64,000 bases of DNA, from the NCBI GenBank assembly GCA_027858915.1, contig JAQIBT010000120.1, positions 1 through 64,000 of the forward strand, given 5' to 3'. The notes under the pieces are model-generated. The model saw only the letters and a program-made list of their open reading frames with translations, was not told the origin of the DNA and did not search any database. This DNA is from Salinisphaera sp. (GTDB lineage Bacteria > Pseudomonadota > Gammaproteobacteria > Nevskiales > Salinisphaeraceae). The first letter of the stretch is position 1; each line of letters starts with the position of its first letter. Below are positions 1 to 64,000 of this stretch, piece by piece. The position numbers and the translations under genes are program-made.

Positions 1-588
1 CGTACCGGGCTTTTTCATGCCGACAAGATCGGCGCAGCCGAAGAGTCCAGGCGGGAGATTATTGGACACAGCCAATGTCTCTTGTCGGAAGCTGCTGGGC
101 ACAAAATCCAATTCGAAACAGCCTAAGGGCCTGTTGCCCTAGCTCCGCGGTAAGAGTGGCTCAGGTTCCGCGATCGGTTGATGCGCGATTGCAACCCCGT
201 CACCAGCAAAAAGCCTAGACCCCCTGATGGAAATCGCGGCCTTCGGCGCGGCGTGTACAAAAATGCCGGCCGCTGTTCTCGCCCATGTGGCGCGCGGGGC
301 TCTCTGCTGCATGGCCATACCGCTATCACTGCTGTTGCCAGTTGTGCTCTCCGCGGTCTGGCTGGTCGCCGCTGTGCGGCAGGCGCTGGAAGCGTCGTGA
401 CGATCCATCGGCTCGATGTCACGTCCCTGTCCGTTCGCACCTGGCTTTCCTCGCCGCGAAACGTATCCATCTGCAGACATTGGCTGTGAGCCGTCTACCG
501 CTGCAGCGTGTGCCGAATACGGGGTCCGCGATGATTGGTGAATACGGTCGGCTTGGCCAGCCAGTTCAGACTCGATGTCTGCTGGCAA
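1..588. other. Left-edge region without a recognisable gene
   Basis: This stretch lies downstream of tatC. Reading frames are open on both strands, including a 149-codon minus-strand frame that would start with TTG right after the tatC stop. Its predicted product is rich in Ala, Arg and Ser with no domain, signal or membrane pattern I recognise. A small hairpin-like sequence AGGGCCTGTTGCCCT sits at 126-140; its core recurs at 52787-52799 and 62109-62121. I see no convincing gene here. Confidence 0.4.
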
Positions 589-1389
589 TCAGGAGTCATC
601 ACCTTCGGATTGCTCGGCTTTCCGCGCTGCTTCTTCTGCGGCCTGCTGGGCTTCCCGCTCACGTGCACCCGGCGCGAACAGGCGGGCCGTCAGGATGCCG
701 ATCTCGTAAAGCAGGTAGATCGGCACAGCAAGCAGCGTCTGGGAAATCACGTCCGGCGGCGTCAGGAGCATGCCGGCAGCAAATGCTGCCACCAGAATAT
801 AGGGGCGATAGCTGCCCAGCTGGCGCGGAGTCACAAATCCGGCCCAGACGATCAGAAAAATGGCCACCGGCATTTCGAAGGCAATGCCAAAAGCCATGAA
901 CATCTTCAGCACAAAATCGAGATAGCTCGATATATCGGTCATCACCGCCACGCCGGCCGGCGCGACCGAGACGAAGAAACCGAACACGATCGGGAAAATG
1001 ACGTAGTACGAGAACGCCATACCCAGATAGAACAGGCCAGTGCTCGAAATCAGCAACGGCGTGACCAGGCGTCGTTCGTTCAGATAGAGACCCGGAGCAA
1101 TAAACATCCAGACCTGGTAGAGAGTCCAGGGCAGCGACAGCGCAAATGCCACCATCAGCGAGAGTTTCATCGGTACCAGGAACGGCGACGTAACACCTGT
1201 CGCAATCAGGCTGGTGCCGTGTGGCATATGTACCAGCAAGGGACCGGAAAGATAAGTGAACAACGCACCGGAGAAATAGAAGCACGGCAGGAATACGATC
1301 AGGATGCCCAGCGCAATCCGGATGACCCGTGTTCGCAACTCGAACAGATGGGACAGCAGCGGCTGTTCGTTCTCGTCCACCTGGCTCAT
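589..1389 (-). CDS. tatC: Sec-independent protein translocase TatC
   Basis: TatC is the polytopic inner-membrane receptor of the twin-arginine translocase; with TatB it binds signal peptides of folded substrates. The 266-residue product has about six membrane segments. It carries the family signatures HLFELRTR near residue 14, APGLYLNERR near 97 and TPPDVISQTLLAVP near 210. The C-terminal tail (from about 245) is unusually charged and Glu/Ala-rich. The start ATG overlaps the tatB stop by 4 bp, so the two are probably translationally coupled. It is the last gene of hisI-hisE-tatA-tatB-tatC. Confidence 0.97.
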   Translation of the reverse strand: MSQVDENEQPLLSHLFELRTRVIRIALGILIVFLPCFYFSGALFTYLSGPLLVHMPHGTSLIATGVTSPFLVPMKLSLMVAFALSLPWTLYQVWMFIAPGLYLNERRLVTPLLISSTGLFYLGMAFSYYVIFPIVFGFFVSVAPAGVAVMTDISSYLDFVLKMFMAFGIAFEMPVAIFLIVWAGFVTPRQLGSYRPYILVAAFAAGMLLTPPDVISQTLLAVPIYLLYEIGILTARLFAPGAREREAQQAAEEAARKAEQSEGDDS

Positions 1390-1907
1390 GAGGAAGGTTT
1401 GCTCTGGTCGTCGGCTGCTGCGCGCTCAGAGTGGGCCTTTTCAACCGGCTTCGACGTTGCCTCAGCTGCCGCAGACCCACTTTTGGTCACCGATGCAGCC
1501 GCGGACTCATCGTCCTCTGGCGCAGGCTCTGGCTCGGGTAACATGTTGTCGGAGAAAAGACTCATTCGAGAATCGTCGAACTCGACCGGTTCCTTATCGG
1601 GCTTGTCCTCATCGTCGTGCCAGTCGTCTTCGATCGGCCGCATGACCGGCTCAACCGCGGACCGAGCCTCGGATTCGACGTTACGCGTCTCCGATTCGAT
1701 CTGTTCTCTTGCGCGACGCACCTCGTCCCGAATCTCGTCGACACGAACTTCCTTCTCCAGCTCGCTGGTAACCTGGCTTACATAGCCCTTGGCCTGACCT
1801 ACCCATCGCCCGAGCGTGCGCGCGACCACCGGCAGACGCTCGGGCCCGAGTACGACCAGCGCAATGACACCCAGCGTAGCGAGTTCCCAGAATCCGATAT
1901 CGAACAT
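1386..1907 (-). CDS. tatB: Sec-independent protein translocase TatB
   Basis: TatB is the single-span partner of TatC in substrate recognition. The N-terminus MFDIGFWELATLGVIALVVL followed by GPERLP is the classical TatB membrane helix and hinge. An amphipathic, coiled-coil-prone segment follows (about 30-85), then a long acidic low-complexity tail to residue 173. That N-terminus and the length separate it from TatA. It lies between tatA (22 bp upstream) and tatC (4-bp overlap). Confidence 0.96.
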   Translation of the reverse strand: MFDIGFWELATLGVIALVVLGPERLPVVARTLGRWVGQAKGYVSQVTSELEKEVRVDEIRDEVRRAREQIESETRNVESEARSAVEPVMRPIEDDWHDDEDKPDKEPVEFDDSRMSLFSDNMLPEPEPAPEDDESAAASVTKSGSAAAEATSKPVEKAHSERAAADDQSKPSS

Positions 1908-1929
1908 GCGTCAATCCCCGGAATATCGC

Positions 1930-2193
1930 TTAATCACGCCGATCGGGTTCACTCTTGTCCGACTCGGTGGTCGAGGCGTTGTCGCGATGCACGTGGTCGA
2001 CGACCTTTGGGTCGCTGTCGGCGTGTTCTTCGCTTTCATTCTTTGCCTTGTCCCCATCCTTCATCGCGCCGCGGAAATCCTTGAGCGCAGAGCCCAGATC
2101 GCCGCCGAGATGACGCAGTCGCTTGGTGCCAAACACCAGAACAACGATGACTAGAAGAATGAGCAGCTGCCAGATACTGATACCGCTTAACAT
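1930..2193 (-). CDS. tatA: Sec-independent protein translocase TatA
   Basis: TatA is the pore-forming subunit that oligomerises around a TatBC-substrate complex. The 87-residue product has one N-terminal helix ([18 protein letters not shown]), the [12 protein letters not shown] hinge and an amphipathic helix reaching [11 protein letters not shown]. The acidic tail is typical. The reading frame is open further upstream, but the ATG at 2193 is preceded by AGAGG about 6 bp away and gives the canonical N-terminus, so I use it. It follows hisE by 13 bp in the same transcript. Confidence 0.96.
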
Positions 2194-2206
2194 GATGACC
2201 TCTCGA

Positions 2207-2560
2207 CTATTCCTGGTGGGCACCGCCCCCGGCGGTGCGGGCGGCTTTTTCCTGATGACCGGATACGCCAAAGCGGCGGGCCAGTTCGGTCTGTACGTCT
2301 GATGCGTCCAGACCGCGCGACTGTAGCAGCACCATACAGTGAAACCACAGGTCGGCGATCTCGTGTACCAGATGCACATCGTCGCTTTCGCCGGCGGCCT
2401 CGACCACCTCGTTCGATTCCTCGACGATCTTGGCCGTCATCCTCGATACACCTCCAGCATACAGCGAAGCAGTATAGCTGTGCTTGGCATCGGCTTCGCG
2501 GCGCGATGCCAGAATGGCGTCCAGCGCCGCCAGGACATCGCTCTCGGAGGACTGATTCAT
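2207..2560 (-). CDS. hisE: Phosphoribosyl-ATP pyrophosphatase HisE
   Basis: HisE converts PRATP to PRAMP, the second step of histidine synthesis. The 117-residue alpha-helical MazG-fold protein contains the metal-binding [10 protein letters not shown] (about 47-56) and [10 protein letters not shown] (about 66-75), both typical of HisE. It is a separate gene rather than fused to HisI, and its start overlaps the hisI stop by 4 bp. The downstream tatABC genes share the strand, a common his-tat arrangement. Confidence 0.95.
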
Positions 2561-2964
2561 TCGTGCAGGCCGTACATGACTTGTGGATCGATCAGAACCG
2601 GGTCGCGAGTGACCCAGTGTTTACCATCGAATATCTGGAAGAAACAGGATTCTCGCCCAGTGTGGCAGGCCACACCGCCGATCTGTTCGACGCGCAACAG
2701 GATGGCATCATTATCACAGTCTAGCGCCAATTCCACCAGTCGCTGACGGTTGCCCGAGCTTTCGCCCTTGCGCCAGAGTCTGGCCCGCGATCTCGACCAG
2801 TAGGTGGCATAACCGGATTCCACGGTCGCCGCCAGCGCCTCGCGATTCATCCAGGCCAGCGTCAATACGCGCTGATTGTCGACCGATTGCGTGATCGCGG
2901 GCACCAGCCCACGTTCATCCCAGGCGATCTGTTGCAGCCAGTCGGCGATTTCGGGGTCGCTCAC
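2557..2964 (-). CDS. hisI: Phosphoribosyl-AMP cyclohydrolase HisI
   Basis: HisI opens the adenine ring of PRAMP, the third histidine step. The 135-residue protein has [10 protein letters not shown] (about 36-45), [16 protein letters not shown] (about 59-74), the metal-binding DCDNDAILL and the paired-cysteine segment [12 protein letters not shown]. It heads the minus-strand operon and is divergent from trkA; the intervening 113 bp (2965-3077) must hold both promoters. The length is normal for an unfused HisI. Confidence 0.95.
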
Positions 2965-3077
2965 GTCGAATCAATTGTGCCCAAATGATGGCAGTATTCT
3001 ACGCTGGACGGCCGGCTTTACGCAGCTGTTCATCACACTATTGCAAGTACAGGGGGGCCACACTACTGTGGCGGCGC

Positions 3078-4457
3078 ATGAAGATTATTATCCTCGGGGC
3101 TGGCGAAGTCGGGGCCACGCTGGCCGAAAACCTGGCCAACGAAGCAAACGATGTCACTGTGGTCGATATCAACGAGGCTCTGCTGCGCCCTCTTCAGGAT
3201 AGGCTGGACATCCGCGCCGTGCACGGCTATGCCGCGCACCCGGCGGTGCTGCGCGACGCCGGCGCCAATGATGCCGACATGATCATTGCCGTCACTGCGG
3301 TCGATGAGATCAACATGATCGCCTGTCAGATCGCCTATACGTTGTTCCATACGCCGACCAAGATCGCACGTATTCGCGCCTCGGAATATCTGGTGGAGGA
3401 TCGGTTGTTTCACCAGGACGCGATCCCGATCGACATGAGTATCAGTCCTGAACAGCTGGTGACCGAACACATCACCCGGCTGATTCAGTACCCAGGCGCG
3501 CTGCAGGTGGTGGACTTCGCTGACGGCCAGGTTCAGGTGGTAGGCGTGCGCTCGTATTATGGTGGCCCGCTGGTCGGCAACGAGCTACGCGCGCTGCGCG
3601 AACACATCCCGAACGTCGATACCCGCGTGGTCGCCATCTATCGCCGCGGCAAGCCCATGATTCCTCAAGGTGATACCGTGATCGAGGCGGACGACGAGGT
3701 ATTCTTTGTCGCTGCCCGTCGTGACATCAAGCAGGTCATCGCCGAACTCCGCAAAATCGACCGCCCCGTCAAGCGGGTGATGCTGGCCGGCGGCGGCAAT
3801 ATCGGCACGCGCCTGGCGTTGGCGCTCGAGAACCAGTACCAGGTCAAGGTGATCGAACACAATCCGGAACGCGCCGGCTGGCTGTCGGAACGCTTGAACC
3901 GATCCATCGTATTGAAGGGCGATGCGGCCAACGAGGCGCTGCTGCGGGAGGAGAACATCGAATCGGTCGACGTGTTCTGCTCGGTGACCGATGATGACGA
4001 AGCCAATATCCTGTCGGCGATGCTTGCCAAGCGTCTCGGCGCGCGCAAGGCGATGTCGCTGATCAATCGCCTGGCCTATGTGGACCTGATCGAATCATCG
4101 GGCACGCAGATTGATATCGCGATCTCGCCCAAGCAATCCACCATCTCGGCGCTGCTTGCACACGTGCGTCGCGGCGATGTCGTGCGGGTACACACGCTGC
4201 GGCGAGGCGCAGCGGAGGCAATTGAGGCAATCGCGCACGGCGAGCGCGGTAACTCGCGCGTGGTAGGCCGGCGGATTGACGAGATCAAGTTGCCGCCGGG
4301 CTCTACTATCGGCGCCATCTCACGCGGCGATGAAGTGCTGATCGCCCATCACGATACGGTGATTGAATCGGGCGATCACGTGATGATATTCATCATCGAG
4401 AAAAAACACACGCCGGAGGTGGAACAGCTGTTCCAGGTCGGCGTTAGCTACGTCTAG
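3078..4457 (+). CDS. trkA: Trk potassium transport NAD-binding protein TrkA
   Basis: TrkA is the peripheral regulatory subunit of the Trk K+ uptake system; it binds nucleotides and gates TrkH. The 459-residue product is a tandem of two RCK modules. The first Rossmann motif is [10 protein letters not shown] (about 7-16) and the second [11 protein letters not shown] (about 236-246), each followed by a C-terminal TrkA_C domain. I chose the ATG at 3078 because it gives the standard [12 protein letters not shown] start; the frame extends upstream without homology. trkH lies downstream, separated by 459 bp that contain a transposon-like insertion. Confidence 0.96.
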
Positions 4458-4629
4458 GCGCCTGTCGGGCTTGAGCAATCGTAACGAGCAAGGTGGAACA
4501 ATGAGCGCAAATGAGCGGATTTTTGAGGCCCAAACCAATGGCGAACGTGGTTCTATTTAACGAGAAAAGCCGTTTATTTGAGCCGTTATCCCGCCGGCGC
4601 AGTAGATTGGCCTCGAGTCCGGCAGGCGC
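4458..4629. other. trkA-to-element spacer
   Basis: No gene is visible. The sequence around 4503-4520 resembles the dispersed short repeat with core TCCGCAAATGAACG that flanks the helicase gene at 12-15.7 kb. Confidence 0.3.
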
Positions 4630-4914
4630 CTAGTGTCCTGTCACGGGTATTTTGTCGCATTCAGCGAGGCTGCGCGCGTCTGTGGCAAGGCGCGTCGCGC
4701 CGGCAAAGGTCATTCCCTTGCCGAGCGGCGCAACGCAGACCACGGGCGCGCGCAGCCTCGCCCCACAGGCCAACTTATTCGATGGGAGCGTCTGTGTGTC
4801 CCAATCACCGCGTTGCGCTCCTTTGCCATGGCAGGCCATGACGCAGTCGCGCACCTTGTGCTTGGAACACACAGACGCTCTGAATACGGCAAAATACCCG
4901 TGACGGGACACTAG
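4630..4914. mobile_element. 285-bp MITE-like element with 34-bp terminal inverted repeats
   Basis: The ends 4630-4663 and 4881-4914 are inverted copies matching at 31 of 34 positions. Both begin CTAGTGTCC and include GTCACGGGTATTTTG. A second, inner inverted pair (4787-4810 and 4857-4880, GAGCGTCTGTGTGT plus flanking bases) makes the structure nested. No credible transposase is encoded, so this looks like a miniature non-autonomous element. The outer CTAG could be a target duplication or part of the repeat. The right tip ends 2 bp before the trkH start codon. The terminal motif GGGACACTAG recurs at 39365-39374. The family is unknown to me. Confidence 0.7.
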
Positions 4915-4916
4915 CC

Positions 4917-6410
4917 ATGGCGCTGTCTCTGCCGCGACTCCCGGCACTCGAGATCAACTATTACTATGCCGTGGTCCAGCGTGTGCTGGGCCTGCTGTTG
5001 ATGATTTTCTCGTTTTCCATGCTGGTGCCGGTCGGTGTGGCCCAGATCTACGGCGACGGCGAGACCGAGGCTTTCCTGATCGGCTTCGCCATTACGCTGA
5101 TCACCGGTCTGGTAGCCTGGTTCCCGGTGCGCCACGTGCAGCGCGAACTCAAGATCCGCGACGGCTTTCTTGTCGTGGTGCTGTTCTGGATGGTGCTGAG
5201 CCTGTTCGGGGCCATCCCCCTGTGGCTGGCGGTCCGGCCAGACATGAGCTTCACCGATGCCACGTTCGAGTCGGTCTCCGGACTGACCACGACTGGCGCC
5301 ACCGTGCTGATCGGCCTCGACACGCTGCCCCACGCCATTCTGTTCTGGCGCCAGCTGCTGCACTGGATGGGCGGCATGGGCATCATCGTGCTGGCAGTTG
5401 CCGTGCTGCCGATGCTGGGTGTGGGTGGCATGCAGCTGTATCGGGCCGAGACGCCCGGCCCGATCAAGGATTCCAAGCTCACACCGAGAATCAGCGAAAC
5501 CGCCAAGGCGCTGTGGACCCTGTATGTGTCGTTCACGGCCGTGTCCGCGCTGTTGTTCTGGCTCGCCGGCACGACGCCGTTCGATGCCATCAGCGACGCG
5601 TTCTCGGCAATCGCCACCGGCGGCTTCTCCAACCACGATCTGTCGCTGGGCTATCACAACAGCGCATTGGTAGAACTGGTCGCGATCTTCACCATGTTGA
5701 TCGGCTCGATCAGCTTCGGCATGCATTTTTCGATCTGGCGCAGCGCCAACCCGCTGAACTACTGGCGCGACGCCGAGACACGTACGTTCCTGATCATGAT
5801 CATGCTCGCCACCTTGGTGACGACCGTGGTGCTGATGGCTTCGGGTACCTTCGTCGACCTGCCGGACGCTTTTATCAAGGCGCTCTTCCAGGTTCTGTCA
5901 ATCGGCACCACCACCGGTTTCACGACGACAGACTACTCGGTCTGGCCGAGTTTTCTGCCAATGTTCCTGCTGCTGGGCAGCTTCATCGGCGGTTGTGCCG
6001 GCTCCACGACGGGCGGTATGAAGGTCGTGCGTTTTATCCTGCTGTCCAAACAGGGCACCCGAGAAATCAGCCGGCTTGTCCACCCCAACGCCGCCATTCC
6101 GATCAAGATGGGTGGCAAGGTCATTCCCGACCGGGTCGTGCACGCCGTATGGGGGTTCTTCTCGGTCTATGTGACTGTATTTGTGATCATGTTTCTGATA
6201 CTCCTGTCGACCGGCCTGAACGAATTGACATCGTTTTCGGCAGTAGCGGCCACCATCAACAACGTCGGCCCGGGCCTGGGTGAGGTGTCGTCAAACATGG
6301 CCAGTATTCCGACCCTCGCCAAGTGGACGCTCTGCATGGCGATGCTGCTCGGACGCCTGGAAGTATTCACCCTGCTGGTCATTCTCACACCTGCCTTCTG
6401 GCGCCGATAA
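4917..6410 (+). CDS. trkH: Trk potassium uptake transmembrane protein TrkH
   Basis: TrkH is the K+-conducting membrane subunit working with TrkA. The 497-residue product has the expected ten or so membrane segments. The four selectivity-filter loops are visible as TTTGATVL (about 119), ATGGFSNHD (about 233), TTTGFTTTDY (about 331) and NNVGPGLG (about 446). The ATG at 4917 gives the normal TrkH N-terminus. The ribosome-binding region lies inside the tip of the inverted-repeat element just upstream, so expression may depend on that element. Confidence 0.96.
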   Translation: MALSLPRLPALEINYYYAVVQRVLGLLLMIFSFSMLVPVGVAQIYGDGETEAFLIGFAITLITGLVAWFPVRHVQRELKIRDGFLVVVLFWMVLSLFGAIPLWLAVRPDMSFTDATFESVSGLTTTGATVLIGLDTLPHAILFWRQLLHWMGGMGIIVLAVAVLPMLGVGGMQLYRAETPGPIKDSKLTPRISETAKALWTLYVSFTAVSALLFWLAGTTPFDAISDAFSAIATGGFSNHDLSLGYHNSALVELVAIFTMLIGSISFGMHFSIWRSANPLNYWRDAETRTFLIMIMLATLVTTVVLMASGTFVDLPDAFIKALFQVLSIGTTTGFTTTDYSVWPSFLPMFLLLGSFIGGCAGSTTGGMKVVRFILLSKQGTREISRLVHPNAAIPIKMGGKVIPDRVVHAVWGFFSVYVTVFVIMFLILLSTGLNELTSFSAVAATINNVGPGLGEVSSNMASIPTLAKWTLCMAMLLGRLEVFTLLVILTPAFWRR

Positions 6411-6457
6411 CCCATGTGACATCGAAGCCGGGCGCGCAATTTCGGTACACTAGAGCC

Positions 6458-6778
6458 ATGTCGATGCAGCAAAAATTTCAGGCCATGCTGGACGCAGGCC
6501 ACGACGGCGCGCTGCTGCGATTTTCCCTCGGCGAACTCTGCTTCAAGGCTGGAGATCTCGACGCGGCGGTCACGCATCTGGCCGAAGCCGTACGACAGGA
6601 CTCGCAGTACTCGGCGGCATGGAAACTGTACGGCCGCGCGCTGCTGGACCAGGGCCAGTTCCAGGACGCCTTGGAAACACTCGAGCGCGGCATCGAGGTA
6701 GCCAACGCCCGCGGCGATAATCAGGCGGCACGCGAAATGCAGGTATTCAGGAAACGCGCCGTCAAGGCCCAGCGTTAA
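6458..6778 (+). CDS. Small TPR-repeat protein
   Basis: The 106-residue helical protein has about two tetratricopeptide repeats: one from LRFSLGELCFKAGDL and one from AAWKLYGRALLDQGQFQDAL. TPR modules mediate protein-protein contacts; the partner is unknown. It has no signal peptide and ends in a basic tail (RKRAVKAQR). The ATG at 6458 fits the repeat register; the upstream extension overlaps the trkH end in another frame. Similar small TPR proteins occur in many proteobacteria without assigned function. Confidence 0.85.
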   Translation: MSMQQKFQAMLDAGHDGALLRFSLGELCFKAGDLDAAVTHLAEAVRQDSQYSAAWKLYGRALLDQGQFQDALETLERGIEVANARGDNQAAREMQVFRKRAVKAQR

Positions 6779-6844
6779 TCAGCACCTTGGTTTATCGCGT
6801 CTCGTATCGCTGATGTCGTAAAACAAGATTAAACAAGGGACTAA

Positions 6845-7801
6845 ATGTCGGTCTATACGCGCGTCACCCCCGAAGACCTGAACGAGCTGCTCAGCCACTA
6901 CGCCATCGGCGAGCTGGAAGATTTCCGCGGTATCTCAGCCGGCATCACCAACACCAATTATTTTGTCGACACCACGCTCGGCCGCTGGGTGCTGACGCTG
7001 TTCGAGCAGATTGAGGACACTGCGGCGCTGCCCTTCTTCATGCAGTTGATGGACCATCTGGCCGCACACGGCGTACCGGGCGCTCATCCGGTGGCAAGAG
7101 ACGACGGCGGTTTTCTGAGCCGGGTACAGGAACGCCCAGCCGCGCTGGTATATCGCCTGTCGGGCGCCAGCATCGACCAGCCAAGCGCTGAACATTGTCA
7201 CTCACTGGGCGGCGTGGTGGCGGAAATGCATCGCGCCGTCGCCAGCTTCGACCAGATTCAGCCCAACGTCCGTGGCCTGCACTGGATCTGCGATGCGCGA
7301 ATCCGCCTGGCAAACGTGCTGGAAGCCGACCTACTGAGGCTGCTGGACGATGAAATCGCATTTCAGCGCGCCGCCTGCGACCAGGAATATCGCAATCTGC
7401 CCAAGGGCGTGATCCACGCCGACCTGTTTCGCGACAACGTGCTGTTTGACGGCAACCGCGTCTCGGGGCTGATCGACTTTTACTATGCCTGCCACGAATT
7501 CCTGTTGTTCGACCTGGCTGTGATCTGCAATGACTGGGCCTTCGATACACATCAGGTCTTCCACGCCGAGCACTGGCAGGCGTTCATCGAGAGCTATCAA
7601 AGACGCCATCCGCTGGCTGCCGACGAACTCGCGGCCTGGCCGGCCATGCTGCGCGCCGCAGCGCTGCGGTTCTGGGTATCACGCCTGGTCGACCATCATT
7701 TTCCCATGAGCGGCGAGGTCACACACACGCACGATCCAACGCCTTTCGAACGCCTGCTGCGTCAGCACCGCCATGCACCGCCGCCCCTGACCGGCAGATG
7801 A
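6845..7801 (+). CDS. thrB: Homoserine kinase, aminoglycoside-phosphotransferase fold
   Basis: This enzyme phosphorylates homoserine in threonine biosynthesis. The 318-residue protein belongs to the choline/aminoglycoside kinase-like ThrB type of pseudomonads, not the GHMP type of E. coli. GISAGITNTNYFV (about 31-43) matches the family N-terminus. The catalytic loop is IHADLFRDNVLFDG (about 196-209), followed by the metal-binding LIDFYYACHE. Its stop overlaps the next gene, dtd, by 4 bp. No thrA or thrC is in the window. Confidence 0.92.
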   Translation: MSVYTRVTPEDLNELLSHYAIGELEDFRGISAGITNTNYFVDTTLGRWVLTLFEQIEDTAALPFFMQLMDHLAAHGVPGAHPVARDDGGFLSRVQERPAALVYRLSGASIDQPSAEHCHSLGGVVAEMHRAVASFDQIQPNVRGLHWICDARIRLANVLEADLLRLLDDEIAFQRAACDQEYRNLPKGVIHADLFRDNVLFDGNRVSGLIDFYYACHEFLLFDLAVICNDWAFDTHQVFHAEHWQAFIESYQRRHPLAADELAAWPAMLRAAALRFWVSRLVDHHFPMSGEVTHTHDPTPFERLLRQHRHAPPPLTGR

Positions 7802-8235
7802 TTGCGCTGATCCAGCGCGTCCGCCGGGCGCAGGTCCTGATCGAGGACGAAATCATCGGCGCAATCGATACCGGCGTACTGGTATTTGTTGCCGCCGTGC
7901 AAGACGACAACGAGGCCCGCGCCCGCCGACTGGCCGATCGCGTGCTCTCCTACAGGATATTCGGCGACGCCGATGGCCGTATGAATCGCAGCGCAGCGGA
8001 CGGCGGCTTCGGCGTGCTCGCCGTGCCTCAGTTCACGCTCGCCGCCGATACCCGCAAGGGCAATCGACCGGGCTTTTCCACGGCCTGTCCGCCGGCGCGT
8101 GCCGCCCCGCTCTTCGATACCTTTGTGGCCGCGCTCACGGCACGCCATCAACCGGTGGCCACCGGACGTTTCGGCGCTGACATGCAGGTGGAGCTGGTCA
8201 ACGATGGCCCCGTGACTTTCTGGCTCAGCAGCTAG
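7798..8235 (+). CDS. dtd: D-aminoacyl-tRNA deacylase
   Basis: Dtd hydrolyses D-aminoacyl-tRNAs to keep D-amino acids out of translation. The 145-residue product has the usual start MIALIQRVRRAQV, the active-site segment VPQFTLAAD (about 78-86, the SQFTL motif with Pro for Ser) and the C-terminal NDGPVTFWLSS containing the GP motif. The ATGA overlap with thrB suggests coupled translation. Length is normal. Confidence 0.93.
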   Translation: MIALIQRVRRAQVLIEDEIIGAIDTGVLVFVAAVQDDNEARARRLADRVLSYRIFGDADGRMNRSAADGGFGVLAVPQFTLAADTRKGNRPGFSTACPPARAAPLFDTFVAALTARHQPVATGRFGADMQVELVNDGPVTFWLSS

Positions 8236-8311
8236 CTTCGCAGGCACTCGCGTTGCCTTGCCCAAGCGCGTATTATCGGCTGTCCCGTGAAGAGCAACCG
8301 ACCGCGAGCCC

Positions 8312-8905
8312 ATGACAGCGCGACGCGCCACGATAGAACGCCAGACCGCCGAGACCTCGATCCGTGTCGCCCTCGACCTCGATGGCAGCGGCGAGTTTTC
8401 TGCCCAGACCGGTGTCGGCTTTTTCGAGCACATGCTCAATCAGATCGCCCGCCACAGCCTGATGGATCTGGAAGTCCACGCCGACGGCGATTTACACATC
8501 GACGACCACCACACGGTCGAGGATGTGGGCATCTGCATCGGCGCGGCTCTGAAGCAGGCAGTCGGCGACAAGCGCGGGATCATGCGTTACGGGCACGCCT
8601 ATGTACCGCTCGATGAAGCGCTGGCCCGAGTAGTGCTGGATTTTTCCGGTCGACCCGGCCTGTACTTCAACGTCGGGTTCACGGCCGAGAAGATTGGCCG
8701 CTTCGATACCGAGTTGGTGCGTGAATTCTTTCAGGGATTGGCCAGCGCCGCCGGCGTGACGCTACATATGGACGCGCTGAAGGGGCACAATTCGCATCAT
8801 ATTGCTGAAACCTTGTTCAAGGCGTTCGGTCGCGCGCTGCGCTCGGCGGTCGCTCGTGACGAGCGCGCCCTCGACGCGATGCCTTCTACCAAGGGCAGTC
8901 TCTAA
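8312..8905 (+). CDS. hisB: Imidazoleglycerol-phosphate dehydratase HisB
   Basis: HisB dehydrates imidazole glycerol phosphate. At 197 residues it is the monofunctional form, without the N-terminal phosphatase of E. coli. It carries the two metal-binding histidine clusters [12 protein letters not shown] (about 35-46) and [12 protein letters not shown] (about 65-76), and the duplicated C-terminal half with [18 protein letters not shown]. It is the first gene of hisB-hisH-hisA-hisF. Confidence 0.96.
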
Positions 8906-8925
8906 CCCTCTCTCGAAACGATTTT

Positions 8926-9570
8926 ATGGCAACTGTCGGCATCATCGATTACGGCATGGGCAATCTACACTCGATTGCCAAAGCCCTGCGCTATGTGGCC
9001 TCGGACGAGCAGATCGAAGTGAGCTTCGATCCGGACACCCTGGCCGGCATGGACCGCCTGGTCCTGCCTGGCGTGGGTGCGATTGGCCACTGCATGGAAG
9101 AACTGCATCGGCTCGAACTGGACGATATGCTGCGCGAACAGATCGGCGTCAAGCCGCTGATGGGCGTGTGTCTGGGCATCGAGGCACTGATGACGCATTC
9201 CGAGGAATCCGGCGGCGTAGACTGTCTCGGCGCGTTCCCAGGCAACACGGTTCACTTCGCCAAACCCGAAGTGAACACCGACGGCACTCGGCGCAAGATT
9301 CCGCATATGGGCTGGAATCAGGTACGCCAGGAGCGTCATCATCCGCTGTGGAAGGATATTGCGCCGGAAAGCTGGTTCTATTTTGTGCACAGCTATCATG
9401 TCGTACCGCAAGACCGCCAGCATATCGCCGGCACTACCGACTACGGCGAGCGGTTCGCCTCCGTGATTCTGCGTGACAACGTGTTCGCCGTGCAGTTTCA
9501 CCCGGAAAAGAGCCAGTCCGCCGGCCTGCAGATGCTCGCTAATTTTCTTGAATGGAACGGCAACGCCTGA
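8926..9570 (+). CDS. hisH: Imidazole glycerol phosphate synthase glutaminase subunit HisH
   Basis: HisH releases ammonia from glutamine and channels it to HisF. The 214-residue class-I amidotransferase shows [12 protein letters not shown] (about 47-58), the nucleophilic cysteine in [11 protein letters not shown] (about 80-90) and the catalytic His/Glu in FHPEKSQS (about 193-200). The nucleophile elbow reads GVCLGIE rather than the more common GICLGMQ. It lies 20 bp after hisB. Confidence 0.96.
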
Positions 9571-9625
9571 ACCATCGGTTGCCGGCACATCATTCAATCC
9601 CAGCCGTCATACGAGGAGTTACGGC

Positions 9626-10369
9626 GTGCTACTCATACCCGCGATCGATATCAAGAACGGCCAGTGCGTGCGTCTGCGCCAAGGCGACATGGACAACAAC
9701 GTCACCGTATTCGACGACGACCCGGTCGCCGTCGCCCGGCGTTGGTGTGACGCTGGCGCCGACCGCATCCATGTCGTCGACCTGGATGGGGCGAAGGCCG
9801 GCTATCCAGTCAACCAACGCGTCATTGGACAGATCGTCGATGCGGCTGGAAGCGTGCCGGTCCAGATCGGTGGTGGCATCCGCGACGAATCTGCCATCGA
9901 GGCCTACCTGGAGCGTGGCGTTGAGTTCGTCATTCTTGGCACGCGTGCTGTCGCCGAGCCGCACTTTGTATCCGATGTCGGCGTCGAATTCCCGGGCCAT
10001 ATCATCGTCGGCCTGGACGCCAGGGACGGCAGGGTCGCTACGGACGGCTGGTCGAAGCTGTCACACCATAACGTGGCCGACCTCGCGCAGCAGTTCGAGG
10101 AAGACGGCGTGGTCGCGATCATCCATACCGATATCAGCCGCGACGGCATGATGCAGGGGCTCAACATCGAGGCCACACGCGCACTGGCAGCCGAGTTGAC
10201 GATTCCGGTCATCGCCTCAGGCGGCGTGACCAACCTCGACGATATCGAGGCCCTGCTGGCAGCCGAGTCCGACGGCGTGGCCGGTGCGGTCATCGGTCGT
10301 GCCATCTACGAAGGCACGCTCGATTTCGTTGCCGCGCGCGCCCTGGTCAATAAAAGAGGCAGCGCCTGA
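9626..10369 (+). CDS. hisA: ProFAR isomerase HisA
   Basis: HisA catalyses the Amadori rearrangement of ProFAR to PRFAR in a TIM barrel. The 247-residue product begins [19 protein letters not shown] and carries the phosphate-binding [10 protein letters not shown] and [10 protein letters not shown] loops. The GTG at 9626 is chosen because it gives the family N-terminus and follows GAGGAG at about 9612-9617. The frame runs further upstream, but into hisH. Its stop overlaps the hisF start by 1 bp. Confidence 0.95.
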
Positions 10370-11154
10370 TGGGCCTTGCGAAACGTATCATTCCCTGCCT
10401 GGATATCGACAAGGGCCGGGTGGTCAAGGGCGTTAAGTTCCTCGAAATGCGGGACGCCGGTGATCCGGTCGAAATCGCCCGGCGCTACGACCAGCAGGGC
10501 GCGGACGAGCTCGTCTTCCTCGACATTACCGCCAGCAGCGAAGATCGCGGCACGCTCATGGACGTGGTCGAGAAAGTCGCCGGCGAGGTATTCATCCCGC
10601 TGACCGTAGGCGGTGGCGTACGTGCCCTGCCCGACGTGCGGCGACTGCTGCAGGCGGGCGCCGACAAGGTCTCGATCAACACGGCGGCGATCGCCAATCC
10701 GGAGTTCGTCGCCGAGGCCGCCTACCGCTACGGGTCGCAGTGCATCGTAGTGGCGATCGACGTCAAGAACGTAGCGAAGAAGAACGAAGACCCCTATTGG
10801 GAGATATTCACCCATGGTGGCCGCAAATCCACCGGCATCGAAGCCATCGGCTGGGCGCAGAAACTGGTATCGCTGGGTGCCGGCGAAGTATTGCTGACCA
10901 GCATGGACCGGGACGGCACCAAGTCGGGCTTCGACATCAAGGTGACAAGAGCGGTCTCGAATGCCGTATCTGTCCCGGTCATCGCTTCTGGCGGTGTTGG
11001 TACGCTGGATGATCTGTACGACGGTCTGGCCGCTGGTGGCGCCGATGCAGTGCTTGCCTCCTCGATCTTTCATTTCGGGACCTACACAATCCAGCAGGCC
11101 AAGAACTATCTGGCCGGGCGCGGCGTGGCTGTGCGCGACGCGACTTATCGCTAA
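10369..11154 (+). CDS. hisF: Imidazole glycerol phosphate synthase cyclase subunit HisF
   Basis: HisF uses ammonia from HisH to form IGP and AICAR. The 261-residue TIM barrel contains [18 protein letters not shown] (catalytic Asp near 11), [13 protein letters not shown] and [13 protein letters not shown] (second catalytic Asp near 133 of the domain). It starts in the TGATG junction with hisA, so coupling is likely. hisI and hisE, which often follow hisF, are instead 8 kb away on the other strand. Confidence 0.96.
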
Positions 11155-11189
11155 TACGTCTGCGGCTATCGACCGACGACAATTCGTCC

Positions 11190-11903
11190 ATGCAGAATAA
11201 TGTCCTCTCCGCTGCTCTGCTGGGCCTGTTCATCGCTGTCGGACTAGTGCTGGGCGGCAGCTATATCAACAGCGCCGCTGTCAGCTGGCAGGCCGCCCAG
11301 CGCAGCGTGACCGTCAAGGGACTGGCAGAACGCCAGGTACCGGCCAATCTGGCCTTGTGGCCGCTGCATTTCACCGTCACCGGCGATAGCCTGACCGCCG
11401 TGCAGCAACAGGTCGACCGCCAGGCCACCAAGGTACGCCACTACCTGCACGACGCCGGTTTCAAGGCCAACGAGATCACGCTGACCTCGCCCCAGGTGAC
11501 CGATCAGTACGCCAATCGACCGGCCAACCAGCGTGCCAGCCTGGCGCACTATTCGGCCGAAGCGACCGTACTGGTGCGCACTCCGAACATCAAGGCTGTA
11601 AAGAGGGCCATGCCGGGCGTCGGTTCGCTGATCGCCCAGGGCGTGCTGCTGTCGCCCAACTACAACTACCGCACCGAATTTCTGTATACCGATCTGAACA
11701 AGATCAAGCCGAAGATGATCGCCGAAGCCACCGCCAACGCGCGTGCTGCGGCCCGCCAGTTCGCCAAGGATTCAGGCAGCCAGGTAGGTCAGATCCGCAG
11801 TGCGTCGCAGGGCTATTTCTCGATCGAGGACCTGGACAGCTATACCCCCGAGATCAAAAAAGTATGGGTCGTCACTACGATCGACTACTCGCTGGATAAC
11901 TGA
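11190..11903 (+). CDS. SIMPL-domain (DUF541) exported protein
   Basis: The 237-residue protein starts with a hydrophobic segment (ALLGLFIAVGLVLGGSYI, about 8-25) that acts as a signal or membrane anchor. The rest is a SIMPL/DUF541 domain with RSVTVKGLAERQVPANLALW, a family hallmark. SIMPL proteins are periplasmic or anchored oligomers of uncertain role, sometimes linked to oxidative stress. It follows hisF by 35 bp on the same strand and may be cotranscribed, but no functional tie to histidine synthesis is evident. Confidence 0.85.
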   Translation: MQNNVLSAALLGLFIAVGLVLGGSYINSAAVSWQAAQRSVTVKGLAERQVPANLALWPLHFTVTGDSLTAVQQQVDRQATKVRHYLHDAGFKANEITLTSPQVTDQYANRPANQRASLAHYSAEATVLVRTPNIKAVKRAMPGVGSLIAQGVLLSPNYNYRTEFLYTDLNKIKPKMIAEATANARAAARQFAKDSGSQVGQIRSASQGYFSIEDLDSYTPEIKKVWVVTTIDYSLDN

Positions 11904-12434
11904 TCCCGCATCGCATCATGCGATGCGTCTGAAGAGTTCTGTCCGCAAATGAACGCGAACGCAGCAAGCTGCTTAACGCCAATAAGACAGAAAACGAGAA
12001 GACTGGCATATCCGCAGATGGACGCAGATACACGCAGATTTAAAAAACGGACTAAGACGCGCCCGTGGTTGCCCAAACGCTTCTCGCCCAGATATACATC
12101 GCGAATCTCGACCCGGCTCTACAGCTGGCAACGCGATTATGCTGCGCGATGGCGCGCCGGAGCTTGAGCGCGAGCCGCCGAACAGCGCTATAGAGACGTT
12201 GTTCTTGGCCTCGGTCAACCGATGCACGGCCGGGAACAGACCGCGAGCGGCTATTTCGTAGAGACGAAAGTTTTGCTGGCCACGCCGACACTGGCGGGGA
12301 CTCCACCAAACTCGGTAGAACGCCACATAAAGCCGATCGTTGAAGCGCCGATAACAACAGTTCAATTTGACCGGCTATTCCTTACCCATGCGTACTAAAA
12401 CAGCACTGTGAGCCGTCCAGAGAGAGTGGGCTCG
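11904..12434. other. Repeat-bearing spacer left of the helicase gene
   Basis: About 530 bp without a convincing gene. It contains GTCCGCAAATGAACG at 11941-11955 and a related ATCCGCAGATGGACG near 12010, both in plus orientation. Copies in the opposite orientation lie right of the helicase gene (15688-15702 and 15734-15748). Open frames in 12000-12370 give arginine-rich translations with no recognisable family; they may be remnants. Confidence 0.45.
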
Positions 12435-15400
12435 ATGACTGACATATTGCACCGCGGTTTATATGAGCGTGTGGTTGATCGGGCGTTGGCCGAGACACTC
12501 GGCGCAACTGGCGACACGAGGCAGGTATACGATCACGCGCCGCTTGATGCAGGTGACAGCCACGCGGTGCTGGCTCGTCATCTGTCGCATCTGATTGAGG
12601 CAACGCTGCGTCGGCTACCAACTCGCGAGCGGCTGGTTCATCAACGCGACTTGGTCAATGAGATCGTGGCGACACTAGCGCAGCGAGACGAGGCGGTATC
12701 GGTCACTATCGATACGCTTCCAGACACCGTTGAGCAGTTGCTGTCGGTTCGCGACAGCCAGGCACCGACGCTGATGCGCGCCGACACACCGGCGAGTCAA
12801 ACGAGTCTTTTGACGGGCACACGACTCGATCCAAGTCTAATTTCGCAGCTTAAACTGGAGCTGGCGTCTGCAGACCGCGTCGATTTTCTTTGCTCGTTCA
12901 TCAAATGGAGCGGGCTGGATATGTTGCGGGATGCGCTAGAAGCATTCTGTGCCCGCCCGGAGGCACGCCTACGCGTCATTACGACCGCGTACATGGGTGC
13001 GACAGACCATGCCGCCGCGGCGTTCCTGGCGAACCTTCCCCAGACAGAAGTGAAAGTCTCATACGATAACCAGCGCACGCGGCTACACGCCAAGGCTTAT
13101 TTATTCGAGCGCGATTCAGGATTCAGCACGGCTTATATCGGTTCCGCCAATCTCTCGCGCCCTGCCTTGATGGAAGGGTTGGAATGGACCTTAAAAGCCA
13201 CCGAATATGCCGATGCGCCTATCTGGAACAAGGTCGCCGCCACGTTTGAGAGCTATTGGGGCGACGACGAGTTCGAGCCGTTCGACAGCGACAAGTTTCG
13301 CAAAGCGCTAGCCGACCAGCGCGGCGTCACAAGCAATCACGCCGTGTTGCCGAGCTTCGAGTTAAAACCCTTCACTTTCCAGCGTGAGGTGATGGATCTC
13401 TTGGCAGCGGATCGCGAGACGCCTGATACGGCTATACGGCAGTTGGTCGTCGCGGCCACCGGCACCGGAAAAACCATGATTGCGGCGTTTGATTATCGAC
13501 GCGAGGTACAGCAACAAGACGGGAGTTATCCAACGCTACTGTTCGTCGCGCATCGCCGCGAGATTCTGCTTCAGGCGCTCGGCATGTTTCGCGCCGCATT
13601 ACGCGACCAGAATTTTGGTGACTTGTTCGACGGCCGAAGCGAGCCAGCTCAGATCGATCATCTGTTCGCGACCATTCAAACACTCGGCAGACGCGACTGG
13701 ATTGGCCAGCACGGCAGCGAGCGCTACGCCTACGTGGTCGTTGATGAAGCACATCACGGCACCGCCGATAGTTACCGCCAGGTGTTAGCCAATATCGCCC
13801 CCCACATCCTGCTGGGTCTCACCGCGACCCCAGAGCGCGCAGACGGGTTGGATATTACGCAGTTCTTCAATCATCGAATTGCAGCAGAAATCCGACTGCC
13901 GGATGCCATCAGCCGCCGGCTGGTGGTACCGTTTCATTACTTTGGGCTGACCGATTCGGTCGACTACGATCAGTTGCAATGGCAACGCGGCGGCTATGCA
14001 CGAGACGGGCTCGAGAATGTCTTGAGCGCAAACGACCTCCGCGCACAGTTGGTGCTTGATCAATGTTGCAAGCGGCTACTCGACGTGCAAAAGGCACGCG
14101 GTATTGGCTTCTGCGTGAGTGTGGCGCATGCACAATTTATGGCTCGCTTTTTTTCCTCACGCGGTATCGCATCGCTTGCCTTGTCGGCCAATAGCCTGGC
14201 CAGCGAGCGCGATGGCGCGCGCTATCAACTACGTAACCGCGAAATCAATTTTATTTTTGTGGTCGATCTGTATAACGAAGGTATCGATATTCCGGAGATC
14301 GATACGCTTCTGTTCTTGCGGCCGACTGAGAGTTTGACCGTATTCTTGCAGCAGTTGGGCCGTGGCCTGCGGCTGACTGATAACAAAGACTATGTCGCCG
14401 TACTCGATTTTGTCGGCCGCATGCACCAGCGTTTTCGATTCGATGCCCGTCTGCGTGCGTTGCTCCCGCCATCGAGCCGTGCACTCAAGCACGAGATCGC
14501 GGGCGGCTTTGCCCACCTACCCGCCGGCTGCAGCATGACGCTCGAACGCCAGGCCGAGCGCTATATTCTGGAAAATATCGAAGCAGCGACACGCCGTGGC
14601 CGGGCCGCTATTGAACGCTATATCGCTGAATTCGAATCAATTACCGGCAACCTGCCTACGCTCGATAGATTTCTGTCATATCACGATCTTGAGTTAGATG
14701 ACGTCTATCGCCGAGCGAACTGGTCACGTCTGTGCGCGGCAGCTGGCGTGCGCGAACAGTTTGAATCACCAGACGAAAAACTGCTCACGGACTGGCTACG
14801 CCGTATCGCGCACGTCGACGACGCGCAGCGGCTAGACGCTTGGCAAGCGTGGCTAGATGGAGAAAACGACGTCAATCAGGCGTTATTGCTATGCCTGCTC
14901 GCACCGTTGATCGACCGTGCCGGAGAACGCGCGCTGGATACACCCGAGGCGTGTCGACGTTTGCTTGATCGAAATCCCACGCTTCGCGAAGACGCTGCAA
15001 CGCTACTCGCCTACCGCGCCCGCCAGCCCGGTACGCGACGCTCGACAACCGAGCCAACATTGGGCGACCTGGATTTCGTTGTGCACGCGACTTATACGCG
15101 CGAGGAAATGCTTGTCTTATCTGGCGCTCGAACATGGACACGCAAAGTCGAGCACCGAGAAGGCTCGCTACATGTTGAGTCGCTGAAGCTGGATTTGTTC
15201 TTCGTCACGTTGAACAAAACCGAAAAAGATTACAGTCCAAGCACTCTCTATGAAGACTATGCAATCGACGCAGAACGTTTTCATTGGCAGTCGCAGAGCA
15301 CGACGTCTGATGCTTCTCCGACTGGGCAGCGCTATATCCACCACGCCGTTGAGGGTTATCGGGAGCTGATGTTCGTGCGCGAGGAGCGCAAGATACAGGG

Positions 15401-15542
15401 GCTGGCCTGCCCGTATACGTTCCTTGGCACCGTTACCTATCGCTCGCATACGGGCAGTCGACCCATATCGATTATTTGGCAACTGAATACGCCACTGCCC
15501 GCTCGGTTGCTGCGCACCACCCGTAGATTACTCTCAGCCTGA
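12435..15542 (+). CDS. Phospholipase-D-like nuclease / DEAH helicase / DUF3427 protein
   Basis: This 1035-residue protein fuses three modules. A PLD-like domain (about 140-290) has RLHAKAYLF followed by IGSANLS, the HxK...GSxN nuclease signature, present once. A superfamily 2 helicase core has Walker A ATGTGKT (about 339), DEAHH (about 437), LTATPERADG and the arginine-finger motif QQLGRGLRL (about 637). The C-terminus (from about 875) is DUF3427-like. Such proteins occur in restriction and phage-defence contexts, so a DNA-targeting role is likely, but the substrate is unknown. I prefer the ATG at 12435, with GAGAG about 10 bp upstream; a GTG at 12408 is also possible. It stands alone between housekeeping genes, flanked by repeats, which suggests horizontal acquisition. 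Confidence 0.85.
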   Translation: MTDILHRGLYERVVDRALAETLGATGDTRQVYDHAPLDAGDSHAVLARHLSHLIEATLRRLPTRERLVHQRDLVNEIVATLAQRDEAVSVTIDTLPDTVEQLLSVRDSQAPTLMRADTPASQTSLLTGTRLDPSLISQLKLELASADRVDFLCSFIKWSGLDMLRDALEAFCARPEARLRVITTAYMGATDHAAAAFLANLPQTEVKVSYDNQRTRLHAKAYLFERDSGFSTAYIGSANLSRPALMEGLEWTLKATEYADAPIWNKVAATFESYWGDDEFEPFDSDKFRKALADQRGVTSNHAVLPSFELKPFTFQREVMDLLAADRETPDTAIRQLVVAATGTGKTMIAAFDYRREVQQQDGSYPTLLFVAHRREILLQALGMFRAALRDQNFGDLFDGRSEPAQIDHLFATIQTLGRRDWIGQHGSERYAYVVVDEAHHGTADSYRQVLANIAPHILLGLTATPERADGLDITQFFNHRIAAEIRLPDAISRRLVVPFHYFGLTDSVDYDQLQWQRGGYARDGLENVLSANDLRAQLVLDQCCKRLLDVQKARGIGFCVSVAHAQFMARFFSSRGIASLALSANSLASERDGARYQLRNREINFIFVVDLYNEGIDIPEIDTLLFLRPTESLTVFLQQLGRGLRLTDNKDYVAVLDFVGRMHQRFRFDARLRALLPPSSRALKHEIAGGFAHLPAGCSMTLERQAERYILENIEAATRRGRAAIERYIAEFESITGNLPTLDRFLSYHDLELDDVYRRANWSRLCAAAGVREQFESPDEKLLTDWLRRIAHVDDAQRLDAWQAWLDGENDVNQALLLCLLAPLIDRAGERALDTPEACRRLLDRNPTLREDAATLLAYRARQPGTRRSTTEPTLGDLDFVVHATYTREEMLVLSGARTWTRKVEHREGSLHVESLKLDLFFVTLNKTEKDYSPSTLYEDYAIDAERFHWQSQSTTSDASPTGQRYIHHAVEGYRELMFVREERKIQGLACPYTFLGTVTYRSHTGSRPISIIWQLNTPLPARLLRTTRRLLSA

Positions 15543-15769
15543 TTCAGAGCCTAAATCGTGGCCGTCCGAGGCTGCATGAGCCGACTGAAACGCCAGGCGG
15601 CTTTTGCATATTCCCGCGATGCAGCGCGGTGCATCACGCATCCATCAGCGTTTTTCCTAGCTTTTTCTTCATCTGTCTTTGCATCTGCGTTCATCCGCGG
15701 ACAAACCTGTCTTCTTCCATTTGCGTTAATTTCCGCTCATTTGCGGACAAAACGCCTTCGAGAGCACAA
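15543..15769. repeat. Dispersed short repeats right of the helicase gene
   Basis: The spacer contains CGTTCATCCGCGGAC (15688-15702) and CGCTCATTTGCGGAC (15734-15748). These are reverse-complement versions of the GTCCGCAAATGAACG copies at 11941-11955 and 31748-31762, with one or two mismatches. No gene is visible. Confidence 0.55.
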
Positions 15770-15800
15770 AAAAGCCCGAGCCAGAGCCCGGGCCTTTGAA
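15770..15800 (-). terminator. Rho-independent terminator for the PfpI-like gene
   Basis: Read on the minus strand, a 7-bp stem (GCCCGGG with CTCGGGC, one G-T pair) and a short loop CTCTGG are followed by TTTTTT. It lies about 20 bp past the stop of the minus-strand gene ending at 15820. Confidence 0.75.
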
Positions 15801-15819
15801 TCGCATCTAGCGAAAGCGA

Positions 15820-16386
15820 TCAGGTAGTCTGATCGGCGTGCTTGCCCTCGGCGAATTCCTCGATCGCCTTGGCACAGAACGCATCCAGATCGTCCGGCGA
15901 GCGGCTGGTGACCAGTGCTTCGTCGCAGACGACTTCGCGGTCTTCCCAGGTGCCGCCGGCGTTCTGGATATCGGTCTTGATTGACGGGAAGGACGTCAGT
16001 GTCCGGCCTTTCAATACGCCTGCCTCGATCAGAATGATCGGCGCATGGCAGATCGCGGCGACCGGCTTGTGCTGGGCAAAGAAATCGCGCACGAACTGCA
16101 CGGCCTTGTCGTTGACACGCAGGTTGTCCGGGTTGACGGTGCCGCCCGGCAGCATGAGCCCGTGGTAGTCGTCAGCTTTGACTTCGTCGACTGTCTTGTC
16201 GACCTTGAAGGTATCTGCCTTGTTGATGTCGGCTTCCATGCCCTGTACTTCGCCCGACTTGAGCGATACCAGCTCGACGGTCGCGCCGGCGTCCTGAATA
16301 TCCTTCCACGGACGAGTCAGCTCTATCTGCTCGAAGCCGTCGGCGACCAGAAACGCGATTTTCTTGCCGTTCAGTTTGCCTGCCAT
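15820..16386 (-). CDS. DJ-1/PfpI family protein
   Basis: The 188-residue protein has the PfpI/YhbO-like glutamine-amidotransferase fold. ADGFEQIELTRP (about 15-26) holds the conserved acidic residue. AAICHAPIILIEAG (about 111-124) is the nucleophile elbow with the reactive cysteine followed by His. Relatives are described as general-stress proteins, chaperones or deglycases; which applies here cannot be told. It is monocistronic, with its own terminator downstream. Confidence 0.9.
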   Translation of the reverse strand: MAGKLNGKKIAFLVADGFEQIELTRPWKDIQDAGATVELVSLKSGEVQGMEADINKADTFKVDKTVDEVKADDYHGLMLPGGTVNPDNLRVNDKAVQFVRDFFAQHKPVAAICHAPIILIEAGVLKGRTLTSFPSIKTDIQNAGGTWEDREVVCDEALVTSRSPDDLDAFCAKAIEEFAEGKHADQTT

Positions 16387-16474
16387 CGGAATATACCTTT
16401 ACGCATTTGCGGATATGACAAGGCAAGACGTTGGCGATTGCACACCCTCTTTCAAATCCGTAGTGCTACCGAGT

Positions 16475-17776
16475 TTACCCGCCAGCGCGCTTAATGACGG
16501 CGTAATAGAAGCCATCAAAGCCTTGCTCGCCGGGCGCGATACGCCGGCCTACCGGCTCTGGCGCGCCCCAGTCGGCGGCAATAACCACTTCGCGTGCATC
16601 GTCCGTCTGGGCGATGAACTCTGCGACCACATCAGAACCCTCGGCGCGCAGAATCGAGCAGGTCGCATAGACCAATCGGCCGCCCGGCGCGAGCGTTGTC
16701 CATAGGGATTCGAGCAGTGCGCGTTGGCGCGTCGCGGCCTGGGCGATGTCGCTGGCCCGCCGCAACCACTTGATATCCGGATGTCGGCGAATCACGCCGG
16801 TGCCGCTGCAAGGCGCATCCAGCAGGATGCGGTCGAACAGCTGTTTGTCCCACCAGTCGTCTAACTGGGCTGCGTCTGCAATCCGCTCGTGGCAGGCCAG
16901 CCCCAGGCGTTTCATGGTGGCCGCATGGGTGGCCAATCGGCTCTCATCGATATCCAGCGCCAGCAGATCGATATCGGCACGCTCAAGCAGATGAGCTGTC
17001 TTGTTACCGGGCGCGGCACAGGCATCAAGCACGCGTTGACCGTCGGCGAGCTTCATCAGATCGGCGGCCAGCTGGGCCGCGCCGTCCTGCACCGATACCA
17101 AGCCGTTCGCAAAACCGGGTAGTTGCTCGGTGGAGACAGGTTCGGCCAGCGTCAGGCCGTCCACACATAGCGCCAGAGGATCGGCGCGCAAATCAGCATC
17201 GAGCAGCGTCTGTAGATAGGCGTCGCGCGTAGTGCGCCGGAGGTTGACGCGCAAATGCATAGGCGCCCGTTGATTACCCGCCGCCAACACGCCGTCGCCT
17301 TGCTCTGCCCAATCGGCCTGTACCGCGTCGGCGAGCCAGTCGGGATAGCTGTGCAGGAGCCCCGGATGGTCATCGGCCAGCGTGGGCGCGCTTCGCTGGT
17401 GGGCGCGCAGGATGGCATTGACCATGCCGCGTGCCTTGCCCATCTTGAGCTCGACCGTCGCGCCCACGGTGGCATGGACGGCTGCATGCGGCGGCACGCG
17501 CATGGCTTCGAGTTGGAACAGACCGACCAGCAACAAGGCTTTCAATAACGGTTGTGGCGGACGCTGGATCCGCGGCGCGAGCATGGCATCCAGGCGGCGG
17601 TGATCGCGCAAGGTGCCATAGGCCAGCATTCGGCACAGGCTGCGATCGGCCGCCGGCAGGTCAGCCGGCAGCGTAGCGAGCGCGGCGTCGAGGCTACGGC
17701 CTTCGTCGATGACGGCCGATATGGCGCGCGCAGCCAGGGCGCGCGAGCGGCTACCTGCGTCGGCTGGCTTACTCAA
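16475..17776 (-). CDS. rsmB: 16S rRNA m5C967 methyltransferase RsmB
   Basis: RsmB methylates C967 of 16S rRNA using SAM. The 433-residue product has an N-terminal NusB-like RNA-binding domain (about 1-135) and a Rossmann methyltransferase domain. The SAM motif is [17 protein letters not shown] (about 249-265). The two functional cysteines lie in [19 protein letters not shown] and [11 protein letters not shown]. The start overlaps the fmt 3' end by 8 bp, as in many gammaproteobacterial def-fmt-rsmB operons. Confidence 0.95.
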
Positions 17777-18737
17777 ACTGCTGCCCTACCCAGTCGCGGC
17801 CGTTGACGGCATCCGCGGCCGGCATCCGGCGCTTGCCGGGCAATTGAATCTCGGTCACGCGCAGCAGGCCATTGGCGGTGGCGATATCGATGCCGGTGCG
17901 GGTGGCTGCCACCACCTGACCGGCCGGCGTGTTTGTGCTGTCGGACTGGTGCTGATCGAGCGCCTCGGCCTGCCAGAAGCGCACCGCCTCACCGCCGAGC
18001 CGCGCATGGGCCACCGGCCACGGTACAAACGCTCGGACGCTGCGGGCGATCTGGGCTGCACTCTGCTGCTGCCAGTCGATGGCTGCCTCGGCCTTGTCGA
18101 GCATTGCGGCGTAGGTCGCCTGCTCGTCATCCTGAGGCGTGGCCGGCAGACCGGCTTCCAGCATATCCAGTACCTCGGCCAAGGCCATACCGCCGAGTGC
18201 GGCCAGCTCGTCATGCAGATCGCCAGCCGTAGTCGCTGCCGTGATCGGTACCCGCCGCACAGTCAGCATGGGCCCGGTATCGAGCCCCGCGGCCATCTGC
18301 ATGATCGTCACGCCGGTTTCGCTGTCGCCAGCCTGGATGGCCCGCGCGATAGGCGCCGCACCGCGCCAGCGTGGCAATAGCGAGGCATGGACGTTGATAC
18401 ATCCCAACCGAGGCAAGGCGAGCACTTGTCGCGGCAGTATCAGGCCGTAGGCGACGACCACGATCACGTCCGGCGCCAGTGCCGCCAGTGCGTCGAGCGC
18501 AGCAGAATTTTTCTTCAATCGTTCGGGCTGCTGGATCGGCACGTTAAGCTCCAGCGCACGGGCCTTGACCGGCGACGGCTTGAGCCTGCGCCCACGCCCG
18601 GCCGGGCGGTCGGGCTGGGTGAGGACGCCGACCAGCCGATGTGGCCCCGCGACGATCGCTTCCAGCGTTGGCAGCGCGAAATCCGGGGTGCCGGCAAATA
18701 CGATATTCAACGGCCGATGTTCGATAGACCCGGTCAT
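17769..18737 (-). CDS. fmt: Methionyl-tRNA formyltransferase
   Basis: Fmt formylates initiator Met-tRNA. The 322-residue protein has the N-terminal formyltransferase domain with [16 protein letters not shown] (about 14-29), the catalytic [14 protein letters not shown] (about 119-132) and [19 protein letters not shown]-terminal OB-like tRNA-binding domain follows. It directly follows def and overlaps rsmB, forming one translation-initiation/rRNA-modification operon. Confidence 0.96.
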
Positions 18738-19250
18738 TCAGCTGGTTTCCTCGGCCCGACGCGCGGCCTTGGCCAGCTTGCGCCGGATTCGTTGACGCTT
18801 GAGCCGCGACAGCTTGTCGATATAGAGCCCGCCGTCCAGATGGGCCAGCTCGTGCTGCACACACTGGGCGAGCAGGTCCTCGGCACCCATCTCATACGGC
18901 GTGCCATCGCGGTCTTCAGCGGCGAAACGCAGGCGCCGATAACGAGTCACACGATCGTAGTGGTCGGGCACCGAAAGACAGCCTTCGTCGACGGTTTCGG
19001 CTTCCTCGGTCCACAGTATCCGCGGATTGCACATCACAATCGGCTGGCTCTTGTCGTCCGAACAGTCCATCACCGCCAAGCGCCGCGTATCGCCGACCTG
19101 GGTCGAGGCCAGACCGACGCCCGGCGCGTCGTACATGGTTTCGAACATATCGTCGATGAAACTCGACAGCGCTGCGTCGAACTGAGTGACGGGCGTTGTG
19201 ATCTCACGCAGACGGGGATCGGGGAAATGCAAAATTTCGAGAATGGCCAT
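18738..19250 (-). CDS. def: Peptide deformylase
   Basis: Def removes the formyl group from nascent proteins. The 170-residue protein has the three family motifs: GVGLASTQVG (motif 1, Ser/Thr replacing the usual Ala-Ala), EGCLSVPD (motif 2, metal Cys) and QHELAHLDG (motif 3, HExxH, with Ala where Asp is common). The ATG at 19250 gives the standard MAILEILHFPDPRLR start; the frame is open upstream but overlaps the divergent LysM gene leader. It is the first gene of def-fmt-rsmB. Confidence 0.95.
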   Translation of the reverse strand: MAILEILHFPDPRLREITTPVTQFDAALSSFIDDMFETMYDAPGVGLASTQVGDTRRLAVMDCSDDKSQPIVMCNPRILWTEEAETVDEGCLSVPDHYDRVTRYRRLRFAAEDRDGTPYEMGAEDLLAQCVQHELAHLDGGLYIDKLSRLKRQRIRRKLAKAARRAEETS

Positions 19251-19361
19251 AGTCTGTCTGTCGCTGGGTCGGTCGCTGGCGAAAATTTCCTGTCCGCAGC
19301 CGGCCGACGCGCACGCGAGGCCACCAGCCAGCGGGACGAAATTCCGGGGGAGTATAACGGT

Positions 19362-20528
19362 TTGAAAAACGCAGGGACGCGGTGGCGAATGCTGATCGCC
19401 ACGTGGCTGGTGGCGAGTATGGTCAGCGGCTGCGCAGATACCGGGGGCGGTCATCAGAGGCCGCGAACGACAATGCCCGCGACCAGCACTGGCGCCTCCG
19501 GCACCGAGCCTCTAGCCAAGCGGGCAGTGGTCCACCGCGCGCCGTTGCACACTGACGATCTAGCCAGCCATATGCGACAGGACGCACCACTGCGCTACGT
19601 GGTCAAGCGTGGCGATACGCTGTGGACGATCGCCGGCTACTATCTGGACGATCCCTGGTACTGGCCACAGCTCTGGGATGCCAACCCCGGCATCGCCAAT
19701 CCGCATCTGATCTATCCGGGCGAAGTGCTGGTCCTGACCCGCGCCATGAACGGCCAGCCGGCGCTGTCGGGCGAACGGACCGTGCACTTATCGCCGCGTA
19801 TTCGCGAACAGCCGCTGACCAATGCCATACCGGTCATTCCCTATCAGGCCATCCGGGATTTTCTCGACAGCCCGCAGCTGGTCCGCCAACAGCAGCTCGA
19901 CGCCGCGCCTTACGTGGTGTCGTTCGACGATCAGCATCTGGTCGCCGGCAAGGGTGCGCTGGTCTACCTGCGCGGCGTGTCCCCGGACGGCCCCAGACAA
20001 TATCAGCTGGTGCGCCACGACGGCCCTTATCGCGATGCGACCAGCGGCCGTATTCTCGGCCAGCAGGCGCTACCGGTCGGGCAGGTGACGATTACCGACG
20101 CGCCCGGTGTCGACGCGGTCTCCAGCGGCGTGATCGAGTCCAGCAGCCGCGAGGCCCTGATCGGCGACCGGCTGCTGCCGATCGAGAAAAAGGATCTGGT
20201 CCACGCTTTCTATCCGCAAGCCCCGGCCCGACAGATCGCCACGCATATCATCTCGGTCTACGGCGGCGTGACGGCCATCGGCCAGTACGATGTAGTCACG
20301 CTGGATCGCGGCACGCATGACGGCCTCGCACGTGGCGACGTGCTCAACGTGTTCGCGGCCGGGCGCCATGTGGCGGACCCAGTCGCCGGCGGCTCGGTTA
20401 CGCTGCCGCAGGTCTATGCCGGGCAGCTGATGGTCTTCAAGGCCGAGCCGCGCGTCTGCTTCGCCCTGGTCATGAGCGCCCGACGTGCGATCCATGTCAA
20501 GGATATCGCTCGTTCACCGCGCAACTGA
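19362..20528 (+). CDS. LysM-domain lipoprotein
   Basis: The 388-residue product begins at TTG 19362, after GGGGGAG about 10 bp upstream, giving a short basic N-terminus, a hydrophobic stretch (MLIATWLVASM) and the lipobox VSGC. An ATG at 19389 is an alternative. A LysM peptidoglycan-binding domain spans about 78-125 (YVVKRGDTLWTIAGYYL ... HLIYPGEVLVL). The remainder resembles the conserved LysM proteins encoded divergently from def and upstream of dprA in many gammaproteobacteria. It is probably envelope-associated; the exact role is unknown. Confidence 0.88.
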   Translation: MKNAGTRWRMLIATWLVASMVSGCADTGGGHQRPRTTMPATSTGASGTEPLAKRAVVHRAPLHTDDLASHMRQDAPLRYVVKRGDTLWTIAGYYLDDPWYWPQLWDANPGIANPHLIYPGEVLVLTRAMNGQPALSGERTVHLSPRIREQPLTNAIPVIPYQAIRDFLDSPQLVRQQQLDAAPYVVSFDDQHLVAGKGALVYLRGVSPDGPRQYQLVRHDGPYRDATSGRILGQQALPVGQVTITDAPGVDAVSSGVIESSSREALIGDRLLPIEKKDLVHAFYPQAPARQIATHIISVYGGVTAIGQYDVVTLDRGTHDGLARGDVLNVFAAGRHVADPVAGGSVTLPQVYAGQLMVFKAEPRVCFALVMSARRAIHVKDIARSPRN

Positions 20529-20573
20529 TCGTATGACGCACTCGCAAGCCAACGGTCATCGACTGATGTCGAC

Positions 20574-21683
20574 ATGAGCCATTCGAGCTGGCTGCGCCTG
20601 GCGACGACACCCGGTATCGGCGCTGTCCTGGTCGATCGGCTGATCGAGCGCTACGGCAACCCGGCGGCCGCGCTCGACGCCGGCGATCACGCCTGGCAGG
20701 CGCTGGGTATCCCAACCGCTGCACGGCAAAATCTGGCGCGCGACGATCAGCCCGGCTTAGACGCAGCCGAGCGCTGGCTCGAGCAGCCGGGCCGATATTT
20801 CATCACTCGCGATCATGCATCCTATCCCGGCGCGCTGGCCGATCTGGACCCCGCGCCGCCCTGGCTATATGCCATCGGCGACCTCGATCTATTGGCACGC
20901 CCGGCGATCGCCATCGTCGGCAGCCGCAATCCAACGCATGCTGGCCTGGCCGCTGCGCGCGACTTCGGTCAGGCGCTGGCGGCAGCCGGGCTGGTGGTCG
21001 TCTCCGGCCTGGCGCGCGGGATCGATGGCGCTGCCCACGAAGGCGCTCTGGAGGCCAACGGCATGACGATTGCGGTGTGTGGCACGGGCCTCGACCGGGT
21101 CTATCCAGCCGCCCACCGCGAACTCGCTGCTCGCATCGCCGACCAGGGCTTGCTGGTATCGGAATTCGGACTGGGCACACAACCGGTACGCGGCCACTTT
21201 CCGCGGCGCAACCGCATCATCGCCGGATTGTGCACGGCCACGCTGGTGGTCGAGGCAGCGCGTGCCTCAGGGTCGTTGATCACGGCCCGCATGGCCACCG
21301 CCGCCGGGCGCGAGGTATTTGCCCTGCCGGGATCGATTCACAATCCGCTGGCGCGCGGCTGTCATCAATTGATCCGGGACGGCGCCAAGCTGGTGGAAAC
21401 TACCGATCACATACTCGAAGAGATCGCTGGCGGACTCGACGGCTACCGCTTCAGGCCGGCTACGCCAGGCGATCTACCCGCCGGCGCCTCGCCGGAAGTC
21501 GCCGAGGACGACGCCGATACCACGGCGCTGCTGGCCGCAATCGGCCATGCGCCCGCGCGTATCGATGAACTGGTCGCGCGTACCGGCTGGTCCGCTGAGT
21601 CGGTATCTTCGCGACTATTGATTCTCGAGTTGGAAGGCCGAGTGGTCACCGCGCCCGGGGGCGCCTACCTTCGTTCCGTCTGA
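20574..21683 (+). CDS. dprA: DNA-processing protein DprA
   Basis: DprA protects incoming single-stranded DNA and loads RecA during natural transformation. The 369-residue protein has an N-terminal SAM-like region and the Rossmann DprA core with AIVGSRNPTHAG (about 112-123), VVSGLARGIDGAAHEGAL (about 142-159), CGTGLDRVYP and RGHFPRRNRIIAGL. A C-terminal winged-helix domain (about 310-369) follows. No other competence genes are nearby. Confidence 0.94.
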   Translation: MSHSSWLRLATTPGIGAVLVDRLIERYGNPAAALDAGDHAWQALGIPTAARQNLARDDQPGLDAAERWLEQPGRYFITRDHASYPGALADLDPAPPWLYAIGDLDLLARPAIAIVGSRNPTHAGLAAARDFGQALAAAGLVVVSGLARGIDGAAHEGALEANGMTIAVCGTGLDRVYPAAHRELAARIADQGLLVSEFGLGTQPVRGHFPRRNRIIAGLCTATLVVEAARASGSLITARMATAAGREVFALPGSIHNPLARGCHQLIRDGAKLVETTDHILEEIAGGLDGYRFRPATPGDLPAGASPEVAEDDADTTALLAAIGHAPARIDELVARTGWSAESVSSRLLILELEGRVVTAPGGAYLRSV

Positions 21684-21742
21684 CCTTGGCGATCCATGGG
21701 TCACAGCGTCTGGAAACAAGGACGTGCTAGAGTTGCGCCGAC

Positions 21743-22228
21743 ATGAACGAAAATCTCCTCGACGTTCTTCTCTATCTGTTCGAAAACTTCGCGTTGACGG
21801 CGGCTCTGAACAGCAGCGACGTTGCCGACAATGTGCGTGACGATCTCGACGATGCCGGATTTTTTCCGGACGAAATCGACGACGCGTTTGAATGGTTGCG
21901 CGCAACGCAGCCCGAACAGACCGCGGCCATCACGCCGCCAGCGGCCGACACCATCCGGCTGTATGCAGGCGCCGAACTGCATGTGCTGGATGCCGAGTGC
22001 CGCGGCTACATCGCGCGTCTGGAGCGCGCCGGCGTGCTCAATGCGGGCACGCGCGAACTGGTTATTGATCGCATGATGGCGCTGGCCGAGGACGAACTCG
22101 CAGGCGCCGAGCTTGAGCAACTCAAGTGGGTGATCATGATGGTGCTGTCGTCGACCGACGGCGAGGACGACGCTTATGCGCGCATGGAAGCCCTGTTGCA
22201 CGCAGAAACGCCGGGCGCCAGCCACTGA
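21743..22228 (+). CDS. smg: Smg family protein (DUF494)
   Basis: The 161-residue acidic protein starts MNENLLDVLLYLFENF, typical of Smg/DUF494, and contains LRLYAGAE-like and LEQLKWVIMMVL segments. The family sits between dprA and topA in many gammaproteobacteria, as here. Its function has not been firmly established. Lengths are consistent with the family. Confidence 0.92.
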   Translation: MNENLLDVLLYLFENFALTAALNSSDVADNVRDDLDDAGFFPDEIDDAFEWLRATQPEQTAAITPPAADTIRLYAGAELHVLDAECRGYIARLERAGVLNAGTRELVIDRMMALAEDELAGAELEQLKWVIMMVLSSTDGEDDAYARMEALLHAETPGASH

Positions 22229-22456
22229 CGCGACGCGGCCACCGAAGGCTCGCTGATTGAGCGCGCGCAGGCGCCAACTCCACCGGCGTCGCCGCTTCGT
22301 TCAGTCGCCGGCCAGTTGAAAACCGCTTGCATCGACCGCAACCAACAACCGACCTTCCTTGACGGTAAGCCGTCGCGCATGCTTCAAAGGCTGTGCTAGG
22401 GTCCGCTGCTCTCGAAAAGCCATCCATGATTTTCCAACCATCAGCGTCGTGAACCG

Positions 22457-24979
22457 ATGAGCCGAAATCTCGTCATAGTCGAATCCCCGGCCAAGGCCCG
22501 GACGATCGAGAAATATCTGGGCAAGGACTACGAAGTTCTGGCGTCGTACGGCCATGTGCGGGATCTGATCCCCAAGGAAGGCGCGGTCGATACCGAGCAC
22601 GACTTCGCCATGCGCTACGACGTGATCGATCGCAACGTCAAGCACGTCGACAAAATCGTCAAGAGCCTGAAAAAGTCCGACGCACTGCTGCTGGCGACTG
22701 ACCCGGATCGCGAAGGCGAAGCCATTGCCTGGCATCTGCTCGAGCTGTTGCGCGAGCGGGGTCTGATCGGCGACAAGCCTGTAGCGCGCGTGGTCTTCCA
22801 CGAGATCACCAAGCGCGCAGTCAACCATGCAGTGGCCAACCCGCGCACGATTTCCAACGACCTGGTCAACGCCCAGCAGGCACGCCGCGCACTGGATTAC
22901 CTGGTCGGCTTCAATCTGTCGCCGCTGCTGTGGCGCAAGATCCAGCGCGGTTTGTCGGCCGGTCGTGTGCAGAGCCCTGCCCTGCGCCTGATCTGCGAGC
23001 GCGACGCCGAGATCGACGCGTTCGTCGCCGAGGAATACTGGAAAATCGAGGCCCAGGTAGATAAGGACTCGATCCCCTTCACCGCTCGGCTGAGCCAGCT
23101 CAACGGCGAGAAGGTCTCGCAGTTCACGGTCAACAACCAAGGCAGCGCGGACGAGGCGTTCGAGACGCTGACAAAAGCCGCGAACGGCCAGCTCCGCGTA
23201 GCGAAAGTCGAGAAGAAACAGCGCAAGCGCAATCCCGCACCGCCGTTCACGACCTCTACCCTGCAGCAGGAAGCCGCGCGCAAGCTGGGCTTTACCGCCA
23301 AGCGCACCATGCGCACCGCTCAGAGCCTGTACGAAGGTGTTTCGGTCGACGGCGGCGAAGCCACCGGTCTGATCACCTATATGCGGACCGACTCGGTCAG
23401 CCTGGCCAACGATGCCGTCGCCGAGCTGCGCGACATGATCAGCCAGCGCTATGGCAAGAAGAACTTGCCCGACGCCCCCCGAACGTTCAAGACCAAGTCC
23501 AAGAACGCCCAGGAAGCGCATGAGGCGATCCGCCCCACGGCCAGCGCGCGCATCCCGGACGAGATCAAGACATCGCTGTCGTCGGACCAGTTCCGCCTGT
23601 ACGAGCTGGTCTGGCAGCGGACCGTAGCCAGCCAGATGGTACATGCGCTGTTCGATACGGTTTCTGCAGACCTCGCCGCCGGCGACGGCGGCCAGCATCT
23701 GTTCCGTGCCTCGGGCCGCACCCTGCGCGAACCCGGTTTTCTGTCGGTCTACAAGGAAGGCAAGGACGACGACAAGGGCGACGACGATTCCGACAAGCGT
23801 CTGCCGCATCTGGAAGAAAACGAAATGCTGGCGCTACAGCAGATCGTGCCGACCCAGCATTTCACCGAGCCGCCGCCGCGTTTTACCGAGGCAGCACTCG
23901 TGAAGACGCTGGAAGAATACGATATTGGCCGGCCATCGACCTATGCCTCGATCATCTCCACGCTGCAGGATCGCGAATACGTGGATATGGACGGCAAGGC
24001 CTTCATGCCGACCTCGCTGGGCAAGATCGTCAACAAGTTCCTGACCGATCATTTCACCCGCTATGTGGATTACGAATTCACCGCCAAGCTCGAAGATCGG
24101 CTCGACGCGGTCTCGCGCGGCGAAGAGCAGTGGCAGCCGTTGCTGCGAGAATTCTGGGATCGCTTCTCCGAACAGATCGAGTCCAAACAGGATCTCTCCC
24201 GCGAGGAAGTGGCCCAGGCACGCGAGCTCGGCACCGATCCCGATTCCGGCAAGCCGGTGATCGTGCGGATCGGCCGTTACGGACCGTTCGTACAGATTGG
24301 CACCAAGGACGACGAGGAAAAGCCCAAGTTCGCTGGCCTGCGCAAGGGCCAGGACATGGACAAGATCACGCTCGATGAAGCGTTGTATCTGTTCACCCTG
24401 CCGCGCGATCTGGGTGAAACCGCCGAGGGCGAGCCGATGGTGGTCAATATCGGCCGCTTCGGCCCCTATGTGCGCTACGGCAAGAAATTCGCCTCGCTCA
24501 AGGAAGACGACCCCTATACCGTCTCCAGGGAGCGGGCGTTGGAAGTGGTCGCTGAAAAGAAGGAAGCCGACGCCAAGAAACTGATCAAGCACTTCGAGGC
24601 CGAGAACATCAAGGTCCAGCACGGACCGTTTGGTGTCTATATTACCGACGGCAAGAAGAACGCCAGCGTGCCCAAGGACCAGGAGCCTGCCGATCTGACG
24701 CTTGAGCAGTGTCAGGACATCATCGCCAAGGCACCCGAGAAGAAGAAACGCGGCCGCAAGGGCGCGCCCAAGAAAACCGCGGACAAGACAAGCAGGGCCG
24801 CGGCGAGCAAGGAGACCACCGCCAAATCCAAGGCCACCAAGGCTAAGACAACCAGGAAAGCGGCCACCAGCAAGTCGGCTGCCACGAAGAAAACACCGGC
24901 AAAGAAGACATCGGCCAGCAAGCCGACCAAGGCCAAGAAGCCGGCTACCGGCAAGAGCGGCGATTCAGCAGGCGTCTGA
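22457..24979 (+). CDS. topA: DNA topoisomerase I
   Basis: TopA relaxes negative supercoils. The 840-residue enzyme has the N-terminal TOPRIM domain (LVIVESPAKARTIEKYLG; acidic DPDREGEA near 77) and the catalytic tyrosine in LITYMRTDSVSL (about 299-310). The C-terminus lacks the tetracysteine zinc ribbons of E. coli TopA. It has at least two glycine-rich repeats (RIGRYGPFVQIG and NIGRFGPYVRYG) and a Lys/Ala/Thr tail from about 765. This architecture is known in other proteobacteria. Confidence 0.96.
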   Translation: MSRNLVIVESPAKARTIEKYLGKDYEVLASYGHVRDLIPKEGAVDTEHDFAMRYDVIDRNVKHVDKIVKSLKKSDALLLATDPDREGEAIAWHLLELLRERGLIGDKPVARVVFHEITKRAVNHAVANPRTISNDLVNAQQARRALDYLVGFNLSPLLWRKIQRGLSAGRVQSPALRLICERDAEIDAFVAEEYWKIEAQVDKDSIPFTARLSQLNGEKVSQFTVNNQGSADEAFETLTKAANGQLRVAKVEKKQRKRNPAPPFTTSTLQQEAARKLGFTAKRTMRTAQSLYEGVSVDGGEATGLITYMRTDSVSLANDAVAELRDMISQRYGKKNLPDAPRTFKTKSKNAQEAHEAIRPTASARIPDEIKTSLSSDQFRLYELVWQRTVASQMVHALFDTVSADLAAGDGGQHLFRASGRTLREPGFLSVYKEGKDDDKGDDDSDKRLPHLEENEMLALQQIVPTQHFTEPPPRFTEAALVKTLEEYDIGRPSTYASIISTLQDREYVDMDGKAFMPTSLGKIVNKFLTDHFTRYVDYEFTAKLEDRLDAVSRGEEQWQPLLREFWDRFSEQIESKQDLSREEVAQARELGTDPDSGKPVIVRIGRYGPFVQIGTKDDEEKPKFAGLRKGQDMDKITLDEALYLFTLPRDLGETAEGEPMVVNIGRFGPYVRYGKKFASLKEDDPYTVSRERALEVVAEKKEADAKKLIKHFEAENIKVQHGPFGVYITDGKKNASVPKDQEPADLTLEQCQDIIAKAPEKKKRGRKGAPKKTADKTSRAAASKETTAKSKATKAKTTRKAATSKSAATKKTPAKKTSASKPTKAKKPATGKSGDSAGV

Positions 24980-25016
24980 TGCGCGAAGCAAACGTCCCAC
25001 CACGCCAGGCCGCAGC

Positions 25017-25583
25017 ATGAGCACCGCCTCACCGCATCGGCTTCGGCGTGCCGCCTCGACATTGGCCGCTGGCGGCGTGGTAGCGCACGCGACGGCCGGC
25101 GTCTGGGGGCTGGCCGCCGATGCGCTGAACGCGCAGGCCGTGTTCCGGGTGCTGGCGGCCAAGCAGCGCGACGCGGCGCGCGGGCTGATCGTGATTGCCG
25201 ATGATCCAGCGCATCTGTCGCCGTTTATAAAACCGAGCGCGACCGCGGCCTGGCAGCGGGCAGTAGAGAGCTGGCCAAGTGCCACGACCTGGCTACTGCC
25301 AGCCCGGGCCGATGCGCCCTGGTGGCTCACCGGCGGGCGCGACACCATCGCGCTTCGTGAACCCGCGCACGCGCTGACCCGGGCGTTGACCGCCGAGTTC
25401 GGTGGCGCATTGATTTCGACCAGCGCCAACGTGTCAGGCCGGCCACCGGTACGCTCGGCCTGGTCGGCACGCCGCCAGTTCGGCCACCAGATCGACTTCG
25501 TGCTCGGCGGCGAATGCGATACCCCCGGCCGACCCAGCACGATCCGCGATGCCGTCACCGGCGAGACGCTGCGTGGAGGCTGA
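25017..25583 (+). CDS. tsaC: Threonylcarbamoyl-AMP synthase TsaC
   Basis: TsaC makes threonylcarbamoyl-AMP for t6A37 tRNA modification; TsaD, its pathway partner, is encoded at 33.6-34.7 kb. The 188-residue YrdC-domain protein contains [17 protein letters not shown] (about 21-37) and the signature [15 protein letters not shown] (about 127-141). It is the short TsaC form without a Sua5 domain. The ATG at 25017 follows topA closely; its 3' end overlaps hemF. Confidence 0.93.
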
Positions 25584-26499
25584 GGTATCGCCAGACCGCG
25601 TGGTCGAGACTTTCCGGGCCCTGCAGGACCATATCGCCGACCGACTCGGCGCGCTCGAGCCCGACGCAACTTTTGAGATCGACCGCTGGACCCGCCCAGC
25701 CGGCGGCGACGGCGATACGCGCGTGATCACCAACGGCGCGACCTTCGAACGTGCTGGGGTGAATTTCTCGCGCGTGACCGGCGACAAGCTGCCGGCGTCT
25801 GCCTCGGCGCGCCGGCCAGAACTGGCCGGGCGCTCGTTCCTTGCCACCGGCGTGTCAGTCGTAGCTCATCCGCGCAATCCCTATGTGCCGACGGCGCACG
25901 CCAATATCCGCTTCTTCGTCGCCGAGAAAGAAGACGAGGCGCCGGTCTGGTGGTTTGGTGGCGGCTTCGATCTGACCCCCTTCTATCCGTTTCACGAGGA
26001 TGCTGTTGCCTGGCATCAGGCGGCAAACGCGGCCTGTGCGCCGTTCGGCAACGATCTGTATCCGCGCTTCAAGCATTGGTGCGACGAGTATTTCTATCTG
26101 CCGCACCGCGAAGAGACGCGCGGCATTGGCGGGCTGTTCTTCGACGATTTCGATGAACTGGGCTTTGTCGACTCGTTCGGCTTCGTACAGTCGGTCGGCC
26201 AGGCGTTCATCGACGCCTATACGCCGATTGTCGAACGTCGATACCGGCACGAATACGGCCCGCGCGAGCGCGATTTCCAGCTCTATCGGCGCGGGCGCTA
26301 CGTCGAGTTCAATCTGGTCTACGACCGCGGCACGCTGTTTGGACTGCAATCGCGCGGGCGCGCGGAGTCCATCCTCATGTCGATGCCGCCTCTGGCCTCC
26401 TGGCAATATGGCTTCACGCCCGAACCGGGCAGCCCCGAGGCCGAACTATATACAGGTTTTCTGAAACCACAGGATTGGCTGGCTGCTGCCGGTAGCTGA
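25573..26499 (+). CDS. hemF: Oxygen-dependent coproporphyrinogen III oxidase
   Basis: HemF performs the aerobic oxidative decarboxylation to protoporphyrinogen IX. Conserved segments include [33 protein letters not shown] and [19 protein letters not shown]. The GTG at 25573 aligns best with the usual start; an ATG at 25549 would add eight residues. Either overlaps the tsaC 3' end, implying coupling. Length (about 308 residues) is normal for HemF. Confidence 0.95.
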
Positions 26500-26546
26500 C
26501 GCCATTCGGCAACACGTGGCCAGCCAAAACGGCTAACATCCTGCGT

Positions 26547-27512
26547 ATGCACATCACCCTCACCGAACTGCGCTATCTGGTAGCGCTGGACAAGGAACGA
26601 CACTTCGGGCGCGCCGCCAAGCGCGCCTTTGTCAGCCAGCCGACGCTGTCCGTTGCGGTCAAGAAACTGGAGGGCGAACTGGGCGTTACCGTATTCGAGC
26701 GCAATCGCGGCGAGGCCCGCGTCACGCCGATCGGCCGACGCATCATCGAACAGGCCTACCGCGTGCTCGGCGAGGTCAGCGCCCTGCAGGCGGTGGCCGA
26801 ACAGGGACGCGACGAACTCAAGGGTCCGCTGCGTCTGGGCGTGATCTATACCGTCGGCCCGTACCTGCTGCCGCATCTGATCCCGCGTCTGCACGAATCC
26901 ACACCTGACATGCCGTTGGTGATCGAGGAAAACTTCACCGGCAATCTGACCCAGCAGCTGCGCAACAACGAGTTGGACGCCGCGATCGTGGCCATGCCGT
27001 TTGAGGTATCCGGCCTGTCCAACTGGCCGATCTATGACGAATCATTCGTGGTCGTCATGCCGCACAATCATCCCTGGACCGAACGCGAACAGATACCCGC
27101 CAACGAATTGGCCAATGAAAACCTGTTGCTGCTCGGCGCCGGGCACTGCTTCCGCGATCAGGTGCTGAGCCTGTGCCAGGACTGTCGCGAATCCGACAGC
27201 GCGCGGCGCACCAAGTCCGGCTCCAGCCTGGAAACGATCCGCCACATGGTCGCCAGCGGCCTCGGGGTCACCGTGCTGCCGCAGTCATCGATTCCCAATC
27301 TATCCCAGGAGTCGCGGCTGTTGGAGACACGGCCGTTCGCCGGGGCCGCACCGACCCGGCAGATCGCGATTGCCTGGCGCCGCAGCTTTCCGCGCCCCAA
27401 GGCCATCAGCGCGCTGCGCGACGCCGTGATGCAATGCGATCCCTCGGGCGTCACCCTGCTGCACGGGGCCAGCGCCAGCAACGTCGACGACGGGTTTCTG
27501 GAAGCCGTCTGA
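26547..27512 (+). CDS. oxyR: Peroxide-sensing LysR-type regulator OxyR
   Basis: The 321-residue protein has an N-terminal winged helix (LTELRYLVALDKERHFGRAA) and a LysR substrate-binding domain. The segment GAGHCFRDQVLSLC (about 194-207) contains the two redox cysteines eight residues apart, as in E. coli OxyR Cys199/Cys208, so peroxide sensing by disulfide formation is expected. No catalase or peroxiredoxin gene lies next to it. Confidence 0.93.
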   Translation: MHITLTELRYLVALDKERHFGRAAKRAFVSQPTLSVAVKKLEGELGVTVFERNRGEARVTPIGRRIIEQAYRVLGEVSALQAVAEQGRDELKGPLRLGVIYTVGPYLLPHLIPRLHESTPDMPLVIEENFTGNLTQQLRNNELDAAIVAMPFEVSGLSNWPIYDESFVVVMPHNHPWTEREQIPANELANENLLLLGAGHCFRDQVLSLCQDCRESDSARRTKSGSSLETIRHMVASGLGVTVLPQSSIPNLSQESRLLETRPFAGAAPTRQIAIAWRRSFPRPKAISALRDAVMQCDPSGVTLLHGASASNVDDGFLEAV

Positions 27513-27608
27513 GCCGATTTGCTTCGTATGCGCGCAATCACTCGGGCGTCGCCAGGCCCTGGAGCTGCGATACACTCGCCGCCCATGTACGGTTATCTCG
27601 GGTATTTC

Positions 27609-29534
27609 ATGCGTCTGTTTGTCCTGTCTGTGTTGCTGTTGCTGGCTGGCACAGCGGCGGCAGCCACCGATGCCCAGCGCAGCGAATTCATTGATGCCCT
27701 GAAGGCCGCGCAACACGGGCAGCTGGCCCAGGTAGCCGGCGAAGTCGCCGATCTGCGCAATTATCCGCTCTACGATTACCTGACCGCCGCCGATCTGCGC
27801 TATCAGCTCCAGCATTCGGCAGACGCGGACACCGACAACCGAGTCTCTGCGTTCATCGCCGCCCATCCCGATCTGCCGCCTGCGCGCCGCCTGCGCGGCC
27901 CGTGGCTGGCGAGCCTCGCCAAGCGCGGCCGCTGGCAGGACGTGATCGAACATACGCGGCCCGGCGAAAACACCACGTCCCAGTGCCGGCTGTTGCATGC
28001 ACGAATTGCACTGGGCCAGAGCCCAGTGCAGCAAGCGCTGGCTGTCTACGACGTTGGCCACAGCCAGCCCGACAGCTGCGACCCGGTGTTCGACTGGCTG
28101 CAATCACGCGGCGCGCTGAGCTCGCAGGTCATGCTGGAGCGGGCGCGTAAAGCCGTGCTGGCAGGCCAGTTCGGGCTGGCACGCTATCTGGCGCGGTCAC
28201 TGCCGCCGGCCGCCGCCGACCACACCGCACAATGGCTGAACGTCGCCGAGACGCCGGCACAACTGGCGGATGCCTCGCCGGGCCTGGACGGCGAGGTCGC
28301 CGTCTATGCGTTCAAGCGGCTGGCCCTGCGCGATCTGGATACGGCAGCACAGCTGCTCAAGCCGCTGGTCGCGCGGCTCGGCCTGAGCAATGCACAACGC
28401 TACCAAATGCGGCGCTATGTCGCTCTGCTCTATGCCCAGAATCATCAGCCACAGGCGCTGCTGTGGTTTGCCCGCATCAATCCTGAACGCATCGCCGGCG
28501 ACGAACATGCGCTGGGCTGGGAAATACGTGCGGCGATCTATCAGCAGCGCTGGCCGCTGGTCGTCGACGCTATTCATCAGCTGCCGCCGGACGTGGCCCA
28601 CGACGAGGAATGGCGCTACTGGCTGGCGCGCGCGCTGGCGGCTACCGGCCACAAGGCGCAGGCCCGCTCGCTGTATGCAGCGCTTGCACAGAAGCGCTCT
28701 TACCACGGCTATCTGGCAGCAGACGCGCTGGGCGAAAAATATTCCCTCAACGAACAGCCGGTGCCCGACGACCCCACCATCATGGCCCAGCTGCAAGCCA
28801 GGCCAGCGCTCGCCCGGGCACGTGAACTGCATCAGCTGGGCATGGTCTATGCCGCCAATCGCGAATGGCGAGTGCTGATCCACGGCCTGGACGAAAGTGC
28901 GCTCGCGCAGGCAGCACGTATCGCTTATCAGTGGCAGTGGTACTCACGCGCCATCATCACGTTGGCCAAGGCTGGCTACTGGGACGATCTGGATATCCGC
29001 TATCCGACCCCCTATACAGGCGATGTGGACAACGCCGCCGCGGCCAATAACCTCGATCCCGCCTATATTTTTGCCATCATCCGAACGGAATCGCTTTTTC
29101 AGCCGGACGCCCATTCGCCAGTTGGCGCCCGCGGCCTGATGCAACTCATGCCGGGCACCGCTGCCCATGTCGCGCGCGCGATGGGCCAAAGCCGCCCCGC
29201 GGCCAGCCGACTAAGCGATCCGAGCGTCAACATTCCGCTGGGTTCGCATTATCTGCGACAGATGCTCAACGACTGGAACAACAATCTGGTCCTGGCCACC
29301 GCCAGCTACAACGCCGGGCCGCACAAAATAGCGCAGTGGCTACCCGCAAGCGACATGCCGGCCGATATCTGGATTGCCAATATTCCTTATAACGAAACCC
29401 GCAGTTACGTACAGCGCGCGATGTCGCATATGACCGTGTTCGAAAGCCGGCTTCAGGAATCCGTTGTCCCGCTGGACACACGCCTCAATGCCATCAAGCC
29501 GACGTATCCAGACGACACCGATACCACGTATTGA
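27609..29534 (+). CDS. slt: Soluble lytic murein transglycosylase (Slt70 type)
   Basis: This periplasmic enzyme cleaves peptidoglycan to 1,6-anhydro-muropeptides. The 641-residue protein has a signal peptide (MRLFVLSVLLLLAGTAAAA), a long alpha-superhelical U/L region and a C-terminal GH23 domain. The catalytic glutamate is in IIRTESLFQ (about 483-491), with GARGLMQLMPGTA and the YNAGP motif downstream. ATG 27609 is chosen because it gives a clean signal peptide; ATG 27585 would add eight residues. Confidence 0.93.
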   Translation: MRLFVLSVLLLLAGTAAAATDAQRSEFIDALKAAQHGQLAQVAGEVADLRNYPLYDYLTAADLRYQLQHSADADTDNRVSAFIAAHPDLPPARRLRGPWLASLAKRGRWQDVIEHTRPGENTTSQCRLLHARIALGQSPVQQALAVYDVGHSQPDSCDPVFDWLQSRGALSSQVMLERARKAVLAGQFGLARYLARSLPPAAADHTAQWLNVAETPAQLADASPGLDGEVAVYAFKRLALRDLDTAAQLLKPLVARLGLSNAQRYQMRRYVALLYAQNHQPQALLWFARINPERIAGDEHALGWEIRAAIYQQRWPLVVDAIHQLPPDVAHDEEWRYWLARALAATGHKAQARSLYAALAQKRSYHGYLAADALGEKYSLNEQPVPDDPTIMAQLQARPALARARELHQLGMVYAANREWRVLIHGLDESALAQAARIAYQWQWYSRAIITLAKAGYWDDLDIRYPTPYTGDVDNAAAANNLDPAYIFAIIRTESLFQPDAHSPVGARGLMQLMPGTAAHVARAMGQSRPAASRLSDPSVNIPLGSHYLRQMLNDWNNNLVLATASYNAGPHKIAQWLPASDMPADIWIANIPYNETRSYVQRAMSHMTVFESRLQESVVPLDTRLNAIKPTYPDDTDTTY

Positions 29535-29691
29535 GCCAGCAGACGGCGGTTTCGTCTTATCTGCTGCCAGCCGCCATATGGACAGTTTCAATTGCCGGAG
29601 ATCAGCCGTTGTCGAACCTGCTGCATGCCGTGATGCAACGACTACCGCCGCAGCACCAGCTACCAATGTTGGTGCGCTACGTGAGCGCGCC

Positions 29692-30957
29692 GTGAGCCTG
29701 CCTAGCGGCGCGACACGCTATCTGGTGGGCGGCGCCCTGCGTGACGAACTGCTGGGCGAACCCAGTGCCGACCGCGACTGGGTGGTGGTTGGCACTACGC
29801 CCGATGCCATGGCCGCGGCCGGCTATCGGCCCGTGGGTCGGGATTTTCCGGTATTTCTCGACCCCGAAACCCAGGAAGAACACGCGCTGGCGCGCACCGA
29901 ACGCAAGTCCGGCCGTGGCTACCACGGCTTCGTATTCCATACCGGCGCCGACGTTACGCTGGAAGCCGATCTGGCACGACGAGACCTCACCGTCAACGCC
30001 ATCGCACGCGCCGACGACGGCACGCTGGTCGATCCGTTCGATGGCCAGGCGGATATTCAGGCGCGTGTGCTGCGCCATGTGTCGGATGCGTTTGTCGAGG
30101 ACCCGGTCCGTCTGTTGCGCCTGGCGCGCTACTACGCACGCTTCGCCCCGCTGGGCTTCACGGTCGCTGAGGAGACGATGACGCTGGTTCGGCGCATGGT
30201 GGCCGCCGGCGAAATCGACCATCTGGTGCCCGAACGCGTGTGGGCCGAGGCCGAGCGTGCCTTGATGCACGACGAGCCACAGCTGTTCTTCTATCTGCTG
30301 CGCGACGCCGGTGCCACTCCCGTGCTGTTTCCCGAACTGGATGCCCTGTTCGGCGTCATCCAGCCGCCCCGCCATCATCCCGAGATCGACAGCGGCGTGC
30401 ATACCCTGCTGGTGCTAGGACAGGCGGCAATCGACGGCGCTTCGCTGACGGCCCGCTACGGCGCCCTGTGCCACGACTACGGCAAGGCATTGACGCCAGC
30501 CCGCATCCTGCCTGGCCATCACGGCCATGAAGAACGCGGCGTCAAGCCGACCGATCGGTGCAGCGCTCGGCTCGGCGTGCCCAGGACCCTGCGCGACACC
30601 GCTCGTCTGATCACACGTTGGCATACCCATCTGCATCGCATCGCCGAGTTGCGGCCCGGAACGATTCTGTCTCTGTTCGAAGGCATGGATGCTTTTCGCC
30701 GGCCAGAACGGCTGGACGACCTGATGACGGTCTGCGCGGCCGATGTCCGCGGCCGGCTGGGCTTTGAAAAACGCCGCTATCCCCAGATCGAAATCGCCAG
30801 ACAGACTTTCGAGGCCGCCCGTGCAGTCGACGCCGGCGCGCTGGCCGCCAGCGGCCTGCGCGGCTCCGCGATCGGCGAGGCCCTGCACACACGCCGAATC
30901 GAAGCGATTGCCCGGGTGCTCGCAGCGCCGCCGCGGGCTCAACGGAGTTCCTCATGA
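29692..30957 (+). CDS. cca: tRNA nucleotidyltransferase (CCA-adding enzyme)
   Basis: Cca adds or repairs the 3' CCA of tRNAs. The 421-residue class II enzyme starts near RYLVGGALRDELLGE, with the metal-binding motif DRDWVVVG and RRDLTVNAIA downstream. A C-terminal HD domain (CHDYGKALTP, about 263) suggests additional phosphohydrolase activity, as in E. coli Cca. GTG 29692 is preferred because families begin just before the LVGG motif; the long open upstream extension is not family-like. The 3' end overlaps folM-like by 4 bp. Confidence 0.93.
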   Translation: MSLPSGATRYLVGGALRDELLGEPSADRDWVVVGTTPDAMAAAGYRPVGRDFPVFLDPETQEEHALARTERKSGRGYHGFVFHTGADVTLEADLARRDLTVNAIARADDGTLVDPFDGQADIQARVLRHVSDAFVEDPVRLLRLARYYARFAPLGFTVAEETMTLVRRMVAAGEIDHLVPERVWAEAERALMHDEPQLFFYLLRDAGATPVLFPELDALFGVIQPPRHHPEIDSGVHTLLVLGQAAIDGASLTARYGALCHDYGKALTPARILPGHHGHEERGVKPTDRCSARLGVPRTLRDTARLITRWHTHLHRIAELRPGTILSLFEGMDAFRRPERLDDLMTVCAADVRGRLGFEKRRYPQIEIARQTFEAARAVDAGALAASGLRGSAIGEALHTRRIEAIARVLAAPPRAQRSSS

Positions 30958-31703
30958 ACGACAATATGCCCCAGCCCGCGAACCTGCTCGGTACGGTGGT
31001 CGTCACCGGCGCCAACCGCAACGTCGGTGCGCATCTGGCCGGACGCTTCATCGACGACGGCTATACGGTCGTGGCCCAGTATCGAAGCGCGACAGACGCG
31101 CTCGATGCACTGGTCGAACGAGGCGCCATCGCGATTCAGGGCGATTTTTCGGATGCTGCCGCCAGCCAGGCCGTCGCCGACCGTATTGCGGCTGCTGCGC
31201 CGACGATCCGTGCGGTCGTACATAACGCGTCGACCTTTTCACCCACCAACGACGACCCAGCGCAAGCCGCAGAACAGTTCCAGGCGTTCTTCGAGGTCCA
31301 TATGCGCGCACCGTATCTGCTCAATACCCGGCTGGCCGATCAGATTGCCGCCCCCGACGGCGGTGCCGGCGATATCATCCATATCACCGATATCTACGCC
31401 GACAATCCGGGCCCGCAATACGACATCTACTGTGCGACCAAGGCCGGCCTGCAGAATCTATCGGCCTCGTTCGCCAAGCGCCTGGCACCGCGGGTCAAGG
31501 TGAACGCCATCCAGCCCGGCCCTATCTCATTCGAAAGCTGGGTGAGCGAAGAACAACGCCAGGCCATGCTGCGGGCCACGCCGCTGGCCAAGACCGGCAC
31601 GCCGGAAGCCATCTACAAGGCCGTACGGGCATTCATGGACAACGATTATCAGACCGGTGCCGTAGTCGCGGTCGACGGCGGCAAACGTCTAGGCAGCAAC
31701 TAA
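30954..31703 (+). CDS. folM: Pteridine reductase-like short-chain dehydrogenase (FolM type)
   Basis: The 249-residue SDR has the cofactor motif VTGANRNVGAHLAG (about 17-30) and the catalytic YDIYCATKAG (Tyr and Lys in Y-x3-K). Residues around HITDIYADNPGP match FolM-type dihydromonapterin/dihydrofolate reductases. Its neighbours folK and folB (convergent) support a pterin role. It overlaps cca by 4 bp. A generic SDR function cannot be excluded. Confidence 0.8.
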   Translation: MNDNMPQPANLLGTVVVTGANRNVGAHLAGRFIDDGYTVVAQYRSATDALDALVERGAIAIQGDFSDAAASQAVADRIAAAAPTIRAVVHNASTFSPTNDDPAQAAEQFQAFFEVHMRAPYLLNTRLADQIAAPDGGAGDIIHITDIYADNPGPQYDIYCATKAGLQNLSASFAKRLAPRVKVNAIQPGPISFESWVSEEQRQAMLRATPLAKTGTPEAIYKAVRAFMDNDYQTGAVVAVDGGKRLGSN

Positions 31704-31747
31704 CGCTCTGACTTTTCTGACTGAGCGCGGACCTGCGAAGACGTTTG

Positions 31748-31762
31748 GTCCGCAAATGAACG
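31748..31762 (+). repeat. Copy of the GTCCGCAAATGAACG dispersed repeat
   Basis: An exact 15-bp match to 11941-11955, located between the convergent folM-like and folK genes. Confidence 0.5.
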
Positions 31763-31783
31763 CTCGAAAATGCCGCAAGAATG

Positions 31784-32272
31784 TCATGGCTGATCCAGCG
31801 AAATCTCGGTCAACGGCTGATCGGCGGCGTCAAAAGCCGCCCACAGGTCTGCATAGCTTCGTGCGAGTACGGGATGCAGCGCCTGCGGCCGCATATCCGA
31901 AAGCGGCCGCAATACAAAGGCGTAGTCCAGAATATCAGCGCGCGGCACGCGGATATCACCGTTGTCGAATACGGTATTGCCGAACAGCAGCATATCCAGG
32001 TCCATCGTCCGCGAGCCCTCACGGACAACCTGCCGACGACCGCAGTCGGCTTCGATGCGACGAAGCTGGCGCTGTACATCGCCAATATCGTCGGCCGACT
32101 CGAATGCCACGACCAGATTCACGAAATCATGGCCGTTGAAACCGACGGCCGGACACCGATAGATCGGCGAGACATCCAGCTCACCGAAAACCGCGCTCAG
32201 GGCGGCCAGGGCCTCGGGCACGTGCACGGCCGGTTCGATGTTGGAGCCCATGCCGACAAAGACCTCGGTCAT
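31784..32272 (-). CDS. folK: Hydroxymethyldihydropterin pyrophosphokinase FolK
   Basis: FolK transfers pyrophosphate from ATP to 6-hydroxymethyl-dihydropterin in folate synthesis. The 162-residue protein shows VGMGSNIEP (about 6-14), the metal-binding SRTMDLDMLLFGN (about 90-102) and RVPRADILDYAFVLRPLSDM. The start overlaps the folB stop by 4 bp. Confidence 0.94.
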   Translation of the reverse strand: MTEVFVGMGSNIEPAVHVPEALAALSAVFGELDVSPIYRCPAVGFNGHDFVNLVVAFESADDIGDVQRQLRRIEADCGRRQVVREGSRTMDLDMLLFGNTVFDNGDIRVPRADILDYAFVLRPLSDMRPQALHPVLARSYADLWAAFDAADQPLTEISLDQP

Positions 32273-32625
32273 GCAGCACGCTCCCGGGTAATACGAATAC
32301 CGACGCCGCGCGCACCGCGCAGGGCCTGCGGCTTGTCCAGGCGCAACGTCACCCGCTGAACCGGAAATTCGTCGAGAATCAGGCTCGTGATGCGTTCAGA
32401 CAAGGTTTCTACCAGATCGAATTCAGCGGCTTCGACGAATGCGATGACGCGCTTGGCGACGGCCTTGTAATCGAGCGTGTGTGCGACATCATCGGTAGCG
32501 GCTGCCTGGCGGATATCAAACCCCATTTCGAGATCGATGATCACGCGCTGGCGAATTCGACGCTCCCAGTCATACAAGCCAATCACCGTGTCGACCGTGA
32601 GCTGGTCGATAAAGATAGTGTCCAA
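32269..32625 (-). CDS. folB: Dihydroneopterin aldolase FolB
   Basis: FolB cleaves dihydroneopterin, the step before FolK. The 118-residue protein has FIDQLTVDTVIGLYDWERR (start region with the conserved Gly-x-Tyr/Trp-Glu) and the lysine segment LRLDKPQALRGA. I use TTG 32625: GGAG lies about 9 bp upstream and the resulting MDTIFIDQL start matches the family. The frame stays open further upstream without similarity. It is the first gene of folB-folK. Confidence 0.92.
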   Translation of the reverse strand: MDTIFIDQLTVDTVIGLYDWERRIRQRVIIDLEMGFDIRQAAATDDVAHTLDYKAVAKRVIAFVEAAEFDLVETLSERITSLILDEFPVQRVTLRLDKPQALRGARGVGIRITRERAA

Positions 32626-32753
32626 CGTCGCGGTCTCCGGTATCTGTGGCGGGCCACAGCATAAGGGCTGACGCCGATTCATGCACTTGTCGGCAATACA
32701 CCGGCGGCCAACGTGGCAGAATCGGCCAGTCCGACTGCGTGATACAACCCGCC

Positions 32754-33668
32754 ATGCTTGCCGTAGAACAGACACTCGGCCCTTTATTTGTTCTGATCCT
32801 GGTCGGCGCCTTGCTGGGCTGGCAGCAGTATCCAGGCGGCGATTTCTGGCCGCGCGCCGAACGCCTTATCTATTATTTGTTGTTCCCGGCGCTGCTGATC
32901 AAGGCGCTGGCGACCGCTCGCTTCGCCGCTGTCCCCGTCGCCGGTATTGCTATCACCAGCCTGGGTACATTGCTGGCGTTCGCCCTGCTGCTGTGGATCA
33001 GCCGACGCCGGCTTCCTATCGAAAACAGTGCCTTCACCTCAGTATTCCAAGGCGCACTGCGCTTCAACACCTACGTCGCGATTGGCGGCGCGACCGCACT
33101 GCACGGGGCGCAGGGGACAGCTGTGGCAGCGGTGGTGATTGCCCTGCTGGTACCCACGGTCAATATCTTGAGCGTGCTCTGTTTCATCCTGACCGGCACG
33201 CTGGGGCGCACCGGCCTGTGGCGCGGGCTGGCAGAGCTGCTGCGAAATCCGCTGATTGTGAGTTGTGCGATTGGCATTGCGCTCAACGCCAGCGGCATCG
33301 GTCTGCCGGGCTGGAGCGCGCCCGTACTGGGCCTGATCGGACAGGCTGCACTGCCGCTGGCGTTGATTGCCGTCGGCGTCGCCTTGCGCCCTGCTGCCCT
33401 GCTGCGCAGCGGCCGGGCGTTCTGGATTTCGACGGCCGTTCGTCTGGTGCTGTTGCCTGCTGCCACGCTCACGATGGCCTGGCTTACCGGGCTGGACTCG
33501 GTCAGCCGCGATGTCGTGCTGCTGTTTGCCGCGGCTTCAACCGCTACATCGGCTTATATTCTGTCGCGCCAGCTCGGCGGCGACAGCGAGCTGATGGCAG
33601 CGATTGTCACCGGTCAGACCTTGTTGTCGATGCTCACCCTGCCAATCTGGCTGGGCTGGTTGAGCTGA
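32754..33668 (+). CDS. AEC-family (auxin efflux carrier-like) transporter
   Basis: The 304-residue membrane protein has about ten hydrophobic segments in two similar halves, as in the AEC/malonate-efflux family. Typical elements are [17 protein letters not shown] (about 38-54) and [15 protein letters not shown] near the C-terminus. Substrate cannot be inferred. The last 35 bp overlap the convergent tsaD 3' end. Confidence 0.88.
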
Positions 33669-34695
33669 CGTCGCCAACCGGCGGACGCAGTGTCTCCAGC
33701 GACCAGCGCGGCACTGCATCGGCCGAGACAATCCCGGGCCGCATCTCGTGGCGACGCCGATACCCCACCAGCGCAATCATCGCCGCATTATCGGTACAGA
33801 ACTCGTGGCGTGGGAAATAGCTCTCGAAGCCGTCGCGGGCAGCGCGCCTGGCCAGTGCTGCGCGCAGGCTGGCGTTGGCACCCACGCCGCCGGCTACCAC
33901 CAGCCGTGCAACGTCACACTCACGCAGCGCGCGGGCGCATTTGCCGACCAGCGTATCGACCACGGCCTGTTGAAAGCTGGCTGCAATATCGGCGTGAGCC
34001 GCCTGGGTATGCGGTGCTGCCTTGATTGCCAGCATGACCGCGGTCTTCAAGCCGGAGAACGAGAAATCCAGGCCTGCCCGCTTGAGCATGGGGCGCGGAA
34101 AATCATGCGCCTTCGGATCACCCTCGGTCGCCAGGGCCGCCAACGCCGGACCACCGGGATACCCCAGGCCGAGCATCTTGGCCGACTTGTCGAAGGCCTC
34201 GCCCACGGCATCATCCAGGCTCTGACCGAGCACCGTGTATTGCCCGACACCGTCGACCCGGACCAGCAGCGTATGCCCGCCGGATACCAGCAGCGCAATA
34301 TAAGGAAACGCAGGTGCCGGCGTCTCCAGCAACGGCGACAACAGATGCCCTTCCATATGATGGACGCCCAGCACCGGCAGCTCCAGACTCATCCCCAGGC
34401 CGGCCGCCAGCGATGCCCCAACCAGCAGGGCGCCGACCAGGCCAGGACCGCGCGTATAAGCAATGCCGGTCAACACAGGATTGCCGGCCTGGCGGCGCGC
34501 CTGCTCGACCAGCGGCAGCAACTTGCGAATATGATCCCGCGACGCAAGCTCCGGCACCACGCCGCCGTAGTCGGCGTGCATGGCGACCTGGCTGTGCAGC
34601 GCATGTGCGACAAGCCCTTGATCTGCCGTGTAAATTGCTGCCGCGCTTTCGTCGCAGGAACTCTCTATGCCTAGAATGACAGCGTTGCGTTGCAA
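33634..34695 (-). CDS. tsaD: tRNA N6-threonylcarbamoyltransferase TsaD
   Basis: TsaD transfers threonylcarbamoyl to A37 of ANN-decoding tRNAs. The 353-residue ASKHA-fold protein has [15 protein letters not shown] (about 8-22), the metal-binding HHMEGH (about 111-116) and VSGGHTLLV. The only plausible start is TTG 34695; no ATG is available and no good Shine-Dalgarno is seen. That TTG lies within the palindromic TTGCAA that also forms the -35 box of the divergent rpsU promoter. It is divergent from rpsU, as in many gammaproteobacteria. Confidence 0.94.
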
Positions 34696-34718
34696 AGTAG
34701 CGGACTCGGGCGTATTAT
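34690..34718 (+). promoter_or_regulatory. Probable sigma-70 promoter of rpsU
   Basis: TTGCAA (34690-34695) and TATTAT (34713-34718) are separated by 17 bp, close to the sigma-70 consensus, about 90 bp upstream of the rpsU start. The -35 box overlaps the TTG start codon of the divergent tsaD. Confidence 0.65.
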
Positions 34719-34808
34719 TTAACGCCCTATTCTAGCGTTTTGCCGTGCGCGGTTGTATCGCCCGAATAAAACCATAGCCAAAAAATTCTTCCGGAGAGTG
34801 ATTGCTCA

Positions 34809-35024
34809 ATGCCTAGCGTACGCGTTAAAGAGAACGAGCCGTTTGAAGTCGCACTGCGTCGTTTCAAGCGCAGCTGCGAAAAAGCCGGCGTCGTGACCGA
34901 AGTGCGTCGCCGCGAATTCTTCGAAAAGCCCTGCCAGACGCGCAAGCGCAAGCGCGCGGCTGCGGTCAAGCGCCATGCCAAGAAGCTGCAACGAGAGCAG
35001 CTGCGTTTTACACGTCAATACTGA
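34809..35024 (+). CDS. rpsU: 30S ribosomal protein S21
   Basis: S21 is a small basic protein of the 30S subunit needed for initiation. The 71-residue product has the family N-terminus [20 protein letters not shown] and a Lys/Arg-rich C-terminus ([15 protein letters not shown]). A CGGAGAG-like site precedes the ATG. It starts the rpsU-yqeY-dnaG-rpoD block; a hairpin with a T-run follows at once, likely reducing read-through. Confidence 0.98.
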
Positions 35025-35051
35025 CCGTAATGGCGACGTATTGAACATGAG

Positions 35052-35077
35052 ACAGCGGCCCAGGCCGCTGTTTTTTT
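35052..35077 (+). terminator. Intrinsic terminator after rpsU
   Basis: A 9-bp perfect stem (ACAGCGGCC with GGCCGCTGT) is followed by seven T. It lies 28 bp after the rpsU stop and before yqeY. It probably acts as an attenuating terminator inside the macromolecular-synthesis block, as known for E. coli rpsU-dnaG. Confidence 0.85.
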
Positions 35078-35110
35078 GGCCGCGACACATTTTTCCAGAG
35101 GTCTGATTCC

Positions 35111-35557
35111 ATGAGCCTGAAAGACCAGCTACAGGACGACATGAAGTCGGCGATGCGCGCCCGCGACAAGGAGCGACTGACCGTCATCCGCATGGCGCTC
35201 GCCGCGGTCAAACAGCGCGAGATCGATGACGCCACCGTGCTGGACGAGCCCCAGGTCCTGGCCGTGATCGAAAAGATGGTCAAACAGCGCCGCGACGCCG
35301 AGACCCAGTATCAGGACGCCGACCGCCCGGAACTGGCCGATGCCGAAGCCGCAGAGATTGCGGTGCTCGAACACTACCTGCCGGCGCAGCTGTCGGACGC
35401 CGAGATCGATACGATGATCGATTCGGCAATCAGCGAAGCGGGCGCTACCTCGATGAAGGATATGGGTCAGGTCATGGGCCAGCTCAAACCAAAGATTCAG
35501 GGGCAGGCCGATATGGCAGTCGTCAGCCAGCGCCTGAAGACCAAGCTGCAGGCCTGA
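35111..35557 (+). CDS. yqeY: GatB/YqeY domain protein
   Basis: The 148-residue helical protein belongs to the GatB/YqeY family (MSLKDQLQDDMKSAMRARDK; LEHYLPAQLSDAEI near 93). The family resembles the tail domain of GatB, but the free-standing proteins have no firm role. Its position between rpsU and dnaG is common outside the enterics. An AGAGG site lies upstream of the ATG. Confidence 0.94.
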   Translation: MSLKDQLQDDMKSAMRARDKERLTVIRMALAAVKQREIDDATVLDEPQVLAVIEKMVKQRRDAETQYQDADRPELADAEAAEIAVLEHYLPAQLSDAEIDTMIDSAISEAGATSMKDMGQVMGQLKPKIQGQADMAVVSQRLKTKLQA

Positions 35558-35640
35558 CCCACAACGCAGAATGACATTGGCCCGGCACCGCGGCACACCA
35601 GCCGGCGCCGGGCTCGTCGATTTCTGCCGGGTACGTCTGC

Positions 35641-37410
35641 ATGGCGCGCATTCCACAGCATTTCATCGATCAACTGCTCGAACGCACGGATATCGTGTCG
35701 CTCGTCGATGCTCGGGTGTCGCTGAAGAAAACCGGGCGCGAGTATGCCGCCTGCTGTCCGTTTCACGATGAAAACACGCCCTCGTTCACCGTGTCTCCGA
35801 GCAAGCAGTTCTATCACTGCTTTGGTTGCGGCGCGCACGGCACCGCAATCAGCTTTCTCATGGAATACGACCGGCTGGAATTCCGTGATGCGGTCGACGT
35901 GCTGGCGCAGGCGCTCGGCCTGGAGATTCCGGAGGAAGCACAGTCCGCCGACGACATCGGTCCGCCGCGCGATCCGCTATACCAGGCGATGACACTGGCC
36001 GACCGACACTATCAGGCTGCGCTGCGCCAGGATCAGGCCACCATCGATTACCTCAAGCAGCGCGGCGTGTCCGGCGAGATGGCCAAACGCTACGGGCTGG
36101 GATACGCGGCCGATGTCTGGGACGGACTCAATCAGCGCATCAGCGACAAGGCCGCCGCGACCGCCGCCGGACTGTTGATTCCACGCGACAGCGGCGGATT
36201 TTTTGATCGCTTCCGCAACCGACTGATGTTTCCAATCCGCGACACGCGCGGGCGCACTATTGCCTTCGGGGGCCGCACGCTGGGCGACGACAAGGCCAAA
36301 TACCTGAACTCGCCGGAAACGCCGCTGTTCCACAAGTCCGACCAGATGTACGGGCTGTTCGAAGCACGCCAGGCCATGCGCGACCTGCCGCGCCTGCTGG
36401 TGGTCGAAGGCTATATGGACGTCATCGCCCTGGCCCAGCACGGTTTTCCCAATGCGGTCGCGACACTGGGTACGGCCACCACGCCTTCACATCTGACAAC
36501 TCTGTTCCGACATACCGAAGAAATCGTGTTCTGCTTCGACGGCGATGCTGCTGGGGTACGTGCTGCCCGCAAGGCCATGGATCAGAGCCTGCCGGTGATG
36601 CGCGGTACGCGACGGGTACGTTTTCTGTTCCTGCCGGACGGCGAGGATCCCGACAGCCTGCTGCGCGGGCCTGGCGGCCGTGACGCCATGCAGGCGGCGA
36701 TCGAATCCGCGAGGCCGGCGTCAAGCGTATTGATTGATGCGCTCAGCGACGGGCTCGACCTGAACACGCCCGACGATCGCGCGCAGTTGATCGAACGGGC
36801 CCGCCGGCCGATCAATGCCCTGCCGCCGGAAGCATTTCGCGCCGAGTTGATCGCAGAGATCAGTCGCCTGGCACGGTTGCCGAGCGAAGACTTGCGTCAG
36901 ATGTTTGCGAACACACCTTCAACGCAGCGACCCAAAGCCGATAAACCCTTGGAGCGCCACAGCCACGAGTCACGAGTGACGCCGGTAACGCGGGGCCTGA
37001 CGCTTTTGATGGCAGATACGACGCTGGCAACGAACATTGAACAGACACACTCTCTGCGCGACAGCCGAATAGCCGGCGCCGGGATTCTGGCCGAGGCAAT
37101 TGACTTTTTTGCAAGCAACCCAAACGTATCGGTAGCGCAATGGTTGGAACACTATCGCGAGCATCGGTATTTCCATCGCCTGCAAGTGCTGGCGGGCCAG
37201 CACCCACCGGGCGATGCCGAGCAACGCGCCGCAGAATTCGCCGACGTCATTAGACGCATCGCGCGCCAGAGCATATCTCGACAGTCGCTACGCGATCGTT
37301 ACAACGCACTGGTAGCACAACAGGAACGCGAGCCGCTGGATGCAGCGGCCGCACAAGAGTTGAAACAGGTCTTGAATCAGCTACAGGACGCCACCGATAC
37401 CGGCCATTGA
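35641..37410 (+). CDS. dnaG: DNA primase
   Basis: DnaG makes RNA primers for replication. The 589-residue protein has the N-terminal CHC2 zinc finger (CCPFHDE ... YHCFGCGAHG, about 39-66), the primase core and TOPRIM motifs VVEGYMDVIAL (about 254-264) and CFDGDAAGVRAA (about 298-309). A divergent C-terminal DnaB-interaction domain follows (from about 440). The region 430-450 is a variable linker. Confidence 0.97.
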   Translation: MARIPQHFIDQLLERTDIVSLVDARVSLKKTGREYAACCPFHDENTPSFTVSPSKQFYHCFGCGAHGTAISFLMEYDRLEFRDAVDVLAQALGLEIPEEAQSADDIGPPRDPLYQAMTLADRHYQAALRQDQATIDYLKQRGVSGEMAKRYGLGYAADVWDGLNQRISDKAAATAAGLLIPRDSGGFFDRFRNRLMFPIRDTRGRTIAFGGRTLGDDKAKYLNSPETPLFHKSDQMYGLFEARQAMRDLPRLLVVEGYMDVIALAQHGFPNAVATLGTATTPSHLTTLFRHTEEIVFCFDGDAAGVRAARKAMDQSLPVMRGTRRVRFLFLPDGEDPDSLLRGPGGRDAMQAAIESARPASSVLIDALSDGLDLNTPDDRAQLIERARRPINALPPEAFRAELIAEISRLARLPSEDLRQMFANTPSTQRPKADKPLERHSHESRVTPVTRGLTLLMADTTLATNIEQTHSLRDSRIAGAGILAEAIDFFASNPNVSVAQWLEHYREHRYFHRLQVLAGQHPPGDAEQRAAEFADVIRRIARQSISRQSLRDRYNALVAQQEREPLDAAAAQELKQVLNQLQDATDTGH

Positions 37411-37521
37411 AAGCTATCATCTTCCATAGTGTCGTGGTCGCAGCGACGCGGCCACGGTGATAACATGGTCGGTTATCGCTGATCGCGTCAAGCCCCACGA
37501 GCACAACCGCAGCTAGAGCAC

Positions 37522-39324
<1,803 letters not shown>

Positions 39325-39373
39325 CGCTCGCGAGACAGTCCCACGATGATTAGGGCCTGTCACGGGACACTAG

Positions 39374-39402
39374 AGCCGGATGTGTGTGCATCCGGTTTTT
39401 TT
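39374..39402 (+). terminator. Intrinsic terminator after rpoD
   Basis: A 7-bp stem CCGGATG/CATCCGG with loop TGTGTG is followed by seven T, about 50 bp after the rpoD stop. The sequence just before it (39355-39374) contains CCTGTCACGGGACACTAG, which matches the tips of the inverted-repeat element upstream of trkH. Confidence 0.9.
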
Positions 39403-39525
39403 ATGGCCGTCGCCAGCCAAAGCCCACACTCCCCTCAAACCGTGCGCCCCGCTAACGCCTACAGATGCGCCGTCATCGGCCGTTAACCGTTGTATCTAAA
39501 GAAGACGGGCCGGAGCCACGCGCGC

Positions 39526-40218
39526 ATGGCAAGAATCACTTCCGCTGCGATACGCCGGGCCGCTGTCTGGCTTGGGGTAACCGCAGCGCTCGCTGGCCTG
39601 TCGTTAGCGGCGTCCGCGAAGGATCTCAGCATCCGCGCGACGGACGCCGACAATCAGCCGCTGGCCAATGCCGTGATTCTGGCCGACTGGGCTGGGGCAC
39701 CCGTGATTTCCGGAACCAATCAAATCGCCGAGGTGGCGCAGCGCCATCTGAAATTTCACCCGCACGTGCTGGTCGTCGCAGCCGGCACCAGCGTGACCTT
39801 TCCCAATCATGACCGCACCCGTCATCAGGTGTATTCGTTCTCGCCCACCAAGACCTTCAATCTGAAGCTCTATGTTGGCCGGCCGCAGCGGCCGATCGTG
39901 TTTGACAAGGCCGGCGTTGTCACCCTGGGCTGCGATATCCACGATTACATGCAGGCATTCATCGTAGTGACCGCCAAGCCGCGCTGGGCGATTACCGATG
40001 ATCAAGGCCGTGCCATCCTCCACGGCCTGCCGGACAACAAACCGGTAGAACTATCGCTATGGCATCCCTGGATGCCCAGCGACAACGGGCGCGTTGAGCG
40101 CAAGGTCGACGCCGCTGCAAGGGCGGTCGCTGTTCAGCTGGATGTGATGCCGCCGTCGACGGCTACGCGCCTCCACGGCTCGAGCCTCCAGGATCAGTTC
40201 GACCAACTGGCCAAATGA
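39526..40218 (+). CDS. Exported cupredoxin-like (plastocyanin fold) protein
   Basis: The 230-residue protein has a signal peptide (VWLGVTAALAGLSLAASA) and a cupredoxin-like domain. FPNHDRTRHQVYSFSP supplies a histidine and LGCDIHDYMQ a Cys-x3-His-x3-Met, matching a type-1 copper site. Similar proteins are annotated as methylamine-utilisation or plastocyanin-like proteins. I chose ATG 39526, which has GGAG about 10 bp upstream. Its stop overlaps the next gene by 4 bp, so it is probably the periplasmic partner of the following sensor protein. Copper loading and redox role are inferred. Confidence 0.82.
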   Translation: MARITSAAIRRAAVWLGVTAALAGLSLAASAKDLSIRATDADNQPLANAVILADWAGAPVISGTNQIAEVAQRHLKFHPHVLVVAAGTSVTFPNHDRTRHQVYSFSPTKTFNLKLYVGRPQRPIVFDKAGVVTLGCDIHDYMQAFIVVTAKPRWAITDDQGRAILHGLPDNKPVELSLWHPWMPSDNGRVERKVDAAARAVAVQLDVMPPSTATRLHGSSLQDQFDQLAK

Positions 40219-42551
40219 CGTTCAGGCGCGCAACGTTTCGTAGCCAGCTGATCCTGACGCTTCTGGGGTTCGTGCTGTTCATCGAACTTGTCATAGCCGC
40301 TGCGATCCTGCATCAAACCTATGCCCAGACCGTGGCTCAGGCCCGATCGAGCCTGCAGGTCGGTGACCGGGTACTCGACAAGCTGATGACGCTGCGCTCC
40401 GCCCAGTTGTCATCGATCGTCGGCGTGTTGTCTTCCGACTTCGGCTTCAAGTCGGCGGTAGCCACCAAGGACGCGCCGACGCTGCGCACGGTGCTGGCCA
40501 ATTTCGGCGATCGCGCTCAGGCAGATCTCGCGATCATCGCCGAGCGCGACGGTCGACTGACCGCCGCCGTACCTGCGCTGGACGGCCAGAAGGCCGATGA
40601 GCCGTTCCGTGAATTACTGAGCACTGCCCGCAAGCAGGGCCATGCTGCCGGCATGATTGTGCTGGGCCAGCGGGCCTATCAGTTTGTGGTGCTGCCAGTC
40701 CGGGCCCCGCGCCTGATTGCCTGGGTTGGTATGGGCTTCGAAGTCAATCATCAACTGGCCGAGCGTCTGGCGGCGCTGACCGGCGTTGGGGTGGATTTTG
40801 TAGTAAGCGAAAACGGCCGAAAAGTGTTCCATACCGTGGCCAGACGGCTCGGCTCGACTGGTACGGCGTCGAATACAGCCCCGCAGACGCAGGCGCCAGC
40901 GTTTCTCAGCGTGCGCCACGTGATGCTCAAATCCGGCAGCACGGAATTCGATGCCGTCCTGTCGCTCACCCGCAGCGCGGTGCTTTCGCCCTATTACGCG
41001 CTGGCCCGCAATCTGGCCTGGATCTTCGCGTTGTCGCTGCTTATAAGCGCGCTGATTGCGGTCTGGCTGGCACGGCGGCTAAGCCAACCGGTGCGTGAAC
41101 TCAGCCAGTTCGCACAGGCGATCGGCGCGGGTAGCTATCGCGAGCCGCCGCGGGCGCGCGCGGTCGCTGAACTGGACTTGCTCGCCAGCACGCTCGATCA
41201 CATGCAGCGCGCGGTGCGCGAACGCGAAGCTCGCATCAGCCATCAGGCCACGCATGACGCCATGACCGGCCTGCTCAACCGCGAAGCGATCCGCGAGCGG
41301 CTGGCCCAGCTGATCGACCAGCGCCAGCCGCTAGCTGTCCTAAGGGTCGCCGTGCACGGTTTCGCCCGTATCAATGCGGCTCTGGGCTATCGACTAGGCG
41401 ACTAGGTGCTGCGGACCGTGGCCAAACGGCTTGGCCAGGCCTGCCGGCCACAGGATGCGATCGGCCGTGTCGAAGGCAACGATTTTCTGCTGTTGCTGCC
41501 CTACGACCGCGGCATGTCCAATATCGAAGAACGAGCGGCGCGCCTGCGCGCCGATACCGAAAAGCCACTTGCCCTGCTGCATACCCCGATCGCGCTCACG
41601 CTGGAAGTCGGCGTGGTACATGTCCCTGACCAGGCCGACGACCTGGACAGCGTCTGGCGTCGAAGCGTGATCGCCCGCGAGGGCTCACGCGAGGCCCGCG
41701 GTCAAACATTCGTCTATCAAGAGGGTCTCGACGAAGCCCGCCGGCGCGAGTTGCTGATCGTTCAGGATCTGGCACCGGCGATCGAGCGCGACCAACTGAG
41801 TCTCGTCTATCAACCGATCATGTCGATGGGCGACCACAGCGTGCACCAGGTCGAAGCCCTGACACGCTGGGTCCATCCGACGCTGGGCTTCATCAGCCCC
41901 GACGAATTCATCCGGCTGGCCGAACACTCCGGTCAGATCCGCATGCTGACCGACTGGGTCGTAAAAAGCGTAGCTGCACAGCTACGCCAATGGCAGGCGG
42001 ACGGGCTCGCGCTTGGCGTGGCGATCAATCTGTCGGGCGACGAACTGGCCGAACCCGGACTGGACGAGGCCGTCGCCCCCCTGATCGATGCAGCCGGCCC
42101 CGGCCAGGTCATCACGCTGGAAGTGACCGAAAGCGCGCTGCTGCGCGACCCGGAGGGCGCGCTTGGCAACCTGCGGCGGATGCAGGCGCGCGGCGCGTTG
42201 ATCGCCATCGACGATTTCGGCACCGGCTACTCGTCGCTGGCCCAGCTCAAGCAGATTGCCGCCAACAAACTCAAGATCGACAAGTCTTTTGTCCTCAAGC
42301 TGGACACCACACCGGTCGATCAATTCATCGTCAACATGATCATCGATCTTGGACACAAGCTGGGCATGGAGATTGTGGCCGAAGGCGTGGAGAACGATGC
42401 CACCACTGATTACCTGACCCGCCAGGGCGCCGAGTTCATCCAGGGATACGTGCTGGCCAGGCCGCTTCCAGCCGAAGAACTGCGCGCCTGGCTCGATCAT
42501 CATGCACGCCATTTCACAGCGGCTCGAAAGATCGGACGTATCTCGTCATGA
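40215..42551 (+). pseudogene. Membrane sensor with degenerate GGDEF and EAL domains, interrupted by an in-frame TAG
   Basis: Read through, this is a 778-residue protein: membrane segment (about 12-32), extracytoplasmic Cache-like sensor (about 35-265), second membrane segment, HAMP (about 285-335), GGDEF-like domain (about 349-480) and EAL domain (about 519-768). The GGDEF signature is degraded to VEGNDF, so cyclase activity is unlikely. The EAL domain keeps EALTRW, AINLSG, LEVTES, IDDFGTGYSS, KIDKSF and AEGVEN, so c-di-GMP phosphodiesterase activity is plausible. Codon 397 (41403-41405) is TAG in GYRLGD-stop-VLRTVAKRLG, most simply a CAG-to-TAG change. The next codon is GTG (41406), which could permit re-initiation of a soluble EAL fragment. 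Sequencing error is possible. It lies between the cupredoxin and DUF3034 genes with 4-bp overlaps. Confidence 0.8.
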
Positions 42552-43432
42552 CACAAAAGCCTTGCTCCAAACCGCTGCACCGTCTTATCCGCGTATTTGC
42601 GCCCACAGCACTGATCGTCGTCGGCGTATTGGGTATCACCGCAAACGCTCATGCCGCCGGCAGTCGGCTCTGGGCCACTGGCGGCATCACCAGCGTCAAC
42701 GGCGCGGCCGGCGGCGGCACCACCACCTGGGCGCTGCTCAACGGCTATGCCAGCGACAACCAATCAACCGTCAACATCTCGCCGTCCACGGTCCGCACGG
42801 ATGACTTGAACATCAACAGTCTCGGCATCGGCTTCGACTGGCACAACCGTGTCGGGCTGACGCTCGCTGAGAACATGCTTCACGTGCAGCCGCTGCATAC
42901 GAACATCCGCCAGCAGAACCTCGGCTTGAAGGTGCGACTGTACGGCGAGGCGCTGTATAGCCCGCTTGGCCAGTTCAGCGCCGGCGCCCGCTATACCCAC
43001 AACAGCGATTTCGCGATTCCAAGACGTCTGGGCGCAAGTGACGCCAGCGGTGTCGACTATTACCTGGCCTGGAGCAAGGTATTTCTCGCCGCCATAGCAG
43101 GACGCAACGTCCTACTCAATGCCACGGCCCGCGCCACTCGTGCAAACCAGATCGGACTGCTCGGCTTCGGCGGCGACCGCAACAACGGCTACGACGTACT
43201 TGGCGAATTCGGCGCTGGCGTCTTTCTCGACCCGCACTGGCTGATCGGCGGCGAATACAAGCAGCAACCCAATAACCTGTCGGCCGTGAACGCAGATGAG
43301 TGGAAAACGATATTCGTCGCGTACGTGCCCAACCATTATCTAGCGATCACCGGCGCCTACGTCGACCTGGGTGCCGTCGCCGGCTTGACGCACCAGACCG
43401 GCTACTTCATCTCTCTCCAAACTGGATTCTAG
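42548..43432 (+). CDS. DUF3034-like outer-membrane protein
   Basis: The 294-residue protein has a signal peptide ending near NAHAAGSR and alternating beta-strand patterns ending in aromatic Phe (ISLQTGF), as expected of an outer-membrane barrel. Glycine-rich GGITSVNGAAGGGTT after the signal, and GEFGAGVFLDPHWLIGGEYKQ, recall the DUF3034 family. It overlaps the EAL gene by 4 bp and is followed 2 bp later by the globin gene, so the four genes form one unit. Transport or sensing function is unknown. Confidence 0.72.
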   Translation: MTQKPCSKPLHRLIRVFAPTALIVVGVLGITANAHAAGSRLWATGGITSVNGAAGGGTTTWALLNGYASDNQSTVNISPSTVRTDDLNINSLGIGFDWHNRVGLTLAENMLHVQPLHTNIRQQNLGLKVRLYGEALYSPLGQFSAGARYTHNSDFAIPRRLGASDASGVDYYLAWSKVFLAAIAGRNVLLNATARATRANQIGLLGFGGDRNNGYDVLGEFGAGVFLDPHWLIGGEYKQQPNNLSAVNADEWKTIFVAYVPNHYLAITGAYVDLGAVAGLTHQTGYFISLQTGF

Positions 43433-43434
43433 CC

Positions 43435-43983
43435 ATGTGCTGTGACACCAAGCATTTTCGTCATTCGAGAATCCTGATCCCAACCCTACTGGCTGCCCTC
43501 GTCCTGGCAATGCTGGCGGGCTGCCAGTCGATGCCGTCATCCAAATCTGACGACAGCCTCTACAGGGCACTGGGCGCACGCGCCGGCATTTCCAGAATAG
43601 ATACCCGCCTGATACTGAATATCGCGGCCGATCGACGGGTTTCCGGCTACTTCCGAGATACCGATATCGATCGCTTCCATCGCATGTTCACCGACTATAT
43701 CTGCGCGCTTACCGGCGGGCCATGCAACTACAGCGGCGACAACATGGTCGACGCCCATCGCGGGCTGGGTATCGACAGCGCAGCATTCAACGCGATCGTC
43801 GAGGATTACATCAAGGCCATGAACCAGGAAGGCGTTCCCACCGTCACCCAGAACCGGCTGCTCGCACGACTCGCCCCGCTTCACAGCCAGATCGTGGGCA
43901 ACCACCCCGAACCCTCGCCCGAAATCATGCAGCTGATTCTCGGCCACGACCCTATGTATCGATACATCGACCCAAAACTCTGA
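43435..43983 (+). CDS. Lipoprotein group 1 truncated haemoglobin
   Basis: The 182-residue product has a hydrophobic signal with lipobox MLAGC (cysteine near 30), so it should be lipid-anchored outside the cytoplasm. The rest resembles trHbN: LYRALGARAGISRIDTRLI at the start of the globin fold and MVDAHRGLGIDSAAFNAIVEDY, where the histidine is the likely proximal haem ligand. An exported globin next to a c-di-GMP sensor suggests O2, NO or redox sensing or protection; that is inference. ATG 43435 lies 2 bp after the previous stop. Confidence 0.82.
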   Translation: MCCDTKHFRHSRILIPTLLAALVLAMLAGCQSMPSSKSDDSLYRALGARAGISRIDTRLILNIAADRRVSGYFRDTDIDRFHRMFTDYICALTGGPCNYSGDNMVDAHRGLGIDSAAFNAIVEDYIKAMNQEGVPTVTQNRLLARLAPLHSQIVGNHPEPSPEIMQLILGHDPMYRYIDPKL

Positions 43984-44069
43984 TATACAGCCTGATCCGC
44001 AGCGCCCGCTATTGGCATCAAGGCAACGAGCACGCTATAGTCGCGCCCCGGCTGGCTTCGCTCTTTTGC

Positions 44070-44145
<76 letters not shown>

Positions 44146-44306
44146 ATATTTTATTTAAAACTCATATAGTTACGACTACACCTGCCCGGATTGGTGGTCT
44201 TCAACGGACCTGGAATTCAACGCTCTAAGTCGTTGATTTACGTTGTTCAACGTTGGTGACCGCCCCTGTGCGCCCCCTTCTAAATACCTCGCAAACACTG
44301 GAGGTA

Positions 44307-44537
44307 TTATGGAAAACCAACATCGGTTTTGACCAATTGCGGTTTGACGGTAAGGGCCATGCCCTTGGTATCCCGATAAAAGTCAACGTCAATCGACCTT
44401 GTCCCACTTTCGTTCAAGATTCGGTTGATGTCCTGGGCATTGCCAACGTCCTGTCCGGCAACCGAGGTGATTACATGGTAATCACCTCTGGAAAGTCCCT
44501 CCGCTTCACCCGCTCCTCCCTTGAGTATCTCAAGCAC
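44307..44537 (-). CDS. Orphan PDZ-like domain, possibly a fragment
   Basis: The minus-strand frame encodes GLSRGDYHVITSVAGQDVGN and then AQDINRILNESGTRSIDVDF. This matches the second half of a PDZ domain as found at the C-termini of DegP/DegS-type proteases. No protease domain is present. A clean start is missing: GTG 44537 is the only candidate downstream of the stop of the 24-residue peptide. It could be a gene remnant or a tiny PDZ protein translated after that peptide, 22 bp upstream. Confidence 0.45.
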   Translation of the reverse strand: MLEILKGGAGEAEGLSRGDYHVITSVAGQDVGNAQDINRILNESGTRSIDVDFYRDTKGMALTVKPQLVKTDVGFP

Positions 44538-44559
44538 TTGGACTGCGTCTCGTAATTGT

Positions 44560-44634
44560 CTAGACCCTGCGAACAAGCCAGACGATGAGAACGACCACAA
44601 GAATGGTTCCGAGAATGCCGCCGCCGATATACAT
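44560..44634 (-). CDS. 24-residue single-span membrane peptide
   Basis: A very short frame begins MYIGGGILGT, continues through an uninterrupted hydrophobic helix (ILVVVLIVW) and ends LVRRV. An excellent ribosome-binding site, AAAAGGAGA, lies 5 bp upstream of the ATG, and a 7-bp hairpin lies just before it (44658-44677). I recognise the sequence style from small conserved proteobacterial membrane peptides, but know no function. The strong Shine-Dalgarno argues that it is translated. Confidence 0.6.
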   Translation of the reverse strand: MYIGGGILGTILVVVLIVWLVRRV

Positions 44635-44657
44635 GGGAGTCTCCTTTTAAAGTGGTT

Positions 44658-44677
44658 CCATGCTCATTTAAGCATGG
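44658..44677 (-). promoter_or_regulatory. Leader hairpin upstream of the 24-residue peptide
   Basis: Inverted repeat CCATGCT/AGCATGG with a 6-nt loop, ending about 10 bp before the AAAAGGAG ribosome-binding site. It could shape the 5' leader; no T-run is associated. Confidence 0.4.
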
Positions 44678-44845
44678 CCGGTGTGAACCGTCGGTGTGCT
44701 ACCGAACATAGAACTGGTGAGTAGCTCCAGAAGCCAGGCCGCGAGCAGGGATTGAGGCATAACTACCGGTAGATACGCGTCTCAGCCGTAGGCCGTGCCC
44801 TTCAGATTAATGCCAAATTCTGATTGGCGCCTAAATCCATAGGCT

Positions 44846-44986
44846 AGGCTGTGTGAAAACTCACGGCGGTTGTGGTCCGGCTGAAAACCGACGCTCTGTA
44901 TGTCCGCTGACGCCACGGTCGGGTACTGGGCAGGGGCAAACGCCCCCCACCCCGAAATACCGATATTCCGAGTTTTCACACAGCCT
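44846..44986. mobile_element. 141-bp element with perfect 17-bp terminal inverted repeats
   Basis: AGGCTGTGTGAAAACTC (44846-44862) is exactly repeated in inverse at 44970-44986. The 107 bp between have no coding signal. The ends look like insertion-sequence termini, so this is probably a miniature or internally deleted IS. The surrounding 44680-45240 has no other gene; translations of 45000-45130 look like fragments only. Confidence 0.6.
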
Positions 44987-45250
44987 GGGTCGAAAGCCGA
45001 CAACCACTTTGCTGTTACAAGCGGGAGCGCCGTTCCGGACGGCGCGCCCACGCGAGTGGCGTGATCGATTGCATGAACATGCTCCGGGGGCTTTGGGCTG
45101 TCCAGTTCTCGGGGGCCACTTCACCTACAGGTTTCGTGTATACATACATGAATCAAACTATTCGTCCTTTGACGGCGATGACTTCCTACGCTTTGTGTGT
45201 CGATTGATCAGCGGTCTGCGGGCCGCAGAGGCATAACTGAAGGTGGCTCC

Positions 45251-46171
45251 ATGGCTTTTCGATTAAAAACAAGCGAGCCGGTTGCTGACGGTCTGGTCCG
45301 TGTCGTTGGTGAGGAGATCGATAAGGCCGCGGTCGATCTAACACAGGCCGACCAGGAAGAGGCGGTTCATGGGTTGCGAACGCGTTGTAAGAAAATTCGA
45401 TCGGTGTTGCGTTTGAACCGCGCCGCGCTTGGATCGGCGTACAGGGAAGAGAATCGACGCTACCGAGATATAGCGAGAACCGTGTCGTGGGTTCGCGACT
45501 ACCAAGTAATGGTCAAATCATTTGATCGCCTGTTGAAAGATTGCGATGGTCGCATTGATCGCCGTCGGTTTTCGCCCGTGCGTCGACAGCTTGAACAGCT
45601 GCGGCAAGCAACATTAAACGAAGCCCTTGATGAAAAGCTTGCGGGTATGCGGCTGCAGTTGACGGCGGCAAATGCGGACATGAACGCGTGGTCGTTCGAG
45701 GGCAAGGGCTTTTCTGCCGTAGAACCTGGACTGTCCAAGACCTATGCCCAGGCGCGTTGCGCGTACCGTAGAGCTTATAGAAAACCGAAATCGACGCGTT
45801 TTCATGAATGGCGTAAACAGGCGAAGTACCATCGTTACCATTGCAGTCTTATACGCCGCGTCTGGCCCGACGCGATGAAGACGCGTGTTAGTGAACTATA
45901 CAAGCTGACAGACACACTTGGGCTGGAGCACGATCTTTCGATGCTCACTGATTGGCTTCACCACCCCGAGGCTCCGAGCCTGAAACATGGCAGTCAGCAG
46001 ATCCTGCTCGGTCTGATCGAAACACGCCAGAAGGTCCTGCGTGACCAGGCTGAGCCGATTGGACGGCGGCTCTTTGCTGAAGGAACAAAGTCTTTTTCGC
46101 AGCGTATTGGCGCCTACTGGAAATCCGCACAAGACATCGGGCGGCAAGAGGCAAGCGACAGCTCCGTTTAG
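45251..46171 (+). CDS. CHAD-domain protein
   Basis: The 306-residue all-helical protein has the two CHAD half-repeats. Conserved basic/His helices are EEAVHGLRTRCKKIRSVLRL (about 37-56) and FHEWRKQAKYHRYHCSLIRR (about 184-203). CHAD domains bind inorganic polyphosphate through such lysines, arginines and histidines. No fused CYTH/triphosphatase domain is present. ATG 45251 follows a GAAGGTGG site. As island cargo beside a phosphoesterase it hints at phosphate or polyphosphate metabolism (inference). Confidence 0.88.
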   Translation: MAFRLKTSEPVADGLVRVVGEEIDKAAVDLTQADQEEAVHGLRTRCKKIRSVLRLNRAALGSAYREENRRYRDIARTVSWVRDYQVMVKSFDRLLKDCDGRIDRRRFSPVRRQLEQLRQATLNEALDEKLAGMRLQLTAANADMNAWSFEGKGFSAVEPGLSKTYAQARCAYRRAYRKPKSTRFHEWRKQAKYHRYHCSLIRRVWPDAMKTRVSELYKLTDTLGLEHDLSMLTDWLHHPEAPSLKHGSQQILLGLIETRQKVLRDQAEPIGRRLFAEGTKSFSQRIGAYWKSAQDIGRQEASDSSV

Positions 46172-46181
46172 TTGAGCCGGT

Positions 46182-46553
46182 TCATAGCCATAGCCGTGGT
46201 CGCCTGTAGCGGAGGATAATCCATTCGTTCTGAAATTCCAGCTGCGAGCGTTCTCTTTCTACCATCTGGGCGAAGCCGCCACTGAGCATAGGGCGAAAAC
46301 TGTGCTTGCGATATGGCGCGACAGCTACTGGCACGCATGTCGATGCCGTAACCGTTAAGAAATGATCAGGTTCAAGTCCGTGACAGGCGGCTTCAATCAG
46401 CGCGTCCGGCGCACGGACATCCTGAACTGATGGCAGAACGTCCAGTTGACCGATATGCAAGTGCCGTTTGGTGAGGCATACAGCCAGTAAGTATCCGACT
46501 AGCTGTTCTCCGTCCCCACTACCCTTCGTGCCAAATATTCCGCGGGGAGGAAT
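46182..46553 (-). pseudogene. GNAT acetyltransferase remnant
   Basis: The minus-strand frame reads GDGEQLVGYLLAV, HLHIGQLDVLP, ALIEAACHGLE and YRKHSFRPM before a stop. These match the central strands, acetyl-CoA loop region and C-terminal strands of GNAT enzymes. The frame has no start codon: it begins after a stop near 46553 and lacks the N-terminal third. The RGIG-type loop is replaced by SVQDVRAPD. This is decayed cargo, probably non-functional. Confidence 0.5.
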
Positions 46554-46701
46554 CGTTTATCGATGAGACGCGGGCATGCATTGAAGAGTATGACCGCGTC
46601 TTCGATGAGGTGCCGAGAATGCAGTGTGCCCGGCTTGAGCGGCCGCTTATCGAGTATGAAGACGAAGCCAATACGAGGAATCAAGCGATCGCGTTGGCAT
46701 G

Positions 46702-47508
46702 CTAAAGCTCGTATGCAACCACCAAGCGGAAGGTATGCTCGGCCGCGCTATTGTCCAGTCCAAACAGCACCCCAAACTGGTAATCGAGCCCCCCGCCGTC
46801 ATTGCGGTCGTCGCCGATTGGGATACGGCCGAAGAACGCGGGCCCGGCGCGGTCGCCGTTCGCGAAGGTCGGATAGTTGGGGCCGGTGTGGCGGGGCTGT
46901 TTCTCTTCTACGCTGCCAAACGCGCGTTCCCCAAAGCCCTGAACGCCGACGGCATAAAGCGGTGTGGCGTTATAGCGCAGCTGCCAGCCGTAGCTGAGTC
47001 CGTAGTTGCCGCCGCTGGATATTTCGCGGATGGCTAGCACTTGGGCGTTGAGCGTGACCTGGCCGATGCGTTTTTCCACAATCGGGCCCAATACCAGTTC
47101 GTCGTTGCCGCCGTCGGTGGCCAGCTCGTAATCGAAGAAAGCGCCGACGTTGATGAACGATTGCGCCGCGGGCGTTAAGCTAACGACATTCTCGAACTGC
47201 AGCTGTACGGTCCGCGCGCGGTTGTGCGGGCCGTCGACAATAATCGGTTCGACGCTGGTCTCCCAGAAATTAGTCGGGCTATAGCCGAGTTCAATGCGGT
47301 ACTCGGTGTCCTTGTTCTCGCCGGCGTCGTTGCCGTCCTGATGATAGACACGGCCTTCGATTTCAAACTCGCCGGCATGGATGTTGGGGGAGTAGATTTC
47401 GTCGTCGGGACCGTTCGCGTCGGCTTGGACGATCGGTGAAAAGCTTGCAACGAACAAGCCGGCCGAACACAGCGCGACCGCTGTTATGCAACGCGTATCA
47501 GAAGTCAT
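46702..47508 (-). CDS. Putative outer-membrane beta-barrel protein
   Basis: The 268-residue protein has a signal peptide (VALCSAGLFVASFSPIVQA) and then alternating amphipathic strands with many aromatic and Gly/Asn turns, ending FRLVVAYEL, the aromatic-rich C-terminus typical of outer-membrane barrels. It starts 98 bp after the phosphoesterase gene on the same strand, so both may be cotranscribed. I do not recognise the family or ligand. Confidence 0.72.
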   Translation of the reverse strand: MTSDTRCITAVALCSAGLFVASFSPIVQADANGPDDEIYSPNIHAGEFEIEGRVYHQDGNDAGENKDTEYRIELGYSPTNFWETSVEPIIVDGPHNRARTVQLQFENVVSLTPAAQSFINVGAFFDYELATDGGNDELVLGPIVEKRIGQVTLNAQVLAIREISSGGNYGLSYGWQLRYNATPLYAVGVQGFGERAFGSVEEKQPRHTGPNYPTFANGDRAGPAFFGRIPIGDDRNDGGGLDYQFGVLFGLDNSAAEHTFRLVVAYEL

Positions 47509-47606
47509 CTGGATCGACTCGCAAGAGGCCAGCCCAACGCGTTCGTTGAACCGCTGGGCCGGCCAATGGACGGATGAAACGAGTGCGCCGGAGCGCGGTT
47601 GACTCG

Positions 47607-50600
47607 TCAGCCGTTGTTGGTACCGCCGGCATCGGCGAACTGTGCACAGCGCCTGGCCTCGTCCTGGCGATGGGCGGCGAGGAGGGCCTTGCGGTTATGA
47701 CGCATATCCTGCCCTTTGCGGGCGGTCGGATAGGCCGTATCCGTACCCTTCAAGCCGTGCCAGACAGCGCGGTTGAACTTGCCGGTATCGAGCTGATCCT
47801 GCACCGCAAAATCTTCGCCTTTCATCACTTTTGACCAATAAGCGGCGCTGTGTTTCGAGTATGAAAAACATTGCGCCAAGGTCGAGGAGTCGTTTTGTGC
47901 GGTAGTCGCCGGCGGTAGCGGCAGACTCGTACTACGCAGCACCGCGGGCACCACGGCATTGTAGGTCCACTGCTGCTGGCCGAGATCGAACACGTTGGTC
48001 ATAGGCGAAGCCAGCGCGTCGTTGAGGCCCATCGGCTGCATGCCGAGAATATCTTCGATGGTCCGCAGCATATTCACTGTGTTGTAGTAATGAGAGACCA
48101 CCTGATGCTGCTTGACATAAGGCCCCACCACGAAGGCCACGCTGCGGTGGGCGCCGACGTGGTCTTCGCCGTTCTGAGCATCGTCTTCGATCACGAACAC
48201 CAGCGTGTTGTCTTTATACGGACTGTGGGCGATGCGTTGAATCAGGCGCCCGACCGCGTAGTCGTTGTCGGCGGCCTGGGTGGCGATTGTGTTGACGCCG
48301 TCGATGGCGGTATCGAAGTTGCCGAAATGATCGTGCATCAGCCGCACCTGAACCAGGTTCGGCAGATTGCCATTGGCCACATACTGATCGAATTCGCGCT
48401 CGAATTCCTGCTCCCGCCAGTAGTCAGGATAAGCGTTGTCGAAACCACGGAAATACCGATCGCTGCGGTCCATGAGTGCGGCTTTGGTCGGAAAGAATTG
48501 ACGCACGCCCGCCGCAAACGGATGCCGCGCCAGCGGTACGGCGGCTGAATTGTCAGCCGGCAGCGAATAGCGCCCGAGATCGCCGTAGAAGCCGTAGTTG
48601 CGCAGGCTCAGGCCGGCGCGCAAGGCTTGATTCCAGATATAACCCTGGCCGTCGTGCTGGCTGCCTGGACCGTCGGGCGCAGCGATATCGGCGGTGCCCG
48701 GCAGGATGTCGGGATCGTCCGGAGTCAGCGGATTGAGTGCCAGGCGCTTGGCCAGGGTGGCCGCGCCGACGTTGATGTTGCGGTTGGTGCCTTCCCAGTC
48801 GTAGGTGAAGCCGCGCCCAGCGTAATTAACGGCGTACGCTTTTTCGGTAAAGTCGGTTGTGCGCGCGGCCGTGGTCCAGTTCCAGCCGACATTGCTGACT
48901 TCGCCGCTGTCGTAGAAATTATCCAGATCGACGAACTCGTCGGCCCAGCGATGATGATTGGGCATATACGGGCCTAGCAGCGCCAGGCTCGGGTCGCCGT
49001 TGCCTTTGTCGAGATCGCCCAGGACTTGGTCGTAGGTGCGGTTTTCCTTGACCACATAGACCACGTGCTTGATGTGGCCCTGTAAAAAGCGCATGACGCG
49101 GGCTTCTTGACGGTAACGCCGGGAATCCATGAAACCATCGTTATAGGCCACTTGCCGGGTCAGATGCCCCAGCGTGCGAGCATCAGGCATGGGCAGCGCC
49201 AGCAGGCCAGCTTTTTCGAGCTGCAGAACGTACTGGTTGTTGGCGTTACACGCATCCTCGGCGCCGGATTTCGTGGATAGGCTATTACGACAGGCGCCGG
49301 TATCCGGGCCGGCGTTGTCCTTGCCGTTGGTGACATACAGCCACTGCCCGTCTGGACTGACGTTGACCGACTCCGGATACCAGCCAGTCGGAATCAGGCC
49401 GATCACGCGGCTGTGCTCGCGGTGGGCAGAGTGCGAGCCGTGAGTGTTATTTCCATCGCCTTCGTTTTCTTCCTCATCGCTGCCTCTGGACCGATCGGCC
49501 GCGGCTTGGAGGTGCGGACCCAGGCCGGAACCGGCCAGACGAATGACCGCGACCGCGTTGGTGCCACCGTTGGTGACGAACAGCCAGCGTTGGTCAGGCG
49601 ACAGCCGTACGCTGTTGGGCACGGCGCCCTTGAAGCCGGCGCCCGGTTTGTAGATCGGGCGGCCGGCCCTGTCGGTAAACACGGGCCTGGGCGCGAGCGT
49701 GCCGATGCTTTCGACGATGCGATCACTGGCCGGGTCAATCACTACCACGGTGTCGGTATTGTCGCTGGCGACATACAGCCGACTGTGATCGTTGTTGAAC
49801 ACCATCTTGTTGGGTTGACCGCGGGTGGCAATCCGTCCGGTCACCCGCAGATACGGTGCGGTCGGCGCGATCTGCAACACGTCTATTTCGCGGTCGCGCT
49901 GGCTCGAGACGAACGCGCGGTCGTTGCCATCGAAGGCCACAGCCACTGGGTATTCGCCGCCGGGCTTGCCGCTATCGGCCGGATTGATCTTGCCGGGACG
50001 CAGATCCTGCTCGTCGATCACGGCCCGGCTCGACAGATCGATCAGGCTGACCGAGTCGTTCTCGATATTGGTGACCAGCAGTTGGCTGCCGTCGGCGCTT
50101 ACCGACAGCCCGGCCGCCACGACCGGCGTGACCAGGCCGTTGCCGGCTTGGTGGCCGAGCGCGATCGGCTCGCCGTTCTCGACGTACTGGCTACCATGCA
50201 GCGTATACGTATGCACGTTATCATCGACCCCGCCCGACACATAGAACGTGTCGCCCCACTGTTGTGGGTTTGGGTTCCAGGCGATGCCGATATAAGTGTT
50301 AGCTACCTTGATTACCTGCGTCTTCTGCGGCGCGCCGCCGCTGATGTCGTAGACGAACACGTATTCGTCGGAAGCACTGTCATCGCGGCTGCCGTCCGGC
50401 CCGTTGAGCCGGTTGTAGCCCGAGGTGAGCACCAGCATGGTTCGGCCGTCCGGGCTGATTGCGGTGCTGACCGCGTGATCGGCGCGATAGTCGGGATAGC
50501 CGGGCAATTCCGGATTCAGCTTGGTGAAAATCGCTCCCGGTGCAGCGGCCGGGGTAATGCGCATGCCGGTGGGCACGCGCTGGCCGGTCAACAGCCTGGT

Positions 50601-50714
50601 ATTTCCACGGCCGGGATCGGATGGTCCGGAGCCGCTCGTTTGGGCGCCGGCAATAGCCGCCGACGCAGATACAGATACAACAACAATAGTCCTGGCAATA
50701 CTGAGTGGTCGCAT
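47607..50714 (-). CDS. Secreted YncE-like beta-propeller / phosphoesterase fusion
   Basis: The 1035-residue protein has a signal peptide (ARTIVVVSVSASAAIAGAQ), a beta-propeller of YncE type (about 60-480) with blades such as DRAFVSSQRDREIDVLQIA and RWLFVTNGGTNAVAVIRLAG, and a C-terminal phosphoesterase domain. The latter shows HVVYVVKENRTYDQVLGDL (about 545-563) and IEDDAQNGEDHVGAHRS (about 836-852), metal-site signatures of the phospholipase C/acid phosphatase-like family. Substrate is unknown. The frame is open about 180 codons further upstream, but only ATG 50714 gives a signal peptide. Confidence 0.87.
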   Translation of the reverse strand: MRPLSIARTIVVVSVSASAAIAGAQTSGSGPSDPGRGNTRLLTGQRVPTGMRITPAAAPGAIFTKLNPELPGYPDYRADHAVSTAISPDGRTMLVLTSGYNRLNGPDGSRDDSASDEYVFVYDISGGAPQKTQVIKVANTYIGIAWNPNPQQWGDTFYVSGGVDDNVHTYTLHGSQYVENGEPIALGHQAGNGLVTPVVAAGLSVSADGSQLLVTNIENDSVSLIDLSSRAVIDEQDLRPGKINPADSGKPGGEYPVAVAFDGNDRAFVSSQRDREIDVLQIAPTAPYLRVTGRIATRGQPNKMVFNNDHSRLYVASDNTDTVVVIDPASDRIVESIGTLAPRPVFTDRAGRPIYKPGAGFKGAVPNSVRLSPDQRWLFVTNGGTNAVAVIRLAGSGLGPHLQAAADRSRGSDEEENEGDGNNTHGSHSAHREHSRVIGLIPTGWYPESVNVSPDGQWLYVTNGKDNAGPDTGACRNSLSTKSGAEDACNANNQYVLQLEKAGLLALPMPDARTLGHLTRQVAYNDGFMDSRRYRQEARVMRFLQGHIKHVVYVVKENRTYDQVLGDLDKGNGDPSLALLGPYMPNHHRWADEFVDLDNFYDSGEVSNVGWNWTTAARTTDFTEKAYAVNYAGRGFTYDWEGTNRNINVGAATLAKRLALNPLTPDDPDILPGTADIAAPDGPGSQHDGQGYIWNQALRAGLSLRNYGFYGDLGRYSLPADNSAAVPLARHPFAAGVRQFFPTKAALMDRSDRYFRGFDNAYPDYWREQEFEREFDQYVANGNLPNLVQVRLMHDHFGNFDTAIDGVNTIATQAADNDYAVGRLIQRIAHSPYKDNTLVFVIEDDAQNGEDHVGAHRSVAFVVGPYVKQHQVVSHYYNTVNMLRTIEDILGMQPMGLNDALASPMTNVFDLGQQQWTYNAVVPAVLRSTSLPLPPATTAQNDSSTLAQCFSYSKHSAAYWSKVMKGEDFAVQDQLDTGKFNRAVWHGLKGTDTAYPTARKGQDMRHNRKALLAAHRQDEARRCAQFADAGGTNNG

Positions 50715-51888
50715 GCTAATCCCCGGTGGAGGCGCGCTGGCCGTTGCAGGCTTCGACAGTTTCCCAATGCACTGTTGCAAGCGCGCAGGTTTGTTCAAAA
50801 TCAGTGTGGTCGAGATTTGTGTCGTTGCGATGAAGCCGGCACGGTGGAACGAGGCGCCGTTCAATGCCGTCCCGTCGCCACAGCTGCCCAGACACCCTGC
50901 ATCGAAAGAAATCCGGCTGCCGGGCATCGGTCTCATCAATCGTCGGTATTCAGCTGTCGATAAACGACTGCTCAGCTCGGACGGATCGGCGTCGGATTGG
51001 TGCTGGGCCGCGGATTGAAGTCGGCGGGTATCGGATTGGACCGATGGGCGTCGGTCGGCGTGATGCCAATGCCTTGCAGTGATAGGCCGGCGTCTGTTCC
51101 TGCGGCAGCGTGTTGACCTGTCTAAGCTCAGCTGAAGCAGTGTTTCCAGCCACCTATCTCCGGCGATCTGTTTGACCTGGATCTGCTCGCCCACCTCCCC
51201 CCCCGCTGGATCTTCTAATGCCATGCCAGCGTCCTCCATAAGGCGCGTGAAGCATTTCACGCAGGGTCGACAGTGCCAACGTGGCGAGGTCTAGGACCGG
51301 CGGCGATATCGCAGGTTATTTCAAGACGCCCTTCATCGTCGTCACGTGAAGGCGCGACATGAGCTCATCGGCCTTACGTTGGCCTATGTCGTCGTTGATT
51401 CCTGATAAGTAACTCCTCATTAACCCCGAGATAGCAATTGTCATACGCCAGGCCTTGCGTGTAGGAGATCAGAAGGCGGCGGAATACACCCAGCGCGGCC
51501 GGCGAACCATAGCAGCCACGGCAGCGCCTCGGCTTAAGGTCCGCCAGCAGGCGACGCCTGCTCGATCCTTGTTTGCTCTGCGCCGACAATCAGGTGCGGC
51601 AACCACGGGAGGGTGCGGTGCGGTGCGGTTCGATCCGGGCACGCAGGCTAATCCCAGAACGAAAGGCCTTGCTTGCGGCAGGTCTTTTCAAACTCGCGAA
51701 AGTGTCGCGGCAGCGTCGGCCGGCGGTGCTAAATGCCCGAGCCCTTTCCAGGTGCAACGGGCCAGGTCATAAGCGCGTTGTCTGACTCCGGTGTTTGGTG
51801 TTTCTTTTGCAAATCAATCGCTTGAATTACATTAGAGCACAATTCGGCGGAGTTTTCTATTTCATATCTGCTTTATTCTGCAAATAAA
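50715..51888. other. Gene-poor island segment
   Basis: About 1.2 kb with no gene I can support. The minus frame of the phosphoesterase stays open to 51260, but its translation is low-complexity and unlike a known domain. A second segment matching the AELC-coding part of the 47-residue gene lies at 51837-51850, identical over 14 bp (GCACAATTCGGCGG) to 51985-51998. The sequence becomes more AT-rich from 51780 rightward. Confidence 0.4.
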
Positions 51889-52032
51889 TCAGATCGTTGG
51901 CGTTTCTGGACGGACACTAGATATTTTATCCTGTTGCGTCTCATATTCATTAGGATTGCTCTCCATCGATGCATAAAGCTGCTCGCACAATTCGGCGGCA
52001 TCTTTAGGAACCCATGACGCAATTTCGATCAT
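51889..52032 (-). CDS. 47-residue protein coupled to the integrase
   Basis: A short acidic frame starts MIEIASWVPKDAAELCEQLY and ends SSVRPETPTI. Its ATG lies 1 bp after the integrase stop (TGACATG), strongly suggesting translational coupling. It has no membrane segment or recognised domain. It could be an accessory factor of the island integrase, such as an excision factor, but it is smaller than typical Xis and has no visible helix-turn-helix. Real coding is likely but unproven. Confidence 0.5.
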   Translation of the reverse strand: MIEIASWVPKDAAELCEQLYASMESNPNEYETQQDKISSVRPETPTI

Positions 52033-52033
52033 G

Positions 52034-52856
52034 TCAACCCCTTACCAGTCGAATAGTGGCGGCGTCAGTTTCGTGCGCCTGCTCAATACCGGCTTGGTCG
52101 CGAATCCATGCCTCGATCCGGGTATGCCACAGCCGAAGCAAGTCGAGCGGTCGCCGCCGATAGTGTTTCTCAGCCAGCGCGCTCAGCTTATGGCCCTGTA
52201 TCTGTGCGACCACGCCAACAGGGCACTCCACCCATTCAGACAGCGTGCCGAAAGACCGGCGCAGCCCGTGCAGGGTGACTTGCGGTAGCCCGGCCTCTCG
52301 TAGCGCTCGCGTATGCCGATGATTCGCATCGGTCAGACGGCCCGACTTGGCGCTCGGACTCGAAAAGACGTATTCATTGCGACGCGGCAATGCGGCCAGG
52401 AGTTGCGCCAGATAGGGCGTTAGCGGAATCGTGCGCTCGCCTTCTGCTTTGTCTCGCAGCGTCAAGCTGTGCCATTCGAAGTCAGCATCAGCCCATTTTA
52501 GACGCCCCATTTCGGTCGCTCTCGCCCCGGTCAATAACAAGGCTTGCAGATAAGCCTGCATAACCAGATTACCAATCGCGCCCACCGTCGGCCCAACTGC
52601 TCGCGTTGCAGCACGTCGTCTTTCGCCTTCGGCTTCGGCACGGCACGACGCACAGAACCGCTAAACAGGCGATTCACGTCCACCAGCCCACGATAGGCCG
52701 ATTGCTCGTCACACCACGCCAGAAAGGCGCGCAGCAGCCGATATGCTCGTCCAGCTACGGTCGCCCTCGTCTTTTTCTCTTGCTCCAGGGCCTGTTGCCG
52801 ATGGTCAGGCCCGAGCGTGTTGCAGCACCTCGGGCCACCTCCATTCCCTGAGAATG
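52034..52856 (-). pseudogene. Tyrosine integrase (P4-like), frameshifted and truncated
   Basis: The C-terminal 183 codons retain catalytic elements: LLTGARATEMGRLKW (first Arg), HGLRRSFGTL (HxxR) and GHKLSALAEKHYRRRP (His and the nucleophilic Tyr). Upstream, the core-binding part (AYRLLRAFLAWCDEQSAY; VRRAVPKPKAKDDVLQREQL) is in another frame, joined near 52575-52600 by a frameshift. A further disruption lies near 52800, where WPEVLQHARA is followed by a stop. The N-terminal DUF4102-like arm-binding domain is absent. It sits next to attR, as expected for a tRNA-inserted island. Confidence 0.82.
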
Positions 52857-53004
52857 GCCTGGGAATGGCCTGGGAATGGAATACGGCTAATATACGCTAA
52901 TGCGAGCTAACGCGATAATCGCTAAAAATGCTCTTAAAACATTGACATATAACGACTATGCTAACTTGGACTAATGCTTGCTAACGCTCCTAATTGACGG
53001 ACTA
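52857..53004. repeat. Repeats between integrase remnant and attR
   Basis: An 11-bp unit GAATGGCCTGG occurs twice in tandem, followed by a partial third copy (52852-52878). Then a run of CTAA-containing motifs appears: GCTAATGCGAGCTAACGC-like near 52890-52915 and ACTAATGCTTGCTAACGC near 52971-52988. Spaced direct repeats beside attR could be integrase arm-type or excisionase sites. Confidence 0.45.
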
Positions 53005-53046
53005 ATAATCCCTTGGTCGTCAGTTCGAATCTGACCGGGCCCACCA
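53005..53046. repeat. attR: right 42-bp direct repeat
   Basis: Perfect copy of the tRNA 3' half at 44104-44145, ending in GGGCCCACCA. It lacks the 5' half and is not a functional tRNA. Confidence 0.92.
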
Positions 53047-53258
53047 TCTCAAAGACGCTCGTGGCGATGCCACTGCTTTACTCGAGCCCGCGGAGGCACG
53101 CACTGATTGCCTCGCCTTCCAATTGCCGATATCACGCAACCTTTCGCAGGTGCCGTGGTCTTATAAATCGGCGTCACAAGAAGTTCATGACTGCGTCACG
53201 GCGCGATCATCTGCTGCTCTTAACCTCGGCGCCATACCAGCGACAGAGGTGCCTAGCG

Positions 53259-54071
53259 ATGTCAGTCGTCAACCCCTTACGCCAGAGCGATCGCCAGATC
53301 GGCCAGTTCACTTACGGTTTTGCCCGCTACGAATCGGAGATCGAGGACAGTCTGAAACTCCGCCATGCGGTGTTCATGCAGGAGCGACGTAGCGGATGCG
53401 CCGATGGCCTGGAATGTGATGACTTCGATCCGTTTTGTCTGCATCTGATCGTGCGGGATGTCCGGACCGATGCGGCTGTTGCCAGCACTCGCATGCTCAC
53501 CCACGACGCAGCCATTGCCGCAGGTGGTTTTTATTCGGCGCAGAAGTTCGACCTGGCAGACGTGCTGGCGTACCCCGGCCGCTTCATGGAAATCGGGCGA
53601 ACCTGCGTCGATATGCGTTATCGCAACGGCGGCGCGGAAACTGCGCTGTGGGCCGGCATCGCGGAACTGGTGCGCAGCGATGATTACGATCACCTGATCG
53701 GTTGCGCGAGCGTCGACCTGGCCAGCGGTCTGGCGGCGGCCCATGCCGTTTGCCACTATGCCTTGTCCATGCGGCCAGCGCCCGACAACCGGCGCGCAGT
53801 CGCCCGCCAGCCACTACCGCCCGCAGCCGTTCCCGGCCACGCCTCGCTTCGCCCTCGCCTGCCACCGTTGATCAAGGCTTATCTGCGCCTGGGCGCCTAC
53901 GTCTGCGGCGAGCCCTGCTGGGATCGCGACTTTGGCGTAGCGGATCTCCTCATGCATCTGGATCTGGCCCGGCTGTCGCCGCGCTATGCTCACCGCTTTC
54001 TGGGATCGCCGTATCCACTGCCGCCTCAGCTGTCTCGTTACGCTGGCAACCCGAGTCCTGTCAGGTATTGA
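53259..54071 (+). CDS. GNAT N-acyltransferase, OlsB/FeeM-like
   Basis: The 270-residue protein resembles acyl-ACP-dependent N-acyltransferases such as ornithine acyltransferase OlsB and N-acyl amino acid synthases. LKLRHAVFMQERRSG, a GRFMEIGRTCVD segment (conserved Glu-x-Gly-Arg) and DHLIGCASVDLA are the family landmarks. It may start synthesis of an amino-acid-containing lipid. No olsA-like O-acyltransferase is nearby. ATG 53259 has AGAGGTG upstream; the frame continues upstream into attR without similarity. It is the first chromosomal gene after the island. Confidence 0.78.
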   Translation: MSVVNPLRQSDRQIGQFTYGFARYESEIEDSLKLRHAVFMQERRSGCADGLECDDFDPFCLHLIVRDVRTDAAVASTRMLTHDAAIAAGGFYSAQKFDLADVLAYPGRFMEIGRTCVDMRYRNGGAETALWAGIAELVRSDDYDHLIGCASVDLASGLAAAHAVCHYALSMRPAPDNRRAVARQPLPPAAVPGHASLRPRLPPLIKAYLRLGAYVCGEPCWDRDFGVADLLMHLDLARLSPRYAHRFLGSPYPLPPQLSRYAGNPSPVRY

Positions 54072-54188
54072 GAATAAAATCGATCGTCTAGCGATGAAAC
54101 GGGCAGCGCTATAACGCGGTCTGCACGCTCCGGCCGCTCTGCCAGCTGTTGCAACCCGACCAAGTGCAAGTACCGGCAAGACGAATGA

Positions 54189-55255
54189 TCAGTGCACCTT
54201 CAAGCGCGGCCCGCGCGCCGAGGTGAATAGACTGAACAGCAGTCGTCGACCGGCAGCGACCTTGCCCAGCACGACCAGTTCATGCTGTCGTTCCAAGCCT
54301 CGATAGGCTGCCAAGGCCAACCGGCCTCGGACCTGAATATCGCTGGCAAAGCAGCCTAGAATCCGCCCGACGGTACCGGCCGCACCCAACGACATGAGCG
54401 TGCCCTGGTCTTGATAGGTAAACGCCGCCGGCTGGCGCCCCGTTGCAGTAACGCAGCAGTTCGGTAGCCAGATGCGTGGCTTGCCGCCTGGGCGGTAGGC
54501 GGCGCGCTCGAACCTTCCACGGCGGAATCGCCCAGCGCGAAGATATCGTCGCTTGCCCCTGTCTGCAGCGTGTCCTTGACTTGCCACTGGCGCTTCTTTT
54601 TGGTGGCAAGTGCTTTGATCTGCCCAGCGATCGGCGGACCGACCCGTCCGGTGGCCGACACCGTCAGCTGGCTATCGAAATGCTCGCCGTCCTGGGTTTC
54701 AACATGCTTGGCCGCCAGTTCTACGCCCGTCAGACCGGTGCCGACTATGACTATCGGCAACGGCTTGTGGTCCTTGTCGGCGCTCGCCTGCAACGCAGCC
54801 AGGGAGAGCGTCTTGAACACGGCCTCTGCATCCTCAGCGCGGTCGAGTACGAATGCATGCTCCCTGACGCCGTCGACGCCGAGATCGGGCGTCACTCCGC
54901 CGATTGCCAACACCAGAACGTTGCAGGCCAGGCTGCGCGCAGCGACCACGGCGTGGCCGGTGGTGTCGCTTGCGGCATCGAGCCGGATTCGATGTGCCTC
55001 CGGGTCGATATCGCATAGTTCACCCTGCACGAACATAAAGCCCCAACGTTCGGCAAGGCTTGCATACTCCATTTCGTCGACCAACACGCGCCGAGCACCA
55101 GCGGCTATTTCGTGCAGGCGTGGTTTCCAGAGTTGCGTGGCAGCAGAGTCGACCAGCCATACTTCATGACTGCTGTTTCTCGCCAGACGTATGGCCAGCT
55201 CAAGGCCGCCTGCACCGCCACCAACTATCACGATGCGCGTCGAATTCTTGCTCAT
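54189..55255 (-). pseudogene. NDH-2-like FAD/NAD(P) oxidoreductase with frameshifts
   Basis: The first 275 or so codons encode a type II NADH dehydrogenase-like flavoprotein: VIVGGGAGGLELAIRLAR (FAD), VIVGTGLTGVELAAKH (NADH) and DDIFALGDSAVEG (second FAD contact). Around 54490-54500 the reading frame is lost after PPTAQAAS; homology resumes in a second frame (QATHLATELLRYCNGAP). It then moves to a third (RQPAAFTYQDQGTLMSLGAAG) near 54440, which runs to the stop at 54189. The conserved C-terminus thus needs two frameshifts within 70 bp; one is beside a GGGG run. Either a recent pseudogene or a sequence error. It follows the small membrane protein gene by 24 bp. Confidence 0.75.
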
Positions 55256-55279
55256 ATGGCTATGGGCCCGGCTGGACGC

Positions 55280-55495
55280 TCAATCAAGCAGGGAACCAAA
55301 CGCGCGACGAAGACGCTCGAACAACGACGGCCGCCGGAATCCGGTCTCCGTGGGTCCGTAGTACAGCAGCGCGCTCAAGGTGACAGCAACGCCGACAACG
55401 GCCACGCCGGTGATGACGGGATGCGCACACACTTCGTCAATGGCACGCGATACGGTGAGTGGGCGCTCACGGCGACGATCAAGATTTGATGACAT
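55280..55495 (-). CDS. Small single-span membrane protein
   Basis: A 71-residue product with a basic N-terminus (SSNLDRRRERPLTVSRA), one hydrophobic helix (VITGVAVVGVAVTLSALLYY) and a basic tail (RRPSLFERLRRAFG). GGCGAGGAGAATTTC precedes ATG 55495, an excellent ribosome-binding site. It is probably cotranscribed with the downstream NDH-2-like gene. I do not recognise the family. Confidence 0.65.
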   Translation of the reverse strand: MSSNLDRRRERPLTVSRAIDEVCAHPVITGVAVVGVAVTLSALLYYGPTETGFRRPSLFERLRRAFGSLLD

Positions 55496-55763
55496 GAAAT
55501 TCTCCTCGCCGACGTTGCCAGACGGCGGCTGGGCTGTGGAATGAGTCGCTGCGTCACGGGTGTAGCGATGCTGAATAGAGGGTTTTTTCAGCGATAAACT
55601 ATTTTCCGGCAGCGGGCAAACAAAACTGGCCAATCATCTAGGGCGCCAGTGCTACAGCTCCACTATCGTCTATAAATCAGCTTGGCGCCTCCGTGTTTAC
55701 ACCGACGCGCGCATGGATTTCTCGCGCTACATTGGGTGGACTTGCAAACCTCGGAGAGCGCGC

Positions 55764-56519
55764 ATGCCTGCTTACAGACCGATCAATCGCCGTCACGACA
55801 GCCCCGCGACGCTGGACAGCCAGCAGGAACAGGATCGCCAACAGGCACTTACACTGGCGGCCAGCGTCGGCAGCCTGATGGTCGCGATGCGCCGCGGCGG
55901 GCTGAGTGGACTGGCATTCGGCGCGCTGAGCGGCGTACTCGCCTATCGCGCATCGACCGGACGCGGCCTGAAAGGCGCGGGGACGGACGCCGTTCGCTAT
56001 GCAGAAAAAACCCTCACCGGCCATCGCGTAGGGCCGCTGGAGCTGTCTGCCAGCGTGACCATCAAGCGTTCGCCCGAGGATTTGTATGCGCACTGGCGGG
56101 ACTTCAGCCATCTACCCGACTTCATGTCGCTGATCACCGATGTACGTGTCGCGCCGGACGGCCGCAGCCACTGGACAGCGCGCGCCCCCGACGGCCAGAC
56201 GCTGGAATGGGACGCCGAAATCACTGCCGACGTGCCCAGCGAAAGCATCGCCTGGGCCAGCCTCGCAGGCGCCGATGTACCGCACCACGGCGAGATCCGT
56301 TTCATTCCCGGCCCGCCCGGTCGCGGCACCGAGGTAGCGCTCGATCTGAACTACACCGTGCCCCACGGGCTGCTGTCAGCAGCGCCGCTGGGCTTTGTCA
56401 ACGCGCTATCGGGCGAAGCGTTGCGTGAGGATCTGCGCCACTTCAAGCAGTGGATGGAAAGCGGCGAGATACCCACCGGCACGATCCAGTCGACGCCCCG
56501 CGACGGAGATTCGATATGA
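55764..56519 (+). CDS. SRPBCC (START/polyketide cyclase-like) protein
   Basis: The 251-residue protein has an N-terminal glycine-rich hydrophobic segment (about 35-70, [12 protein letters not shown]...GALSGVLAY). An SRPBCC domain follows (about 95-225: [28 protein letters not shown]). Such proteins bind hydrophobic ligands; similar proteins are found beside alcohol dehydrogenases. ATG 55764 follows CGGAGAG. Its stop overlaps the next start (ATGA), implying a coupled pair. Confidence 0.85.
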
Positions 56520-57697
56520 AAGCCGTTTGCTGGCATGGCGTGCAGGACATGCGCGTCGATACCGTCGACGACCCGAAAATCCTCAACCCGCGCGACGCGA
56601 TCATCCGGGTCACATCGACCGCGATCTGCGGCTCGGACCTGCATCTGTACGGCGGCTTCATGCCCGGCATGCAGGCGGGTGACATCGTCGGCCACGAGTT
56701 CATGGGCGAGGTCGTGGAACTGGGTTCCGGCGTGACTAATCTGAGCGTCGGCCAGCGTGTGGTGGTGCCGTTCACCATTGCCTGCGGACAGTGTTTCTTC
56801 TGCGACAGCGGCTACCACTCCCTGTGCGACAACTCCAACCCCAACGCCGCTGTCGCCGAGAAGATGTGGGGCCAGTCGCCGGCCGGGCTGTTCGGCTATA
56901 CCCATATTCTGGGCGGCTATGCCGGCGGCCAGGCAGAATATGTCCGCGTGCCCTATGCCGATGTCGGGCCGATGGTCGTGCCCGATTCGGTCAGCGACGA
57001 GCAGGCGCTGTTTCTGACCGACATCTTCCCGACCGGCTATCAGGCGATCGCCCAGTGCGACATGCAGCCCGGCGACGTGGTCGCGGTCTGGGGCTGTGGC
57101 CCGGTCGGCCAGTTCGCCATCGCCAGCGCCAAGATGCTCGGCGCGGGACGCGTGATTGCCATTGATACGGTCGCCGAGCGGCTGCTGATGGCAGAACAAC
57201 AGCACGGTGTGGAGACACTCGACGCCCGCCAGACTGGCAACACCCTGCAGATCGTCGAGGCGCTGCGCGACATGACCGCCGGCCGCGGCCCGGATATCTG
57301 CGTGGATGCCGTGGGTCTGGAAGCACACGGCGTAGGGCTGGAGTACTGGTACGACAACATCAAGCAGAGCCTGATGATGGAAACCGCGCGTCCGATCGTG
57401 CTGCGACAGGCGATCATGGCCTGTCGCAAGGCCGGGACGGTCTCTATTCCGGGGGTCTACGGTGGGCTCGCCGACAAGATTCCGGTGGGTGCCTTGATGA
57501 ACAAGGCATTGACCATCAAAACCGGCCAGACCCACGTTCAGCACTATCTCAAGCCGCTGATGGATCACGTCGAGCGCGGCGATATCGACCCCAGCTTTGT
57601 GATTACGCATCGAACGCGCCTGGACGACGCGCCCGAGGCCTATCGCATGTTCCAGGCCAAACGCGACAACTGCGTGAAGGTCGTCATGCAGCCGTAA
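56516..57697 (+). CDS. Zinc-dependent alcohol/formaldehyde dehydrogenase-like protein
   Basis: The 393-residue medium-chain dehydrogenase has catalytic-zinc ligands in [11 protein letters not shown] (about 39-49) and GHEFMGEV. Its structural-zinc site is [15 protein letters not shown], with four cysteines. The nucleotide-binding motif is [12 protein letters not shown] (about 196-207). The sequence style is that of glutathione-independent formaldehyde dehydrogenase-like enzymes, but substrate cannot be fixed. Translation is coupled to the SRPBCC gene. Confidence 0.9.
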
Positions 57698-58084
57698 AAG
57701 CCGGCGCCATGGAAGAGCGTCAAAATGGTGTGCTCGACAGTATTACGGATAGTCAGACGCTTTTTTGCACCCGCTGACGTCAGCCGGGCAACGATTCGTC
57801 GTTGTCTATCCTGGGGTCTGCGCCGCGGCGAGCCAGTCGACCCGTGATTGTTCGAGCAAGTTACGCGGCGCCGTGCATATCTTCAACACGCTGAAACCAT
57901 GAGCGCGGCGTCGTCGGGCCAGCCGTCTTGTCCTGCGACAAAATGACTGTCGGCGCGGTGCCGCATGAAATAGCAACACGCCCTTGAAATCCCAACATGT
58001 CTACTTTGGAACACTACACGAGGCCCAGAAGTCGTGGGAAACTACAGCGATATATTTGTCGGACCGTGGGATTCGCCCTAGCCA
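57698..58084. other. Intergenic region before the CheB-CheR kinase
   Basis: About 390 bp without a gene or clear terminator. It should hold the promoter of the kinase gene; I see no confident -35/-10 pair. Confidence 0.3.
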
Positions 58085-61000
58085 ATGAGCAAGAATTCCC
58101 CAGCCGTCGACCAGGCAACCTCTCGAATCCCTATCGTCGCTATCGGCGCCTCGGCCGGCGGGCTCAAGCAGATCAGCGCGCTGCTCGAGGCATTGCCAGA
58201 AGACACCGGGGCCGCTTTTGTGGTCGTACAGCATCTGTCCAGCGAGCACATCTCGCAACTGCCAGAACTGCTGGCGCGGGCGACCCGCCTCGAGGTCATC
58301 TCGGTCGAGGATGGCACCCGCGCACGTCCCAACTGCATCCACGTGATGCCCGAAGACACGGCGCTGGAGATCGAGGGCGATACCTTTGTGTTCGTGCCGA
58401 AAACGCATGAGCCAGGGCCCACGGTGATCGATCATTTCATGCGCTCGCTGGCCAGCGCCCGTGGTCCACAGGCAGTCGGGATCATTCTCTCGGGCACTGG
58501 CAGCGACGGCGCGCTGGGGCTCAAGGCCCTCAAACGTTGCGGCGGCCTGGCGCTGGTTCAGGATCCGTCGACCGCCGAGCACCCGGGCATGCCTCGCGCG
58601 GCCATCAACAGCGCATCGCCCGACTACGTGCTGGCAACGACCGAGCTGGTGGCGCCGCTGTGCAATCATCTTGCGCACAACATGACCGATTCCGGCCCGG
58701 CATTCGAGGACCAGGAGCCAGAAGAGAGCGTCCTGGAGGATGCTACGCTGCGGCGAGCGCTGCGGGTGCTGGCCAACGCGGACGACAAGCGCGATTTCTC
58801 GCAATACAAGGCGGGCATGCTAAAGCGCCGGTTGCAGCGGCGCATAGGGCTGGTTGGCGTGAAAGACGAAGACCGCTATATCCACCGGTTGCAGGACAAC
58901 AGCGATGAGCGTCGCGCCCTCGCGCAGGATTTTTTGATCAGCGTGACCGATTTCTTCCGAGATACCGACGCCTTCGGCGTGCTCTGCGAACGCGTATTTC
59001 CCCAGCTGCTGGCAGACCGCAACGCGTCGGACCCGGTGCGCGTATGGGTGCCAGGCTGTGCTACCGGGGAGGAAGCCTATTCCATGGCGATGGCGCTCGA
59101 CGAGGCGATTGAGGCGTCTAGCCAGGCACATCAGTTTATCGTGTTCGCCAGCGACATCGATGCCCGCGCGCTGGAAGTCGCGCGGCTCGGCCTGTATCCA
59201 GAGACGATTGCCGCTGAAGTATCAAAACCGCGGTTGCGGCGCTATTTCGAACGCCACGGCGATGAATATCGGATCAAACGGAGCCTGCGCGAACAGGTGG
59301 TATTCGCCACCCAGAACCTAACCGAAGACCCGCCCTATGCACGGCTGGATCTGATCAGCTGCCGCAACCTGCTGATGTATCTGCGGCCCGAGGCCCAGAA
59401 ACAGGTGATTGCGACTTTTCATTTCGCACTCAAGCCACAGGGCACGCTGTTTCTTGGTTCCGCCGAAACACTGAGCGGCCAGATCAATCTGTTCGAGTCC
59501 TTCGACAAGAATGCCCGCCTGTTCACCCGTATCGGCGCGTCGCACGGCACGACGCGGCACGAACTGCCGTTTGCCGCCTATGGCGGCCGCAAGCGCTCTG
59601 GAGAGGAGATGTCGCCCGAAAACCAGAGCCAGCACGAGAACCCGGAGCACATTGCGCGCGATCTCCTGCTGCGCGAGTTCGTCCCGGCATCGGTATTGAT
59701 CAATCGCAAGTACGAAATTCTATGCAGCTACGGCGAAACACGCGATTTTCTGAATCTGCCGTTTGGCGCTTCGTCGTTATCGTTAGTCGATATGGTGCGC
59801 GATGGCTATCGCAGCCATACACGGGCCGCAACGCATCGAGCATTTCGTGACGATACGTCCGCCGAGATCGTGGCCACGGTGCCGGCCTACGGCGATCATC
59901 CGATACGCATCACGGCGCGCCCGCTGCATAAGCCCGAGTCGGCTCGCGGCCTGGCGTTTGTCACTTTCGAACGCATTCAGCGGGGGTTGCCCGCTGACAC
60001 GCCAGCCGCCAACACCGAGAACGAGCGTCAGCTTGTCGACGACCTCGCAGCTGTACGCAGCGAACTGAACACCACTATTCAATCGCTGGAAGCCTCAAAC
60101 GAGGATCTCAATGGATCCAACGAAGAAGTGTTGTCGATGAACGAGGAACTGCGGTCGACCAACGAGGAGCTGCAAACCTCCAAGGAGGAACTGCAGTCGG
60201 TCAACGAAGAACTCAGCACGGTCAATTCCGAGCTCGAAAGCAAGGTGGCCGAACTCGAAACCGCCCACAACGATCTGCAGAATCTGTTCGCAGGAGGGCG
60301 GGTCGCCACGCTGTTTCTCGACCGTGGGCTTTGTATCAAACGCTTCACGCCGACAATCACGGACCTGCTGAGCCTGATCATGTCCGACATCGGGCGGCCG
60401 CTGAGCGATATCTCGCTGAAATTCGACGACCCGGATCTGGAAGCCGACGCCGAGCACACGATGGCGGATCTGACCCACCGCGACAAGGAAGTACGCGCCA
60501 GCAACGGGCGTTGGTATCAACGCCGGATCCTGCCCTACCGGACCCAGAACAATACGATCGACGGCGTGGTGATCACATTTTCTGATATCACTGCACTCAA
60601 GCAGTCAGCAACTGTATCGGCGGAAAGCGAACAGCGGCTGGATCTGGCGATGGGCGCGTTCCGCGGCGGTATGTGGGATATGTACCTGGGGGCGAATGCC
60701 GAGGGCAGCCGGCCAGATCATGTTTATCTGTCGGCTCGTCTCAAGCAACTGCTGGGCTTTGCCGACGATCAGTTCCCCAACTCCATGCAGGCCTGGGAAG
60801 AACGCGTGATCGAGGAGGATCGGGCGGCATTCCGCGATATCGACCGTCGCCAACAAGTCGGTGCCTCGGGCCTGCACTATCGGATCCGGCATCGCGACGG
60901 CAGCATTCGCTGGTTTGCCAGCTACGGCATGCAGGCCGAGGACGGCGCAGGAGGGATGACGCGTTGGGTCGGCATCGATCGCGATATCACCGAACGCAAA

Positions 61001-62110
61001 CTCACTGACATAGACGCAGACCAGGCACGCGCCAGGCTGCGACTGCTGGCCGACGCCGTATCGGAAATGATCGCCTACGTCAACGCCGAGGGCATTTTTC
61101 AATTCGGCAATGGCTTGTTCAACGAATGCTTTGGCCATGCCTGCGGCGGTATTGCCGGGCGCTCGTTGGCACAGGTGTTGGACACTGGCGCCAATGCGGC
61201 GCTGCAGCCTTGTCTGGAGGCAGCGCTGGCCGGGCGCAGCAGCAGTTGTCAATTCGAACAGATCGGCCCAGACGTCCAGCCACAGAAGCTCGCGGCCAAT
61301 CTCGTACCGCAGACGGTCGGCGGCAAGACCATCGGCGCTTATCTGCTGGTCACGCGGATCGGGACCCAGGGCCGGCGCGCCAGCGATCAGATCGACCGCC
61401 AGAGAGGCATGGTCTATCTGCAACGGCTGGCAACGATCGGCAAGATGACCGCGTCGCTGGCCCACGATATCAAGCAGCCGCTGACGGCCATCAACAACTA
61501 TGCCAGCGCGCTCAAGCGCATGGTACATGTCGGCCAGGACGAAGCAGCGCTGATCTCCGCGCTCGACAAGATTGCCGACCAGGTACGCCACGCCAGCGAT
61601 ATGGTCTCGCTTACACGCGATTTCGGCCGCGAGCGCGACACAGACGATTCCGACGCCGATCTCAATACGTTGGTGCAGCGCGCGGTCTCTCTTACCGAGA
61701 ACCTGGCGCATCGGCATCGGATCGAGGTGCATACGGATCTGCAGCGGCCGTTGCCGGTTCTTGAATGCCTGTCAATCCAGATCGAGCAGGTCATCATCAA
61801 CCTGATCGTCAATGCGGTCGATGCCATGGCAGACAGCGACACTGGCGATCGCCATCTGACGTTACGCACCCGGCCGTTTGACGAGCACGGCGTGGAACTC
61901 TCTGTCGAGGATACCGGCAGCGGTATCCCGCCCGAGAAGCTCAAGCGGATCTTCGATACCTTCTATACATCGAAGCTGGAAGGCACAGGGCTCGGACTGT
62001 CGATGAGCCGAGCTATCGTCGAAGCCCATGGTGGGCGTATCTGGGCCGACTCAAGACTGGATCACGGCGCCACATTTGTGATCGAGTTACCCGGTAAAAC
62101 CGCCAGCTAG
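58085..62110 (+). CDS. CheB-CheR-PAS-histidine kinase fusion
   Basis: The 1341-residue protein contains a CheB methylesterase domain (about 15-195: GASAGGL with the catalytic Ser near 23, VVQHLS, LSGTGSDGALG) and a CheR methyltransferase domain (about 220-485: FFRDTDAF, VPGCATGEEAYS). A heptad-rich coiled coil with NEELRSTNEELQTSKEEL follows near 670-725. Then come about three PAS domains (735-840, 850-975, 985-1095) and a kinase core: H-box LAHDIKQPLTAINNY (about 1125-1139), N-box INLIVNAVDAM and G-boxes VEDTGSGIP and GTGLGLSM. It has no membrane segment. The H-box style resembles FixL/NtrB-like kinases. No chemoreceptor or other che gene is near, so it probably serves signalling other than chemotaxis. 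The convergent FixJ-type gene is a likely partner. Confidence 0.93.
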   Translation: MSKNSPAVDQATSRIPIVAIGASAGGLKQISALLEALPEDTGAAFVVVQHLSSEHISQLPELLARATRLEVISVEDGTRARPNCIHVMPEDTALEIEGDTFVFVPKTHEPGPTVIDHFMRSLASARGPQAVGIILSGTGSDGALGLKALKRCGGLALVQDPSTAEHPGMPRAAINSASPDYVLATTELVAPLCNHLAHNMTDSGPAFEDQEPEESVLEDATLRRALRVLANADDKRDFSQYKAGMLKRRLQRRIGLVGVKDEDRYIHRLQDNSDERRALAQDFLISVTDFFRDTDAFGVLCERVFPQLLADRNASDPVRVWVPGCATGEEAYSMAMALDEAIEASSQAHQFIVFASDIDARALEVARLGLYPETIAAEVSKPRLRRYFERHGDEYRIKRSLREQVVFATQNLTEDPPYARLDLISCRNLLMYLRPEAQKQVIATFHFALKPQGTLFLGSAETLSGQINLFESFDKNARLFTRIGASHGTTRHELPFAAYGGRKRSGEEMSPENQSQHENPEHIARDLLLREFVPASVLINRKYEILCSYGETRDFLNLPFGASSLSLVDMVRDGYRSHTRAATHRAFRDDTSAEIVATVPAYGDHPIRITARPLHKPESARGLAFVTFERIQRGLPADTPAANTENERQLVDDLAAVRSELNTTIQSLEASNEDLNGSNEEVLSMNEELRSTNEELQTSKEELQSVNEELSTVNSELESKVAELETAHNDLQNLFAGGRVATLFLDRGLCIKRFTPTITDLLSLIMSDIGRPLSDISLKFDDPDLEADAEHTMADLTHRDKEVRASNGRWYQRRILPYRTQNNTIDGVVITFSDITALKQSATVSAESEQRLDLAMGAFRGGMWDMYLGANAEGSRPDHVYLSARLKQLLGFADDQFPNSMQAWEERVIEEDRAAFRDIDRRQQVGASGLHYRIRHRDGSIRWFASYGMQAEDGAGGMTRWVGIDRDITERKLTDIDADQARARLRLLADAVSEMIAYVNAEGIFQFGNGLFNECFGHACGGIAGRSLAQVLDTGANAALQPCLEAALAGRSSSCQFEQIGPDVQPQKLAANLVPQTVGGKTIGAYLLVTRIGTQGRRASDQIDRQRGMVYLQRLATIGKMTASLAHDIKQPLTAINNYASALKRMVHVGQDEAALISALDKIADQVRHASDMVSLTRDFGRERDTDDSDADLNTLVQRAVSLTENLAHRHRIEVHTDLQRPLPVLECLSIQIEQVIINLIVNAVDAMADSDTGDRHLTLRTRPFDEHGVELSVEDTGSGIPPEKLKRIFDTFYTSKLEGTGLGLSMSRAIVEAHGGRIWADSRLDHGATFVIELPGKTAS

Positions 62111-62126
62111 GGCCTGTTGCCCGGAT

Positions 62127-62756
62127 TCAGCTATCGGCGCCCGGCAGCGTGGATTCGATTGCGACGTACCCACGCACCAGTTCGGCCAGCGAACCGGCGT
62201 GCATCTTCTGCATGACGTTGGCGCGGTGTAATTCCACGGTCTTGGGGCTGATGCCCAGTTCGCGGGCTACCTGCCTGTTCGAGTCGCCGGCGGCGATGCG
62301 CGCGAGCACCTGACGCTCGCGTTCGCTGAGAAGATCGTAGCGGGCGCGACTGGTCGCGCGCTGATTGTCGGCGACCTGCTCCATGCGGTTCTTCTCTACC
62401 GCGTTGCGCACCGCTTGAAGCAGACGCTCGTCGTTCACCGGTTTCATCAGGAACTCGTCGGCTCCCTGGCGCATCGCCCGAACCGAGACTTCCACATCGG
62501 CATAACCGGTCAGGAAGATGATTGGCTTGCGGTGCGGACGCTCGGCGCAGAGCGTCTGCAGTTCCAGACCGCTCATGTCGGGCATACGCAGATCCAGCAA
62601 GATGCACCCTGGGCGCATGGTATCGGATGTCTCAAGGAACGCCTGCGCGCTGGCATAGCTTGCTGTCTCGATATCGACGGTCGATAACAGCAACTCAACC
62701 GAGTCTCTTATGGCTGGATCGTCGTCGACGATGTGTACCAACGCCTTGACTGTCAC
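62127..62756 (-). CDS. FixJ/NarL-type response regulator
   Basis: The 209-residue protein has a receiver domain (HIVDDDPAIRDSVELLL; phosphoacceptor Asp in LLDLRMPDMSG, about residue 57) and a C-terminal LuxR-type helix-turn-helix (LSERERQVLARIAAGDSN, ISPKTVELHRANVMQKM). GTG 62756 is preceded by GAGGT and gives the family N-terminus. It converges on the CheB-CheR kinase with 16 bp between stops, and is probably phosphorylated by it (inference). Confidence 0.92.
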   Translation of the reverse strand: MTVKALVHIVDDDPAIRDSVELLLSTVDIETASYASAQAFLETSDTMRPGCILLDLRMPDMSGLELQTLCAERPHRKPIIFLTGYADVEVSVRAMRQGADEFLMKPVNDERLLQAVRNAVEKNRMEQVADNQRATSRARYDLLSERERQVLARIAAGDSNRQVARELGISPKTVELHRANVMQKMHAGSLAELVRGYVAIESTLPGADS

Positions 62757-62944
62757 AAATGACCTCGGTGCGCATGGGGATAACCCCAAGTTACCAGCTT
62801 ATAGGGCCGGCCGATGCGGGCAGTTCTCAGCCCACGCCGTCTGCTCCCGATCCACAACCCCATGCAGTTGACTATTGCCGCGCAAACGGCAGGGCCGCAT
62901 CCACGCCATGCGGGACATCGGCCCCGCCGTTGTGGGGGCCTCGA

Positions 62945-62970
62945 CGCTATCCGCATCATTGCGGATAGCG
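62945..62970. promoter_or_regulatory. Perfect 11-bp inverted repeat between divergent regulators
   Basis: CGCTATCCGCA/TGCGGATAGCG with a 4-nt loop TCAT, in the 392-bp space between the FixJ-type gene and the single-domain receiver. No T-run follows, so an operator for a dimeric regulator is more likely than a terminator. Confidence 0.55.
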
Positions 62971-63148
62971 TTCTGCGGCCGGCGGGCTCAGGGTACAGAT
63001 AATGACCCGGGTCGAACACGACTGGCCTTGCCTGCGTCGTCGGGTATCACAGCGTCTCGATGCAATGCATTGATACCGCGCGGGCTCATGCATCGTGATG
63101 AACGGCCGATACTTAACGCACACGGCTTAGCGCTATTTGAGTCGCCTT

Positions 63149-63541
63149 ATGTTTGATCCTCGGCAGGCTACTGTAATCATCATCGACGACGATGCCGCGC
63201 AGCGGGCGTCGCTGGAGTTATTGCTCGCCACCGCCGATTATCGATGCCGATGCTATGCATGCGCCGAGGATTATCTGGACCAGGCCCAACCACAGACGCC
63301 TAGCTGCCTGTTGCTCGATATGCATCTGCCAGGCATGAGCGGGATCGAGCTTCAACAAAGACTCGGTGGTCGCCGGCCGTGCCTGCCGGTGATCTTTCTC
63401 AGCGGCGATGCCAATGCCGAAGACATCAAGCGAGCCGATGCCGCCGGCGCCGTGGATTTTCTTCGCAAGCCGTTCGAGGCTTGCCGCCTCCTGGACAGCA
63501 TCGAGCTGGGCCTGAAGCGCAGCCTTCATCTGGCCGACTGA
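63149..63541 (+). CDS. Single-domain response regulator (FixJ-like receiver)
   Basis: The 130-residue protein is a receiver domain only: VIIIDDDAAQRASLELLL, phosphoacceptor in LLDMHLPGMSG (about 56) and the lysine in FLRKPFEA (about 107). No output domain follows, so it may act by competing for, or relaying, phosphate, or by protein binding. Its sequence is close in style to the receiver of the divergent FixJ-type regulator. ATG 63149 is preferred over a TTG at 63137. Confidence 0.85.
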   Translation: MFDPRQATVIIIDDDAAQRASLELLLATADYRCRCYACAEDYLDQAQPQTPSCLLLDMHLPGMSGIELQQRLGGRRPCLPVIFLSGDANAEDIKRADAAGAVDFLRKPFEACRLLDSIELGLKRSLHLAD

Positions 63542-63631
63542 CGAATTGAATACGCGCGTATTCGTTCACGATTCGTTATCGGCAGTCGCGCACGCTCAGG
63601 TAAGCTCATAGCCTTTTGAGGACACCTGCGC

Positions 63632-64000
63632 GTGAGCGATCTGTTCAATGTCGTGCTGCTCGGCATCATCGAAGGCATTACCGAATTCCTGCCGATCTCG
63701 AGCACCGGGCACCTGCTGATTGCCGAGCGCTGGCTGGGCCAGCGCTCGGATCTGTTCAACATCGTGATTCAGGCCGGCGCCATCCTGGCAGTCTGCCTGA
63801 TTTATCGCGCGCGTATCTGGGCTTTGCTGACCCAGTGGCGTGACCCCGAAAAGCGCGATTATCTGGCCAAGCTGATACTGGCCTTTCTGATTACGGCGGT
63901 ACTGGGCCTCGTGGCCGTCAAGATGGGCTTCAAGCTGCCGAAAGAACTTCACGGCATCGCCTGGGCATTGATCATTGGCGGTATCTGGATGATTGTGGCC
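63632..64000 (+). CDS. uppP: Undecaprenyl-diphosphate phosphatase, partial at window end
   Basis: UppP (BacA) recycles undecaprenyl pyrophosphate at the membrane for cell-wall synthesis. The 123 visible residues start [20 protein letters not shown] and continue [15 protein letters not shown], the catalytic Glu-rich and Ser motifs of the family, with further membrane helices. GTG 63632 has GAGG about 10 bp upstream. The gene runs off the right edge. Confidence 0.95.

Follow-up and report, generated by a model that had tools for sequence, protein, structure and literature searches.

The trkA–trkH interval

The window, meaning the whole 64,000-nucleotide stretch of Salinisphaera sp. contig JAQIBT010000120.1 analyzed here, carries trkA (2985–4457, forward strand, as the open reading frame is listed, although its true start may lie further in; TrkA_N and TrkA_C matches) and, on the same strand, the potassium-transport gene trkH (4917–6410; TrkH match, PF02386). 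The 459 bases between them contain two repeats, element B (4454–4633) and element A (4630–4914), with the CTAG at 4630–4633 in common. Element A, whose coordinates extend to the C and G that flank it within its CTAG sites and rest on repeats, copies, and fold, is an inverted-repeat element without a transposase. Its left terminal inverted repeat (TIR) lies at 4630–4657 (forward strand), with a CTAG that is also the right end of element B, and its right TIR at 4887–4914 (reverse strand) ends two bases before the trkH ATG. Two inner hairpins, recognized from repeats, fold, and covariation, occupy 4664–4761 (forward) and 4786–4880 (reverse).

A sequence-only reading of this stretch had proposed a miniature inverted-repeat transposable element (MITE), citing 34-base ends that match at 31 positions, a nested inner inverted repeat, the lack of a transposase, and a right tip abutting the trkH start codon; each of these observations holds. 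The ends are identical at 31 of 34 positions, and a repeat tool gives arms of 43 nt with 86% complementarity (4630–4672/4872–4914), as well as nested inner repeats at 4664–4685/4740–4761 and 4786–4808/4858–4880. Open reading frames within the element reach 105 aa, none of them transposase-like by eye; the tips contain only a short outward frame ending in VTGH-stop, like that of an S. japonica transposase described below. The tip ends at 4914 and the ATG begins at 4917, and the bases directly 5′ of the trkH start, where the ribosome-binding site had been placed, are those of the tip. The predicted fold has an energy of −185.5 kcal/mol, whereas 200 dinucleotide shuffles average −109.5 (sd 5.3) and none is as low; the fold is also strong as DNA (z −12.8).

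The claim that element A separates trkA from trkH stands insofar as the element lies within the gap, but it does not do so alone, since element B precedes it. Element B is a second palindromic repeat with CTAG at both ends, a fold z of −6.7, and 20 matches in the genome including itself. Its tips are close in sequence to AGGAGGCTGTCGGACTCAAG, the family being variable in size and end bases, and give 45 tip matches in the window's own genome against 4 for the reversed control; loci of this family include L125, L126, L127, and L224, besides the window copy. Element A adjoins a B-like repeat at C144 and C16 as well.

In all 15 relatives read (15 of the 16 other genomes of the family, G001 being left out), trkH lies close behind trkA, at distances from overlapping codons to about 90 bases with starts judged by eye, and element A is missing from every one of these junctions; the insertion is thus at an otherwise empty site. 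Copies elsewhere, CTAG flanks, and empty sites show, by sequence comparison, that the pair was split by two insertions in this lineage. The target is the CTAG at 4454–4457 (forward strand), which contains the TAG stop codon of trkA; elements B and A, in either order, would have entered the CTAG formed by this codon. On one reading, removing both would give TAG-CC-ATG, the kind of arrangement found in the relatives. Because TAG is restored at the junction, the TrkA protein is unchanged, and trkA–trkH offers a clear example of two adjacent genes parted by insertion with the protein undamaged.

Copies, target sites, and termini

The window's own assembly (G000; 4.3 Mb in 169 contigs) contains element A at 28 places, the 28 best of 54 rows returned by a 285-base query; the remaining rows are mostly extra pieces of those 28 places or matches between tips. 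The copy number is uncertain: many of the copies are at the ends of contigs, where two of them may represent a single divided copy. A tip pattern matches 35 sites in the same genome and its reversed control none, so the suggested check for further copies of the ends turned out positively. The copies fall into two subfamilies that differ in their tips, and among 17 genomes of the family, tips occur in G000 and G013 only. The element is therefore multi-copy, bounded by TIRs, devoid of transposase, and absent from trkA–trkH in 15 relatives, rather than a solitary sequence retained upstream of trkH in diverged species; its identification as a MITE is confirmed. A truncated copy at L031, about 1433–1525 (G000:C10:73456–73548), appears to provide the final codons and the stop codon of trpS (..LARE-stop). 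At another locus, in G013, two element tips face each other head to head and are nearly contiguous (L054, about 1485–1525).

Among 47 tip rows from G000 and G013, CTAG is present in 34 and TA at the junction in 38, with 9 lacking TA there; one of the remaining rows is a chance match. Flanks of the CTAG type cannot separate TA from CTAG as the target, and at one site in G013 that is not a CTAG, the copy (L058/L104) is flanked by TA on either side. The tetranucleotide is rare in the window's own genome, with 248 occurrences in 463 kb against 1638 expected from base composition. Several tips sit on TAG stop codons of host genes: of 10 scanned proteins that end at a tip TAG, eight (six in the own genome, two in G013) reach or nearly reach the end of their NCBIfam model, namely RelA/SpoT (model position 699/702), cystathionine beta-lyase (376/377), cardiolipin synthase (459/483), Fis (97/98), NusB (130/131), a sugar dehydrogenase (425/425, at a short solo tip only), and, in G013, a HisP-like ATPase (252/257) and PurB (454/456, at the site ATAG). 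Of the other two, an asparaginase-like protein matches models only partly and one protein has no NCBIfam match; six copies in the own genome thus sit on stop codons of complete-looking genes, in addition to that in the asparaginase-like gene. The solo tip at the sugar dehydrogenase stop codon, about 20 bases long (L130 717–740, G000:C73), was perhaps left by a lost element. A special preference for stop codons was considered and set aside. By rough gene calls, the 248 background CTAGs comprise 19 stop codons, 121 sites within genes, and 108 intergenic sites; since insertion at the 121 genic sites would be selected against, target choice together with loss of such insertions may suffice to explain the pattern.

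The termini resemble those of the IS630 family. IS630 itself reportedly prefers the TA in CTAG as its target, and IS870 reportedly requires CTAG to complete its open reading frame with a stop codon. A complete insertion sequence in S. japonica has ends CTAGTGTCCTGTAAC and a 365-aa transposase (NF033545, 284.6 bits), and the transposase in G005, a genome of the same genus, matches that of S. japonica YTM-1 with 100% identity. The tip of element A agrees with remnant L115 in the own genome at 25 of 33 positions and with the right end of L110 at 24 of 33, the 12 outermost bases being identical; agreement with the left end of L110 is 19 of 33. Among 44 IS630-type relatives inspected (of 80 retrieved; L131–L194, several phyla), 37 have the transposase stop codon in the flanking CTAG.

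The sequence-only reading had also called for an autonomous element with the same termini, and this was borne out in part: IS630-family elements with similar ends exist, but no intact partner was found in the own genome. A PF13358 search there returned four transposase fragments, none intact; in G013 it returned five 355-aa copies and one fragment, and the ends of the two copies that were read are of another kind. No intact IS630 transposase with element A ends was found in the own genome or in the complete genome G013. Searches with the tip pattern for an autonomous element gave no match in genome_contigs (own and near records left out) or in viral contigs, and across 369 genomes of the class (G005 and G012 included, G013 not) the pattern occurred in the own genome only. 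The mover is accordingly deduced from the ends: an IS630-family transposase would move element A, inserting it at the TA inside CTAG.

A conserved hairpin module and its polarity

Inside element A, one hairpin module occurs twice, as an inverted pair. Covariance model R1 recovers a first copy at 4677–4745 (forward strand; 80.4 bits), which was in the model-building alignment, and a second, inverted copy at 4801–4867 (reverse strand; 31.9 bits, E 8.4e-6), which was outside it. Direct comparison of the two halves reveals only weak likeness (score 49, with 2 of 500 shuffles as good, and 46.5 in the other orientation), and it is the model's recovery of the second copy that settles their relationship. 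In 12 copies from two species, both-side changes affect 16 of 103 pairs, in the inner hairpins as well as the TIRs; the numbers of paired cells and the covariation score exceed those of all 500 shuffles, while further pair types do not (35 versus 36.4 in shuffles).

The module is widespread. An 81-base probe matches 22 of 369 genomes of the class (the own genome among them), at loci that are elements of about 270–300 bases with TIRs and two hairpins, the TIRs often being different; TA stands on both sides in 13 of 19 loci with a full outer repeat (by eye), and in many of the loci a sequence-profile search detects two modules in inverted arrangement. Across 41 two-module elements, the spacing of module starts is 105–110 bases in 35, 121–129 in five (124 in the window), and 92 in one. 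An alignment of 42 modules has a mean column identity of 67%, with both-side changes in 13 of 17 predicted pairs. With the covariance model, the module is detected in 108 of 369 class genomes, representing 86 of 271 genera (E 0.001), and in 69 of 398 phylum genomes, 34 of them from other classes (E 0.0001). A plasmid search over 72,556 records gave a single match, Azotobacter chroococcum pAcX50f (53 bases at 88.7%), and a phage search gave none. An apparent transposon in G220, suggested by inverted modules 1.5 kb apart, resolved into two distinct elements flanking an ordinary gene. No earlier description of the two-hairpin core was found in the open literature; subscription papers lay mostly outside this search, and a prior description is possible.

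The same core occurs behind different ends. Ends of the type TAGTGTCC, found on L291, L307, L310, L334, and L352 as well as the window element, resemble IS630 ends, and the L352 end CTAGTGTCCTATCCCGCAAAT is close to those of IS630 relatives. Ends of the type CTAGGG(T/C)CTGTTGACGTTT are found on the Azotobacter element L282 and on elements in genomes such as G555, which are taken as Pseudomonas relatives on the strength of their plasmid matches. Viral contig L396 carries an IS5-family transposase (NF033580, 277 bits) between CTAGGGTCTGTTGACGTTTTG and TGTCAACAGACCCTAG, the ends of the Azotobacter element, and the core is therefore present behind the ends of two transposase families. The IS5-type partner was seen in this viral contig only, a tip search in seven genomes having found none, and a second viral-contig pattern gave 0 matches. 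Further end types on module-bearing elements, such as TAGTRCTC, ATTAACCCGG, and GGGAAACTCTGCACG, have no assigned transposase. At several sites in G555:C1, the IS5-type tip also forms inverted pairs whose starts are only about 33–40 bases from each other, resembling small independent palindromes.

A role of the palindromes solely as double-stranded DNA would predict equal numbers of G.T and A.C mismatches in their stems. In the stems of the 41 two-module elements, there are instead 104 G.T and 14 A.C (53 and 10 in left hairpins, 51 and 4 in right; 78 of 82 stems used); stem by stem, G.T predominates in 54, A.C in 7, and 17 are tied. As a control, the TIRs of 38 of these elements give 12 G.T and 15 A.C. 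Stems taken in module orientation under a neutral alignment rule yield 75 and 10 (43 passing the score, from 64 of 91 hits). The core itself yields 130 and 20 across 91 modules, or 56 and 11 across 43 representatives below 80% identity, counts for which the alignment was fitted to the model; core pair 27–67 is biased oppositely (12 A.C, 2 G.T). Such counts are not independent, as several elements come from one genome. The strand bias suggests that each hairpin is maintained in a folded, single-stranded form, probably as RNA.

We favor, with reasonable though far from complete confidence, a reading in which element A is a CTAG-targeting MITE moved by an IS630-family transposase, with an interior consisting of an inverted, widely conserved module that is maintained as a single strand of fixed polarity and would act as RNA. 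The module would face inward from each end, and with this polarity, whichever side a transcript enters from, the hairpin that it reaches first would form in its well-paired version. The most likely function would be in shaping the 3′ end, or the processing, of a neighboring gene's messenger; with such a role, an insert would be tolerable behind stop codons.

It is also conceivable, though in our view unlikely, that element A is an ordinary IS630 MITE, its interior shared through spread between genera or as transposase binding sites, and the polarity an artifact of mutation bias. MITEs are common, the target and ends are IS630-like, and nine places in G212 have equal scores of 82.6 bits, suggesting recent copies. 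A strand-biased mutation process could, moreover, generate G.T mismatches with no RNA function involved; against this the TIR control is no safeguard, since TIRs have no polarity. However, the core modules are diverged (67% mean column identity, n=42) and rich in compensatory changes, which is not what simple recent spread would leave; the same polarity appears in both halves; and the occurrence of the core behind IS630-type and IS5-type ends argues against a binding site of one transposase.

The fixed polarity could alternatively belong to a folded single strand of DNA, serving as a substrate in replication, plasmid transfer, or transposition, a prospect that we judge quite improbable. IS5 elements move by cut and paste. 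DNA, too, can accommodate G.T pairs, the element has a strong predicted DNA fold (z −12.8), and relatives reside on plasmids; yet the IS630 relative ISY100 is also described as a cut-and-paste mover (PMC2170065), which speaks against a single-stranded DNA form.

Possible consequences for trkH and comparison with known repeats

In this lineage trkH now stands 459 bases from trkA instead of close behind it, and its start region is the right TIR. In the predicted fold of 4400–5000, the right TIR before the trkH ATG pairs with the left TIR, so that RNA reading through from trkA would bury the trkH start in a stem. It is thus probable, as judged from the modeled fold, that the trkA messenger is a poorer template for trkH translation or that trkH depends on a different transcript, and reduced or uncoupled translation is plausible. 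The suggestion that the element provides a promoter found no support, there being no sigma-70 promoter match in 4400–5000; a search of the same interval for an intrinsic terminator also gave no match. A second trkH-like sequence lies at G000:C126:39747–40010 and is 70% identical to the start of the window trkH; given this match, lowered trkH might be tolerated. That the stretch is instead an ancestral regulatory leader of trkH, such as an attenuator or riboswitch, is highly improbable and was rejected: a very strong fold does stand immediately 5′ of the ATG, but it is missing before trkH in the 15 relatives read, has many copies beside unrelated genes, and, searched against Rfam 15, gives only two microRNA matches far below the gathering score in the window, with no match at that score in 14 related loci.

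The usual account of MITEs takes each genome separately and sees in them decayed copies of a single insertion sequence. The present elements tentatively suggest something broader, an idea to which we give somewhat less than even weight: a phylum-wide, mobile, strand-specific hairpin (RNA or single-stranded DNA), usually accompanied by its inverted copy, may outlive any single transposon family by acquiring ends from unrelated transposases (IS630 and IS5) with CTAG as a common target, and may spare its host by inserting at TAG stop codons and supplying the neighboring messenger with a ready 3′ hairpin whichever way it is transcribed. The significance lies in one folded core being recognizable in 108 of 369 sampled class genomes, behind different ends and with evidence of selection on one strand. 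If this is true, a non-autonomous element can persist for long as an independent lineage, exchanging one transposase for another, and a shared function that can be tested lies behind many of the unannotated hairpins found beside genes.

Several known repeats invite comparison. REP and REPIN sequences are intergenic inserted palindromes with proposed effects on messenger 3′ ends, linked to RAYT transposases. Element A resembles them in being inserted between genes and in the effects envisaged, but its ends fit DDE transposases and long TIRs. MITEPsy1 of Pseudomonas syringae, in the portion of the report available (PMC3189936), is likewise small, with a CTAG or YTAA target and perhaps an IS5 origin; it differs in its length of 100 nt and a reported 4-base duplication, and that portion describes no two-hairpin core. 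Element A shares its CTAG target with IS630 and IS870, the placement of transposase stop codons in flanking CTAGs being the further parallel, but unlike them it has no transposase, only the VTGH-stop frame being left in its tips. We take Correia/NEMIS, RUP, Nezha, and Chunjie to be MITEs similar to element A. These IS630-family and similar MITEs, as presented in part of one source (PMC10969869), are short, bounded by TIRs, and without transposase, and, like element A, they are often intergenic and strongly folded and may influence their neighbors. Unlike them, element A has as its interior an inverted pair of a conserved module, found in 86 of 271 sampled genera of the class and joined to several end types, and it targets a CTAG that serves as a stop codon in several copies.
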